The notes under the pieces are model-generated. The model saw only the letters and a list, made by a program, of their open reading frames with translations, did not search any database and had not been told where the DNA came from. From Bordetella sp. H567 (GTDB lineage Bacteria > Pseudomonadota > Gammaproteobacteria > Burkholderiales > Burkholderiaceae_B): DNA of 64,000 nucleotides. Positions 1 through 64,000 of the stretch are shown here, piece by piece. Position 1 is the stretch's first letter. The number at the start of each line of letters is the position of its first letter. The stretch lies in the NCBI RefSeq assembly GCF_001704295.1, contig NZ_CP012334.1, positions 5,468,084-5,532,083 of the forward strand, read 5' to 3'. Both the position numbers and the translations under genes were made by a program.

Positions 1-573
1 GCGGGCGAAGCGCTCCGGATTATCCGGCGCGATGGCGTGAAAGCCGGCGGGCGGCACGTCCTGGCCGGGCCGCGTCACGCGGCCATGCGGGAGCTCCACA
101 TTGGGCAGCGGCACCGCCTGCACGCCGTTGATCCGTTGCGCCCGGATGCCCAGTCCCAGCGGATTGCCAGGATGATCGGGGCCGCCATAGGCATGCGCCC
201 AATCCACCCGTATCGCATCGAAGGCGGCCGGCGCGGTGGCGTGGCCATCAAGCCAGTAGCGATCGCCGAAGACCAGCAGCGATTTTTCAAGGCCTCCCAC
301 CCGGGCCTGTACGGCACAGGCGGTTTTATCCGTCTGGTGCCGCGTGTAGGCCAGGCCGCTGATCAGGAATTCAGCCTCGGCTTTCGGCAGGCCCAGATCG
401 AGCAGGCCACCCGCCTCTTCGGATCCCACGCGCCACAGCTCCTGCTCCGGCATCAGGGCGCGCCGATCATCCAGCGTAGCCATGGCCATGACGGCCGCGC
501 CCAGCATATCCGTGCCGCGCCAGCGATACGGGCGTGTCAGCACGCTCAGGCGCGACGGCTTCACGACGCGCAT
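1..573 (-). CDS. DUF2169 family T6SS accessory protein, 3' end cut by window
   Basis: The 191 visible codons form an open frame from ATG at 573 (GGAG about 6 nt upstream) to the window edge, so the C-terminus is missing. Features I recognise from the DUF2169 family are an N-terminal block with DKTACAVQARVGG (around residue 85), FGDRYW, WAHAYGG, NPLGLG and LPNVE. DUF2169 proteins are commonly encoded beside vgrG, PAAR and toxin genes and are thought to help load PAAR or effector onto the VgrG spike; that role is inferred here. It lies 40 nt downstream of the small membrane-protein gene and on the same strand as vgrG, so the three probably form one transcript. PAAR, effector and immunity genes would be expected just left of the window. 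Confidence 0.8.
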   Translation of the reverse strand, partial: MRVVKPSRLSVLTRPYRWRGTDMLGAAVMAMATLDDRRALMPEQELWRVGSEEAGGLLDLGLPKAEAEFLISGLAYTRHQTDKTACAVQARVGGLEKSLLVFGDRYWLDGHATAPAAFDAIRVDWAHAYGGPDHPGNPLGLGIRAQRINGVQAVPLPNVELPHGRVTRPGQDVPPAGFHAIAPDNPERFAR

Positions 574-613
574 GCGGCGCTCCGGGCCCGGGTGCGACGC
601 AGGCTTGCCATGC

Positions 614-1009
614 TCATTCCGTGCGCTGGTCCACGACCACCTTGCCGCTGTGCGCGTCGATGCGCACCCGGATGTCTCGTCCTTCCGCGAAATCACCGAA
701 GCGGACCGGCGAGATCGGTACGCGGATTTCCGTTTCGAAGGCGCCTTGGGCGGCGTGGTCCACGGCAAGACTGAGCTTCCAGACGAAGAACCGGTCCGCA
801 CCCAACCGCGTGCCCGTATCCACCGTGCGCAGGATCCGCGCCGTCGCGGGAACGCCGGTTCGCTGCACGGTCTCGCGCGCCTGCGCCAACGCCAGCATCC
901 GATGCTGGCGCCGCCTGGCCATGTACAGCGCCATCCCGCCTTCCGCGACGATGATCAACAACACCAGCGATGTCCATCCCGCCCATTCCGGCAATCCCAG
1001 CCCTTCCAT
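614..1009 (-). CDS. small single-pass membrane protein of unknown function
   Basis: 131 residues. One hydrophobic segment near the N-terminus (about residues 12-32, WTSLVLLIIVAEGGMALYMA) is followed by a basic stretch (ARRRQHR) and a roughly 90-residue soluble domain that looks beta-rich, with alternating hydrophobic residues such as RFFVWKLSLAVD and DIRVRIDAHSGKVVV. By the positive-inside rule the soluble part should be cytoplasmic. I do not recognise a named family; the tail resembles small beta domains of DUF3592-like proteins, but weakly. It sits between vgrG (33 nt upstream) and the DUF2169 gene (40 nt downstream) on the same strand. It could be a T6SS accessory or an immunity-like protein, but nothing in the sequence decides this. 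Confidence 0.65.
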   Translation of the reverse strand: MEGLGLPEWAGWTSLVLLIIVAEGGMALYMARRRQHRMLALAQARETVQRTGVPATARILRTVDTGTRLGADRFFVWKLSLAVDHAAQGAFETEIRVPISPVRFGDFAEGRDIRVRIDAHSGKVVVDQRTE

Positions 1010-1042
1010 GATCTGCTGCTCCTCGTATCCTTGCGTGCACTG

Positions 1043-3412
1043 TTAGATGATCGTGAACAGTCCGGTCAACAGGTTCTTCGCGGCCGCGGTTTCCGTGGCC
1101 AAGCCGTTGTTCTTGTATTCCGTGGCGCCGATCTTGCTCGACATGCCGAATATGTCCGTCTTGATCGCACTGACGTCGGCCTTGGATACGGCCACGCCGA
1201 CATTCGAGCGCCATACCGTCGCGTTGCCCAGGCCGAACGTCGCCTGCGCGATGGTCAGGTTCAAGCCGAACGGCGTGGCCTTGAGCCAGCTCTTGGTCGA
1301 CAGGTCCTTGACCTGCTTGCCGTTCAGCACCACATCGGTATCGCTGGTCAGCGTGATCTTCTGCGGCGCCGTCATATCGATGCCCGCGCCGGTCGACGTC
1401 ACCGTGATCTGCCGCGCGGCCTTCGCGTCCATCCCGGCGGCCTGCGATTCGATATGCACGTCGCTCTTGGCCAGCAGCGTCATGCCCGCGGCAAAGGATT
1501 GCGTGGTGACCTGCCCTTGCGCCTGCGCCGTCAAGGTTCCCGCCTGCACGTCGTGCAGCGCGTTGCCCGCGCTCACATGCACCTCTTGTCCGGTATTGAG
1601 CGTTTCCTTGAAGGGGCCGGTGACTGTGCGGGTCTCGCCATCGGCCGAGACCGTGGTCGTCAGCCCCTGGTCGAAGCTCTCCGTGGCCATGCCGCCGGAC
1701 ACGTGCAGCGCGCGCGCGCCGTTGACGGTGTAGGTTTCGTTATCCGTAACAGTGACCGAACGGGCCTGGCCGACAGTCAAGGCGTCGGCGCCCTGCACAT
1801 GGATGGTACGGGTCCCGGCGATCGTAGTCGTGTCGTCACCGCCGATGGTCGTGGTGCGCGAACCGTCGACACTGCGGTGCTCGTCCGCCTCGACTTCCGT
1901 GCGCATATTGCGTTCCGCATGCAGCCATATTTCCTCCTGCCCGGGCTTGTCCTCGAACATCAATGCGTTGGCGGTGCGCGGTGTTCCGTCTTGCGTGCGC
2001 GAGAGGAACCCGCTTTGCGTCGCATTGGACGGCAGCTCCCACGGCGGCATATTGGCACCGTTGTAGACGCGGCCGATCACGATGGGGCGGTCGGGATGGC
2101 CGCCGATGAAATCCACAACGACTTCGTCTCCGCGGCGTGGCAGCTGGATGCCGCCGAATCCGCCGCTGGCCCAGGGGCTGGATACCCGCACCCAGCATGA
2201 ACTGTTTTCGTTGCGCTGCCCGACGCGGTCCCAGTGGAACTGGACCTTGATGCGTCCGTATTCGTCGGTCCATATCTGCTGTCCGTCCTTGCCCACCACG
2301 GTCGCCGTTTGCGGCCCGTGCGTATAGGCCGGCGGCGTCACGCGGGGCGGACGGAACTGCACGCTGGACGGCAGCGCGGTGAAGCCCACGTCGAAGGCCA
2401 TGGGATCCGGTGTCCCGCTGGCGTAGCCACCCTCGCGGATGTGATAGTGCGCGGCGACGATCAGGTATTCACGGTTTTCCGCGCCACGCGGATGGTTGGT
2501 CAGGCTGAAGCGGTAGCCGGGCGCGAATCCCTGCGCATTGCACGCGCCGGATACCAGCTCGCGGCGGCACTGCAGGCCTTCAAGGCGCACGCGGGTGTAG
2601 TGTTCGCCCTGGTCCGGGTCGGTATAGCCGCCCAGCCATTCGTAGATCTCGAGTTTGCCGTCGTCATACGGCCCCGGGTTGGCGCGCCGCGCGTCCATGC
2701 TGGTGCCGGGATGCCGGAAATCGAAGTCCGTCGTGGCGAAGCCGCTGGGCGTGATTTGCTCGGCCGGCTCCCATGCATTCACGTATTCCTCGCGCGGCAC
2801 CGCGACGCGATCAGGGCCGTAGTACGGCAGCGTCTCGCAGCCGGGACAGGAATCATGCTGCGCGATGTCGTCGGTCAGTACCAGGGTGTGCCTGTCCTGC
2901 TCGTGGCGGAACCAGTAATAGATGCCCTCGTGCTCCATCAGGCGACTGATGAAGTCGAAGTCGGTTTCCTGGTACTGCACCCCGTATTCCCAATTCCGGT
3001 AGGTGCCCGACAGGCGCCATTCGACAGGAAAGGGGTAATCGGCCAGCACCTCCCTGATGATGTCCGGTGCGCTCTTGTTCTGGAATATCTTGTTGTCGGA
3101 GGTCTGCGTCAGGTACCACAGCCAGGGCCTGACCGTGGCGCGGTAGATGTACAGGCGCGACGTGGCGTTTTCGCGACCGACCAGCGTGCAGCGGGTGATG
3201 TGGCCACTCAGGTATCGGGGTGCGCCCCCTGCGGCCGCGATCTCCAGCGACAGCGGCTTGCCCAGCAATTCGCGAAGATCCAGGGCGTACGATTCGGACA
3301 ACAGCTCCACTTCGAACTCGAAGAGCATCGATACGCCTTCCGAACCGTTCATGGCCCGGAAGAGGAGAGTATCGGGCCCCAGAGGGGTGTGTGCCGTGAC
3401 GATGCGTTGCAT
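1043..3412 (-). CDS. vgrG: type VI secretion spike protein VgrG
   Basis: 789 residues. Start chosen at ATG 3412 (MQRIVTAHTPLG), which has GGAG at good spacing; the frame continues 40 codons further upstream but that part looks non-coding. The N-terminal gp27-like region holds the Vgr signature blocks (residues about 5-400, for example EGIYYWFRHEQD). The OB-fold gp5-like part follows (YGRIKVQFHWDR, GDEVVVDFIGGHPDRPIVIG). After that comes a beta-helix needle with many short repeats rich in T, V and G (TTTIGGDDTTTIAGTRTIHV). The last 80 or so residues (FGLNLTIAQATFGLGNATVW onwards) are not needle-like and look like a cargo- or adaptor-specific tail. VgrG caps the Hcp tube and pierces target cells. 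No core tss genes are in view, so this is an orphan vgrG island or the edge of a larger cluster. Confidence 0.95.
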   Translation of the reverse strand: MQRIVTAHTPLGPDTLLFRAMNGSEGVSMLFEFEVELLSESYALDLRELLGKPLSLEIAAAGGAPRYLSGHITRCTLVGRENATSRLYIYRATVRPWLWYLTQTSDNKIFQNKSAPDIIREVLADYPFPVEWRLSGTYRNWEYGVQYQETDFDFISRLMEHEGIYYWFRHEQDRHTLVLTDDIAQHDSCPGCETLPYYGPDRVAVPREEYVNAWEPAEQITPSGFATTDFDFRHPGTSMDARRANPGPYDDGKLEIYEWLGGYTDPDQGEHYTRVRLEGLQCRRELVSGACNAQGFAPGYRFSLTNHPRGAENREYLIVAAHYHIREGGYASGTPDPMAFDVGFTALPSSVQFRPPRVTPPAYTHGPQTATVVGKDGQQIWTDEYGRIKVQFHWDRVGQRNENSSCWVRVSSPWASGGFGGIQLPRRGDEVVVDFIGGHPDRPIVIGRVYNGANMPPWELPSNATQSGFLSRTQDGTPRTANALMFEDKPGQEEIWLHAERNMRTEVEADEHRSVDGSRTTTIGGDDTTTIAGTRTIHVQGADALTVGQARSVTVTDNETYTVNGARALHVSGGMATESFDQGLTTTVSADGETRTVTGPFKETLNTGQEVHVSAGNALHDVQAGTLTAQAQGQVTTQSFAAGMTLLAKSDVHIESQAAGMDAKAARQITVTSTGAGIDMTAPQKITLTSDTDVVLNGKQVKDLSTKSWLKATPFGLNLTIAQATFGLGNATVWRSNVGVAVSKADVSAIKTDIFGMSSKIGATEYKNNGLATETAAAKNLLTGLFTII

Positions 3413-3749
3413 GCTTGCTCCAGGATGACCGGCGCGGTACCGGCAAGACGCGATGCCCATCGGTCGCGCGCACGCGCCAGCCGGGATAGACGATGCTAGA
3501 AGCGCCGAATGTCGCGGACGTTTCATTAACATTCGCTATCATCTTTTACCGGCATCGCGCTTATTCCGCGCCGCGGCATTCGGTAGAGTGGCGGGCGTCA
3601 GCGGCATTCACGGCGTGGGGGCCTTACACTGAACGAAATTCGTCCGTCCAGCGGCTTGTTATTTGGCCAGCCACCAAGACACAATATGTCGCGCTTTACA
3701 CATCCGGCCGGTCCCGGCCTCGGTCCCAACCAGAACACTAGGCTTCGAC
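3413..3749. other. divergent intergenic region between vgrG and the lipoprotein gene
   Basis: 337 bp without a convincing gene. It must hold the promoters for the leftward vgrG group and the rightward lipoprotein group. It is less GC-rich than its surroundings around 3525-3560 and 3655-3690. I could not identify a clear -35/-10 pair. Confidence 0.5.
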
Positions 3750-4151
3750 ATGTACATCCCTGTTCGTTTCGCCGTGCTGGGCCTGGCGGCAGCGCTTGCC
3801 GCATGTTCCACCACCCCTCCCACCCCGCCGGCCCCGCCCGCGCCGCCCAGCCAGGCCGCGGTCGATACCCTGGCGCGGGTACGCGACAGCTATCAGGCTG
3901 GCGCGTATGGGGAGGTCATCCGCACGGTCGCCACGTCGGACGCGCTGGCGACCGCGCCCGTCGATATGCGCGTGGAATCGTTGAAGCTGCAGGCCTTCAG
4001 CTACTGCGTGACAGGCTATCGAGTGCTATGCGAGGATGACTTCAAGCGCATCCTGGCACTGGAACCGGCATTCGACCTCGGTCCCGCCGAAATCGGCCAC
4101 CCCCAGTGGGGGCCGGCGTTCCAGCACGCGAAAGCCGCGCAAGGCGGCTGA
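3750..4151 (+). CDS. T6SS-associated lipoprotein, TssQ-like
   Basis: 133 residues. A lipoprotein signal peptide ends in LAAALAAC with the lipidated Cys at residue 19, then a Pro-rich linker (TPPTPPAPPAPP) and a helical domain of about 100 residues with TPR-like spacing (VDTLARVRDSYQAGAYGEVI, YRVLCEDDFKRILALEPAF). This matches my memory of TssQ-family lipoproteins found with T6SS genes; the neighbouring vgrG supports it. The mature protein probably sits in the outer membrane, since Ser follows the Cys. The frame extends further upstream, but ATG 3750 gives a proper signal peptide. An alternative is a generic TPR lipoprotein. Confidence 0.7.
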   Translation: MYIPVRFAVLGLAAALAACSTTPPTPPAPPAPPSQAAVDTLARVRDSYQAGAYGEVIRTVATSDALATAPVDMRVESLKLQAFSYCVTGYRVLCEDDFKRILALEPAFDLGPAEIGHPQWGPAFQHAKAAQGG

Positions 4152-4169
4152 TATCACAAGGAACAGGTA

Positions 4170-4631
4170 GTGGCTTTACCCCTGCATGCCGATCCGGCCT
4201 TCTTCCAGCTGTTGGCCGACAGCTATGAACGACTGCTGGGGCAGCCCTTGCTGCCCCAGCCGATGGCGGCGCGGGAAGGCGCGCGATGGCTGTACGAGGA
4301 CGCGCCCTTCGCGGTCCTGGCGCACAACACCGATGCCGATCCCCGCTTCATCTACGGGAACCGCACGGCGCAACGGCGCTTCGAGTACAGCTGGGACGAG
4401 ATCGTGCGGTTGCCGTCGCGCCTGTCGGCCGAGGCGCCCAACCAGGAGGAACGCGCGCGTTTCCTCGAACGCGTTCGCCGCACAGGATTCGAAACCGGCT
4501 ATCGCGGCGTACGAATCACCAAGTCCGGCAAGCGATTCATGATCGAGCAAGCCACGCTATGGGAATTGCGCGATGACGCGGGGGCCGTCCTTGGGCAGGC
4601 CGTCGTGATTCCGCGTACCGCCGATCTCTGA
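4170..4631 (+). CDS. MEKHL domain-containing protein
   Basis: 153 residues with a GTG start at 4170 and an AGGAACAGG ribosome site in front; it begins 18 nt after the lipoprotein gene, so the two are probably co-transcribed. Nearly the whole protein is a MEKHL domain, a PAS-related module: APFAVLAHNTDADPRFIYGN at about residues 46-65, then RFEYSWDEIVRLPSRLSAE and YRGVRITKSGKRFMIEQATL. There is no attached output domain, signal peptide or membrane segment, so it is probably a cytosolic stand-alone sensor or ligand binder. A link with type VI secretion rests only on its neighbours. Confidence 0.85.
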   Translation: MALPLHADPAFFQLLADSYERLLGQPLLPQPMAAREGARWLYEDAPFAVLAHNTDADPRFIYGNRTAQRRFEYSWDEIVRLPSRLSAEAPNQEERARFLERVRRTGFETGYRGVRITKSGKRFMIEQATLWELRDDAGAVLGQAVVIPRTADL

Positions 4632-4860
4632 TCCACGGCCGGGACAGGGATGCGCCCGCACGGCCGCGCACACTGATTCCCGTGCGGGGCTTGTGCTGAC
4701 CCCTGCGCGGAATATTCCCACGCCATGGGGTATGGCGGTGGCTGCATGAACGGGTGCCGCGCCGACAGACCGGGATGGCCGGCGCCCATAGACTCGGCCT
4801 GTTCCCAGCAAACCTTCCGCCGATCCTGGCGACGCGTATCGCCGGCTGGATGCGGGCGGC

Positions 4861-6519
4861 ATGGCGCCGGGGCGCATCCCGACGATGACAGACGTCCCAA
4901 CCCAAAGTCGCGGCGCCGGTACCCCCGGGCCACGCGAGCCCGCCCCCATCGGCAAGGTGGGCGAAAAGCGTTTCACCGCACAGCCTGAATCCGGACACCG
5001 CACCGCAGCCCTCGCGGGGACGCGGGGCAAAGGCGTACTGGGCGGTGTGCGGCGGCTGCTGCGCGCCGCGATGCACCGCTCGCTGCCCCGCGCCGGCAGT
5101 CCATTGCGGCAGGCACGCGTCAACCTGGACGCCGCCTATCAATGTCTGTTGAAAACGCTGCTGGGCGGCGCCGAGCCGCACTGCCCGCGCATGGCATTCG
5201 CGCTGGCGGAAACGCTGGCCAACGAGGCCGCTTACGTCGCCGCCGGAGGCCGCGTCGCACCGCCGGGCGCCGGGGCCGGGCATGACACGCAGGGCGCTAG
5301 CAGCGACCATACGGCGGCGCCGTACCTGCCGCCGCTGGCGCTATACACGTTCACCGAACTCCTGCTGCTGCGCGAGTATCTGCCGCGCGTGGCCATGACC
5401 GGTCCGGACAAGGTATCGCCCGGCCCATGCACCCGCCAGATCATCGAACGCAGCTGCAGGGCGGTCGACCGCGAAATAGCCGTCCGCGAGCAACCCTTCG
5501 GTGCTGTCTTGCGCACCCTGGCGCAGGAGGGCATCGCGCCGGAATACCTGGACGGTCCGTTGCGCGATCTGGCCGCCGTGGTAAGCAGCCGCGAGCGGCG
5601 CGGGGAAAGTCCCATTCGCTTCCTGGGGGACCTGGCCGACAGCCGGAACAACGACGAACTGGAAAACGCGGCGGCCGTGCTGGCGTCGACGCCCTTGCGC
5701 GCGGCCTTCGATACGGCCTCCATTCCGGCCACGCATGGCCGGCTGACGATTTCCGCCTACGATGGCGGCGTGAAGACCTGCGCGCGGGTGCTGAAGAATG
5801 CGCTGGACCAATGCATGCGATCGCGACTGATCGTTCGCAGCCGGCTGCTGCTCAAGCAAGGCGCGGCCGACGGGAGCCCGGCATCGCAGACGCTACGGGC
5901 CGTATTCGACATACTGGCCCGAGGCGTTGCGGCCATGAATGGCGATACCCCCCTGACGCGTACCCAACGCGACGCGCTGGTGGCGGCGCTGCTCGCCAAG
6001 GCGCTGGTCGGCGCGGACGGCCTGGACGTCCAGCGGTATGTCGCCGGCATGTCCGACGCTACCTTGCGGGTCTTCGAGCGTCACCTGCCCTTCCTGCCGG
6101 CGCCGCGGCGCAAGGCGGTGCTGCAGATCATCGAGCAGGAACGCCGCCGGCGTGGCGATGGCGAGGCTGCCTCGCGCCCCGCCGGCAAACAGCCAGGCCA
6201 TCTGTTCTCACGCACCATGGGCCGCGTCGGCATGCAGGCGACGCCCATACTGGCCCGGCTTTTCGCACGCGTGCAGCTGGACCTGCGGCGCCAGGCCGCG
6301 ACGGACAATGGCGGGCCGGATCCCGAGGCAGTACCCGCCGGGGATGCGCTGACGCGCATGTCCTTCGACGTCACCGCGCGCACCAATGGCGACTATGAAG
6401 TCTCGGTAACCGCCAATCTGGCGCCGCATCGCGGCGACGAGGCCGTATCGCTGATCTACAAAGGCCGCATCGCGCCCGATTTCCGGCCGCTGCACGGCTC
6501 CTTCCGCCAGACGCGCTAG
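4861..6519 (+). CDS. hypothetical protein, possible secreted effector
   Basis: Up to 552 residues, a long open frame with codon use like its neighbours, ending just before the rpoC terminator. I do not recognise a family. The first 60 residues are Pro/Gly-rich and look disordered, as in secretion-signal regions. The middle is helical (YTFTELLLLREYLPRV, RTLAQEGIAPEYLDGPLRDL). The last 60 residues look beta-rich (YEVSVTANLAPHRGDEAVSL). There is no signal peptide or membrane segment. Neither ATG 4861 nor ATG 4885 has a strong ribosome site, so the start is uncertain. Its place beside vgrG, the lipoprotein and the MEKHL gene makes a T6SS or T3SS effector thinkable, but that is only inference. Confidence 0.6.
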   Translation: MAPGRIPTMTDVPTQSRGAGTPGPREPAPIGKVGEKRFTAQPESGHRTAALAGTRGKGVLGGVRRLLRAAMHRSLPRAGSPLRQARVNLDAAYQCLLKTLLGGAEPHCPRMAFALAETLANEAAYVAAGGRVAPPGAGAGHDTQGASSDHTAAPYLPPLALYTFTELLLLREYLPRVAMTGPDKVSPGPCTRQIIERSCRAVDREIAVREQPFGAVLRTLAQEGIAPEYLDGPLRDLAAVVSSRERRGESPIRFLGDLADSRNNDELENAAAVLASTPLRAAFDTASIPATHGRLTISAYDGGVKTCARVLKNALDQCMRSRLIVRSRLLLKQGAADGSPASQTLRAVFDILARGVAAMNGDTPLTRTQRDALVAALLAKALVGADGLDVQRYVAGMSDATLRVFERHLPFLPAPRRKAVLQIIEQERRRRGDGEAASRPAGKQPGHLFSRTMGRVGMQATPILARLFARVQLDLRRQAATDNGGPDPEAVPAGDALTRMSFDVTARTNGDYEVSVTANLAPHRGDEAVSLIYKGRIAPDFRPLHGSFRQTR

Positions 6520-6605
6520 GCGTGCCCGGCGCGCCGCGCGCCATGAGTACGACAAGCGCGATGCGCACGAACGCCGCCCGGCGCGCGTGCATGATCCACG
6601 CCCCC

Positions 6606-6647
6606 AAAAAAAACCCCAGGGATCGGACGGCTGCCCGACTCCTGGGG
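6606..6647 (-). terminator. rho-independent terminator of rpoC
   Basis: On the minus strand a stem CCCCAGG / CCTGGGG (6641-6647 with 6614-6620), extended by an inner TCGG/CCGA pairing, is followed by eight T (6606-6613). It lies 38 nt downstream of the rpoC stop and should end the whole secE-to-rpoC transcript. Confidence 0.92.
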
Positions 6648-6684
6648 TTGCTGCCGCGCAAGGCGGCAATGCAGGGATGAACCC

Positions 6685-15044
<8,360 letters not shown>

Positions 15045-15112
15045 GAGCACTCCGACTCGAGGTTACTTGGGCCGTCAACCACGGCCCGGGGTGATACGAC
15101 GCTGATACGACT

Positions 15113-15156
15113 CCAGGAAATCCCGCTGAACCCCACTGCCAACTAGGGTTTCCTGG
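15113..15156 (-). other. stem-loop in the rplL-rpoB spacer, possible RNase III site
   Basis: The arms CCAGGAAA (15113-15120) and TTTCCTGG (15149-15156) pair perfectly and are extended by CCC/GGG across a one-base bulge. It lies just downstream of the attenuator hairpin in the rpoB leader. In E. coli the same spacer carries an RNase III cleavage hairpin; the function here is by analogy. Confidence 0.5.
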
Positions 15157-15162
15157 AAACGC

Positions 15163-15199
15163 AAAAGCCCGGGGACGGCAAATTGCGCTGTCCCCGGGC
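15163..15199 (-). terminator. attenuator hairpin between rplL and rpoB
   Basis: On the minus strand a perfect 10-bp stem GCCCGGGGAC/GTCCCCGGGC (15190-15199 with 15167-15176) with a 13-nt loop is followed by only four T (15163-15166). The short T-run suits partial termination, as known for the rplL-rpoB attenuator of E. coli. Confidence 0.75.
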
Positions 15200-15214
15200 A
15201 ACTGGCAGAAGGTC

Positions 15215-15598
15215 TTACTTGACTTCGACCTTGGCGCCAGCTTCTTCCAGCTTCTTCTTGGCGGCTTCGGCGTCAGCCTTGGCCACGGCTTCCTTCACGG
15301 GCTTCGGCGCGCCGTCGACCAGGTCCTTCGCTTCCTTCAGACCCAGGCCGGTCAGTTCGCGCACGGCCTTGATGACGCTCACCTTGTTCGCGCCGGCTTC
15401 GGTCAGCACGACGGTGAATTCGGTCTGCTCTTCAGCGGCAGCGGCAGCACCACCACCCGCAGCGGGGGCAGCAACGGCCACGGCAGCGGCAGCAGCCGAC
15501 ACGCCAAACTTTTCTTCCATATCCTTGATCAGCTCGGACAGTTCGAGCACGGTCATGCCAGCGATGGCGTCAAGGATTTCAGCTTTGCTAAGTGCCAT
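15215..15598 (-). CDS. rplL: 50S ribosomal protein L7/L12
   Basis: 127 residues. An N-terminal dimerisation helix ([20 protein letters not shown]), an Ala-rich hinge at about residues 35-58 and the conserved C-terminal domain ([40 protein letters not shown]) are visible. It forms the flexible stalk that recruits GTPase translation factors. The gene lies 78 nt after rplJ and before the attenuator that separates the ribosomal genes from rpoBC. Confidence 0.99.
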
Positions 15599-15676
15599 TT
15601 TTCAAGAACTCCAGATTTTGGTAATGCCAGGTTCGGTGTCGCTTTGTCGTACAACGATTTCCGGGAAGTCGAGGCC

Positions 15677-16201
15677 TCAGGCCGCGGCCTTCTGATCGCG
15701 CACGGCAGCGAGGCCGCGAGCGAACTTGGTCGGAACTTCGTTGAGCGTACGTGCAAATTGCGCAATCGGGGCTTGCATGGTGCCCATCAACTTCGACAGC
15801 AACTCGTCGCGGGAAGGCAGCGTGGCCAGGGCCTTGACGCCTTCCTGGTTCAACAGGTTGTTGGGCAGCGAGCCCCCCTTGATGACCAGCTTGTCGTTGC
15901 TTTTGGCGAAGTCGGAAAGGACCTTGGCCGGCGCGACCGGATCGGCGCTGATCCCGTAGATCAGCGGACCGGTCAGCTGCTTGGACAACGACTCGAAAGC
16001 CGTGCCGTTCACAGCGCGCCGAGCCAGCGTGTTCTTCAGAACACGCAGGTACACGCCCGATTGACGCGCAGTCTTGCGCAGTACGGTGACAGAGGCGACG
16101 TCCAGACCACGGTACTCGGCGATAACAATCGACTGGGCCTTGGCGACTTGCGCCGAGACTTCCTCGATTACCACCGCTTTCTCTTGGCGATTGAGACTCA
16201 C
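15677..16201 (-). CDS. rplJ: 50S ribosomal protein L10
   Basis: 174 residues with a GTG start ([20 protein letters not shown]) that fits the family N-terminus. It anchors L7/L12 dimers on the ribosome through its C-terminal helix and, by family knowledge, represses its own operon by binding the mRNA leader upstream. The 283-nt gap to rplA is the expected length for that leader. Confidence 0.98.
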
Positions 16202-16484
16202 GGTTTGAACACTCCATCAAAAGACGCTTCGGGCGGAAGCCCGGAACGTCAACCGAATGCGGCGACCTGGTCGAGTTCTTATAAAGAAATCTTCCATGGG
16301 ACGCCGTCTACGCTGGATCCGAACCGAACGGGCTTCGGGATTAAGCTCACCGCCGGCGTTGACGTCCTTCCGGGGAAGGACACCGTTGCACGGCGACTTG
16401 CTCCAGCGGTCTTTGACAGCAACGTCCGAACGGATCCGGACGCAGCCCAAAGTTCTGTAATGCCCGCTGTACGGCGGTCGGCGA
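16202..16484 (-). promoter_or_regulatory. L10 (rplJ) leader region
   Basis: 283 nt of non-coding DNA between rplA and rplJ on the transcribed strand. Position and length match the L10 leader, where L10-(L12)4 binds the mRNA to repress rplJL translation. The stretch near 16290-16320 (GCGTAGACGGCGTCCC on the minus strand) resembles what I recall of such leaders. A covariance-model search would decide; no structure was computed. Confidence 0.55.
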
Positions 16485-17189
16485 TCAGGCCGCCGGCGTC
16501 GTCAGCGAGGCGAGTTCGACGCGAGCACCGCCGCCCATCGTGGACGACACGGCCAGCTTGCGCAGATATACGCCCTTGGCGGCAGCCGGGCGCGCCTTGT
16601 TCAGGGCGTCGACCAGCGCGGCCAGGTTGGTTTGCAGCTGTTCCACGCCGAAGGAGGCGCGTCCGATGGTGGCGTGAACGATACCCGCCTTGTCGGTGCG
16701 GTACTGCACCTGGCCGGCCTTGGCGTTCTTCACCGCCGTAACGACGTCCGGCGTGACCGTGCCGACCTTGGGGTTCGGCATCAGGCCGCGCGGGCCCAGA
16801 ATCTGGCCCAGGGCGCCGACCACACGCATGGTGTCGGGCGACGCGATCACCACGTCGAAATCCATCTGGCCGGCCTTGATACGCTCGGCCAGGTCTTCCA
16901 GGCCGACGATGTCGGCGCCAGCAGCCTTGGCGGCCTCGGCCTTGTCGCCCTGGGCGAACACGGCGACACGCACGCTCTTGCCGGTACCGGCGGGCAGCAC
17001 CACCGAGCCACGGACCAGTTGGTCGGACTTCTTGGGGTCGATGCCCAGTTGCACGGCCACGTCGACGGACTCGTCAAACTTGGCGGTGGCGGTTTCCTTG
17101 ATCAGGTTCAACGCTTCGTTGACCGGATACAGCTTGGTGCGGTCGATTTTTTCCCGCAGGGCGGCGGTACGCTTGGACAGTTTTGCCAT
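16485..17189 (-). CDS. rplA: 50S ribosomal protein L1
   Basis: 234 residues. Family features include the N-terminal [19 protein letters not shown], the rRNA-contact block [18 protein letters not shown] and the [11 protein letters not shown] signature at about residues 125-140. L1 forms the mobile stalk at the ribosomal E site and is the translational repressor of rplKA. It follows rplK with a 2-nt gap, so the two are translationally coupled. Confidence 0.99.
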
Positions 17190-17191
17190 GA

Positions 17192-17623
17192 TCAGATCCC
17201 CTCAACGGTGATGCCCATGCTGCGGGCGCTGCCGGCGATGGTGCGCACCGCGGCGTCCAGGTCGCCCGCCGTCAGGTCGGGTTCCTTGGTCTTGGCGATT
17301 TCTTCCGCCTGGGCACGCGTCAGCTTGCCGACCTTGTCGGTATGGGGCTTGGGCGAACCCTTCTGCACACCCGCCGCCTTCTTGATGAGGACCGTCGCGG
17401 GCGGGGTCTTCATGATGAAGGTGAAGCTCTTGTCCGCGAAGGCGGTGATCACCACCGGAATCGGCAGACCGGGCTCCATGCCCTGCGTCTTGGCGTTGAA
17501 CGCCTTGCAGAATTCCATGATGTTCAGGCCGCGCTGACCCAGCGCCGGACCGATCGGGGGAGAGGGGTTTGCCTTACCAGCCGGCACTTGCAGCTTGATA
17601 AAGCCGACGATCTTCTTCGCCAT
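17192..17623 (-). CDS. rplK: 50S ribosomal protein L11
   Basis: 143 residues. The Pro-rich N-terminal domain ([20 protein letters not shown]) and the C-terminal rRNA-binding domain ([13 protein letters not shown]-like end, seen as [17 protein letters not shown]) are complete. L11 forms the GTPase-associated centre with 23S rRNA and is needed for stringent-response sensing by RelA. It lies 77 nt after nusG; the L1 repressor target is expected in that short leader, though I could not define it. Confidence 0.99.
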
Positions 17624-17700
17624 GCTTTGCTCCTTGCGGGTTCAAACGCCCGCGTTCGACGCGGGCTCCCCGGGGGATTGAGGGGTTGAGACTACCGGGA

Positions 17701-18234
17701 TCAGGTCTTCTCGACCTGACTGAAATCGAGTTCGACGGGCGTCGCGCGACCAAAAATGGTGACAGACACACGCACCTTGCTCTTCTCGTAATTGACTTCT
17801 TCGACGTTGCCGTTGAAGTCCGCGAACGGCCCTTCCTTGACGCGCACCATCTCGCCCACTTCGAACAAGACCTTGGGACGCGGCTTTTCGACGCCTTCGA
17901 CCATCTGGGAAAGTATCTTTTCGACTTCTTTCTCGGAGATCGGCGTGGGCCGGTTGCCCGAGCCACCCAGGAAGCCGGTGACGCGGTTGGTATTCTTGAC
18001 CAGATGCCAGGTTTCGTCGGTCAGATCCATTTCCACCAGGACGTAGCCCGGGAAGATCCGCCGTTCGGAAATCGACTTCTGGCCGCCTTTCATTTCGACG
18101 ACTTCTTCGGAGGGCACCAGGATGCGCCCGAAGGAGGTTTGCAGTCCGGCCCGCTCGATGCGTTCGAGCAGCGCCTTGTGCACGCTTTTTTCCATGCCGG
18201 AGTAAACATGGACGACATACCACCGTTTGCTCAT
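17701..18234 (-). CDS. nusG: transcription termination/antitermination factor NusG
   Basis: 177 residues. The NGN domain opens with [20 protein letters not shown] and contains [20 protein letters not shown]; the C-terminal KOW domain contains [20 protein letters not shown]. It binds RNA polymerase to suppress pausing and links it to Rho or the ribosome. It follows secE by 10 nt, the usual secE-nusG pair. Confidence 0.99.
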
Positions 18235-18244
18235 GTGCCGTCCC

Positions 18245-18625
18245 TTATTTCCAGCCCAGCAGCAGGCCGTAAATGATCCACTCGATGCCTTTATCGAGTA
18301 CCCACATGAAGATGCCCATGATGGCCACGAAAGCGAAAACGATGCCCGTCATCTGGGTCGTTTCCTTGCGCGTGGGCCAAGAGACACGCTTGACTTCGTT
18401 ATAGGACTCGTTGGCGAAACTGAGCGTGCGGCGTCCGGGTTCGCTGAACCAGGCAATGATGGCCGCCAGGACCAAACCGCCGACGAAGACCCCGATACGA
18501 GCAGGCATGGGCTGCGTGCTCAACACCGAGAACCCAACGATTCCAGCAATGATGACGAGCACCGCCAAGGCTAGCTTCACCCGATCGGCGGTACTGGTTA
18601 CGGTTTCGACGCTGGTATTAGACAT
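18245..18625 (-). CDS. secE: preprotein translocase subunit SecE
   Basis: 126 residues from ATG 18625 ([16 protein letters not shown]). Three membrane segments are visible (about residues 15-33, 40-58 and 90-122), as in the long proteobacterial form, with the conserved amphipathic block [19 protein letters not shown] before the last one. It clamps SecY in the SecYEG channel. An in-frame ATG seven codons upstream (18646) has no ribosome site and was not used. Confidence 0.96.
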
Positions 18626-18697
18626 TTTGCGCTGCAAGCCCGCCATATATGCGCAGCTCGCGATGATTTCCGGCAGGCTGGGGAAGGGAAGGCGAGT

Positions 18698-18773
18698 TGG
18701 CAGGGGCAGTAGGAATCGAACCTACAACCTTCGGTTTTGGAGACCGACGCTCTGCCAATTGAGCTATACCCCT
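18698..18773 (-). tRNA. tRNA-Trp (anticodon CCA)
   Basis: A cloverleaf runs from AGGGGTA (18773) to TGCCCCT plus discriminator G and an encoded CCA. The anticodon loop CTCCAAA sits on a GGT-type stem and the T-loop is GGTTCGATTCC. It lies between tuf and secE. Confidence 0.97.
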
Positions 18774-19083
18774 CTAGTCACGCGCTGTTGGGCAGAACCA
18801 CCGCACAGGATGGTAGAGCACAGCCAGCCAGAGACCCTTTACCTTCGCTTTCCCCGCTTCGCGTTCCGTGGGCCCGTTACCGAAAAGCCGTTTCGGGCTT
18901 GCCGGTTCGAATGAGCCCATCCGGGTTATAAATCCAGACGAATTACACCCGTCTGGATCACGCGTTCTGGTAACGAACACCAAAAACGAAGGATGGAACC
19001 TAGCGGAACCATCCATAATACTACTTTCCTTGCCGGCTTGTCCAGCGAATTCTCGAGCGGGGCCTTGCCCCGCCCGGGCCGGA
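18774..19083. other. spacer between tuf and tRNA-Trp
   Basis: 310 bp without a gene. It holds the tuf terminator (18982-19014) and a perfect 9-bp inverted repeat ATCCAGACG/CGTCTGGAT at 18932-18940 and 18950-18958 with a 9-nt spacer and no following T-run. No clear promoter for tRNA-Trp was found. Confidence 0.6.
18982..19014 (-). terminator. probable rho-independent terminator of tuf
   Basis: On the minus strand GGATGG (19009-19014) pairs with CCATCC (18991-18996) around an inner GG/CC pairing, followed by TTCGTTTTTGG (T-run at 18982-18986). It lies 70 nt downstream of the tuf stop. If efficient, tRNA-Trp-secE-nusG needs its own promoter. Confidence 0.7.
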
Positions 19084-20274
<1,191 letters not shown>

Positions 20275-20325
20275 GGCTGACTCCTGACTGGATGTGCGGA
20301 TCTGACTAAAGTGAAGACAAATGCG

Positions 20326-20400
<75 letters not shown>

Positions 20401-20508
20401 ATTAAAACTGTTCTACTGCATAGCACCGCCAACAACCGGCATGACGCCAGCCTGCGTGCCTTACTGCCTGTGCGCGACCGAACACATCGTCCGCGCACCG
20501 TAAAAACC

Positions 20509-20582
20509 TGGAGCGGGTGAAGGGAATCGAACCCTCGTCGTAAGCTTGGAAGGCTTCTGCTCTACCATTGAGCTACACCCGC
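20509..20582 (-). tRNA. tRNA-Gly (anticodon TCC)
   Basis: A cloverleaf runs from GCGGGTG (20582) to CACCCGC with discriminator T and an encoded CCA. The anticodon loop is CTTCCAA and the T-arm has GGTTCGATTCC. It lies between tRNA-Tyr and tRNA-Thr. Confidence 0.97.
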
Positions 20583-20847
20583 GGCGTACCGTTTCCCATC
20601 CTGCCCACCGCTGTCGCACCAGACTCACGCGAAGCCGATACCACCCAGCCATCGCGCAACGGGATGCACCCCCCAGACACTGCAAATCCAGGCCGACTTC
20701 GCCTGGATTCCTTGGCATATGTACGGGCATGACATCATCGTCGCACGCGGATGACTGGCGATCAGGCCGGTCTTCGGTCAGGGACAGTGGTGTTCACACC
20801 GGGGCCATTGCCCCATCGTCGCCCCATCGCGAATTACGCGCGGTCTC

Positions 20848-20934
20848 TGGTGGAGGGGATTGGATTCGAACCAATGTAGGCGCAAGGCCAACAGATTTAC
20901 AGTCTGCCCCCTTTAACCACTCGGGCACCCCTCC
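20848..20934 (-). tRNA. tRNA-Tyr (anticodon GTA)
   Basis: A class II cloverleaf of 87 nt with CCA runs from GGAGGGG (20934) to CCCCTCC. It has a long variable arm and the anticodon loop CTGTAAA on stem CAGA/TCTG. It is the first gene of the tRNA-tuf transcript. Confidence 0.97.
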
Positions 20935-20949
20935 AGCGGAGAACTTGAA

Positions 20950-20978
20950 ATTATGGTGACTTTCCGCGTCGGTGTCAA
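20950..20978 (-). promoter_or_regulatory. sigma-70 promoter of the tRNA-Tyr-Gly-Thr-tuf operon
   Basis: On the minus strand TTGACA (20973-20978) and CATAAT (20950-20955) are separated by exactly 17 bp. Transcription should start near 20943, about 9 nt before tRNA-Tyr. This is the clearest promoter in the window. Confidence 0.88.
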
Positions 20979-21084
20979 ATGGGCCGCCGCAAGAATCAGG
21001 CCAGGCCCCGCCCTTGCGGCGGCGCCGCTGCCGGCCAGGGTGAACGGGGGCGGCATCCGGGACTATCCTCCAAGCACGCCAGCG

Positions 21085-22272
21085 TCATCGTGCCGGCGTG
21101 GCGCGCTCGTCCAGTTGACCGGCGACGGCCGCCCGAAAGAGTGCCGCGTATTCCGAGGCATCGAACACGACAGGGTTCGTGGCGGCGGACGGATCGGCCT
21201 GCGCCATCCGCCCCACCCGGTCCGCATCCCTGTCATCCAGGCCAATGTCGGCCAGGGTGTGCGGAATACCGATGCGGGCGCGCAGTTCCAGGATCCAGGC
21301 CTGCACCCCTTCGACCGACGCCGTGGGTAGCGCCAGGTAGCGCGCCAGCGCCGCCAGCGGGGCCCGGACGGCATGGGCGTTGGCTTGCACCACATAGGGC
21401 ATCAGGATGGCGTTGAGCGTGCCGTGGTGCGCGTCGTACAGGGCGCCCAACGGATGCGCGAGGGCATGCATGGCCCCCAGGCCGCGCTGGAAGGCCGTGG
21501 CGCCCATGCAGGAAGCGACCAGCATGTGGTGGCGCGCCGCCAGGTCTTCACCGTCGGCCACGGCGCGCGGCAGGTGGTGGTGGATGAGCTTCATGCCTTC
21601 CAGGGCGATACCGGCCGCCATGGGGTGGTAGAAAGGCGAGCAATAGGCCTCCAGGCAGTGGGACAGCGCGTCCATGCCGGTCGCCGCGGTGACCTTGGCG
21701 GGCAGGCCCGTCGTCAGGGCCGCGTCCAGGATGACGGCGGCCGGCAGCATGCGCGGGTGAAAAATCAGGCGCTTCAGGCGGGCGTCTTCATCGGTGATGA
21801 CCGCGACCCGCCCGACTTCCGAACCGGTGCCGGCGGTCGTCGGCACCGCGACGACGGGCGCCATGCCTTCCACCTTGACGCGCCGGTAATTGTCGTCCGC
21901 GTCTTCGAAGTCCCACAGCGGCCTGTCCTGCCCGGCCATCATGGCGATGGCCTTGCCGGCATCCAGCGCGGAACCGCCGCCGAACGCAACGACGCCGTCG
22001 TGCCCGCCGCCGCGGAACGCCTGCACACCGTTCTCGACGTTGCGCCCCGTGGGATTGCCCTTGATGTCGTGAAAGACCCCGCAGGGCAAGCCCGCATCGC
22101 GGCATGCGGCCACGGCGCGTTCCAGCATGGGCAGGCCGGCGATGCCGGGATCGGTCACGACCAGCGGTTTGCGCATGCCCAGGGCGCCGCAAAGATCGGG
22201 CAGCTCGGCGATGCGCCCCGGCCCAACCCTGATGGCCGTCGGGTAGTTCCAGTTCACGTGGGGCAGGTCCAT
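21085..22272 (-). CDS. iron-containing alcohol dehydrogenase
   Basis: 395 residues. The NAD-binding GGGSALDAGKAIA (about residues 98-110), PTTAGTGSEVGRVAVI and the metal-ligand region HALAHPLGALYDAHHG (about 275-290) define a group III Fe-type alcohol dehydrogenase. It would interconvert an alcohol and its aldehyde with NAD. Immediately upstream on the same strand lie an aldehyde dehydrogenase and a glutamine-synthetase-like ligase, so the substrate is probably an alcohol or gamma-glutamylated amino alcohol. The exact substrate cannot be read from the sequence. Confidence 0.93.
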   Translation of the reverse strand: MDLPHVNWNYPTAIRVGPGRIAELPDLCGALGMRKPLVVTDPGIAGLPMLERAVAACRDAGLPCGVFHDIKGNPTGRNVENGVQAFRGGGHDGVVAFGGGSALDAGKAIAMMAGQDRPLWDFEDADDNYRRVKVEGMAPVVAVPTTAGTGSEVGRVAVITDEDARLKRLIFHPRMLPAAVILDAALTTGLPAKVTAATGMDALSHCLEAYCSPFYHPMAAGIALEGMKLIHHHLPRAVADGEDLAARHHMLVASCMGATAFQRGLGAMHALAHPLGALYDAHHGTLNAILMPYVVQANAHAVRAPLAALARYLALPTASVEGVQAWILELRARIGIPHTLADIGLDDRDADRVGRMAQADPSAATNPVVFDASEYAALFRAAVAGQLDERATPAR

Positions 22273-22331
22273 GGCTTACCTCTGCTGCCACGGCGCACGG
22301 CATCGGGCGCCGCGACGTAGGCGCGATCGCA

Positions 22332-23720
22332 TCAGGCGACGCGCAGGTGGAAGGATTTGGGCTGGGTCAGCTGCTCATAGCCAAGCCGGGACAGGGACAC
22401 GCCGCGCCCGCTGTCCTTGACGCCGGTCCAGGCAAGTCCAGGGTCCAGATAGTCACAGCGATTCATGAAGATGGTGCCCGCCTGGATGCGCGCGCCGATC
22501 GCGACCGCGGCTTCGCGATCGCGGGTGAAGACCGCGGCGGTCAGCCCATAATTGCTGTCGTTGATCAGCGATATCGCTTCGTCGTCGCCGTCGACGGGCA
22601 TGATGCCGACCACGGGTCCGAAGCATTCTTCACGCATCACCCGCATGGCGTGATCCACGCCGGTCAGGACGGCAGGCGCCACATAGGCGGTATCGTCGCG
22701 CGCCGCGGGAAAATACGCCGCGTCAACGACGTTGCGCGCGCCCTCCTCGATGGCATCGGCGACGACTTCCCGCACCGCCGCGGCGGCGGACCGGCGCACC
22801 ACCGGCCCCAGGGTGGTTTCCTGTTCGCGCGGATCGCCCAGCACATAGCGGTTGGCGAGCACCGCGGCCTGTTCGACAAAGCCGTCGTACAGCCGCCGGG
22901 CGACATAGATGCGCTGTATGCCGCAGCACGATTGGCCGGCATTGAAGAATGCGCCGTCGACCAGGGACTCTACCGCCGATTCCAGATCGGCGTCGCCGCG
23001 CACGTAGGCGGCATCATTGCCGCCCAACTCCAGGCCGACACCGATGAAGCGGCCGCAGGCGCTTTCCTCCACGGCGCGACCGCCGCGCACGGAGCCTGTA
23101 AAGGACACGAAGCGGATCTCGGGCGCGCGCACCAGCCTTTGGGTGGTGTCATGGTCGGCGTGGAGATAAGAGAAGAGACCGGGTGGCAGGCCGGCATGGG
23201 AGAAGGCCTGATGCATGAGCTCGGCGCACAACGGCGTCTGGTCCGAGTGCTTCAGCACGACCGCGTTGCCGGCCATGAGCGCGGGCACGATGCTATTGAC
23301 GGCAGTCAACAACGGGTAGTTCCATGGCGCGATCGTCAAGGTGACGCCCAAGGGATCGCGCCGGATGAAACGCTCCCGTTCGCTGCCCGGCACAGCGGCC
23401 ATCGGCTGCAGGGCCTCCGGCGCGATGGCGATCATATGCCTGGCCCGTTCCGCGTAGCCATCGACCTCCGACGGGGCATGCCGTATCGGCCGTCCCATCT
23501 GCACGGTGATCGCTTGCGCGAGGTCTTGCCTGGCGGCGACGACGCGATCCACCGCGGCCCCCAGCAGGCGGGCGCGTTCGGCAAGAGCCACCTCGCGCCA
23601 TGCCTGCTGCGCGGCGTGCGCGGCCCGCAGCGTTTCGCGGATATGCGCGTCGGTGGCATACGGCCGGCAGACCACTTCACGGCCGTCGATCGGGCTGATG
23701 GTGATGAGTTCGCTGGACAT
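22332..23720 (-). CDS. NAD(P)-dependent aldehyde dehydrogenase
   Basis: 462 residues of the ALDH superfamily. Visible are APWNYPLLTAVNS (substrate/cofactor wall), VLKHSDQTP, FTGSVRGG, the general-base Glu in LELGGNDAAYV and the catalytic Cys in GQSCC (about residue 265). It should oxidise an aldehyde to an acid. It sits between the ligase and the alcohol dehydrogenase, so aldehyde made by the latter is a natural substrate. An 89-nt gap to the upstream gene contains a CCCC-AAAA-GGGG hairpin. Confidence 0.94.
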   Translation of the reverse strand: MSSELITISPIDGREVVCRPYATDAHIRETLRAAHAAQQAWREVALAERARLLGAAVDRVVAARQDLAQAITVQMGRPIRHAPSEVDGYAERARHMIAIAPEALQPMAAVPGSERERFIRRDPLGVTLTIAPWNYPLLTAVNSIVPALMAGNAVVLKHSDQTPLCAELMHQAFSHAGLPPGLFSYLHADHDTTQRLVRAPEIRFVSFTGSVRGGRAVEESACGRFIGVGLELGGNDAAYVRGDADLESAVESLVDGAFFNAGQSCCGIQRIYVARRLYDGFVEQAAVLANRYVLGDPREQETTLGPVVRRSAAAAVREVVADAIEEGARNVVDAAYFPAARDDTAYVAPAVLTGVDHAMRVMREECFGPVVGIMPVDGDDEAISLINDSNYGLTAAVFTRDREAAVAIGARIQAGTIFMNRCDYLDPGLAWTGVKDSGRGVSLSRLGYEQLTQPKSFHLRVA

Positions 23721-23773
23721 GCCTGGTCAACTCCCTGAAACGCTCGCCCCGCACTGCGCCGGCACCCGGTTTG

Positions 23774-23812
23774 CTGTCCCCAAAAGGGGCGGTTTCGCCT
23801 TGGGGCGGCCTA
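23774..23812. repeat. short GC-rich palindromic intergenic element
   Basis: A CCCCAAAAGGGG hairpin followed by GCGGTTTCGCCTTGGGGCGG lies between the ligase and aldehyde dehydrogenase genes. It resembles GC-rich palindromes I recall from intergenic DNA of this bacterial group. Whether it is a dispersed repeat needs a genome-wide search. Confidence 0.35.
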
Positions 23813-25195
23813 GATGATTTCGAAGTAGCGCGCGAGTTCCCAGTCGGTAACGTGCCGGCGGAACATTCGCTCCTCCCATTCACGGGTGGCGGCGTAGTGT
23901 TCGACGAAGGCATCGCCGAAGCATGCGCGCGCTGCTTCGGACTGCTTCAGGCGCTGCGCGGCCTCCCACAATGTGGTCGGCAGCTTGAGCGCTTCGGGAA
24001 ATTCCTGCGCATAGGCATTGCCGGTCACCGGCGCTTCGGGCTGCAGCTGCTGCTCGATGCCGTACAGACCCGACGCCAGCGCCGCGGACAAGGCCAGATA
24101 CGGATTGGCATCCGCCGCGCCGATACGCACTTCGACACGCTGCGACTTGTCGCTGCCGGGAATGACGCGCAAGGCGGCCGTGCGGTTCTCCACGCCCCAC
24201 GTCGCGTCGAGGGGCGCCCAGAATCCCGGCACGAGCCGCGAATAGCTGTTGATGGTGGGTGCATACAGCGCCATGAATTCCGGCAGATAACGCTGCAGCC
24301 CCGCGACGAAGGCGCGCTGCGTACCGCTCATGCCGTGCGCTTGGGCCGCGTCGTGGAACGCCGATTTCCCGGTGGTGCGATCGCGCAGCGAAAGATGAAT
24401 GTGCCCGCTTTGCCCGGAATGCCGATGCGACCATTTGGCCATGAACGTCGCCATCAAGCCGTTCTGCTGCGCCAGGGCCTTGGTGAAGGTCTTGAAGAGA
24501 AATGCCTTGTCCGCGGCCGCGGCGGCGCGGTCCACCGCGATCGCTGCTTCCAGTACGCCCGGCCCCGTTTCGGTGTGCAGGCCTTCTATCGACATGTCCA
24601 TGCGTTCGCACATATCGAGAAGCTGACGATAGAAGTCCCCGTTGACGGTGCTGCGCAGCATCGAGTAGCCGAAGTTGCCGGGGGTCCAGGTCTGCAGATC
24701 GCGATAGCCTTTTTCGCGCGCGGACTGCGGCGTTTCCCGGAACATGAAGAACTCGTATTCCAGCGCGGCATAGGCGTCATAGCCCATGGCCTCGGCACGC
24801 TGGAGGGTTCGATGCAGCAGCTGGCGTGGGCAGACCGCTGCGGCGGGCCCGGTGAAATCCGCCAGGAACAGCAGCATGTCCTGGCCGGCGGGACCCTTCT
24901 CGAGCGGGAGCCTGCGGCAGCTGGCCGGATCGATGCGCATCTGCGCATCCGGGTAAGCGGTGTGCCAGCCCGTGTAGCGGCCATTGTCGTAAAGCTGGTC
25001 GTCCACATCCCAGCCGAACACCACGTCGCAGAACGCGAGGCCGGCGCCGAGCGCGGACAGGAATTTTTCCTTGCGCAGGTACTTCCCGAGCATGACGCCA
25101 TCGATGTCCGACAGGCCCACCTTGACGTGCGTCAAGGCGCTGGCCTGCACCAGGCGTGCGGCATCGTCCGCCGTTCTTACCCCTTCTGCTTGCAT
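23810..25195 (-). CDS. glutamine synthetase family protein, gamma-glutamyl-amine ligase type
   Basis: 461 residues from ATG 25195 (MQAEGVRTADDAARLV), with AAGGGTGG upstream. The GS beta-grasp is at the N-terminus (VGLSDIDGVMLGKYLRKEKF) and the catalytic domain contains ALEYEFFMFRE (metal Glu), SHRHSGQSGHIHLSLRD and VEVRIGAADANPYLALSAAL. The regulatory adenylylation Tyr loop of GlnA is not apparent. With the adjacent dehydrogenases this fits enzymes such as PuuA or IpuC that attach glutamate to an amine before oxidation. The amine is unknown. Confidence 0.9.
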   Translation of the reverse strand: MQAEGVRTADDAARLVQASALTHVKVGLSDIDGVMLGKYLRKEKFLSALGAGLAFCDVVFGWDVDDQLYDNGRYTGWHTAYPDAQMRIDPASCRRLPLEKGPAGQDMLLFLADFTGPAAAVCPRQLLHRTLQRAEAMGYDAYAALEYEFFMFRETPQSAREKGYRDLQTWTPGNFGYSMLRSTVNGDFYRQLLDMCERMDMSIEGLHTETGPGVLEAAIAVDRAAAAADKAFLFKTFTKALAQQNGLMATFMAKWSHRHSGQSGHIHLSLRDRTTGKSAFHDAAQAHGMSGTQRAFVAGLQRYLPEFMALYAPTINSYSRLVPGFWAPLDATWGVENRTAALRVIPGSDKSQRVEVRIGAADANPYLALSAALASGLYGIEQQLQPEAPVTGNAYAQEFPEALKLPTTLWEAAQRLKQSEAARACFGDAFVEHYAATREWEERMFRRHVTDWELARYFEII

Positions 25196-25332
25196 GGTTC
25201 GACCACCCTTGCGTTGAGTCAAAACCCTTAAGCGTCGGCGGGCGCCAAGGCCCGGGCGCGTCCTGCAATCGAGTCTAGACACCTTGCCGCAAGTTTGCAA
25301 ACATAGCCGCGGCGCAACGGCGGCGGACAATC
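25196..25332. promoter_or_regulatory. divergent promoter region, ligase operon and deoR-type gene
   Basis: 137 bp between divergent genes. It should contain both promoters and the binding site of the DeoR-family regulator. No unambiguous operator palindrome was found by eye. Confidence 0.45.
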
Positions 25333-26103
25333 ATGTGGCAAGAAGAGCGGTACCAGCGGATACGGAAAATGCTTGAAGCCTTGCGCAGCGTGTCGACCGA
25401 TCGCATCGTCGACGAGTTGGGCGTGTCGCGCGAAACCGTGCGCCGCGACCTGATCGCTTTGGAAGCGCTGGGCGAACTGCGCCGCTCGCACGGCGGTGCG
25501 GTGCTGCCGGATCCCCTCCCGGCGGCCTTCGGGCGGCCGGCCGCGGACGGGCGCCATCTGCGCGCCATCGCGCGCGCCGTGGGGGGCAGGCTGTCGAACG
25601 GACAGACGTTGTACATGGAAGCGGGCTACATGGCGGCGCACATCGCCGATGCATTGGGCACGCTGCACGGCATTACCTTGATCACCAATTCTTTCGAAGC
25701 CGCGACGCGGGTCGCGTCCGGCGAGGATCACGTGGCGCATGGCAACCGCGCCTTCGTGCTGGGTGGCGCCGTGATCGCGCCCCTGCCGGCCACGCAGGGC
25801 GACCGCACGATCGCGGAAATCCACCGTTACACCGCGGATACCGCCCTGCTCTTCCCTACCGCCATCGATGCGCGGCACGGCACCACGCATGCGGACCTGG
25901 CGCGCGCCGAATTGGGCCGCGCCATGGCGGCCAATGCGCGCAACATCATGGTGATTGCCGACGATGCAAGGATAGGCGTGAATTCACATGCATCCTACTG
26001 CGCCGCGGACCGCGTGTCGGTGCTGGTGACGAATCGCAAATCGGAAGCGCGGGAAGGCTACGACGAGCTTGCCGGCGCGGTCGGCAGCGTCGCGCTGGCT
26101 TGA
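25333..26103 (+). CDS. DeoR/GlpR family transcriptional regulator
   Basis: 256 residues. The N-terminal winged helix has the DeoR signature (ERYQRIRKMLEAL then VDELGVSRETVRRDLIALEA and LRRSHGGAVL). The C-terminal DeoRC sensor domain follows (about residues 75-235; GQTLYMEAGYMAAHIADAL, ITLITNSFEAA). Members usually repress a neighbouring catabolic operon and respond to a phosphorylated or acylated intermediate. It is divergent from the ligase-dehydrogenase operon and probably controls it. Confidence 0.92.
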   Translation: MWQEERYQRIRKMLEALRSVSTDRIVDELGVSRETVRRDLIALEALGELRRSHGGAVLPDPLPAAFGRPAADGRHLRAIARAVGGRLSNGQTLYMEAGYMAAHIADALGTLHGITLITNSFEAATRVASGEDHVAHGNRAFVLGGAVIAPLPATQGDRTIAEIHRYTADTALLFPTAIDARHGTTHADLARAELGRAMAANARNIMVIADDARIGVNSHASYCAADRVSVLVTNRKSEAREGYDELAGAVGSVALA

Positions 26104-26115
26104 CGGCGACGGCGT

Positions 26116-26234
26116 GTTAACGCTGGAAGGCGCCTGGCTGCGTTGCGTATGCGGGCCGTGGCACCCACGGCTGCGCTTCGCGCCTTGCCATGCACCTGAT
26201 CGCGTACTGATACAAGGCGCCTTCCAGGGTTAAC
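26116..26234. repeat. 119-bp inverted-repeat element between convergent genes
   Basis: Terminal arms of 20 bp (26116-26135 and 26215-26234) are inverted copies with 19 of 20 matches, beginning with GTTAAC. The 79-nt interior holds a second hairpin GCCGTGG-CAC-CCACGGC. It fills the whole gap between the DeoR stop and the asparaginase stop. It could be a non-autonomous mobile palindrome or a bidirectional terminator; there is no T-run. Confidence 0.75.
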
Positions 26235-26239
26235 AGGCC

Positions 26240-27250
26240 CTAGGCTGCGTCGAACCAGTCCCGCAGCGTCGCCTGGTCGGGCTTGGACATGAGCGCAAGC
26301 ATCAGCAGCACGCGGGCCTTTTGGGGATTCAGGTCGCCGGCCGCGATAAAGCCCAGACCGTCGTCATCCACTTCGACGTTGCGGCCCACGCGGCCGCGTC
26401 CCGTACGCGACGCGCGCACCACGGCAACGCCCCGGGCTGCGGCATCGGCCAAGGCCTGCATGGCCGACGCCGTGGCGTTGCCATCGCCGACGCCGGCCAG
26501 GACCAGGCCCTGGCAGCGCTCCGCCATGAATGTAATGACGTCGGCCTGCATATCGGCGTGCGCGTAGACGATGCCAACGCGCGGCCACTGCGCCGGATCG
26601 GCGAGCGGCGCATGGCGCCATGGCGCAACGCGTGCCGCCGACCCGTGGGCGGGCCGGTAAAACACCGGCTCGCCGGCGTGCATCAAGCCAGCCAGGCCCC
26701 GATCCGGCGAGGCGAATGCCGCCAAGCCCGCCGCGGCGATTTTCTGCACGCCGCGGGCGTCATGGATCTCTTCGTTCAGCAGCACCAGGGCACCACGTCC
26801 GCGCGCCTGCGGGTGCGCGGCCAGCGCCACCGCGGCGTACAAGTTCGCCGGGCCATCCGCGCTCAGCGCGGTGGCGGGCCGCATGGCGCCCGTCAGGATC
26901 AGCGGCTTGCCGGCGGGGATGACCAGGTCCAGGAGATAGGCGGTTTCTTCCAGGGTATCAGTGCCATGCGTGACCACGATGCCGTCGATGGCGGCGTCCG
27001 CGGCCAGGGCGCGTACGCGCATGGCCAGGGCGTGCCAGACTTCATGGCGCATGTCCTGGCTGCCGACGTTGGCGATCTGCTCGGGATGCAGTTCCGCGAT
27101 GGTGGAAAGTCCCGGCACGGCGGCAAGCAGTTGGCCAATATCGAAGGTGCCGGCAACATACCCGAGGCCCGGCCGCGCGGACTGCGCCCCGGCGATGGTG
27201 CCACCGGTGGCCAGGATCGCGATGGCCGGCCGCCGTCCGGGTTCAGGCAT
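26240..27250 (-). CDS. asparaginase
   Basis: 336 residues from ATG 27250 (MPEPGRRPAIAILATGGTIA). Both nucleophile motifs are present: ATGGTIAG near residue 14 and HGTDTLEETAYLLDLV near residue 90. There is no signal peptide, so the enzyme is probably cytosolic. It hydrolyses asparagine to aspartate and ammonia. Its start codon lies inside parB and the genes overlap by 8 nt, so it ends the mnmG-parAB operon and is translationally coupled to ParB. That link to the partition operon is unexpected. Confidence 0.93.
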   Translation of the reverse strand: MPEPGRRPAIAILATGGTIAGAQSARPGLGYVAGTFDIGQLLAAVPGLSTIAELHPEQIANVGSQDMRHEVWHALAMRVRALAADAAIDGIVVTHGTDTLEETAYLLDLVIPAGKPLILTGAMRPATALSADGPANLYAAVALAAHPQARGRGALVLLNEEIHDARGVQKIAAAGLAAFASPDRGLAGLMHAGEPVFYRPAHGSAARVAPWRHAPLADPAQWPRVGIVYAHADMQADVITFMAERCQGLVLAGVGDGNATASAMQALADAAARGVAVVRASRTGRGRVGRNVEVDDDGLGFIAAGDLNPQKARVLLMLALMSKPDQATLRDWFDAA

Positions 27251-28160
27251 TGTCCAGCACGCCCGAGAAGCCCTGTTTTTCGAGCAGGGCATTGAGATGA
27301 TCCCAGCCATGGAAATCGATGATGATCTGCCCGCGCTCGCGCGCGCCGATCTTCAGGCTTACCCGCGTGCCGAGCAGATCCGACATGGCCTCTTCCAGGC
27401 GCGCGACGTCGCGCGAATTGGCGACGCCTTTCTTGCGCGGCGTGGGATCGGCTTCCTTCGCGGCCTTGGCGACGAGTTTTTCCGCATCGCGGACGGAAAG
27501 CCGCTTGGCGATGACCTGGTTGGCCAGCTGTATCTGGGTAGCGCCGTCCACGGCCAGCAGCGCGCGCGCATGGCCCATGTCGATGTCGCCCGCCAGCAGC
27601 ATGGTTTGCACCGCCGGCGCCAGATTCAACAGCCTCAGCAGGTTGCTGGTCGCCGAACGCGAACGGCCGATGGCCTGTGCCGCCTGTTCATGCGTTAAAC
27701 CGAATTCGTCGAGCAAGCGGCGCACGCCATGCGCTTCTTCCAGCGGGTTCAGGTCCTCGCGCTGGATGTTCTCGATCAGGGCCATGACCGCGGCGTTTTC
27801 GTCCGGGACCTCGCGCACCAGCACGGGGACCTCTTTCAGGCCCGCCAGCTGGGCCGCGCGAAAACGCCGTTCACCGGCAATGATCTCGTACTGGCCGGCG
27901 GCGCCGTTGACCAGCGGCCGCACCAGGATGGGCTGCATGATCCCCTGCGTGCGTATCGATTCGGCGAGTTCGTTCAAGGCGCCTTCGTCCATGCGCGTGC
28001 GCGGTTGGTACTTGCCGGCGCGCATGATGGACACCGGCAGGACATTCGGCGGACCCTCTGCTTTGGGCGCGGATTTGCCCAGCGTTTCGATGGCGGGCAT
28101 GTCGGCGCCCAACAAGGCGTCCAGTCCGCGTCCCAGTCCCTTAGGTTTTTTGGTGGCCAT
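27243..28160 (-). CDS. parB: chromosome partitioning protein ParB
   Basis: 305 residues from ATG 28160 (MATKKPKGLGRGLDALLG, the typical start). The CTP-binding motif GERRFRAAQLAG lies around residue 100, then IQREDLNPLEEAHG and the helix-turn-helix LTHEQAAQAIGRSRSATSNL (about 165-185). The C-terminal dimerisation domain is complete. It binds the parS sites found upstream of mnmG, spreads as a CTP clamp and works with ParA to separate origins. It is split from parA by an acetyltransferase gene. Confidence 0.98.
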   Translation of the reverse strand: MATKKPKGLGRGLDALLGADMPAIETLGKSAPKAEGPPNVLPVSIMRAGKYQPRTRMDEGALNELAESIRTQGIMQPILVRPLVNGAAGQYEIIAGERRFRAAQLAGLKEVPVLVREVPDENAAVMALIENIQREDLNPLEEAHGVRRLLDEFGLTHEQAAQAIGRSRSATSNLLRLLNLAPAVQTMLLAGDIDMGHARALLAVDGATQIQLANQVIAKRLSVRDAEKLVAKAAKEADPTPRKKGVANSRDVARLEEAMSDLLGTRVSLKIGARERGQIIIDFHGWDHLNALLEKQGFSGVLDNA

Positions 28161-28192
28161 ATGAAGAATTCCCAGCGTGCCCAACGGGCCGC

Positions 28193-28954
28193 TCATTCGT
28201 GTTGATGCGTACGGTACCAATAGGTGTACCGGTCGGAGAAACCGAGCGATGCGTAAAGCTGCCGCGCCGACGTGTTGGCATATTCCACCTGCAGGTAGGC
28301 GCTACGCGCCCCGGCCTGGCAAGCGGCATCCAGCAAGCGGTGCATGATCTGGCGCCCATATCCGCGGCGGCGCACGCTTTCGTCCACGACCACATCGAAG
28401 ATGCCTGCGACGTCGCCATCCACAACCGCCATGCCGGCCGCGACATGCCGGCCGGCTTCGTCTCGCGCAAGCAACCTGACACAAGGCACGGCGATCGATG
28501 CAAGCCGATGCCGATGTTCGATCACGTGGCCGGCATTGTAGGCGCGCAACGTGCCGGTGACATCCGCGAAGCGCCCGGGATCCGTCTGCTCGTATCGTAG
28601 CCCGGCTTGCAGCGATGTGCCCGCACTCGTTCGCATGGACATGACCATGACGGAGGTCTCACCGTAACGCAGGAATCCGCGCGCGGCCAGTTGCCCATCC
28701 AGCTCGCGATCCGGCCCCGTCGAGTTCAGCCGGAATATCAAGGGAAGCTTGGCGCGCGCGTATAGCGTTTTGCAAAACACCAGCTTCTCGCTCAGTTCGG
28801 GATGTGCGGGCGCAATGACATTGATGCTGCGTGCCCGCTTCGCGGCGGCAGGCGCCCAACGGACGAGCCAGCCGTCGTAGAGCATTTGCTCACGCACAAC
28901 GGTGGCGTTCAGCGCCGCTTCCTCGATGCGCAGCGCCAGCGTGTCGACGCGCAT
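28193..28954 (-). CDS. GNAT family N-acetyltransferase
   Basis: 253 residues from ATG 28954 (GGGGA upstream); an in-frame GTG at 29005, 5 nt after the parA stop, is an alternative and would add 17 residues. The C-terminal GNAT core is clear: GMAVVDGDVAGIFDVVVDES, then the acetyl-CoA loop VRRRGYGRQIMHRLLD and LQVEYANTSARQLYASLGF. The N-terminal half is a degenerate second GNAT-like fold. The substrate is unknown. The gene lies between parA and parB, so it is co-expressed with the segregation machinery; similar placement in relatives would be informative. Confidence 0.9.
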   Translation of the reverse strand: MRVDTLALRIEEAALNATVVREQMLYDGWLVRWAPAAAKRARSINVIAPAHPELSEKLVFCKTLYARAKLPLIFRLNSTGPDRELDGQLAARGFLRYGETSVMVMSMRTSAGTSLQAGLRYEQTDPGRFADVTGTLRAYNAGHVIEHRHRLASIAVPCVRLLARDEAGRHVAAGMAVVDGDVAGIFDVVVDESVRRRGYGRQIMHRLLDAACQAGARSAYLQVEYANTSARQLYASLGFSDRYTYWYRTHQHE

Positions 28955-29010
28955 GGCAGCGTCCCCGCCACGCGCGGCATCGGCGACAAGGGCAGAGTCA
29001 TCCACGTCGC

Positions 29011-29811
29011 TCAATCCGCCAGTGCCTTCACACGCTCGATCATTTCCGCGCCGAACGAAATATAGGCTTGGGCACCGCGCGACGTGCGGTCGTAGACCAC
29101 GCCCGGCATACCGTAACTGGGGGCTTCGGCCAGCCGCACATTGCGCGGCACGACCGTCTCGAACACCTTGTCGCCGAAATGCGCTTCCAGCTGCGCCGAC
29201 ACCTGTTGCTGCAGCGTCATGCGCGGGTCGAACATGACACGCAGCAATCCGATGACGCGCAGTTGGGGGTTGATGTTGCGGTGCACGCGCTTGATCGTGT
29301 TGACCAGATCGGACAGCCCTTCCAGCGCGAAATACTCGCACTGCATGGGAATGATGACGCCGTGCGCCGCCGCCAGGCCGTTCAGCGTGAGCAAGGAGAG
29401 CGTGGGCGGGCAGTCGATCAGGATGAAATCGTATTCCTCGACAACGGTATCGAGCGCGTTCTTCAATTGACGCTCACGTTCCTCCATCTGCACCAGATCG
29501 ATTTCGGCACCCGCCAACTCGCGGTTGGCCGGCAGGACGTCATAGCCGCCCACCTCCGACCGCACGCGGGCCGCGGCGATGGTGGTGTCGCCGATCAGGA
29601 CTTCGTACAGGTTGGATTGCAAGCCCGCCTTGTCGATGCCGCTGCCCATGGTGGCGTTGCCTTGGGGATCCAGATCCACCAGCAGTACACGCTTGTCGTG
29701 CGTGGCCAGGCCGGCCGCCAGGTTGATGGCGGTGGTCGTCTTCCCGACACCGCCCTTCTGGTTCGCGATGCAGAAAACGCGGGCGGTATTGCTGGACTCA
29801 GTTTGATTCAT
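29011..29811 (-). CDS. parA: chromosome partitioning ATPase ParA
   Basis: 266 residues. The deviant Walker A motif KGGVGKTTT is at about residues 19-27, followed by LLVDLDPQGNATMGSG and FILIDCPPTLSLLTLNGL (Walker B). It is the ATPase that moves ParB-parS complexes over the nucleoid. Its start overlaps the rsmG stop by 4 nt (ATGA). The short N-terminus without a helix-turn-helix is the chromosomal type. Confidence 0.98.
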   Translation of the reverse strand: MNQTESSNTARVFCIANQKGGVGKTTTAINLAAGLATHDKRVLLVDLDPQGNATMGSGIDKAGLQSNLYEVLIGDTTIAAARVRSEVGGYDVLPANRELAGAEIDLVQMEERERQLKNALDTVVEEYDFILIDCPPTLSLLTLNGLAAAHGVIIPMQCEYFALEGLSDLVNTIKRVHRNINPQLRVIGLLRVMFDPRMTLQQQVSAQLEAHFGDKVFETVVPRNVRLAEAPSYGMPGVVYDRTSRGAQAYISFGAEMIERVKALAD

Positions 29812-30496
29812 GGATTTCCTTGACTACGCGCGCCGTCGCGGCGCATCCAGATCAGGCATCGTTGCGCGTCGAGTTCGGGGACAGAGACGGGATCGATACG
29901 GACGACCCGCCATCCCCCCGCGGCTTGAAGCCGCGAGATTTCGTCGTCCGGGACTTTTCCTTTCAGGGCCAGCAGCGTACCACCAGGTGCGACATGCTGT
30001 CCCGCAAGCCGGGCGAAGTCATCGAGGGCGGCAAAGGCGCGTGACGTGACGACATCGCAGCCCCCGGGCGGCAATTGCTCGACACGCTGATGCAGCGCGG
30101 CAAGATTGGGCAGGGAGAGCGCGCCGCTGACCTGACGGATAAAGGCGGTTTTCTTTTCGACCGCGTCGATGCAGGTGATTTGCCAATCGGGCCGCATGAT
30201 GGCCAGGATGACGCCAGGCAATCCGGCGCCTGCGCCGATGTCGTACAGACGTCCGCCGGCGGGCATCGCGCCGTCCAGGGGCCGCACGACGGCAAGGCTG
30301 TCGAAGATATGCTGCACCAGCATCTGTCCTGGGTCGCGGATCGCCGTCAGGTTGTAGGTGCGGTTCCAGCGCTGCAGCAGCTGCAGATAGCCCAGCAGCT
30401 TGCGCAGCTGCTCTTCCGTGACGGCAAGCTCCAGCGCGGCGCAGGCTAGTTTTAGCCTGGCGTCGTCGGCACCTTGCGCAAGGGTGGCCGCCCGCG

Positions 30497-30500
<4 letters not shown>
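29808..30500 (-). CDS. rsmG: 16S rRNA (guanine527-N7)-methyltransferase RsmG
   Basis: 230 residues. The SAM-binding motif [15 protein letters not shown] is at about residues 92-106, preceded by [13 protein letters not shown] and followed by [10 protein letters not shown]. It methylates G527 of 16S rRNA; loss is known to give low-level streptomycin resistance. It overlaps mnmG and parA by 4 nt on either side, so the chain is translationally coupled. Confidence 0.98.
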
Positions 30501-32413
<1,913 letters not shown>

Positions 32414-32444
32414 GATGTGTGGGGTGAAAGAGCTTTGGTTGGCA

Positions 32445-32450
32445 ATTATA
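32445..32450 (-). promoter_or_regulatory. probable -10 box of the mnmG promoter
   Basis: TATAAT on the minus strand, about 32 nt before the mnmG start codon. The -35 position falls between the nearest parS site (32471-32486) and a CCGCCT/AGGCGG palindrome, and shows no TTGACA match. The promoter may therefore depend on or be affected by bound protein. Confidence 0.6.
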
Positions 32451-32470
32451 GAGGCTCCGCCTGGAGGCGG

Positions 32471-32486
32471 TGTTTCACGTGAAACA
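32471..32486. other. parS site 1
   Basis: A perfect 16-bp palindrome TGTTTCACGTGAAACA, identical to the classical parS consensus. It lies 58 nt before the mnmG start and immediately upstream of the -10 box. Confidence 0.95.
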
Positions 32487-32533
32487 CTGGGTACCCTGCC
32501 CGCTCTTCGGAATGGAAGGCCGGCACTGGATGA

Positions 32534-32549
32534 TGTCTCACGTGGAACA
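32534..32549. other. parS site 2 (imperfect)
   Basis: TGTCTCACGTGGAACA keeps the CACGTG core and the right half-site but has a changed left arm. Centre-to-centre distance to site 1 is 63 bp. Probably a weaker ParB site. Confidence 0.75.
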
Positions 32550-32590
32550 ACGCCCCTTCGCAGGCGCCTCGCCGGCACCACGATAGGGAT

Positions 32591-32606
32591 TGTTTCACGT
32601 GGAACA
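32591..32606. other. parS site 3
   Basis: TGTTTCACGTGGAACA, a near-palindrome with one mismatch between arms. It lies 57 bp from site 2. Confidence 0.92.
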
Positions 32607-33314
32607 TCGGTAAGGCTTCCGTATCTATAAACCGCGAATAACCACCGAAGGCAGCGCCGACATGGCAGGAGACGTCTTGTCTCCACGCCCAACCTTCATG
32701 GTGGCTGCCGCCAGTGCTGCGGGCCCGGAGCCGAGGCTGGCTCCGATCCAGGTCGCTACAGATCGCGATCTCAATGGCATTCCTCCTCCACGCTGGTGGG
32801 AACCGGCCCGATCCCGCGTCTTGCCGAGAGTCCCAGATATCGACTCGTTACGTGCGACCCCTGGGCGACGAACTACGCCCCCTATCTGTCAGCCGACCGC
32901 CTGTAGGCACCTAGGCACCGCCGCTCAGGCGCACCAGATAGCGCGAAGACGGCTAGGCGTCCCTAGCTCTAATGCAATCCACTACGACATACCTGCGACC
33001 GGGGTGCCTACCGCTCGTATAGCGTCTCAGCGTGGGACCATAGCCGCGTCTCGCCCCGCCACTGGCGGCAATAACCGACCTATCCGCCGTCCTATTACAA
33101 CGGGGCCGTCTGCGCTGTGACGGAGCGACGCGTTGTCGCACGTGTTAGCCCGCGCAGGATATACATATAGAGTGGGTACGTCCGACCTGGGAGCGCGTCG
33201 CTATTTTGGGGACTACGCCGGCCGTAAATCTACACTCGCACGTTTCAAGACGGCCGCGCGGATCCGACGGCCCGCAACTGCATAGCGGCGCTAACTAGGG
33301 TGGCCGCCAGCCCA

Positions 33315-33330
33315 TGTTTCACGTGGAACA
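33315..33330. other. parS site 4
   Basis: TGTTTCACGTGGAACA, identical to site 3, about 0.7 kb further from mnmG. Confidence 0.92.
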
Positions 33331-33913
33331 TAATCGGGCAAGCCCGGTGAAGGAACGCTCGAACTTCCGACGCGGTCAGTTCGCCCAGGGGCCGTGGGTC
33401 AGAGGCTGAGGCCGCCGATAAGCGTTCCGCCATCGCGCGCAGCTTCGTGTGTGGGACCGTGGTGCGAAAACCAGGCTGCCCGCATCGCCGCGCGGGCCAG
33501 CAGCCCGCCTAACCGGGCCCGTATGCCACCATCGACCGTCCAGATAACACCGCGGTAGACCGGTGAAAACCACATCTTTGATCTGTGAATATCGGCCGAT
33601 GCAAACGGCTCAGGCGCCCTCATAATGCCCTACCGCTCAGGTCATACCGCTACGTGCGGTCGCGGGGGACCGATACGGCCTAAGCTCAACGCCCCGGGTT
33701 ACCGGGCAAAGATTCCCATATCGTGGCAGGCGCCGAACCATAAAGGTATCCAAGGAAGGTGAAGCACCTTTGGACAGGCGGCACGAGTTAAAGCCCCAAC
33801 CCGTTTCTTCTACTACAGCACCCTAGAACTTATACGCACACGCAGACCACCGCGGAAGCGCCAATTGGGATAACTCCAGTTTGCCTGCCCGCACAGCAGC
33901 ACGGGTCGGAGTC

Positions 33914-33929
33914 TGTTCCACGTGGAACA
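33914..33929. other. parS site 5
   Basis: A perfect palindrome TGTTCCACGTGGAACA, the form typical of high-GC proteobacteria. It lies 150 bp before the first DnaA-like box of this region. Confidence 0.95.
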
Positions 33930-34080
33930 CAGCTTATGTCCTAAGCCATCGGCGGGATATGCCGCGCATCGTATTCTCCAACGGGATACAAAGCCGACCC
34001 CGCAGCTTGCCCCGGGTGAACTGCTGAATCTGAACGCCGTTCGGACGCGCCGAGCGGCCAAATCGCCCCTCCAATCGAAG

Positions 34081-34443
34081 CTATCCACAGAAGTACCCAC
34101 AAGCCAGCCACCCCCAGCGTCCTTAGATGTACACGCTGGGGATAGTTTTGTGAACAACCGAAGCGACGGGGGATGAAGCCAGAGCGACAGAAGTACGTCC
34201 GGCTCATTGGAGCGGGATAAATTTACAAAAAACGGGGAAAAACAGGGTCCAGCGAGACACCGTGGCTATAGAAATTACCAAACAGCGTGTGCAAACCCCG
34301 GAATACGGATGGATTCCTCCCGCAGACAAAAGGGCACAGGATTGTGAATAACCGCCCTTTGGACCGTACATGCGACGTGGCCCAACGCGACTTATGGACC
34401 ACCCGCCAGCGGATTCCGGGCAGATATCCCAGACTTATGCACA
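34081..34443. other. DnaA-box cluster, candidate oriC element 1
   Basis: Boxes seen: CTATCCACA (34081, plus), GTACCCACA (34093, plus, weak), TTGTTCACA (34149-34157, minus), TTATTCACA (34343-34351, minus, consensus) and TTATGCACA (34435-34443, plus, consensus). An AT-rich stretch at 34216-34243 lies between them and could be a duplex-unwinding element. The cluster lies between parS and the cold-shock gene. Assignment as part of oriC is inference. Confidence 0.6.
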
Positions 34444-34559
34444 GGCTTATTCAACTCACGGAAAACACAACGCCCCAGGGGGCCGGGGTGGCTGCTGGGG
34501 CGATAAAGGCCGGACTCGCCGGCACCGCGCGGAGCGGTGGAATAAGTGTGTGATCTTGC

Positions 34560-34766
34560 TTAAAGCGGCCGGATCTCTGCGGCTTGAGGACCTTTGGGGC
34601 CGTCCTTGACTTCGAACTCCACGTCCTGGCCTTCGTTCAAGCTGCGATAGCCACGCCCCTGAATTGCCGAGAAATGCGCGAAGACGTCGACACCGCCGGC
34701 GTCAGGGGTGATAAACCCATAACCCTTGTCGGCGTTGAACCACTTCACTTTGCCCTTCTGAACCAT
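34560..34766 (-). CDS. cold-shock protein (CspA family)
   Basis: 68 residues, one cold-shock domain. RNP1 (KGYGFITP) and RNP2 (VFAHFSAI) are intact: [20 protein letters not shown] at the start and [20 protein letters not shown] near the end. It binds single-stranded RNA or DNA and melts RNA structure. Its long AT-richer upstream region suggests the usual structured 5' leader. It sits alone between two clusters of DnaA boxes. Confidence 0.97.
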
Positions 34767-35225
34767 TTGTGTAACGTCCTATAAAAACACAATGCTGTGC
34801 GCAGATGCGATTCAAGGACGTTGACGCGAACGTGTTACGACCGATTCCCTCCATGACGCGGCCATGGCTGAAAACACAGGTCTCATGCGAAACGAGACAG
34901 ACGCTCGGCTTGAATACAACGGCGAAACGAGCATACTCAGGCGCGATGAGAGGGACAAATAGTTGTTTACCCCAATGTCGTTTTTTTTTAACTTGGCTCA
35001 CAAGTTCCTGACCGCGACGGCGTCTCCATCGGGCATCTTCGCCCCCACTACAGCGGGCACGCTGGCCGCCCGACGGGACTCTCGTTCCCCGCTGCCGTCC
35101 CCAGGCTTGGGGCCCGCCAGCCTGTCGCCGCGAAGCCTAGGCTTGTCCAACACCGGTGGGATGGTGGGATACTTCCTAACCCTTCACCGTCCCGGTGCTT
35201 TCCTTCCGTCAACACACTACCGACC
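34767..35225. other. divergent region between the cold-shock and aminotransferase genes
   Basis: 459 bp without a gene. It should contain the leader and promoter of the cold-shock gene (leftward) and the promoter of the aminotransferase (rightward). A run of nine or more T lies at 34981. I looked for a SAM or SAH riboswitch before the aminotransferase and saw no convincing match. Confidence 0.5.
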
Positions 35226-36392
35226 ATGATTCGTTCCAAGCTGCCCGACGTCGGCACAACGATTTTTACCGTCATGAGCCGCCTGGCCATCGAACACAAG
35301 GCGATCAACCTGGGCCAGGGCTTCCCTGATTTCAACCCCGATCCCGCACTGCTCGCCCTGGTATCCAAGGCCATGGCTGACGGCCATAACCAGTATCCCT
35401 ATATGCCGGGCGTAGCGCCGCTACGCGAATCCATCGCGAAGAAGACGCAGGCGCTGTACGGTCACGCCTACGACCCGGAAACGGAAATCACGGTTACCAG
35501 TGGCGCCACGGAAGCGCTGATGGCGACGATATTGGCGGCGGTGAATACCGGCGACGAAGTCGTGGTCATCGAGCCTTGCTACGACTCCTACCTGCCGGGC
35601 ATACGCCTGGCCGGCGGCACCGCAGTGCCAGTACCGCTTCGCGCGCCCACGTCGGACGACCCCTACTACCGCATCGATTGGCAGCGCGTGCGCGACGCCA
35701 TCACGCCGAAAACCCGCCTGCTCATGTTGAACTTTCCGCATAACCCCACGGGTGCCATCCTGGAGGATGCCGACCTGGACGCGCTGGAGTCCATCGTGCG
35801 GGATACGGGCGTCCTGCTGGTGTCAGACGAGGTCTACGAACACATCGTTTTCGACGGCCGGCAACACGCCAGCCTGTCGCGTCGCCCCCTGTTGGCCGAG
35901 CATGCGTTCGTGATTTCTTCTTTTGGCAAGACGTATCACACCACGGGATGGAAACTGGGTTATTGCTGCGCGCCCCGCCACTTGACGGCTGAACTGCGCA
36001 AGGTCCATCAATTCATGGTGTTCACCGTACCGTCCCCCATGCAGTTCGCCTATGCCGAATACATGGAAAACCCGGCACCCTACCTGGAGCTGCCGGCATT
36101 CTACCAGGCCAAGCGCGACCGCCTGCAGGCTGGACTGCGGAGCACCCGGTTTCGGCCACTGCCCAGTCCGGGGACGTTTTTCATGATGGCCGACTACAGT
36201 GCGATATCGCAATTACCGGAGGCCGAATTCGCGCGTTGGCTCACGACGGAGCACGGCGTTGCCGTGATACCGATATCGGCCTTCTATCAAATCCCGGATG
36301 CGCCGGAATCGAATCACAAACTGGTCCGCTTCTGCTTTGCCAAACGGGACGAGACGCTGGATCAAGCCCTGGAGCGTTTGAGCCGGGTGTAG
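35226..36392 (+). CDS. PLP-dependent aminotransferase, methionine aminotransferase (YbdL) type
   Basis: 388 residues, fold type I. Seen are INLGQGFPDFNPDP near the N-terminus, TSGATEALMATILA, NFPHNPTGA, VLLVSDEVYEHIVFDG and the PLP lysine in SSFGKTYHTTGWKLGY (about residue 235). This pattern matches YbdL/kynurenine-aminotransferase-like enzymes acting on methionine, glutamine or aromatic amino acids. It is a single-gene unit closed by a strong terminator. Confidence 0.92.
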   Translation: MIRSKLPDVGTTIFTVMSRLAIEHKAINLGQGFPDFNPDPALLALVSKAMADGHNQYPYMPGVAPLRESIAKKTQALYGHAYDPETEITVTSGATEALMATILAAVNTGDEVVVIEPCYDSYLPGIRLAGGTAVPVPLRAPTSDDPYYRIDWQRVRDAITPKTRLLMLNFPHNPTGAILEDADLDALESIVRDTGVLLVSDEVYEHIVFDGRQHASLSRRPLLAEHAFVISSFGKTYHTTGWKLGYCCAPRHLTAELRKVHQFMVFTVPSPMQFAYAEYMENPAPYLELPAFYQAKRDRLQAGLRSTRFRPLPSPGTFFMMADYSAISQLPEAEFARWLTTEHGVAVIPISAFYQIPDAPESNHKLVRFCFAKRDETLDQALERLSRV

Positions 36393-36419
36393 ACGCGCGA
36401 AGATATCTGACCATGGGTG

Positions 36420-36447
36420 GGGCAGCCTTCGGCTGCCCTTTTCTTTT
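36420..36447 (+). terminator. rho-independent terminator of the aminotransferase gene
   Basis: GGGCAGC (36420) pairs with GCTGCCC (ending 36438) around a CTTCG loop, followed by TTTTCTTTT. It lies 27 nt after the stop codon. Confidence 0.95.
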
Positions 36448-36604
36448 CCTGGGGCCCGTAGGAGCCACCACGGGCCTGCATTAGAGCCGGAGGCACTGTG
36501 ACCTCATGTCCAGAAGCAGGAACCGGCTGTGCGAGCGCTTGCGGTCGGATACACCCAACCGTGCTGGTGATGAACCCGTTCGGCCAGGCGCGGCGTGGGT
36601 AGCT

Positions 36605-36843
36605 TAGTGTTTTATATCTTCTCTTCTATATAAAAAGAATGGTGGTAATGGGTGTCTGTGGATAACTGGACAAATCTCAATTCACCAATCCTATCAGGCG
36701 CTTGCGCGAGATATTGGGTGTGCGCTAGCCATGTTTGGACGCGTACGTGAAGTTGAACAACTTCCGGGGGGGCTTCAAACCAGCCGGTTGTTCTCCGCCG
36801 GTCCACAATGTGTGCACAGCCTCCGTAGCAGGGGTTATGCACA
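36605..36843. repeat. origin-like module, copy A
   Basis: An AT-rich block (36609-36640) is followed by a 26-bp sequence (36643-36668) identical to copy B and containing a perfect DnaA box TTATCCACA on the minus strand (36657-36665). Further box-like sites are CGGTCCACA (36799), GTGTGCACA (36810) and a consensus TTATGCACA (36835-36843). Shared words CATGTTTG (36730) and CAACTTCCG (36758) lie at the same offset in copy B, 652 bp away. Confidence 0.8.
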
Positions 36844-37256
36844 GTGCCGCAGGCGTGAACGCAGAATCCGGCGCACATTTCGCCCATCCCGGTGGCCACA
36901 GTGCCCCGGAACACCCCTGCTGCGCGCCACTGCCGCCGGCGTGACAACACCCAGCGGAAAGGCTCGGTTCGCGGCCGCGTCGGCGTAGCGAAGTGTCGAT
37001 TTGTAGCCTGGCAACCCCGGCATCCCGCCCCGACGCCGACAAAGGCCCTGTACGGGGTCTGTACGCGTGCGGCGGTTGTTCCGATACCCCGGACGTCGGG
37101 AACCCTCTTCGAGCGTACCTGCGGGTTCTCAGTGCCCCGTATCCCTATCGGTGAAGCCACTCCCCATCCATGTAGGCCCGGAGCAACTCCAGGGCAGGAA
37201 TGCGAGATAAGCGCGGAGTAGTAACTCCGCATTCGCGGGGGTGGTGGGACGAGAGA
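36844..37256. other. spacer between the two origin-like modules
   Basis: 413 bp with no recognised gene or site. The open frames on the minus strand have no family similarity and read through copy A, so they were not called. Confidence 0.5.
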
Positions 37257-37496
37257 ATGTTTTCACATCTCTTTTCTATATATATAAAGACTAATGGTAA
37301 TGGGTGTCTGTGGATAACTGCATAACTCCGGGAAACTGCGTCGCGACAAGGCCTTGGCGACGTTTGCGCTTGTGCAGGAGTCATGTTTGCCCCGGCGGAC
37401 TTACATGAGCAACTTCCGAGGGCCTTCCTTACGCCGGCTTTATGCCCAAACCATCCACATCGTTTTCACACAGCTTCCCCATAGACGGTATCCACA
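37257..37496. repeat. origin-like module, copy B
   Basis: Collinear with copy A at a nearly constant distance of 652-653 bp. It has an AT-rich block (37258-37294), the identical 26-bp core (37295-37320) with TTATCCACA on the minus strand (37309-37317), and box-like sites CCATCCACA (37451), GTTTTCACA (37462) and GTATCCACA (37488). The outer boxes are less perfect than in copy A, except for the shared core. Confidence 0.8.
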
Positions 37497-37649
37497 GGCC
37501 GTCCGTGCCTAGGTGCGGAGCCATGATGATATTGGGGACGTACCGCGAGACGACCCTGCCTAGCCGGACCATGAGGTCTTTCCTCAAGGACGGGCCTAAA
37601 CAGGCCCGTAGCTGGGATTCCTCTGCATAATGGAATTTAGTTTTCAAAA

Positions 37650-37666
37650 TTAAGGGTTTACCCTAA
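37650..37666. promoter_or_regulatory. palindrome upstream of the secreted repeat protein gene
   Basis: GGGT-TT-ACCC flanked by TTAA and TAA, inside an AT-rich stretch about 82-98 nt before the start codon. It could be an operator. A second hairpin CCGGCCC-ATA-GGGCCGG lies in the leader at 37699-37715. Confidence 0.35.
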
Positions 37667-37747
37667 TCGGCCGCCGCGCAAAAATATGACCGTTCCACCG
37701 GCCCATAGGGCCGGGGCCCCATGGGCCTTTGTTCTTTGGAGAGTGTC

Positions 37748-38113
37748 ATGAAAGCCATTGCGACTTCCCTGTTTGCTACGCTAGTCCTGATGGGCGGTGT
37801 CGCCCACGCGGATCCCACGATCGCCGGCGGCGGATACCCGGACGGCGCCGCCGGCACCCTGCTGGCAGGCAGTGCCGGATCCGACGACGCCGGCCACACC
37901 CTGCTGGCGGGCAGCGACGGATCCGACGATGCCGGCCATACCCTGCTGGCAGGCAACGACGGATCCGACGATGGGCGCCCCACCCTGCTGGCGGGAAGCG
38001 GCGGTACGGACGATACCGGCCAAACGATGCTGGCCGTAGGCGGGGATTCCGGTGATGCCGCCGGCACAATGCTGGCCACCGGCTCCGACGACGGCTCGAC
38101 CCAATTGGCCTGA
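37748..38113 (+). CDS. small secreted protein of 14-residue tandem repeats
   Basis: 121 residues from ATG 37748. A Sec signal peptide (MKAIATSLFATLVLMGGVAH) ends at AHA-DP. After a short stretch (TIAGGGYPDGAAG) six repeats of 14 residues fill the protein: TLLAGSAGSDDAGH, TLLAGSDGSDDAGH and four more divergent copies, encoded by 42-bp DNA repeats at 37856-38110. The spacing of Gly and Asp recalls calcium-binding turns, but it does not match the RTX nonapeptide. No family recognised. It lies directly after origin module B and just before a convergent marR gene. Confidence 0.75.
   Translation: MKAIATSLFATLVLMGGVAHADPTIAGGGYPDGAAGTLLAGSAGSDDAGHTLLAGSDGSDDAGHTLLAGNDGSDDGRPTLLAGSGGTDDTGQTMLAVGGDSGDAAGTMLATGSDDGSTQLA
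37856..38110 (+). repeat. six tandem 42-bp repeats in coding sequence
   Basis: Units start at 37856, 37898, 37940, 37982, 38024 and 38066. The first three are most alike; the last two are degenerate. Unit length is a multiple of three, so copy-number change would keep the frame. Confidence 0.85.
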
Positions 38114-38118
38114 CCGAG

Positions 38119-38637
38119 TCAGTTCTGCTGGAACGCGTCGGCGAATTCGTCGGAAAAAATGTCAGCGAGGGCCACGCGCAACGCGGCGGCTCGTTCAGCG
38201 CCGTAGGCGCGTTCGAACCGGTTCTGTGCCTGGCGCCATAAGCGCGTGGCTTCCGCCAACTTGCGCCGGCCTTCCGGCGTGAGCTGGACCCTGCGGCTGC
38301 GTCCATCGTGGGCGTCGCGGATTTGCACCAGGTAACCGTCGCGTTCCAACGGCTTGAGGTTGTGCGCCAGGGCGGAACGATCCAGCACCATGGCGTGCGC
38401 CAGTTCCGTCATGGTCGGCGTACCGGCACGGTCCACGTGCAGCAGGATGGATCGCTGGGACGACTTCAGGCCGGAAGGCGCAAGTACGCTGTCGTAAAGC
38501 TGCGTGACGCGCCGCGTGGCCTTGCGCAAGGCCACGCCGTTGCATACGCCTGGGTCTTTCAAGTCTGATTTCGGCATGGCAGGTAGGGGGCAGGCCCGGC
38601 ACGGCCGGGCGACGAACGCCTCAGCGCGTGCGCGCAT
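38119..38637 (-). CDS. MarR family transcriptional regulator
   Basis: 172 residues from ATG 38637, preceded by AAGGAGG; an internal ATG at 38577 is an alternative. The winged helix is typical: GLKSSQRSILLHVDRAGTPT, then LAHAMVLDRSALAHNLKPLE and the wing RDAHDGRSRRVQLTPEGRRK. The N-terminus has CRAC and a further Cys that might sense redox or metal. It is divergent from a MATE exporter and an inverted repeat lies in between, so it probably represses that pump and itself. Confidence 0.92.
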   Translation of the reverse strand: MRARAEAFVARPCRACPLPAMPKSDLKDPGVCNGVALRKATRRVTQLYDSVLAPSGLKSSQRSILLHVDRAGTPTMTELAHAMVLDRSALAHNLKPLERDGYLVQIRDAHDGRSRRVQLTPEGRRKLAEATRLWRQAQNRFERAYGAERAAALRVALADIFSDEFADAFQQN

Positions 38638-38677
38638 CGATTTTATTCCTCCTTTCCGCGTTGACGTTATGGGCACA

Positions 38678-38704
38678 TGCAAGTAAATTGGCCAGATACT
38701 TGCA
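38678..38704. promoter_or_regulatory. probable MarR operator
   Basis: Perfect inverted repeat TGCAAGTA (38678-38685) and TACTTGCA (38697-38704) with an 11-bp spacer, in the gap between the divergent marR and MATE genes. Size and position suit a MarR dimer. Confidence 0.75.
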
Positions 38705-38746
38705 TATGCCAGCAAATCCGTACATAGGCGTCACGCTCCTTCCGCC

Positions 38747-40141
38747 ATGACATCCGCTTCCCCCACCGCGACGGTGCCGGTCGCCAATCCCCGACTGCAA
38801 GCCATGCTGCAAGCGCCGGTGGCCGCAACGCTTGTGCGGCTGAGCTGGCCCAATATGTTGATGATGCTGGCGCAGTCTTCCACCGGCTTGATCGAGACCT
38901 GGTTTCTCGCCAAGCTCGGCACCGACGTTCTGGCCGGCGTCGCCGTGGTTGTCCCGGTGCTGATGCTGATGCAAAACATGTCGCAAGGCGCCATGGGCGG
39001 GGGGATTTCCTCCGCGATCGCCCGCGCGCTGGGCGCGGGCCGGCGCGAGGAGGCGAACCACCTGGTGCGACACGCCGTTGCGCTGAACGGGGGTATCGGC
39101 GCGGTGTTCACCGTGCTGCTGCTGGCTTTCGGCCGTCCGCTGTTTCATCTGCTGGGTGCGGACGGCCCCGCCCTGGATGCCGCCGCGGCCTACGGCCACG
39201 TGGTATTTGGCGGCTTGCCCTTGCTCTGGACCATGAATGCGCTGGCGAGCGTGATCCGCGGTACCGGAAACATGCTTGTGCCGGGTGCGGTGATCTGCGG
39301 CGGCGCGGTGTTGTTGATCCCGCTTTCGCCCTGCCTGATATTCGGCCTGGGGCCGTTGCCCCCACTGGGTGTGGTGGGCGGCGCCTGGGCCTTGCTGCTG
39401 TACTACATCGGTGGAACGCTGATCCTGGGCGCCTACTGCCTGGGCGGACGCAATCCGGCGCGACTGGTGCGTGGGGCGCTGCAATGGCCGATGATGCGCG
39501 GAATCCTGTCCGTGGGCGGCTTCGCCTGTCTGAATCCGGTATTGACGAACACCATCATCGCCGTAACCGGCGCGCTGGTCGGCGCCTACGGCGGAACAGC
39601 TGCGCTGGCCGGCTATGCGACGGCCGCCCGCCTGGAATATCTGCTGATGCCCCTCGCTTTCGGGCTGGGCGCGCCGATGGTGGCAATGGTGGGATCGAAT
39701 ATCGGCGCCGGGCAGAATGAAAGAGCACGGCGCATTGCGCTGGTAGGAGGCGCCATGGCGTTTGTGCTGGCCGAGGCCGTCGGCCTGATCGCCGCCGCGT
39801 TTCCCTACGCCTGGCTGCGCCTGTTCGGCACGGATGCGCATCTGCTGGAAGCGGGGGCGACGTATCTGCGCATCGTGGGCCCTTTCTATGGATTCTTCGC
39901 GCTGGGTTTTTCGCTCTATTTCGCCTCGCAGGGCGCCGGCAAGCTGAAATGGCCGCTGACCGCCGGCGCGCTGCGTCTGGCCCTATATGTCGGCGTCGGC
40001 GGCGCCCTGCTGGCGGCTTGCCATTCGCTGCCGGTCTTCTATGCCCTGGGCGCCATCGCGATGGTTACGTATGGATCGGTCGTGGTCTGGTCCGTGGCAT
40101 CGCGCACCTGGTTTCGCCAATCGGGCCGGATGGATGTTTGA
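38747..40141 (+). CDS. MATE family efflux transporter
   Basis: 464 residues with about 12 membrane segments in two similar halves. Family features include LVRLSWPNMLMMLAQSSTGL and ETWFLAKLGTDVLAG in the N-lobe and VNTIIA-like MTNTIIAVTGALVGAYG, AARLEYLLMPLAFGLGAPMV in the C-lobe. MATE pumps export drugs or metabolites using Na+ or H+. Expression is probably controlled by the divergent MarR protein. Confidence 0.93.
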   Translation: MTSASPTATVPVANPRLQAMLQAPVAATLVRLSWPNMLMMLAQSSTGLIETWFLAKLGTDVLAGVAVVVPVLMLMQNMSQGAMGGGISSAIARALGAGRREEANHLVRHAVALNGGIGAVFTVLLLAFGRPLFHLLGADGPALDAAAAYGHVVFGGLPLLWTMNALASVIRGTGNMLVPGAVICGGAVLLIPLSPCLIFGLGPLPPLGVVGGAWALLLYYIGGTLILGAYCLGGRNPARLVRGALQWPMMRGILSVGGFACLNPVLTNTIIAVTGALVGAYGGTAALAGYATAARLEYLLMPLAFGLGAPMVAMVGSNIGAGQNERARRIALVGGAMAFVLAEAVGLIAAAFPYAWLRLFGTDAHLLEAGATYLRIVGPFYGFFALGFSLYFASQGAGKLKWPLTAGALRLALYVGVGGALLAACHSLPVFYALGAIAMVTYGSVVVWSVASRTWFRQSGRMDV

Positions 40142-40260
40142 TAGGCCCCACGTTCAGTCGGTAATGACAGGCCAAGCGGCTGCGACGCCAGGTGCATAAT
40201 CCCTTCTGAACCATCCGGACCATCGCATATGGCCACGCATTTTCAGGAGGGGGCAGCGCA

Positions 40261-40941
40261 ATGAATGCACCGCATGAGATCGTCGACGAAGCCATCCGCT
40301 CACGCCGCAGCGTGCGTGGATTCCTGCCGACGCCCATACCCATGGAAACGATCAGGGAGATCCTGACCGTTGCGTCGTACGCCCCCAGCGGGAGCAATAT
40401 CCAGCCATGGAAAGTGCATGTGATCACCGGCCAGACCCGCGATGCCCTGTCGGCGGCCTTGCTGGATGCGCATGCGAACAACCAGCCGGAGACGCGCGAG
40501 TATCACTACTACCCGACCAAATGGCGCAGTCCTTATATCGAGCGGCGCCGGCAGACGGGCTGGGGCCTTTATTCCACCGTCGGTGTCGCCAAAGGCGACC
40601 GCGAAGGATCGGCGCGGCAGCATGGGCGTAACTATGCCTTCTTCGGCGCGCCGGTAGCCTTCATTTTCTGCATCGACAACGACCTGGAAAAGGGCAGCTG
40701 GCTGGACTTCGGCATGTTCCTGCAGAACATCATGGTGGCCGCGCGCGGCCGCGGACTGCATAGTTGCCCGCAGGCCGCACTGGCCAATTACCCCGATATC
40801 GTCAAGCCCTTGTTGGGCATCGGGCCGGACCAGACGCTGGTCTGCGGACTGTCGATGGGGTATGAGGACCCGGATTGCGTTGCCAACCGCTTCCGGCCAC
40901 CACGCATGGCCCTCGAAGAGTTTGTCACTCATCACGATTGA
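40261..40941 (+). CDS. nitroreductase family protein
   Basis: 226 residues with a strong ribosome site (CAGGAGGGGGCAG). The FMN-binding fold is clear: IRSRRSVRGFLPTPIP, ASYAPSGSNIQPWKVHVITG at the N-terminus, FGMFLQNIMVAARGRGLHSC in the middle and VCGLSMGYEDPD near the end. Such enzymes reduce nitroaromatics, quinones or enones with NAD(P)H. It ends 27 nt before the convergent MFS gene. Confidence 0.94.
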   Translation: MNAPHEIVDEAIRSRRSVRGFLPTPIPMETIREILTVASYAPSGSNIQPWKVHVITGQTRDALSAALLDAHANNQPETREYHYYPTKWRSPYIERRRQTGWGLYSTVGVAKGDREGSARQHGRNYAFFGAPVAFIFCIDNDLEKGSWLDFGMFLQNIMVAARGRGLHSCPQAALANYPDIVKPLLGIGPDQTLVCGLSMGYEDPDCVANRFRPPRMALEEFVTHHD

Positions 40942-40968
40942 GCGCACCGAACGCTGCCGCGTTCGCCG

Positions 40969-42183
40969 CTAGGCCGGAACGGCGGCACGCCGCGGCCGCA
41001 GTCCCAATAGGACCAGCACGGTTGCGATCAGCAAGGTCAGCCCGCTGCCCGTAAAGACTCCGAGCGCGCCGCTCAGGTCGAAGACCGCGCCGCCTGCCGC
41101 GGCCCCAAGCGCGATCGCGAGCTGGACGGCCGCCACGATAAGCCCGCCCGCGCTTTCGGCTTCGTCCGGCACGTTGCGTGTGATCCAGGTGGACCATCCC
41201 ACCGGCACCGTGCCGAACGCGAAGCCCCACAAGGCCACCATGGCTGAATCCGCGTAAGGTGCGCTGCCTGATGCGGCCAGCCCCAGGCCCAGGGTGCCCA
41301 TCAACAGGGGCATCAGTGCCAGGGTCAGGCGCAGGTTGCGTTCCAGCATGAAGCCCGCCGCGGACGTGCCGATGAAGTTGGCGACGCCAAAGCCCAGCAG
41401 GATGGCAGACAGCGCGTTTACCCCGACGCCGGTGACGGTCTCCAGGAAGGGCCGCAAGTACGTGAAGAAGGCAAAGTGCCCGGTGAACACGAGAATGACG
41501 GCGAACATTCCCCAGCCGATACCCGGGCGCTTCAATACATCCAGCAGGGTGCCCAGCCGGGTATGGCCGCTGGGCGCCATGCGCGGCAGTGTCGCCAGCT
41601 GCCAGAGCAAGGCAAGCACGCCCAGCGCGGTCGCCAGCAGGAATACGTTGCGCCAGCCGATGAGACCGCCCAGGTAGCTGCCGACCGGCGCCGCGACGAT
41701 CGTGGCCGCCGATACGCCGCTGAACATGATGGACAGCGCGCGCGGAATCATGTGCTCCGGCACGAGCCGCATGGCGGTAGCCGCGGACATCGTCCAGAAC
41801 CCGCCGATGGCGATGCCGAGCAGGACACGACCCAGCAGCAATGCCGGCAGGCTGGGCGCGAAGGCAACCAGCAGATTGGAGGCGATCAGCAGCATGGAGA
41901 ACGCCAGCAACACATGCCGCCGGTCGATGCGCCGCGTGGCGGTCGCGATCAAGAGACTGGTGATCAACGCGACGGCGGCGGTCGCGGTGACGGCTTGGCC
42001 GGCCACGCCTTCGGTCACCTTCAAGTCCGCGGCCATGGGTGTGAGCAGGCTGGCGGGCAGGAATTCCGCCGTCACCAGCCCGAATACGCCTAAGGACATC
42101 GAAAACACCGCCTGCCAGGCCGGCCGTTCCGGCGAACGGCCTGGTTCATTGAGGGCGGTGATGGCTGCTTCGCCTGTATGCAT
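40969..42183 (-). CDS. MFS transporter, drug:H+ antiporter-1 (AraJ-like) type
   Basis: 404 residues from ATG 42183 (MHTGEAAITALNEPG) with AGGGAT upstream. Twelve membrane segments are apparent; the A-type loop motif reads ATRRIDRRHVLLAFS and the motif after TM5 GSYLGGLIGWRNVF is typical of the DHA1 group. Likely exports sugars, drugs or aromatic compounds. Divergent from an araC-type gene 77 nt away, which probably regulates it. Confidence 0.92.
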   Translation of the reverse strand: MHTGEAAITALNEPGRSPERPAWQAVFSMSLGVFGLVTAEFLPASLLTPMAADLKVTEGVAGQAVTATAAVALITSLLIATATRRIDRRHVLLAFSMLLIASNLLVAFAPSLPALLLGRVLLGIAIGGFWTMSAATAMRLVPEHMIPRALSIMFSGVSAATIVAAPVGSYLGGLIGWRNVFLLATALGVLALLWQLATLPRMAPSGHTRLGTLLDVLKRPGIGWGMFAVILVFTGHFAFFTYLRPFLETVTGVGVNALSAILLGFGVANFIGTSAAGFMLERNLRLTLALMPLLMGTLGLGLAASGSAPYADSAMVALWGFAFGTVPVGWSTWITRNVPDEAESAGGLIVAAVQLAIALGAAAGGAVFDLSGALGVFTGSGLTLLIATVLVLLGLRPRRAAVPA

Positions 42184-42260
42184 GTTGATCCCTGGGAAAA
42201 CTTTCAATGGTAGGCAGAATAAGCTAGAGTTCCCGGACGATCCATGCCGTGGACTCCGGA

Positions 42261-43259
42261 ATGTTTGATCAAAAATCCGCCACCTCCGAAGACGGCGCCG
42301 AGGCACGCAGGTCGGGTGACCTGGTCAGCGAGCTTTTGCTGGGCATGCGCCTGTACGGTGTCCAGTACCGCCGCATGCAGTTCACACCGCCCTTCGGTAT
42401 TGCGTTCACCGCCGCGGCCGGCCGCGCGCAGTTCCATTTCATTGCGCGCGGCCCAGTCTTCCTGCGCACGGCAAGCGGCAACCTGCATCGCCTGGAGACC
42501 GGGGACGCGGTGCTGCTGCCGCACGGCCGCGCGCATGAGCTGCTGTCCGAGCCGGCGCTGGGTGCGCGTGACATCGCCACCTTCGATACGCTGCGGCTGT
42601 GTGAAACGGTCTGCGCCGTCGTGGCTGCCAGCGATGCCTGCGACCGCTCGCGCGACGCGCTTATCTTCAGCGGCTGCATGGAGTTCGACCTGGGCGGCAT
42701 GCACCCGCTGGTGGCCTGGATGCCGGAGGTCATGCGGGTCGACACGCTGCTGGCGCGGTATCCGGAAATCCTGCCCATGCTGGAAGCGATGGCGCGCGAG
42801 TCGCGCGAGGAACGCGCCGGCTATGCCGCAATCCTTGCGCGGCTGGCGGACGTGGTGTCGGCCTTCATCGTGCGCGGTTGGGCGGAGTGCGGCTGCGGCG
42901 ATGCCACCGGCTGGGTGCAAGCCCTGCGCGATCCGCGCCTGGGCCGGGCCATCGTGGCGATGCATCGCGATCCCGGCCGCGACTGGACCGTCGCCGAGCT
43001 GGCGGCGCAGATGGGGAGCTCCCGGTCCGTATTCGCGGAGCGCTTCCTGGCCGTGACGGGCATGACGCCGCTGCGTTACCTGACCGAGCTACGCATGCGG
43101 CTGGCGGCACAGTGGATACGCGATGGCCGTACGTCGATCGAAGGCGCGGCGTATGAACTCGGATATGGGTCCCAGGCCGCGTTCAGCCGGGCATTCAAGC
43201 GGGTCGTGGGATACACGCCGGCCGCGGCGCGCGGTGCCGGTCAAGCGGGTGCCCATTAA
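42261..43259 (+). CDS. AraC family transcriptional regulator
   Basis: 332 residues from ATG 42261; an in-frame GTG at 42249 is a close alternative. The N-terminal half is a cupin sensor (QFHFIARGPVFLRT, LETGDAVLLPHGRAHEL). The C-terminal 100 residues carry two helix-turn-helix motifs: VAELAAQMGSSRSVFAERFL and IEGAAYELGYGSQAAFSRAF. The cupin_6-type regulators often control a neighbouring transporter or oxidoreductase; here a divergent MFS gene fits. Confidence 0.93.
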   Translation: MFDQKSATSEDGAEARRSGDLVSELLLGMRLYGVQYRRMQFTPPFGIAFTAAAGRAQFHFIARGPVFLRTASGNLHRLETGDAVLLPHGRAHELLSEPALGARDIATFDTLRLCETVCAVVAASDACDRSRDALIFSGCMEFDLGGMHPLVAWMPEVMRVDTLLARYPEILPMLEAMARESREERAGYAAILARLADVVSAFIVRGWAECGCGDATGWVQALRDPRLGRAIVAMHRDPGRDWTVAELAAQMGSSRSVFAERFLAVTGMTPLRYLTELRMRLAAQWIRDGRTSIEGAAYELGYGSQAAFSRAFKRVVGYTPAAARGAGQAGAH

Positions 43260-43822
43260 GCGGGTGCGGGAAGCCGGCGCCAAAGGGCGTGCTGCTTCGC
43301 ATGCCCAGTGCCGAAGCAGTCCAAGCCATCGATGTTGAGACCGCGGACGCCCAGGTAAGCAGCCAATGGGCGGCATGGAAAGCGTACACGCATCCGTCCA
43401 ACAAATGCTGAACGGTCGTCGGGGGCGATAGGGCTACCCGATCTCGTACCGCTCCTGGTGGATCTATCGGCCAACAGGAGCGATATTGGTGCGCGTCCTT
43501 GCGCCCGGCCCAGATTGATCCGCGCTTTCGATGGCCATGCGCGGTGCGGGCCGCGGCGCCGTCGCAACCGCCTGCCGGAACATCAGGCACAGGCCGTAGA
43601 CGACCCGTCGACACGCCTCGGGGCAAGCGCAGGCAAGGCGGCCCAGGCTGGACGAGAGCGACCGGTAATTAGCGCCTGGAGTTTTCAACGGTCCGGCGTT
43701 CCGGACGTAGCTCCTGTTTGATACGCTGTCGCGGTACGCCGGTATCTCCCGGCGGCGGGCCGTAGCGAAGATGGTCGCGGCACATCGCCTCGGCACCGCG
43801 TTGCGGCAATGGAAGCGTGTCA
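43260..43822. other. intergenic region before the FUSC gene
   Basis: 563 bp with no gene I can support. A GTCCGG-CGTT-CCGGAC hairpin lies at 43691-43706. The region could be a decayed gene, but no frame shows recognisable similarity. Confidence 0.5.
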
Positions 43823-45943
43823 ATGTTGGCGTTACACCGATTTCATCTTGCGTTGAATGCCGCGCGCCGCGCGGCGACTCGCATGCGACCGGCCTGGATC
43901 GTTTCGTTTTCGATCGCGGATGCGAATTTCTCCGACGGCCTGCGGGCGGCCTGCGCGTCCACGGCCATGCTGGTGGCGGGATATCTGCTGCACGATACAC
44001 CGCTGTTCGCGTGGGCCGCGATCGGCGCCTTCTGGACCTGCTTGGCCGACGCGCCTGCATCCCGCGCGCACCGGCTGGCATCGATGGCCGGCTTTTCGCT
44101 CCTGTCGGCCATCCTGGGCGGCGTTACGGCCTTCGCATCCGGATGGGGGACGTTGCCGGCGCTTGGCGTCATCATGGTTTTTTCGTTGGCCGCCGGCCTT
44201 TCGTCGATTTATTCGGCGTCCGTCTACCAAGTCGCCATTCTGGTCGCCACGGCCTGCGTCGTGATGGCTGATCATCCCTTATATGGCGCCATCGATGGCG
44301 TGCCGTTCCTGGCGACGTACTTCATCGGCTGCGCCTTTGCGACGGGACTCAGTTTCACGGTGTGGCGGATTCATCCCCTGGCACCCGCGCGGCGTGCCGC
44401 GGGACTGGTGTATTCAAGTTTGTCGGAACTCGCGCGCGACAACGGCCGGCTGCTACGCGCGGTGGACGTGGATCGCGCGCAATGGGCCGCGCATGCCTCC
44501 GAGCTGCGTTCGCTGACACGGAGGACCATAGAGGGCGCGCGCAAGGCGCTTTGCCTGGTGCCGATGTCCAGGCGCGGCGACGGCGGTGGTTACGCGGACC
44601 TTTGCATGGCTGCGTCACACGCCGAGCGCATTTTCGATTACCTCATCGCCGTGGCACATGCCGCCGAGTACGCCGTCACCGACCGGCGCACGCGCCGAAG
44701 AGCCGCGCGCGCACTGACCGCGATGGCCGAGGTATTGGGGCGCATCGGGCACGCGTTGGAACACGGGCCGGCGCCTTATCCGAAGCCGATGCGTGAGCGG
44801 CTCGCGGGACTCTCCACACACGTGCGCGGGCTCGTGCAGCGGCCGCTCGTTTTCGACGCGGCGGATATCGATATGCCTTGGCCGGCCACGGCGGAGGAGT
44901 CGCCGTTGAAGACGGTCCGGCAGGTTCTCCAGGCCGCGATCGTTGTACTGCGTGAAAACATGACGCCGTCGTCCGCGGGGCTGCGGCATGCCGCTCGCCT
45001 GGCTGTCGTGGTGGGCATGGCCTTCGTGGCGGTGCGGGCGCTGAAGCTGCCCTTCGGCTATTGGGCCACCATGGCAACACTGTTGGTGTTGCAACCTTCG
45101 GTCGGCAGTACCTGGCCGCGCAGCCTGGACAGGGCGGTAGGCTCCATCATCGGTGCCGTCATCGCCGCGGCGCTCGGCGTCGTGGTGCATACGCCGCTTG
45201 CATTGTCGCTGGTCGTGTTTCCGCTGATATGCCTGACGATGGCATTGCGCAAGGTCGGCTATATCCTGTATGTGATTTTCCTGACCCCGACGTTTGTACT
45301 GGTCACGGACTTGGCGTCCCCCGCCAATGAATTGCTCTACTCCGCGACTCGCTTGGGCAACAACATACTGGGCGTGGTGCTGGCCCTGTTGGGGACTTAT
45401 CTGCTTTGGCCCAAGCGCGATGCGGACTATCTGCCGGATGCCTTAGCCGACGCGGTGGCGGCCAATCTGCAATATCTGAGGCTTTCCCTTTACGCGGGCA
45501 AGGTTTCCCACGCCGAATGCGAGGCCGCACGCCGCGCTGCCGGTCTGGCGAGCAACCGGCTGGAGCAGACGTACAAGCTGGCAAGGCTGGAGCAGCTCAA
45601 GCTGATCAGCCAGGACCGGCAGACGGCCGAAATCGCGGCGCTGCTGCGCGGCATCGCGGGCGCGGCAAGCCAGGCTCGCCTGCTGCCAGGCGATGCCCTG
45701 CCGGACGGCGAATTCGTGTCATGGGTGGACTTAACCGTGGACGCCGTCTTGCTTGCGCGAAGCAGAGGTACTGACCATGCCGCTTCGGCTGGCCTGGTAG
45801 AACGGCTGCCGGCGCCTTCAGTGGAAGGGCGGACGGCGCTGGAGTCGGTCGTGGCCACGCAGTTGACGCAGTTGTCGGCGCTGTTGACCAAGCGCTTTTC
45901 CGCGATCGGCACGCCATCGAAATCCTCTCGCGCGCCTGCGTGA
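43823..45943 (+). CDS. FUSC family inner-membrane protein (aromatic acid exporter-like)
   Basis: 706 residues from ATG 43823, which has GGAAG at 7-nt spacing. Two clusters of about six membrane segments (residues 25-180 and 395-540) are each followed by a soluble helical domain, the FUSC/YccS/AaeB layout. The second cluster begins with FGYWATMATLLVLQPSVGST, a family hallmark. The substrate is unknown; relatives export hydroxylated aromatic acids. No outer partner (HlyD or NodT type) is adjacent, so it is either solitary or works with distant genes. Confidence 0.9.
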   Translation: MLALHRFHLALNAARRAATRMRPAWIVSFSIADANFSDGLRAACASTAMLVAGYLLHDTPLFAWAAIGAFWTCLADAPASRAHRLASMAGFSLLSAILGGVTAFASGWGTLPALGVIMVFSLAAGLSSIYSASVYQVAILVATACVVMADHPLYGAIDGVPFLATYFIGCAFATGLSFTVWRIHPLAPARRAAGLVYSSLSELARDNGRLLRAVDVDRAQWAAHASELRSLTRRTIEGARKALCLVPMSRRGDGGGYADLCMAASHAERIFDYLIAVAHAAEYAVTDRRTRRRAARALTAMAEVLGRIGHALEHGPAPYPKPMRERLAGLSTHVRGLVQRPLVFDAADIDMPWPATAEESPLKTVRQVLQAAIVVLRENMTPSSAGLRHAARLAVVVGMAFVAVRALKLPFGYWATMATLLVLQPSVGSTWPRSLDRAVGSIIGAVIAAALGVVVHTPLALSLVVFPLICLTMALRKVGYILYVIFLTPTFVLVTDLASPANELLYSATRLGNNILGVVLALLGTYLLWPKRDADYLPDALADAVAANLQYLRLSLYAGKVSHAECEAARRAAGLASNRLEQTYKLARLEQLKLISQDRQTAEIAALLRGIAGAASQARLLPGDALPDGEFVSWVDLTVDAVLLARSRGTDHAASAGLVERLPAPSVEGRTALESVVATQLTQLSALLTKRFSAIGTPSKSSRAPA

Positions 45944-46047
45944 CGGCACCCGGGCGCGACCCTACCGTCCAGGTGAGAGCGTCAACGAGGGTTCTTCTCT
46001 TCGTTGGGGCCCGCGATGATGATGATCTTTTTATCCATCCGTTGGAT

Positions 46048-47463
46048 TCACTTTCCAATACAGAAGCGGGAAAAAATTTCTCCCAGCAAATCGTCGCTGG
46101 TGAATTCACCGGTGATCGAGGACAGGCTTTCATGCGCAAGCCGCAGCTCTTCCGCGAACAGGTCCAATACACGATCGTCCTGCGCGGCGTGCGTCGCCGC
46201 GATGGCCAGGTGTTCCTCGGCTTGCTGCAGGGCGCGCAGGTGGCGTTCGCGGGCCAGCCAAGGCGATTCCGCGCCAGGGTTCCAGCCGGCAATGTCCAGC
46301 AGCGCCTTGCGCAGGGCGTCCAGGCCCGTGCCGGTGCGCGCGGAGATATGGAGTACGGCGTTGTCCGGCGCCGTGGCATCGGCGTTCCGCGCCGCGATAC
46401 GCGCCTTGTTGTCGGCGACACGCGCATCGTCCGCGGCGACCAGGTCGATCTTGTTCACGACCTTCATCACCGGCGTGCCGGGCGGCAGCCGCGCGGCGAT
46501 GCCGGCGTCCAGGGCTTCTTCGCCCTCCGCCGTGGCATCCTGCAGATGCAAAATAACGTCGGCCCTTTCAATTTCCTGCCAGGTGCGCGCGATGCCGATC
46601 TGCTCTACCGGGTCATCGGTTTCTCGCAAGCCCGCCGTGTCCACGATGTGAAGCGGGATACCGTCCAGATGGATTTCCTGCACCACTTTGTCGCGCGTGG
46701 TGCCGGCGATGGGGGTGACGATGGCGATTTCGTCGCCCGCCAGGGCATTCAATAGACTGGATTTCCCCACGTTGGGCCGGCCGGCCAGCACCACGTGCAG
46801 GCCCTCGCGCAGGATCACACCCTGGCGTGTCTGCGCGATGATGCGGCGCAGGTCCGTGGACAGCGCTTCCAGCGTCGGCCTGGCCTGGTACTTTTCCAGG
46901 AAATCGATCTCCTCTTCCGGGAAATCCAGGGTGGCCTCCACCAGCATGCGCAGGTGCACGATGCGGTCCGCCAGCGCGTTGACCTGGCGGGAGAAGACGC
47001 CCGACAGCGAAGCCATCGCCCCGCGCGCCGCCGCCTCCGACGTCGCCTCGATCAAGTCGGCGACGGCTTCGGCCTGCGCCAGGTCGATGCGCCCGTTCAG
47101 AAACGCGCGCTGCGTGAATTCGCCCGGTTCGGCGATCCGCAGGCCCATCTCGCGCCCCGCATCCAGGCACAGCTGCAGCACGCGCCGCAGCACGGCCGGG
47201 CCGCCGTGTCCCTGAAGTTCGAGCACGTCTTCGCCCGTATAGGAATGCGGCCCCGGAAAGAACAGCGCGATGCCTTCGTCCAGCACCTCGCCTTCGGCGG
47301 TCTGGAAGGGCAGCAGGTGCGCATGCCGGGCGATCAGCTCGCCCTGGAAAAGACGACGCACCAGTATGGACAGGGACGCACCGGAAACGCGCACGATACC
47401 CACGCCGCCCCGCCCGGGCGCTGTGGCGATCGCCGCGATGGGCACGGATGCTATGGGGGACAT
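46048..47463 (-). CDS. mnmE: tRNA modification GTPase MnmE (TrmE)
   Basis: 471 residues from ATG 47463. The N-terminal tetrahydrofolate-binding domain ([20 protein letters not shown]), the inserted G domain with [14 protein letters not shown] (about residue 225), [10 protein letters not shown] and NKIDLV, and the C-terminal FCIGK with the catalytic Cys are all present. It works with MnmG on tRNA U34. Here it is separated from yidC by about 14 kb and from mnmG by about 14 kb, unlike the compact order in many genomes. Confidence 0.98.
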
Positions 47464-47569
47464 ATAACCGGATCGACTAGGCAATAAGGGAATATAACCG
47501 TTGCGCGAGGCATCTTTGCTGGGTATGTTGCGCCGTGGAGTTCAAGTACAACTTGATCAGGAGCTATTT

Positions 47570-49171
47570 ATGTCTAGCTGGTTTACCCGGGCGATCACAG
47601 GCGGTTTCACCGCGATGGCGATCGCCTTTGGCGCGCACGGCAGCGCCGTCGCCAGGGACCTGGTGATCGGTCTGAAGACCGAGCCCAGCTCGCTCGACCC
47701 CCAATATCATTCCCTGACCCCCAATACGCAGATCTCGTTGACCATTTTCGATCCGCTGGTGGCCGCGGACGATCAGCTCAAGCCGCGGCCCGCGCTGGCG
47801 GAGTCCTGGACCGTCGATGGCAATGTGTGGACGTTCAAGCTGCGGCCCAACGTGAAATTCTCCGACGGTACGCCATTCACGGCGGACGACGTGGTGTTCA
47901 CGTTTGACCGCGTGCCCAAGGTGCCCAACAGCCCGTCTCCCTTCACGCTTTACCTGAAGGACGTGGCCAAGACGGAAGCCGTCGACCCGCTCACCGTGCG
48001 CATCACCACCAAGGGCCCCTCGCCGCTGCTGCTGCCCAACCTCGGCCAGCTCGCCATCCTGTCGAAGAAGGCCGCGTCCGGTCCGGCGCCGGAAGGCAAG
48101 ACGTCCACCGAGATGAACGCCGGCGACGGCCTGATCGGCACCGGTCCCTACAAGTTCGTGTCCTGGCGTCGCGGCGCCGAACTGGTGCTGGCCCGCAACG
48201 ACAATTACTGGGGCAAGAAGCCGGTGTGGGACAAGGTGATCTACAAGCCCATGACCAACGCCGCCAGCCGCGTGGCGGCCCTGCTGGCCGGCGACGTCGA
48301 CATGATCGAGGATCCCCCCACCGACGACCTGCCCAAGCTGAAGGCCGACAAGAACCTGTACATCCAGCAAACGCCCTCGGTGCGCGTCATGTACGTGGCC
48401 ATGGACCAGTTCACCGAGTCCAGCCCGGGCATCACCGACGCCGACGGCAAGCCACTGGCCAAGAATCCGCTGAAGGACAAGCGCGTGCGCGAAGCCCTGT
48501 CGCTGGCCATCGACCGCCAGGCCATCGAGGATCGCGTGATGGGCGGCGTCGCCAAGCCGGCGGGCAACCTGTTGCCCTATCCGATGTTCGGTGCATCGAA
48601 GACCTATGCCGAGGCCCCCAAGGCCGACGTGAACAAAGCCAAGAAGCTGCTGGTCGACGCCGGCTATCCCAAGGGCTTCAATATCACGCTGGGTGCGCCT
48701 TCGGGCCGCTACATCAACGACTCCAAGGTGGCGCAGGCAATCGCGTCGATGTGGAGCCGCATCGGCGTGAAGACGAACGTGGAAGCGTCGGCGCCGCCGG
48801 TGTTCTTCAAGAACCGCGATTCGTACAAGTACAGCGCCTACCTGGCGGGCTGGTCGGTGACCAGCGGCGAAATGTCCAACGCCCTGGGCTCGCTGGCGGT
48901 GACGTCGGATCCGGCCAAGGGCCTGGGCACGACCAACCGCGGCCGCTATTCCAATCCGGAAATGGATAAGCTGTACATGGAAGCGGCGACCACCATGGAC
49001 GACGGCAAGCGCGCCGAGCTGCTGTCCAAGGCGGCCGACCTTTTGATGGCGGACTACGGCATCCTGCCTATCCATTTCGAATTGTCCGTGTGGGCCATGA
49101 AGAAGGACATCCGATATCCGGGCCGTTCCGATCAGATGACCGAAGCACAGGACGTGACGCTGAAGCAGTAA
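47570..49171 (+). CDS. ABC transporter peptide-binding protein (SBP family 5)
   Basis: 533 residues from ATG 47570 (AGGAG upstream). A signal peptide (about 28 residues, ending GSAVA-RD) leads to a periplasmic binding protein with VIGLKTEPSSLDPQYHSLTP, the SBP5 signature region KFSDGTPFTADDVVFTFDRV and VREALSLAIDRQAI. It delivers peptides or related solutes to the permeases downstream. A possible promoter is TTGCGC (47501) with TATGTT (47524) at 17 bp. First gene of an eight-gene-long run that ends with two amidohydrolases (seven genes). Confidence 0.95.
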   Translation: MSSWFTRAITGGFTAMAIAFGAHGSAVARDLVIGLKTEPSSLDPQYHSLTPNTQISLTIFDPLVAADDQLKPRPALAESWTVDGNVWTFKLRPNVKFSDGTPFTADDVVFTFDRVPKVPNSPSPFTLYLKDVAKTEAVDPLTVRITTKGPSPLLLPNLGQLAILSKKAASGPAPEGKTSTEMNAGDGLIGTGPYKFVSWRRGAELVLARNDNYWGKKPVWDKVIYKPMTNAASRVAALLAGDVDMIEDPPTDDLPKLKADKNLYIQQTPSVRVMYVAMDQFTESSPGITDADGKPLAKNPLKDKRVREALSLAIDRQAIEDRVMGGVAKPAGNLLPYPMFGASKTYAEAPKADVNKAKKLLVDAGYPKGFNITLGAPSGRYINDSKVAQAIASMWSRIGVKTNVEASAPPVFFKNRDSYKYSAYLAGWSVTSGEMSNALGSLAVTSDPAKGLGTTNRGRYSNPEMDKLYMEAATTMDDGKRAELLSKAADLLMADYGILPIHFELSVWAMKKDIRYPGRSDQMTEAQDVTLKQ

Positions 49172-49251
49172 CAAGCAGCGCCCCCGCGCGGCCGCCCCTC
49201 GGGCGCGCCGCACTCCCAAGGGGAGACGTCGCGGAGCGATAGGAGGTTTCA

Positions 49252-50226
49252 TTGCTGGCGACCATTATTCGCAGACTGCTGCAGACCGTCGTCGTCATGC
49301 TCGTCATGTCGGCGCTGGTCTTCGGCGGCATTTACCTCGTGGGCGATCCGGTATCCATGATGGCGAGTCCGGACGCCACCGATATCGAACGCGCCGCCAT
49401 CCGGCAATCGCTCGGGCTGGACCAGCCTTTGTGGCACCAGTACCTGATCTTCATCGGCAAGGCGATCCACGGCGATTTCGGCAACAGCTTCCTGACCGGC
49501 GAACCGGCCATGCGGCTGATCCTGGACCGCATGCCGGCGACCATGGAGCTTGCCGTGGTGGCGATGCTGTTCTCGCTGCTGATCGGTATTCCCTTGGGCA
49601 TCCGCGCGGGACTCAAGCCCAACGCCGCCGGATCGCGCGCCATCATGACCGGATCGGTGCTGGGCTTTTCCCTGCCCAATTTCTGGGTGGGACTGATGCT
49701 CATCATGATTTTCGCGGTGACCTTGGGATGGCTGCCCGCAAGCGGGCGCGGGCCGACGGTGTCGCTCGGCGGCTTGCGCCTGAGCGTGCTGACGCCCGGA
49801 GGCTGGGCCAACCTCATCCTGCCGGCCGCCACCATCGCGCTGGCCAAGTGTGCGACCATCATCCGCATCACGCGCGCGGCCACGCGGGAAGCGCTGCCCA
49901 TGGACTACATCAAGTTCGCGCGCGCCAAGGGACTTTCGGAATCGCGCGTCCTGCGCGTGCATCTGCTGAAGAACATCCTGATTCCCATCGTGACGGTGGC
50001 GGGACTGGAATTCGGCCAGGTGGTCGCCTTTGCGGTGGTGACGGAATCCGTGTTTTCATGGCCGGGCATGGGCAAGCTGCTGATCGATTCCATCATCAAC
50101 CTGGACCGCCCGGTGGTGGTCGCGTATTTGCTACTTATCGTGTTTTTCCTGGTCATGCTGAACCTGGTGGTGGACATCATCTACACCGTTCTGGACCCCC
50201 GCGTACGATTGGACGGACGACGATGA
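49252..50226 (+). CDS. peptide ABC transporter permease (DppB-like)
   Basis: 324 residues with a TTG start at 49252 after a perfect AGGAGG. Six membrane segments and the permease loop for ATPase contact (ATREALPMDYIKFARAKGLS) are visible. The end [18 protein letters not shown] is typical of DppB-type permeases. It overlaps the next permease by 4 nt. Confidence 0.95.
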   Translation: MLATIIRRLLQTVVVMLVMSALVFGGIYLVGDPVSMMASPDATDIERAAIRQSLGLDQPLWHQYLIFIGKAIHGDFGNSFLTGEPAMRLILDRMPATMELAVVAMLFSLLIGIPLGIRAGLKPNAAGSRAIMTGSVLGFSLPNFWVGLMLIMIFAVTLGWLPASGRGPTVSLGGLRLSVLTPGGWANLILPAATIALAKCATIIRITRAATREALPMDYIKFARAKGLSESRVLRVHLLKNILIPIVTVAGLEFGQVVAFAVVTESVFSWPGMGKLLIDSIINLDRPVVVAYLLLIVFFLVMLNLVVDIIYTVLDPRVRLDGRR

Positions 50227-51155
50227 CGACGAGCACTTCCAACCCAGGCGCGGCCGCGCCCGCCGTACCCGCCCTCAAGGAAGCGGGCCCGTGGCGCCGC
50301 TTCCTGGAGGACTTCTTCGCGAGCAAGCTGGCCACCCTGGGCCTGGTAGTCCTGGTGCTGCTGATCCTCGCGGTGGTGCTGGCGCCCTGGATCGCACCGC
50401 AGAATCCCTACGACATCGGCAACCTGGACATCATGGACGCCAAGCTGCCGCCGTTCAGCAAGAACGGCGCGGGCGACATGATGTACTGGCTGGGCACCGA
50501 CGGCCAGGCGCGCGACATGCTTTCGGCCATCCTGTACGGCCTGCGCACCAGCATGATGGTGGGCTGTATTTCGGTGTTCTTCGCTTTCGTGATCGGCGCC
50601 ACGGTCGGCCTGGTGGCGGCGTATTTCGGCGGACGCATCGATGCACTGCTGATGCGCATCGCCGATATCCAGCTGTCATTCCCGTCCATCCTGGTGGCGT
50701 TGATCCTGCTGTCCATCCTGGGAACGGGCGTGGACAAGGTCATCATCGCGTTGATCGTCGTGCAGTGGGCCTATTTCGCCCGCACGGCGCGCGGCGCGGC
50801 GCTGGTGGAGCGAAGCAAGGAATACGTCGAGGCCGCGCGCTGCATGTCGCTGGGCTCGTGGCGCATCCTGCGGCGCCATCTGCTGCCTAACTGCATGCCG
50901 CCGCTGATTGTCGTCGCCACCATCGACCTGGCTCATGCCATCGCGCTGGAGGCCACCTTGTCTTTCCTGGGAGTCGGCGTGCCGGTTACCGAGCCGTCGC
51001 TGGGCATGCTGATTTCCAACGGCTTTGAATTCCTGATGTCCGGACGCTACTGGATATCGTTCTTTCCCGGCGTGGCCCTGGCCATCGCGATCATCGCCAT
51101 CAATCTGGTCGGCGACCATCTGCGCGACGTGCTGAATCCGCGCAACGCGACATAA
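50223..51155 (+). CDS. peptide ABC transporter permease (DppC-like)
   Basis: 310 residues from ATG 50223, overlapping the upstream stop (ATGA). It has the N-terminal TM with [37 protein letters not shown] and the coupling loop [20 protein letters not shown]. It pairs with the DppB-like permease. Confidence 0.95.
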
Positions 51156-51165
51156 GGGGGCATCG

Positions 51166-52182
51166 ATGATGACGATGATGAACGCCTCCTCCGGCGCGCG
51201 CGACGCGGCCACGCCGGTGCTGGACGTGGCTGGGCTGCGCACGCACTTCTTCACGCGCGCCGGCGTGGTAAAGGCGGTGGACGGCGTGGACCTGCGGCTG
51301 GCGCAGGGCGAGATCCTGGGCCTGGTCGGCGAATCCGGTTCGGGCAAGAGTATTACGGGGTTTTCGCTGATCGGCCTGATCGATGAGCCCGGCCGTATCG
51401 TCGACGGCTCCATCCGTTTCGACGGCCAGGAACTCCGCGGGGCGCCGCCGGCGCGGATGCGTGCACTGCGCGGCAACGACATCGCGATGATCTTCCAGGA
51501 TCCGATGATGACGCTGAACCCGGTGCTGCGCGTCGATACGCAGATGATCGAGGCCATCCAGGCGCATCGCAAAATGGACAAGGCGGCGGCTCGCAAGCGG
51601 GCGCGCGACGTGTTGGCGATGGTGGGCATCCCGGCGCCGGACGAGCGGCTGCGCGCATATCCGCACCAGCTCTCCGGCGGCATGCGGCAGCGTGTGGCCA
51701 TCGCCATCGCCTTGCTGAACGCGCCGCGCGTGATCATCGCCGATGAGCCCACCACCGCGCTGGACGTGACCATCCAGGGGCAGATCCTCTATGAAGTGCA
51801 GAAACTGTGCCGCGAAACCGGCACGGCGCTGCTGTGGATCACGCACGACCTGGCGGTGGTGTCCGGCTTGGCCGACCGCATCGCGGTGATGTACGCCGGC
51901 CGTGTCGTCGAAACCGGCACGACGGCCGAGGTCATCGGGCGTCCATTGCATCCCTATACCCATGGCCTGATGATGTCGATTCCCACGCCGGAAACGCGCG
52001 GCCGCGACCTGGCTTCGATACCCGGCATGACGCCGTCGTTGTTGAAGCTGCCGCAAGGCTGCGCGTTCCGCACGCGTTGCCCGCGCGCTACCGAGGCCTG
52101 CCTGCGCGAGCCTGATTCCGTCGAATGGCGGCCGGCGCATTGGGTGCGCTGCTGGCATGCCGGCGAACCGGAGGCGCGATGA
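51166..52182 (+). CDS. peptide ABC transporter ATP-binding protein (DppD-like)
   Basis: 338 residues. Walker A GESGSGKS (about residue 60), signature LSGGMRQRV, Walker [13 protein letters not shown] and H-loop ITHDLAVV are intact. The C-terminal oligopeptide extension has the Fe-S-type Cys pattern ([15 protein letters not shown]). It overlaps the next gene by 4 nt. Confidence 0.96.
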
Positions 52183-53240
52183 ACGGGCACGCCACTCCCG
52201 TCCTGTCCCTGCGCGGCGCGGAAATGCGCTTCGTGCAACCCGTCGACCTGGCCGGCCGCATTGCCAACCTGTTTGGCGCGGGGCTGCGCAAGACCGTGGT
52301 GCACGCCGTCGCGGGCGTCGACCTGGACGTCATGCCGGGTGAAGTCATCGGTGTGGTTGGCGAATCCGGCTGCGGGAAATCCACGCTGGGCCGAATGATC
52401 AGCGGCATCCTGCCGCCGACGGCGGGCAGCATTGCCTACGATGGCAAGCCGGTGGCCGCCATGGACGACAAGCAGCGGCGCGCCTACGAGCTGGGCGTGC
52501 AGATGATCTTCCAGGATCCCTACGCCTCGCTCAATCCGCGCATGCGGGTGGAAGAAATCATCGGCGAAGCGCCCATGGTGCATGGCCTGGTCAGCCGCCG
52601 CGATCGCAAGGACTACGTGGCCGGGCTGATGCGGCAGGTAGGCCTGGACCCGGCGTATGGGCAGCGCTATCCGCACCAGTTCTCCGGCGGCCAGCGCCAG
52701 CGTATCGGCATTGCGCGCGCGCTCGCGCTCAAGCCGCGGGTCATCGTCTGCGACGAGGCCGTCGCAGCGCTGGACGTGTCCATCCAGGCGCAGGTGCTGA
52801 ACCTGTTCGCGCACCTGCGCCGAGAACTGGACCTGACTTATCTGTTCATCAGCCACAACCTGGGCGTGGTCAGCCATATATCGGATCGCGTCGCCATCAT
52901 GTACCTGGGACGCATCGTCGAACTGGCGTCCACCGAACAGGTCTTCGAACACGCCAATCATCCGTATACCCAGGCGCTGCTGAAGGAACTGCCTACCCTG
53001 AATCCGCAGCGGCGCAGCTTCCAGCCCATCCAGGGCGAGTTGCCATCGCCGCTGGCGCCGCCGCCAGGCTGTGCCTTCCATCCGCGCTGCCCGCACGCCA
53101 TGGACCGGTGCCGACAGGAACGGCCGCTGCTGCGCGAAATCGCCCCCGGGCAATTGAGCGCCTGTCATTTGAATGATCTGGCCCAGGCCGCGCCGCGGCC
53201 GGTCGTTTTCCATGCGAGTCGCGTCGCGACCACAGGTTGA
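52179..53240 (+). CDS. peptide ABC transporter ATP-binding protein (DppF-like)
   Basis: 353 residues from ATG 52179. Walker [10 protein letters not shown], signature [20 protein letters not shown] and H-loop FISHNLGVV are present. The Walker B region reads [10 protein letters not shown] where DEPVSALD is usual, keeping the catalytic Glu. The C-terminal Cys motif ([15 protein letters not shown]) is present. It completes the transporter. Confidence 0.95.
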
Positions 53241-53245
53241 ACACC

Positions 53246-54106
53246 ATGCGCACCACCGATACGCCTTTCGCCCCCTACGTCCGCATCGCGCCGCGCGTGC
53301 CGCCGCTGCCGCTGATCTGCGATTCACCGCACAGTGGCGTGACCTATCCCGCGGATTTCGGTTATGCCATCGAGCCCGAACTCCTGCGCATCGGCGAGGA
53401 CACCCACGTCGACGAATTGTGGCGCAGCATTCCCGACGTCGGCGGCACGCTGATCCTGGCCCAGTTTCCGCGCACGTATATCGATCCCAACCGCGAGCCC
53501 GACGATATCGATCCGCGCCTGCTGGCCGGGCCCTGGCCCGGCGCGATCCATCCCTCGGAAAAAAGCCGCATCGGCCACGGACTGATCTGGAGCAAGGCCG
53601 GCGGCCGGCCCATCTACGACCGCAAGTTGCCGGTGCAGGAGGTACAGCATCGCATCCAGGCCTATCATCAGCCCTATCACGAGGCGCTCAACCGCGATAT
53701 CGAAGCGGCGTACAAGCAATTCGGCGCGGTGTGGCACCTCAACCTGCATTCCATGCCGTCGGATTCGTACGAGGTGCTGCAGGTTCCCGGCGAGCGCGAA
53801 TTGGCCGACTTCGTGCTGGGCGATCGGGACGGCACCACCTGCGCGCCGGAATTCGTCGATGTGGTGGAGGACTCCCTGCGCGCAAGCGGCTATACGGTGG
53901 CGCGCAACGATCCCTTCAAGGGCGTGGCGCTGATCGCCCGCCTGGGCAAGCCGGCGCAGCGGCGCCATAGCTTGCAGATCGAGATTCATCGCGGGCAGTA
54001 CATGAATGAGCAGACGTTCGAAAAGAACGAGAAGTTCCCGGCCATGCAGGCCGCACTGACCAAGGCGGCGCAAGACGTCGCGCTATACATTCAAAGGCAA
54101 CTATGA
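53246..54106 (+). CDS. N-formylglutamate amidohydrolase family protein
   Basis: 286 residues from ATG 53246; an in-frame TTG at 53237 is possible. Family motifs include CDSPHSGVTYPADF, IGEDTHVDELW, RTYIDPNREPDDID, HLNLHSMPSD and QIEIHRGQYMNE, holding the expected metal-binding His and Glu residues. The named family (HutG-type) removes formyl from N-formylglutamate, but no histidine-degradation genes are near. It follows the transporter ATPase and overlaps the next amidohydrolase by 4 nt, so it probably acts on an imported N-acyl or N-formyl compound. Confidence 0.9.
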   Translation: MRTTDTPFAPYVRIAPRVPPLPLICDSPHSGVTYPADFGYAIEPELLRIGEDTHVDELWRSIPDVGGTLILAQFPRTYIDPNREPDDIDPRLLAGPWPGAIHPSEKSRIGHGLIWSKAGGRPIYDRKLPVQEVQHRIQAYHQPYHEALNRDIEAAYKQFGAVWHLNLHSMPSDSYEVLQVPGERELADFVLGDRDGTTCAPEFVDVVEDSLRASGYTVARNDPFKGVALIARLGKPAQRRHSLQIEIHRGQYMNEQTFEKNEKFPAMQAALTKAAQDVALYIQRQL

Positions 54107-55305
54107 AAACCCTGGACGAAATCGAGCGCGCGCATGGCGCGCTCACGGCGATACGCCGCGATATCCATGCACATCCCGAACTGGCTTTCGAGGAAACCCG
54201 CACGTCCGCGCTGGTGGCGGAAAAGCTGCGCGAGTGGGGCATCGAGGTCCATACCGGTTTCGGCAAGACCGGTATCGTGGGCGTCTTGCAGGGCACGGGC
54301 GGCAAGGGCAAAACCATCGGCCTGCGCGCCGATATGGACGCCCTTCCCATGCCGGAGAACAATCGCTTCGCGCACAAGTCGACGATCTCCGGCCGCATGC
54401 ACGGCTGTGGCCACGACGGCCATACGACCATGCTGCTGGGCGCCGCGCAGTACCTGTCTCGGCATCGCGACTTCAAGGGCACGGTGGTGTTCATCTTCCA
54501 GCCCGCCGAAGAGAACGGCAACGCCGGTGCGCGGGCGATGATGCAGGATGGCCTGTTCGACAAATTCCCCTGCGATGCCGTCTTCGGCATCCATAACATG
54601 CCGGGCATGCCAGCCAATGAGTTCGGCATCCGTTCCGGTCCGACCATGGCGTCGAGCAACCGCTTCACCATTACCATCAAGGGCGTGGGCGGCCATGCGG
54701 CGCAGCCGCACAAGACGGTGGACACCATCGTCATCGCATCCGAGATGGTGGGCGTGCTGCAAAGCGTGGTGTCGCGCACCAAGAACCCGCTGGACACCGC
54801 GGTGCTGACGGTCACGCAAATCCATGCCGGCGATTCGTTCAACGTGATACCGGCGGAAGCCGTCATACGCGGCACGGTGCGCACCTACACCACGGAAGTG
54901 CTGGACCTGATGGAGGACACCATCCGCCGCATCGCCACCACGCTGCCGCAGGTCTACGGTGGCTCCGGCGAACTGGACTTCGTGCGCGCGTATCCGCCGC
55001 TGGTGAACTGGGAAAAAGAAACCGAATTCGCCGCGCAGGTCGCGGAAGCGGCTTTCGGCAAGGAAAGCGTGAACCGCGCCGTGCCGCCTTTCATGGGGGC
55101 GGAGGATTTCTCCTTCTATCTGGAAAAGGTGCCCGGCTGCTATATCTTTCTGGGCAACGGCGAAGGCGATCATCGCCTGGAGTCGTACCACGGCATGGGC
55201 CCATGCACGCTGCACAACCCCAACTACGATTTCAATGACGCCCTGCTGCCCGTGGGGGCCACGTATTGGGTGAAGATGGTCCAGACCTTCCTGGCCCAGG
55301 CTTGA
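54103..55305 (+). CDS. M20 family amidohydrolase / aminoacylase
   Basis: 400 residues. Typical features are RRDIHAHPELAFEETRTSAL, the metal-binding MHGCGHDGHTTMLLGAA (about residue 100), FQPAEENGNAGARAM and the C-terminal FMGAEDFSFYLEKVPG. Members release an acyl group from N-acyl amino acids or peptides. Last gene of the transporter operon, so the imported substrate is probably deacylated here. Confidence 0.94.
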   Translation: MKTLDEIERAHGALTAIRRDIHAHPELAFEETRTSALVAEKLREWGIEVHTGFGKTGIVGVLQGTGGKGKTIGLRADMDALPMPENNRFAHKSTISGRMHGCGHDGHTTMLLGAAQYLSRHRDFKGTVVFIFQPAEENGNAGARAMMQDGLFDKFPCDAVFGIHNMPGMPANEFGIRSGPTMASSNRFTITIKGVGGHAAQPHKTVDTIVIASEMVGVLQSVVSRTKNPLDTAVLTVTQIHAGDSFNVIPAEAVIRGTVRTYTTEVLDLMEDTIRRIATTLPQVYGGSGELDFVRAYPPLVNWEKETEFAAQVAEAAFGKESVNRAVPPFMGAEDFSFYLEKVPGCYIFLGNGEGDHRLESYHGMGPCTLHNPNYDFNDALLPVGATYWVKMVQTFLAQA

Positions 55306-55319
55306 AAACGCGCGTGCCA

Positions 55320-55349
55320 CGCGGCCGGAGGGAATCCTCGCCGGCCGCG
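55320..55349. terminator. GC-rich hairpin between convergent genes
   Basis: CGCGGCCGG (55320-55328) pairs perfectly with CCGGCCGCG (55341-55349), between the M20 stop and the acyl-CoA dehydrogenase stop. No T-run follows on either strand, so any terminator activity would be weak or Rho-assisted. Confidence 0.4.
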
Positions 55350-55401
55350 CGGGCGCCTATACGCCCGCACGGCCGGCCGTCGCAGCCGGCGCGCCAGGAT
55401 G

Positions 55402-56556
55402 TCAGTCGCGGGGCGGGCGCTGCGGGAAGGTGCGCTCGAACACGCCTTCTGCGATGCGGTTCTTCAGGATTTCGATCGAACCGCCCGCGATCATCCAGCC
55501 GCGGCAGCGCCGCACGCAGTATTCCACCAGCGATTCCCGGCTGTAGCCCATGCCGCCCAGGACCTGCAGCGCCTCGTTGGCGACATCGAATCCGGTCTGG
55601 TTGCAATAGGCCTTGGCGATCGCCGTTTCCGTTGCCGACGGGAAACCGGTGTCGGCGTTGGAGGCCGCCCGGTATAGCAGCAACTGGCCGGCGTCCAGCT
55701 TGATCCGCATGTCCGCGAACTTCCATTGCAGGCCCTGGAATTCGCACAGCAGTCGGCCGAACTGCTTGCGCTGCAGCGCCCAGCCGCGCGCTTCTTCATA
55801 GGCATAACGGCCCAGCGCCAGCGATCGCGCGGTGTTGCCGATGCGTTCCACATTGAAGCCTGCGATCTGCTTCTTGAAGCCGCCCTCGCCCAGCACCACC
55901 ATATCGTCCGGCACGAACACGTTGTCGAAGAAAATCTCCGCCCATTCCTCGCCGGACATGAAGGACGACCGCTTGCCCAGGCGTACGCCCTGCGCCTTGG
56001 TGTCGATCAGGACCGAGCCGATGCCCTGCGTGCCAGGACCGAAGCGCACGTAGGCCAGGATCACGTTGGCGTGCGGGCCGTGCGTGGTGAAGATCTTCGA
56101 TCCGTTGATGCGCCAGCCATCGCCGTCGCGCGTCGCGCGGGTTTTCAATTCGGTGACCGCCGAGCCGGCTTCCGGTTCGGTCATGCCGACGGAAATCAGC
56201 ATCTCGCCGGCCAGCAGCGGGCGCAGGTATTTTTCCTTCTGGATGGCGTTGCCGTATTCGGCGAGCACGCGGATCGCTCCGAAGTTGCCCGCCTGGACGA
56301 CGTCCGCGCTGCGCGGGCAGACGGCGGCGACGGTTTCGATGGCAATGACCGCATCCATCAGCGAGCCGCCGACGCCGCCGTTGGCTTCGCTGATGGTGAT
56401 GCCCAGCAAGCCTTGCCGGGCCATCGATCGCGCGACGTCCCAAGGGTAGTCGTTGGAATGCGCGCGCTCGCGGGCGCCGTCGCGCAACTCGTTTTCCGCA
56501 TAGCGGCGTACGGCGTCCTGGAAATCGCGTTGTTCGGGCGTGAGATTGAAATCCAT
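55402..56556 (-). CDS. acyl-CoA dehydrogenase family protein
   Basis: 384 residues from ATG 56556 (MDFNLTPEQRDFQDAVRRYA). Motifs include ISVGMTEPEAGSAVTELKTR, WRINGSKIFTTHG, GFNVERIGNTARSLALGRYA and LQVLGGMGYSRESLVEYCVR. It is an FAD enzyme oxidising an acyl-CoA to an enoyl-CoA and passing electrons to ETF. It is the last gene of a co-directional set with an NDP-forming CoA ligase and an MmgE/PrpD protein, so its substrate is probably a short branched or dicarboxylic acyl-CoA. Confidence 0.95.
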   Translation of the reverse strand: MDFNLTPEQRDFQDAVRRYAENELRDGARERAHSNDYPWDVARSMARQGLLGITISEANGGVGGSLMDAVIAIETVAAVCPRSADVVQAGNFGAIRVLAEYGNAIQKEKYLRPLLAGEMLISVGMTEPEAGSAVTELKTRATRDGDGWRINGSKIFTTHGPHANVILAYVRFGPGTQGIGSVLIDTKAQGVRLGKRSSFMSGEEWAEIFFDNVFVPDDMVVLGEGGFKKQIAGFNVERIGNTARSLALGRYAYEEARGWALQRKQFGRLLCEFQGLQWKFADMRIKLDAGQLLLYRAASNADTGFPSATETAIAKAYCNQTGFDVANEALQVLGGMGYSRESLVEYCVRRCRGWMIAGGSIEILKNRIAEGVFERTFPQRPPRD

Positions 56557-56586
56557 GTTGATGTGTCCTTGTGGCGCCATAGGGCG

Positions 56587-58755
56587 CTATTGCATATGCA
56601 GCAAGCCGTCTACCGCCACGACGCCGTCGGCGCGGATGAACAGCGGGTTGATTTCCGCTTCGGCAACCGTCACGTCGGTCGCCAGCGCCAGCCGCGAGAA
56701 CGCGGCGATGGCGCGCGCCAGGGCATCGCAGTCACCGCGCGGCAGGCCGCGGAAACCGCGTACCAGCCGCGTGGCGCGCACTTCGTCGATCATTGCGTGC
56801 GCCTCTTGTACGCTGACCGGCGCCAGGCGGATCGCGAAGTCGGGATTCAGTTCGGCGGCGATGCCCCCGGCGCCCAGGACCACGGTGGGCCCCACCAGCG
56901 GATCCAGGCGATAGCCCAGGATCAGCTCCAGCAGCCGGCCTTCCATCACCTGCACCAGGATGCCGTCGATGGTGGCGCCCGGCACGTGGGCGTGCACGTT
57001 ATCCAGCATGGTGGCGATCGCGTCGCGCAGCTGCGCGTCATCGCCGATGCCCACGCGCACGGCGCCCGCATCGGTCTTGTGCGGCACGTCGCGCGACGAG
57101 ACCTTGGCCACGACCGGATACGCGAGGCCATGCGCGGGATCGCCGGCGGGCACGAGGCAGGATCGCGCGACGGGAACGCCCAGGGCCTGGAATACCTGGC
57201 TCGCTTCATACTCCGTGAGGGCACCCGTGCGCGGCATGCCCGGTGGCCAGAGGAAAGGGGTCTGTGCCGCTGCCGGCGCCGGGGCAGGCCGGCGCTGGAA
57301 CAACACGGCCAACGCATCGGCGCAGGCTTCCGGCGTGCGGAAGGCCGCGATGCCGTTCTGCCGCAGCAGCGCCAGCGATGCCGGCGCTTCCGGCGCGAGA
57401 AATGCCGCCATCGGCTTGTTGTCGGGCTTGTGAGCCTGGACCAGGGGATTGACCGCGAAGTCGGGATGGAACTGCGCCGAGGAACCGATCACGCTGAGGA
57501 CCGCGTCGCACCAGTCGGCCAATAGCAGTTGCTCCAGCAAGTCCTTGTATTGCGCGGGCGTGGCCGCCAGCGTCAGGTCGATGACGGGCGTTTCCCGGAT
57601 GCGCAGCCCGCGCCCCGCCATATGCGCCACGAACGCGGGCGGCGGGGCGGCGGCGACCAACCCGCGCATGCCCAGGTTGTCGACCACCGTGGCGGCGCCT
57701 CCACCTGTGGTCGTGATGACCGCCACGCGGGGCGCCCGGCTTGCCGATCCATCGATGTCCGACAGCGTCGCGGACGCTGGCGCAGCGCCGGAGGCGGTCG
57801 TGTCCGGGCGGGCCGCGGTGGCCGCGGCCGCACGCACATCGCGGTAGCGCGCCGCCAGCGGCACGATCTCGAACAGCGTTTCCAGCTGCTGCACACGCAG
57901 CACACCGTGCGCGCGAAAGAAGGCGTCCACCGCAGCGTCATTGCCCGCCATCGCGCCCGTATGCGATTGCGACAGGGCGTCGCCCTGTTCGGAGCGGCCC
58001 AGCTTGTATGCCACGACCGGCTTGCCGGCCTCGCGCGCGCGGCGCAGGGCCGCGGCCAGCACGGTGGACTGGCGCAGGGTTTCCAGGAACAGCAGGATGA
58101 CGCGCGTATGGGGATCATCCACCAGGGCATCGACGACTTCACCCACGCTGATATCGCATTCGTTGCCGACCGAGACGGAACTGGCGAAACCGAAGCCCCG
58201 CGCCGCGGCGCGCGACAGCAGCGACCCCATCATGGAGCCGCTCTGCGACACCATGCTGATGTCGCCGGCCTGCAGGTCGTCGGCCTCGAAGGCCGCATTT
58301 ACCGAAATGATGCCGCCCGTGTGCAGATTGGCGCTGCCTATGCTGTTGGGGCCCAGCAGCCGCACGCCCAGTTCACGGGCACGCGCGACCAGGGCGTGCT
58401 GGCGCGCCATGCCCTCCGGTCCGGCCTCCGCGAAGCCGTCGGAATAGATGGTGACGACGCGTGCGCCGGCGGCGGGACACTGTTCCAGCACGGGCAGGAC
58501 CTGCTCCCCCGGGATCATGACGAAGACGTGGTCCACCGCTTCGGGAAGGTCCGCCAATGTGGGGTAGGCACGTTCGCCCATGATGTCCGCGCGCCCGGCA
58601 TTGATGGGATAGATGCGTCCGGCGTAGTCGTGCTTGCGCATGAAGCGCAGCGGCCGCGCGGTGTTCTTGCGCGCGTCGCCGGACGCGCCCACCAGGGCAA
58701 TGGCGCGCGGCGCCAGCAAAGCTTGTCCCAAGGACGATGAGGAGTTCGATGGCAT
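56587..58755 (-). CDS. acetate--CoA ligase family protein (NDP-forming, fused subunits)
   Basis: 722 residues. The N-terminal CoA-binding domain (APRAIALVGASGDARKNTAR), a ligase-CoA domain with the phosphohistidine motif SHTGAMAGND (around residue 265), and a C-terminal ATP-grasp domain (PVVAKVSSRDVPHKTDAGAV, GYRLDPLVGPTVVLGAGGIA) are fused in one chain. It forms an acyl-CoA from a free acid. It lies 30 nt upstream of the acyl-CoA dehydrogenase on the same strand, so the pair likely activates and then oxidises the same acid. Confidence 0.94.
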   Translation of the reverse strand: MPSNSSSSLGQALLAPRAIALVGASGDARKNTARPLRFMRKHDYAGRIYPINAGRADIMGERAYPTLADLPEAVDHVFVMIPGEQVLPVLEQCPAAGARVVTIYSDGFAEAGPEGMARQHALVARARELGVRLLGPNSIGSANLHTGGIISVNAAFEADDLQAGDISMVSQSGSMMGSLLSRAAARGFGFASSVSVGNECDISVGEVVDALVDDPHTRVILLFLETLRQSTVLAAALRRAREAGKPVVAYKLGRSEQGDALSQSHTGAMAGNDAAVDAFFRAHGVLRVQQLETLFEIVPLAARYRDVRAAAATAARPDTTASGAAPASATLSDIDGSASRAPRVAVITTTGGGAATVVDNLGMRGLVAAAPPPAFVAHMAGRGLRIRETPVIDLTLAATPAQYKDLLEQLLLADWCDAVLSVIGSSAQFHPDFAVNPLVQAHKPDNKPMAAFLAPEAPASLALLRQNGIAAFRTPEACADALAVLFQRRPAPAPAAAQTPFLWPPGMPRTGALTEYEASQVFQALGVPVARSCLVPAGDPAHGLAYPVVAKVSSRDVPHKTDAGAVRVGIGDDAQLRDAIATMLDNVHAHVPGATIDGILVQVMEGRLLELILGYRLDPLVGPTVVLGAGGIAAELNPDFAIRLAPVSVQEAHAMIDEVRATRLVRGFRGLPRGDCDALARAIAAFSRLALATDVTVAEAEINPLFIRADGVVAVDGLLHMQ

Positions 58756-58888
58756 GGCCTGATCCGGTGCTTTGGGTGATCCAGGGCTACGGGCGATTCA
58801 ATGCTTCCGGCAACCCGGGGATGATGAGCGAGTCGATGTTTCCCTGATCCAGGCTTCGAGAAACCAGAAGCCTGGAGATCCAGTGCCT

Positions 58889-60244
58889 TCAGCCGGCGGG
58901 CGGGTCCGCCGCCAGCGCCAGGTCGCTCACAGCCAGGCTCTCCAGCGTCCAGATGGCGGCGCGCAGTTGGCGGGTGCGGTCCGCGCCCAGCACCGGGCCG
59001 GCGAGTTCGTCGAACTTGTCGTTCAACTCCGCATCCGACAGCGGCGCTTCGGGGTCGCCCTTGCGATGGGGCGCGAACTGCTCGTGCCGCATGCCGTCGT
59101 CCGTGACGATGGCCACGCGCGCCGCGCGCATCGAAGGAAAGCCCGCGGTCAGTTGCGGCTCTTCGATCACCGTCACCTTGCGCATGAGCGCGCGCGTGTC
59201 GGTGTCTTCCAAGGCATCCGGTTCGAAGGCCGCCAGGCGTACGGAGCCCTGGCGCATTGCGTGCGCCAGCACGTAGGGCAGGCTGAACCGGGCCTCGAAC
59301 GCGGTCGAAGGATCCGGGTTGCCGGCCACGTCCAGCGCCGCGCGATAGGTCCTTACCTCGATGGATCGTACGCGCTCGGGCCGCACGCCCTTGTCGCGCA
59401 GCGCCAGCGCGGCGTCGATGGCCGCGAAGGTATGGCCACAACAGCCATGGTTCTTCTGTGTGATTTGCGTGATGTTGTAGCGCTCGCCCAGGTCCTCCAG
59501 CACGCTATCCCAGCGTACGTCCCTGGCGAGCGCCGCGCCGAAGCCGACTTCCCCTTCGAGGATGTCCGGCACGCCCGTCACGCCGTGCGCGGCGCCCTGG
59601 CCCGCGCGCACGCCTACTTCCGCGGCATGGCCGGCATGCAGCGCCTTGCTCATGGCGTCGGAACGGAAGGCCTGCTGCAGGGCCGCCGCCATGGTCGCCG
59701 AGGTGGCGATGGCATGGCCCATGACGGCGCTTTTGCCCGGTGCGGCGAGCGCGGCCGCGGCGGCGGCGGCGCCCAGTGATCCTACCGTGCCGGTGGTATG
59801 AAAATACCGGTAGTGCGAAGGCTGCATCGCCGCGGCGATGCGCGTGGAGATTTCATACCCGACGACCACGGCATTCAGTAGCTCGCGCCCGCTGGCGCGC
59901 CGATGCTCCGCCATGGCAAGGGCGGCGGCGATGACCGGGCAGCCCGGATGGTAGGCGCCGTCACGGAAGATATCGTCGAACTCGGGCGCATGCGAGGCGC
60001 TGCCATTGATCCAGGCCGCGGTGGCCGGAAAGGCCGTGGTGCCGTTGCCCGGCAGGCTGGACCGCCCCAGCCCCAGTTCTTCCGCGTGCGCGGCCAGCAG
60101 CTCGCGGCAGGGCGAAATACGCGTGCCTGGATAAAGCGCCGACAGCCAGTCCAGGACGGCGCGCTTGGCGTAGTGCAGGATTTCGTCGGGCAGGCGGGCG
60201 ACGGCGTCGCGCGCCCCGTAAGCGGACAGCGATTCGAGCAGCAT
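58889..60244 (-). CDS. MmgE/PrpD family protein
   Basis: 451 residues from ATG 60244 (GGAG upstream). Family blocks are visible: AKRAVLDWLSALYPGT, ASHAPEFDDIFRDGAYHPGC, VVVGYEISTRIAAAMQPSHY, FHTTGTVGSLGAAAAAAAL and KNHGCCGHTFAAIDAALALR. Members include 2-methylcitrate dehydratase and itaconate decarboxylase-like proteins. Without other methylcitrate genes the substrate is open. It heads the acyl-CoA group behind the LysR gene. Confidence 0.93.
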   Translation of the reverse strand: MLLESLSAYGARDAVARLPDEILHYAKRAVLDWLSALYPGTRISPCRELLAAHAEELGLGRSSLPGNGTTAFPATAAWINGSASHAPEFDDIFRDGAYHPGCPVIAAALAMAEHRRASGRELLNAVVVGYEISTRIAAAMQPSHYRYFHTTGTVGSLGAAAAAAALAAPGKSAVMGHAIATSATMAAALQQAFRSDAMSKALHAGHAAEVGVRAGQGAAHGVTGVPDILEGEVGFGAALARDVRWDSVLEDLGERYNITQITQKNHGCCGHTFAAIDAALALRDKGVRPERVRSIEVRTYRAALDVAGNPDPSTAFEARFSLPYVLAHAMRQGSVRLAAFEPDALEDTDTRALMRKVTVIEEPQLTAGFPSMRAARVAIVTDDGMRHEQFAPHRKGDPEAPLSDAELNDKFDELAGPVLGADRTRQLRAAIWTLESLAVSDLALAADPPAG

Positions 60245-60346
60245 GGGCGTCTCCGGCGTGTCGCGGCGCAATGGCGCGCCGCTGTTGTATTCGCCACTCT
60301 AGCGTGCCCGGCTGCCGTCCGGTTTGAAAAAAAAGCAAACCACCGA

Positions 60347-61276
60347 TCACTGATCCGGTTGGCGCAGCACCGCCAGCAGGTCCGCCATCAGCGGGGAGGA
60401 GAATGGGCTCTCCTGTCGCTGCGCCCCATCCTCGTCGGGGAAGGCATCGCGCACGCAAATGAAGAAATGCCGTTCCGCCCAGGCGTCGGTCAAGCGGATG
60501 AGCACCAGCCCCATGTCGGCCAGGTAGTGGCGCGCGATGCCTTCGGGTACCACGGCAATGCCCAGGCCTTCCCGGATCATGCGGCAGCGCGTCTCGAAGT
60601 TCGACACCTGCAGTTTGACCTTGGGCGGGCGCGACAGGCTCGGCCCCGCGTAGTCCAGGAACTGATCCAGCGAATGGCGGGGGAAGTAGCCCAGCAGGTC
60701 GTAATCCAGGGCGTCTTCCAGGCGCAGCGATGCATGCGCCGCCAGCGGATGGCCGCGCGGCACGACCAGGCCTACCCGGTCGCGCCGAAACGGATACGAG
60801 GACACTCCCGCCGCCGGACGCGCCCCGTGATAGATGCCGATATCGACCGTGCCGTCCGCCACCATGCGTGGAATGTCGTAGCTATGGGCTTCCAGCAGGT
60901 CCACGGCGACGTTCTGGCGGCCCGCCAGGAAGCGCGCCATGGGCGCGGGCAGGAATTGCAGGAGCGTGGAGGGATTGGCCGCGAGCCGGATCTTGGCCTG
61001 GCCATCGGTGGAATAGCTGTCGATCGCCTGTTCCGCCAGCTGCACGCTGCGCAGGATCGCCTTGGCGCGCTGGTACAGCAGCACGCCGGCGGGGGTGGGC
61101 TCCACGCCCCGCCCATGGCGATGCAGCAGCGTGCGGTCGAGATGGCGTTCGAGCTCGGCGATGCGCCGGCTGGCCGCCGAGGTGACGACGTTTTCGCGCT
61201 CCGCCGCCTTGGAAAGGCTTTTTTCCTCGACGGCCGCGACGAAGATTTCAAGCGCGGGGACGTCGAGTTTTTTCAT
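60347..61276 (-). CDS. LysR family transcriptional regulator
   Basis: 309 residues. The N-terminal helix-turn-helix (ALEIFVAAVEEKSLSKAAER, SAASRRIAELERHLDRTLLH) and a substrate-binding domain of periplasmic type follow. It starts 21 nt after the yidC stop on the same strand and lies upstream of the MmgE/PrpD gene, which it probably regulates. LysR genes are usually divergent from their target, so the same-strand order here is less common. Confidence 0.94.
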   Translation of the reverse strand: MKKLDVPALEIFVAAVEEKSLSKAAERENVVTSAASRRIAELERHLDRTLLHRHGRGVEPTPAGVLLYQRAKAILRSVQLAEQAIDSYSTDGQAKIRLAANPSTLLQFLPAPMARFLAGRQNVAVDLLEAHSYDIPRMVADGTVDIGIYHGARPAAGVSSYPFRRDRVGLVVPRGHPLAAHASLRLEDALDYDLLGYFPRHSLDQFLDYAGPSLSRPPKVKLQVSNFETRCRMIREGLGIAVVPEGIARHYLADMGLVLIRLTDAWAERHFFICVRDAFPDEDGAQRQESPFSSPLMADLLAVLRQPDQ

Positions 61277-61297
61277 GATCGACCGCCCCCCGCGTCG

Positions 61298-63004
61298 TCA
61301 GCGCTTGACGGTCCCGGCTTCGGTGCGCAGCTTGCGCGTGATGTACCACTGCTGCAGGATGGACAGCGTGTTGTTGACGCACCAGTACAGCACCAGGCCG
61401 GCGGGGAACATGAACATCATGCCGCCGAACACCAGGGGCATGACCATCATGACCTTGGCCTGCACGGGATCCGGCGGCGTGGGGTTCAGCTTGATCTGCA
61501 GGAACATGGTGGCCATCATGATGGCGGGCAGGATGAAGTAGGGATCATGCACGGACAAGTCATGCACCCAGCCCAGCCAGGGCGCGCCGCGCATCTCCAC
61601 GCTGGCCAGCAGCACCCAGTACAGCGAGATGAAGACGGGGATCTGCACCACCATCGGCAGGCAGCCGCCCAGCGGGTTGATCTTTTCCGTCCGGTACATC
61701 TCCATCATGGCGGCGTTCAGCTTCTGCTTGTCGTCGCCGTACTTTTCCTTGAGCGCCTGCAGCCGCGGGGTGACCTGCTTCATGCGCGCCATGGAGCGAT
61801 AGCTGGTCGCCGCGAGGGGGTAGAACAGCAGCTTGATCAGCACCGTCAGGGCCACGATGGTCCATCCCCAGTTACCCAGGATGGAATGCAGCCAGGTCAT
61901 CAGCGAGAACAGCGGCTTGGCGATGATGGTCAGCCATCCGTAGTCCACCACCAGTTCCAGGCCGGGCGCGAGCGCGGCCATGGCCTTCTGGTCCTGCGGG
62001 CCGACCCACAGATGGGCATCGACGCTGGCCGACGCGCCGGGGGCGATGTCGCCCACGGCTTCGATGGTGCGCGCGGCGTACAGGTTGTCGCGGACCTGCA
62101 GCAGCTCGTTGCTGCGCGCCTTGCCCTGCGGCGGGATCCAGGCCGTGGCGAAGTAGTGCTGCACCACCGCGATCCAGCCGTTGTCCGCCTGCTTGATGTA
62201 GCTGGCCTTCTTCTTTTCGATATCCGAGAACGTGGCCTTCTGGAACTTGTCCTGGTCCGAATACACGGCCATGCCAGTGAAGGTGTGATAGAAGCTGGAC
62301 GTGTCCGGCGGATTGTTGCCGTCGCGCTGCAGCTGCAGATACAGCGAGGGACGTTCCGGGTTGGCGCTGGTGTTCGTCATGTCATGACGGACATCGATGT
62401 CGTAGCGGCCACGATGCAGGGTGTAGGTCTTGGTGACCTTCATCCCGCCCGATTCGGCCTCGAACACCACGTTCAGCGTGTCGCCCGTCATGCTGCGTTC
62501 GCTGGACACCATGCGGAAAGGCGTCTGGTGCGTCGGGAAGCCCGGTTGGCTAGGGGAGCCCACCACGCCCGACTGCGCGGCGTAGTGCAGGTCGGGGGTA
62601 TCGTCCAGGAGCACCGTCGGCTGGTCGCCGCGGTTGGCGTCCCGGTACTTCAGCAGCACGGCCTGCACCAGCTGTGCGCCGGTGGTATCGAAGGTCAGGC
62701 GCAGCACGTCGGTGGTGATGACCACCTTTTGCGAGTCCGCCTGTGCCTTGGCCGCCGCGGCAGGCACGCCGCCCGGCGCGGCCGAGGCCGGCTGGCCGGC
62801 AGCCGGGACGCTGGGGATGGTCGAGCTGGCACCGGGCTGCGCTCCTTCAGGAGCGGCGGCCGGCTTGGCGGGCTGCTGGGCCGTCGGAGTAGCCGTCGGC
62901 ATGCCGAACAGCGACGGCTTTCCGTTATGGACTTGCCAGTTGTTCCAGAGGAGCAACAGCGAGAAAGAGAAAATCATCCAAAGGACGGTTCGTCGGATAT
63001 CCAT
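61298..63004 (-). CDS. yidC: membrane protein insertase YidC
   Basis: 568 residues. N-terminal TM anchor (MDIRRTVLWMIFSFSLLLLW), a large periplasmic domain (about residues 60-350) with a Pro/Ala-rich linker at 38-80, and the five-helix insertase core (GWTIVALTVLIKLLFYPLAA, MYRTEKINPLGGCLPM, LYWCVNNTLSILQQWYI). It inserts and folds inner-membrane proteins alone or with SecYEG. Standard rpmH-rnpA-yidD-yidC order. Confidence 0.98.
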   Translation of the reverse strand: MDIRRTVLWMIFSFSLLLLWNNWQVHNGKPSLFGMPTATPTAQQPAKPAAAPEGAQPGASSTIPSVPAAGQPASAAPGGVPAAAAKAQADSQKVVITTDVLRLTFDTTGAQLVQAVLLKYRDANRGDQPTVLLDDTPDLHYAAQSGVVGSPSQPGFPTHQTPFRMVSSERSMTGDTLNVVFEAESGGMKVTKTYTLHRGRYDIDVRHDMTNTSANPERPSLYLQLQRDGNNPPDTSSFYHTFTGMAVYSDQDKFQKATFSDIEKKKASYIKQADNGWIAVVQHYFATAWIPPQGKARSNELLQVRDNLYAARTIEAVGDIAPGASASVDAHLWVGPQDQKAMAALAPGLELVVDYGWLTIIAKPLFSLMTWLHSILGNWGWTIVALTVLIKLLFYPLAATSYRSMARMKQVTPRLQALKEKYGDDKQKLNAAMMEMYRTEKINPLGGCLPMVVQIPVFISLYWVLLASVEMRGAPWLGWVHDLSVHDPYFILPAIMMATMFLQIKLNPTPPDPVQAKVMMVMPLVFGGMMFMFPAGLVLYWCVNNTLSILQQWYITRKLRTEAGTVKR

Positions 63005-63052
63005 GGTGCCTACAAGGTGAAAGCGGGGCCGGCAAAGCCCGCCAGTTTAGCG

Positions 63053-63337
63053 TCAATCCTGCCGGGCGCGGTGGCCGTGGCCGCAGTGGCAAGGGCCGTC
63101 GGACCGCGGCGCGTCGGGGACGGGATCCAGCCCGCCGGGACTCCAGGGATGGCAGCGTCCGATCCGCCGCGCCGCCAACCACAGACCGTGTAACCCGCCG
63201 TGAGTTTCAATGGCTTCGATCGCGTAGGCCGAGCAGCTGGGCGTGAAACGGCACTGCCGCCCCATCCACGGGCTGAGGAAAAACCGGTAGAACCGGATCG
63301 GGGCGATCAGCAGAGCCGGGATCAAGGACATGCTCAT
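63053..63337 (-). CDS. yidD: membrane protein insertion efficiency factor YidD
   Basis: 94 residues. The compact YidD core is clear: [47 protein letters not shown]. The tail (residues 74-94) is His- and Cys-containing ([12 protein letters not shown]), longer than in the shortest homologues. It starts 7 nt after rnpA, with AAGGTG upstream. It assists insertion of membrane proteins. Confidence 0.95.
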
Positions 63338-63344
63338 GGCACCT

Positions 63345-63716
63345 TCAGGACGGACAGCGTACCAAGCGTGCGAAGTGAGTATCTACTTCGGCCCGGGCGG
63401 CGTGTTTCAGCGCCGTGAGAGACAGATCTGGGACGCGGGCGTGCAGCCGGACGACATAATCGGCCGGAGGCAGGCCATGCCGCCGCGCGCGAAATGCCTC
63501 GCGGATGACACGCTTGATCGCATTCCGGGTGGCGGCGCGGGCCGCATGCCGTTTGGCGATGACCATGCCCAGGCGGGCGCGTCCCGATTCCGGCCCCGCC
63601 GCGGCGCAAGTGATCATGAAAAACGCCCCTCGCGCCAGCCGGCGGCCTTTCAGCGCGGCGGCGAACTCCGAGGGGCGGTGCATCCTCGCCTCCGGGGGAA
63701 GCGTGGCGCGCGGCAT
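63345..63716 (-). CDS. rnpA: ribonuclease P protein component
   Basis: 123 residues from ATG 63716 ([20 protein letters not shown]); the frame is open much further upstream across rpmH, but that part is not RnpA. The RNA-binding RNR motif region reads [20 protein letters not shown], after RLGMVIAKR. It is the protein cofactor of RNase P, which matures the tRNA 5' end. It lies 59 nt after rpmH. Confidence 0.96.
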
Positions 63717-63775
63717 GGCGGTCGGCTGCGCGGCCGTCACGGGATCCGTGCGGGGCGCAACGCGCGGCGCGGTGT

Positions 63776-63910
63776 TCAGACCGCCAGGCGCTTGCGACCC
63801 TTGGCGCGACGCGCGTTCAGCACGGCGCGACCGCCACGGGTCTTCATGCGCACGCGGAAACCATGGGTGCGCTTGCGGCGGGTAACGGAGGGTTGGAAGG
63901 TGCGTTTCAT
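63776..63910 (-). CDS. rpmH: 50S ribosomal protein L34
   Basis: 44 residues, [20 protein letters not shown] followed by [20 protein letters not shown] and a short tail, complete and typical. It is a very basic protein of the large subunit. The 90 bp upstream to the window end should hold its promoter and lead toward dnaA, which is not in view. Confidence 0.98.
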
Positions 63911-64000
63911 GGGTGGTCCACAAAAGAACAATCAAAAAATACGGATGGGCACAGACGCGGGCAACACGGCCCACGCGCCCATGGCTATATGGCGCTTTGG

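Follow-up and report, generated by a model that had tools for sequence, protein, structure and literature searches.

Two tandem origin-like units at the probable replication origin of Bordetella sp. H567 and their counterparts in other Burkholderiales

The region described here is very probably the replication origin (oriC) of the Bordetella sp. H567 chromosome, and its sequence indicates an origin built as two complete units, named M1 and M2, which lie in the same orientation 652 bp apart. The window, that is the whole stretch of 64,000 nucleotides that was analysed, corresponds to positions 5468084-5532083 of a single contig of 5,532,470 bases, and features are given below in window coordinates. 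For the ability of both copies to start replication, we see about even chances. A wider reading, in which the Alcaligenaceae and a second family of Burkholderiales would possess two or three complete tandem origins, each capable of a start, with one acting as the main origin and the other as a reserve and with the main role having switched during evolution, is proposed only tentatively.

One origin per bacterial chromosome is the textbook rule, and to our knowledge the claims that chromosomes naturally have several origins are based largely on scattered predictions. Tandem origins of which each copy is usable would be a standing exception to this rule. Here, a precise duplication has been conserved in several genera and occurs in two families, and its small size would allow copy-by-copy deletion. 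One-copy lineages beside two-copy lineages provide a natural experiment. The tandem pair would make testable the role of a second origin and the way in which cells stop adjacent origins from firing out of step. It also raises the question of whether origin-calling programs that keep one candidate per genome may have hidden a common arrangement.

Anatomy of the two units

The initial annotation had described a 26-bp word as identical in both copies, and TGGTAATGGGTGTCTGTGGATAACTG indeed starts exactly at 36643 and 37295, with no other site within the window. At the composition of the window, 2.9e-6 exact 26-mer repeats are expected per window, so that a repeat of such length would hardly arise by chance. 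Two shorter shared words were likewise recovered 652 bp apart, CATGTTTG at 36730 and 37382 and CAACTTCCG at 36758 and 37410; these match origin elements conserved throughout the family and are not DnaA boxes as such. Three further DnaA-box-like sites had been proposed to recur at an equal offset. One such pair was found, consisting of the single-mismatch boxes at 36835 (TTATGCACA) and 37488 (GTATCCACA) with an offset of 653 bp, but the others were absent even when two mismatches were allowed.

Viewed from the AT-rich side, the order within a unit is unwinding element, trio-like repeats, GGGTGTC, a DnaA box in the R1 position (TGTGGATAA), an IHF-like core, the inner elements and a convergent DnaA box. 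In M1, the AT-rich unwinding element (36605-36636, plus strand) is conserved in our alignment A1 and is followed by the trio-like repeats (GAATGGTGGTAAT, 36637-36649, plus strand), which are read 3' to 5' from the box and form a run of four NAN after 16 nt. The perfect R1 box at 36657-36665 (TTATCCACA on the minus strand) occupies columns that are invariant or nearly so in A1. A match to the IHF core pattern (TCAGGCGCTTG, 36694-36704, plus strand) is located 37 bp past R1, the inner elements CATGTTTG and CAACTTCCG span 36730-36766 (plus strand), and the convergent box in the R4 position (36835-36843, plus strand, one mismatch) lies at +178 from R1. M2 repeats this arrangement with an unwinding element at 37257-37288 (plus strand), trio-like repeats at 37289-37301 (GACTAATGGTAAT, plus strand; four NAN after 14 nt), a perfect R1 box at 37309-37317 (minus strand), an IHF-like core one base off the pattern and again 37 bp past R1 (ACAAGGCCTTG, 37346-37356, plus strand), the same inner elements at 37382-37418 (plus strand) and an R4 box with one mismatch at 37488-37496 (plus strand, +179 from R1).

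The AT-rich blocks are present before both boxes as had been claimed, and the suggestion of two unwinding elements with their own boxes agrees with this layout. Both blocks together are the two lowest-stability non-overlapping 40-bp stretches of the window, with 42.5 and 42.8 kcal/mol against a mean of 64.1 (sd 4.3) kcal/mol across the window; the least stable stretch starts at 37255 in M2 and the second least stable at 36600 in M1.

The distance between R1 and R4 (178 and 179 bp in the window) is 180 bp in E. coli K-12 when measured likewise. An R4 partner with at most one mismatch is found in 84 of 90 units from 61 Alcaligenaceae loci (71 of them perfect, with spacings of 177-183), against 2 of 420 control boxes located more than 600 bp from any unit. 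The R4 boxes of the window carry one mismatch each, while a perfect R4 is present in 50 of the 61 units of our first set. Putative IHF sites, scored with an IHF core pattern, occur at +20 to +60 in 51 of the 90 units, 44 of which have the site at exactly +38, compared with 33 of 2440 random 42-mers. This pattern has no match in the E. coli stretch from +20 to +62; the known IHF site after R1 in E. coli deviates in sequence from the core pattern. The published trio rule asks for at least three NAN trios no more than 16 nt away from a box that has two mismatches or fewer (available text of PMC8287927). M1 passes this rule only at the 16-nt limit and M2 passes it at 14 nt, and among the first-set units 53 of 61 pass and 8 fail. 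However, 86 of 444 other boxes, a control which includes the units' own R4 boxes, pass as well, so that the rule is loose and constitutes weak evidence.

Alignment of M1 with M2 reveals an identity of 0.538 over 255 columns, which rises to 0.726 near R1 and the unwinding element. The inner 155 bp have an identity of 0.468, compared with 0.265 (sd 0.037, maximum 0.387) for random pairs from the region. The layout is kept amid diverged sequence in relatives, which supports the earlier proposal of selection on an origin layout. A profile trained on relatives without the window scores the two units at 80.0 and 76.7, the next best score being -3.1 among the matches listed in the window. Two ORFs lying beneath the units (36612-37232, minus strand, and 36892-37221, plus strand) gave no Pfam match and were taken as spurious.

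Roles of the two copies

Search with a full-length profile divides the 61 Alcaligenaceae loci into 27 with two units, 1 with three (one of them inverted) and 33 with one. The loci were picked from matching genomes, and in one batch of 20, 10 were picked for having two units; the shares are therefore those of a chosen sample and not population estimates. The 33 loci with one unit indicate that two are not required.

By analogy with E. coli and B. subtilis, DnaA-ATP would bind R1 and R4, IHF would bend the DNA between them, a DnaA filament would extend from R1 onto the trios, the AT-rich DNA would open and the DnaB helicase would be loaded. Either unit should be able to open, and the first to do so would send a fork through the other within about 1 second at common bacterial fork speeds. 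Two starts this close would cost little, and a second DnaA platform might make initiation surer or tune its timing.

Genes located between the units bear on which copy is used. At single-unit loci, the third-position skew of the gene to the right of the unit is positive in 17 of 17 cases (12 phosphoesterase and 5 Fic). Of 11 genes enclosed by two units in the genera g28, g3, g18, g24 and g38, 10 have positive skew, which suggests that M1 is the main start in most lineages with inter-unit genes; in wide-spaced lineages with such right-side skew, M2 may seldom fire. The inter-unit phosphoesterase genes of L037 (Alcaligenes, -0.048) and L163 (Paenalcaligenes, -0.127, a fragment of 133 codons) have negative skew and suggest M2 as the main start in these two. 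An FMN-binding-protein gene, found only between units, has mixed skew (0.009, -0.049, 0.254 and 0.030), and the inter-unit interval of the window, being 392 bp, is too short for a skew reading. This pattern suggests that, in each lineage, replication starts mainly from one copy, while the second persists as a reserve or as a regulatory unit.

The same evidence has to be weighed against a serious rival, to which we assign somewhat less than an even chance, namely that one unit is the origin and the other is a DnaA-regulating site (by datA-like titration, DARS-like reactivation or as an enhancer) which descended from an origin copy and no longer starts replication. The right-side skew of the 10 genes is what would be expected if only M1 started forks. 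However, the skew of the L037 gene and the L163 fragment is opposite, and both copies keep an unwinding element and trio-like repeats, which would be needless for a titration site. Moreover, M2 has the higher profile score in 15 of the 20 untied pairs, with a p value of 0.04 that presupposes independent pairs, a condition from which related genomes depart. The seemingly less used copy is thus not plainly decaying. The datA and DARS sites are box clusters without an unwinding element, away from the origin, whereas here each unit has an unwinding element and both lie where the pooled skew changes sign, as described below. One copy may nevertheless have a regulatory role.

It is improbable that M1 and M2 form a single bipartite origin in the sense of Bacillus subtilis or Helicobacter pylori, the halves of which would act only together via a DnaA-made loop. 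Two DnaA-box clusters close together are a shared feature, and both the limited spacing (358 to 3597 bp at 28 loci; 652 bp in the window) and the fixed orientation suit looping. In those two bacteria the clusters lie around dnaA and one carries the unwinding site, whereas here an unwinding element is present in each cluster and about 27.5 kb separates the pair from dnaA. Further arguments against a bipartite origin are the 33 of 61 loci with one unit and the completeness of both copies, since known bipartite origins are described as requiring only one region for unwinding in vitro (available text of PMC6669920).

The content of the inter-unit interval varies between genera. No gene was found there in some genera, while a Fic-family gene is present in g3, g18, g24 and g38, and a phosphoesterase gene in g28 (together with the FMN-binding-protein gene), in L037 and, as a fragment, in L163; Pfam assignment was made on one example of each gene. 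The Fic/DOC-family gene lies between the units at L038, L039, L043, L164, L169, L196 and L197 (Pfam assignment on the L039 copy) and to the right of the single unit at L051, L178, L186, L187 and L188.

Position of the skew switch and gene neighbourhood

In the genome of Bordetella sp. H567 itself, GC skew was sampled in 20-kb stretches; it is positive in all 10 located between 260 and 2600 kb and negative in all 10 located between 2860 and 5200 kb. This opposite skew of the arms places the origin between about 5.2 Mb and 0.26 Mb, an interval which includes the window. The skew minimum, named in the initial annotation as a check, gives no closer position. Over a contiguous 384 kb around the window the curve is flat; its lowest GC point is at window coordinate 201158, past dnaA by about 136 kb, and a two-mean fit has its best change point at -28.5 kb. 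The skew of this genome was thus abandoned as a precise locator, as it places the origin only within a few hundred kb.

Pooling of the 55 loci with enough flank (of 61) locates the switch more closely. Every 500-bp bin to the left of the units is negative in pooled GC skew and every bin to the right is positive, with 8-kb means of -0.049 (left) and +0.052 (right). GC skew is greater on the right than on the left in 54 of the 55 loci, and TA skew agrees in 41. The initial annotation had raised a minimum beside dnaA as the contrary outcome; the pooled skew puts the replication switch of the family at the units rather than beside dnaA.

We consider it very unlikely that the pair is something else and that the chromosome has its true oriC in another place, either next to dnaA or within the DnaA-box cluster close to mnmG and parS (34081-34443). 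In favour of such a location are the one-mismatch boxes at 34081, 34343 and 34435, the perfect box which 30 of 44 loci carry in the interval from mnmG to the aminotransferase gene and the flat skew curve of the genome around the window. Neither site was retained as the origin, given that the pooled skew flips at the units, with no bin of the wrong sign on either side.

The mnmG ORF, a landmark of the E. coli-type oriC locus, spans 30497-32692 on the minus strand in the mechanical listing, with rsmG, parA and parB next to it. Its true start is probably near 32420, because two parS sites fall inside the listed upstream part. An aminotransferase gene (Aminotran_1_2, 35226-36392, plus strand) is the syntenic neighbour to the left of M1 in the family, and dnaA (C1:451) follows on the right-hand side of the pair, past the contig join. 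Across loci, the recurrent order is parB-parA-rsmG-mnmG, (csp), aminotransferase gene, unit 1 and unit 2, with both units on the same strand; far genes are absent from some loci, which end early. In some genera, about 5 kb of other genes separates the aminotransferase gene from the unit. An rRNA operon had been considered for this place in Bordetella/Achromobacter-like genomes and was rejected, as gene-family comparison shows other genes there, which by eye only appear tricarboxylate-transport-like and two-component-like. At L199 the aminotransferase gene is on the opposite side of the units.

This neighbourhood, together with an unwinding element and with R1 and a convergent R4 at equal distance, makes the locus similar to Escherichia coli oriC, which adjoins mnmG. 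The R1/R4 layout, the unstable AT-rich element and the skew switch (pooled relatives, 54 of 55 loci) are those of an E. coli-type oriC. In contrast to E. coli, where there is one unit, two or three complete tandem units are found here, mnmG is separated from the units by an aminotransferase gene and parS sites, and trio-like repeats are present in place of the E. coli 13-mers.

Several minor features were observed around the pair. Four parS sites are located between mnmG and the aminotransferase gene (32471, 32591, 33315 and 33914). This interval contains parS in 42 of 44 loci and a perfect DnaA box in 30 of the 44, and in the window its boxes are all imperfect, with one mismatch. A cspA thermoregulator-like RNA covers a cold-shock gene at 34520-34888 on the minus strand, with 43.4 bits, which is below the Rfam gathering score of 78. 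Right after M2, an ORF at 37748-38113 encodes a small protein which has a signal-like start and contains tandem repeats of 14 residues (42 bp in the DNA); neither a Pfam match nor a relative in viral contigs was found for it.

Distribution and age of the units

A 64-position model, which misses diverged copies, matches 162 of 268 genomes of the family, 26 of them twice. In an order-wide scan of 300 genomes it matches 8, of which one, a weak match, is outside the family (G362, E 8e-4). All six genomes of the window's genus, which includes Achromobacter aloeverae (G001) and Achromobacter sp. HZ34 (G003), have two copies. Two copies are also found, for example, in Alcaligenes endophyticus (G048), Paenalcaligenes (G050, G237), Candidimonas sp. 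SYP-B2681 (G032) and Pollutimonas (G255, G258). Among the lineages with widely spaced copies are strains of Candidimonas or Pollutimonas, at 2.1-2.7 kb. Genomes with a single copy include Candidimonas humi (G034), Pusillimonas sp. MFBS29 (G059) and Allopusillimonas soli (G017).

Comparison of the copies across species gives an indication of their age. Identities within a position, against those across positions, are 0.850 and 0.780 against 0.563-0.614 in g9, 0.757 and 0.815 against 0.606-0.638 in g42, and 0.631 and 0.652 against 0.469-0.520 in g24. Among G001-G004 of g1, the window's genus, best matches by position reach 0.795-0.898 and 0.760-0.768, against 0.630-0.650 within a genome. This pairing by position points to several pairs that predate their species, with both copies kept. 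It is absent in g28 (0.596-0.722 against 0.584-0.713) and not clear for the window and its nearest relative (G005), and other pairs may be younger or homogenised. A tree of 60 loci implies at least 9 changes in copy number; gain and loss are not distinguishable on it, and 24 of its 57 inner branches are poorly supported. An ancestral pair with only 4 changes, as 41 loci had suggested, was abandoned once this higher number emerged from 60 loci and a search of greater sensitivity. A recent neutral duplication with a functionless second copy, although in line with so many changes, is hardly credible in view of the functional positions kept at 53.8% identity, the by-position pairing which species of g9, g24, g42 and part of g1 display, and the two copies in all six genomes of the genus.

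One locus departs from the usual plan: L199 (G060, g22) has two direct units and a third that is inverted and shortened; the boxes of all three are altered (TGTGCATAA/TTATGCACA) and spaced as usual.

Outside the Alcaligenaceae, 17 regions upstream of mnmG in other families were scanned and the box pair was found in 3. Two of them, from family f7, which we take to be Oxalobacteraceae, follow the origin-unit plan with TAGTAGTAG-type repeats and an R1-R4 distance of 157-159; there are two units 391 bp apart in G066, presumably Collimonas fungivorans, and three in G321. The third region (L248) has a single imperfect pair. A strict pattern search matches 22 of 399 genomes of the order, an undercount, as it needs perfect boxes and misses the window itself; the reversed pattern gave none among the matches listed for the same 399 genomes. 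Seven of the 12 f7 genomes match the strict pattern, each with at least two units. With a model built from f7, f31 and one f51 unit, 117 of 145 f7 genomes match, 24 once, 72 twice and 21 three times (two or three units in 93 of 117). At the 7 f7 loci inspected, the units are on the same strand and 391-900 bp apart, while some pairs in the match listing are inverted (e.g. G782 and G769). The skew over these 7 loci is weak and mixed. In f31, which is probably Burkholderiaceae by our inference, model R2 has 1 to 4 matches per genome in 127 of 150 genomes. These hits were not counted as tandem pairs, many of those listed being far apart or inverted.

The units share with the BUS or DnaA-trio origins (available texts of PMC8287927 and PMC6669920) a DnaA box, a short spacer, repeated trinucleotides and AT-rich DNA, and the f7 units with their TAGTAGTAG repeats extend this likeness. 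The BUS survey, according to its available text, screens to a single candidate in >99% of genomes (PMC8287927), so that a second copy would have gone unreported. Putative double oriCs, with more than one predicted oriC per chromosome, have been described, including one in Ralstonia pickettii of the same order (PMC4403523). Table 1 of that paper contains four chromosomes with copies around two dnaA genes or at far-apart sites, and its text also mentions two elements of P. aeruginosa and, in M. bovis BCG, a large duplication; in the parts available, it reports that there was then no evidence for two functional origins used on one bacterial chromosome. Unlike the present case, neither a conserved tandem pair of complete units nor the Alcaligenaceae appear in these parts. 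A natural single-chromosome Vibrio cholerae strain with what appear to be two functional origins is cited in the available text of PMC10225481. Our literature search covered titles and the start of abstracts, with few subscription journals, and tandem complete oriC units in these bacteria were not found among the matches listed.

Units spread over longer distances were also observed. G805, G904 and other genomes of genus g247 in f31 have three origin-like units over about 165-180 kb in mixed orientation, which is reminiscent of Cupriavidus metallidurans, for which three separate DnaA-box sites over roughly 220 kb are described in the available text of PMC2864759. In a 1.2-Mb genome (G456; L286 and L287), two origin-like units lie about 17 kb apart and are identical over 80 bases, but not just before them.
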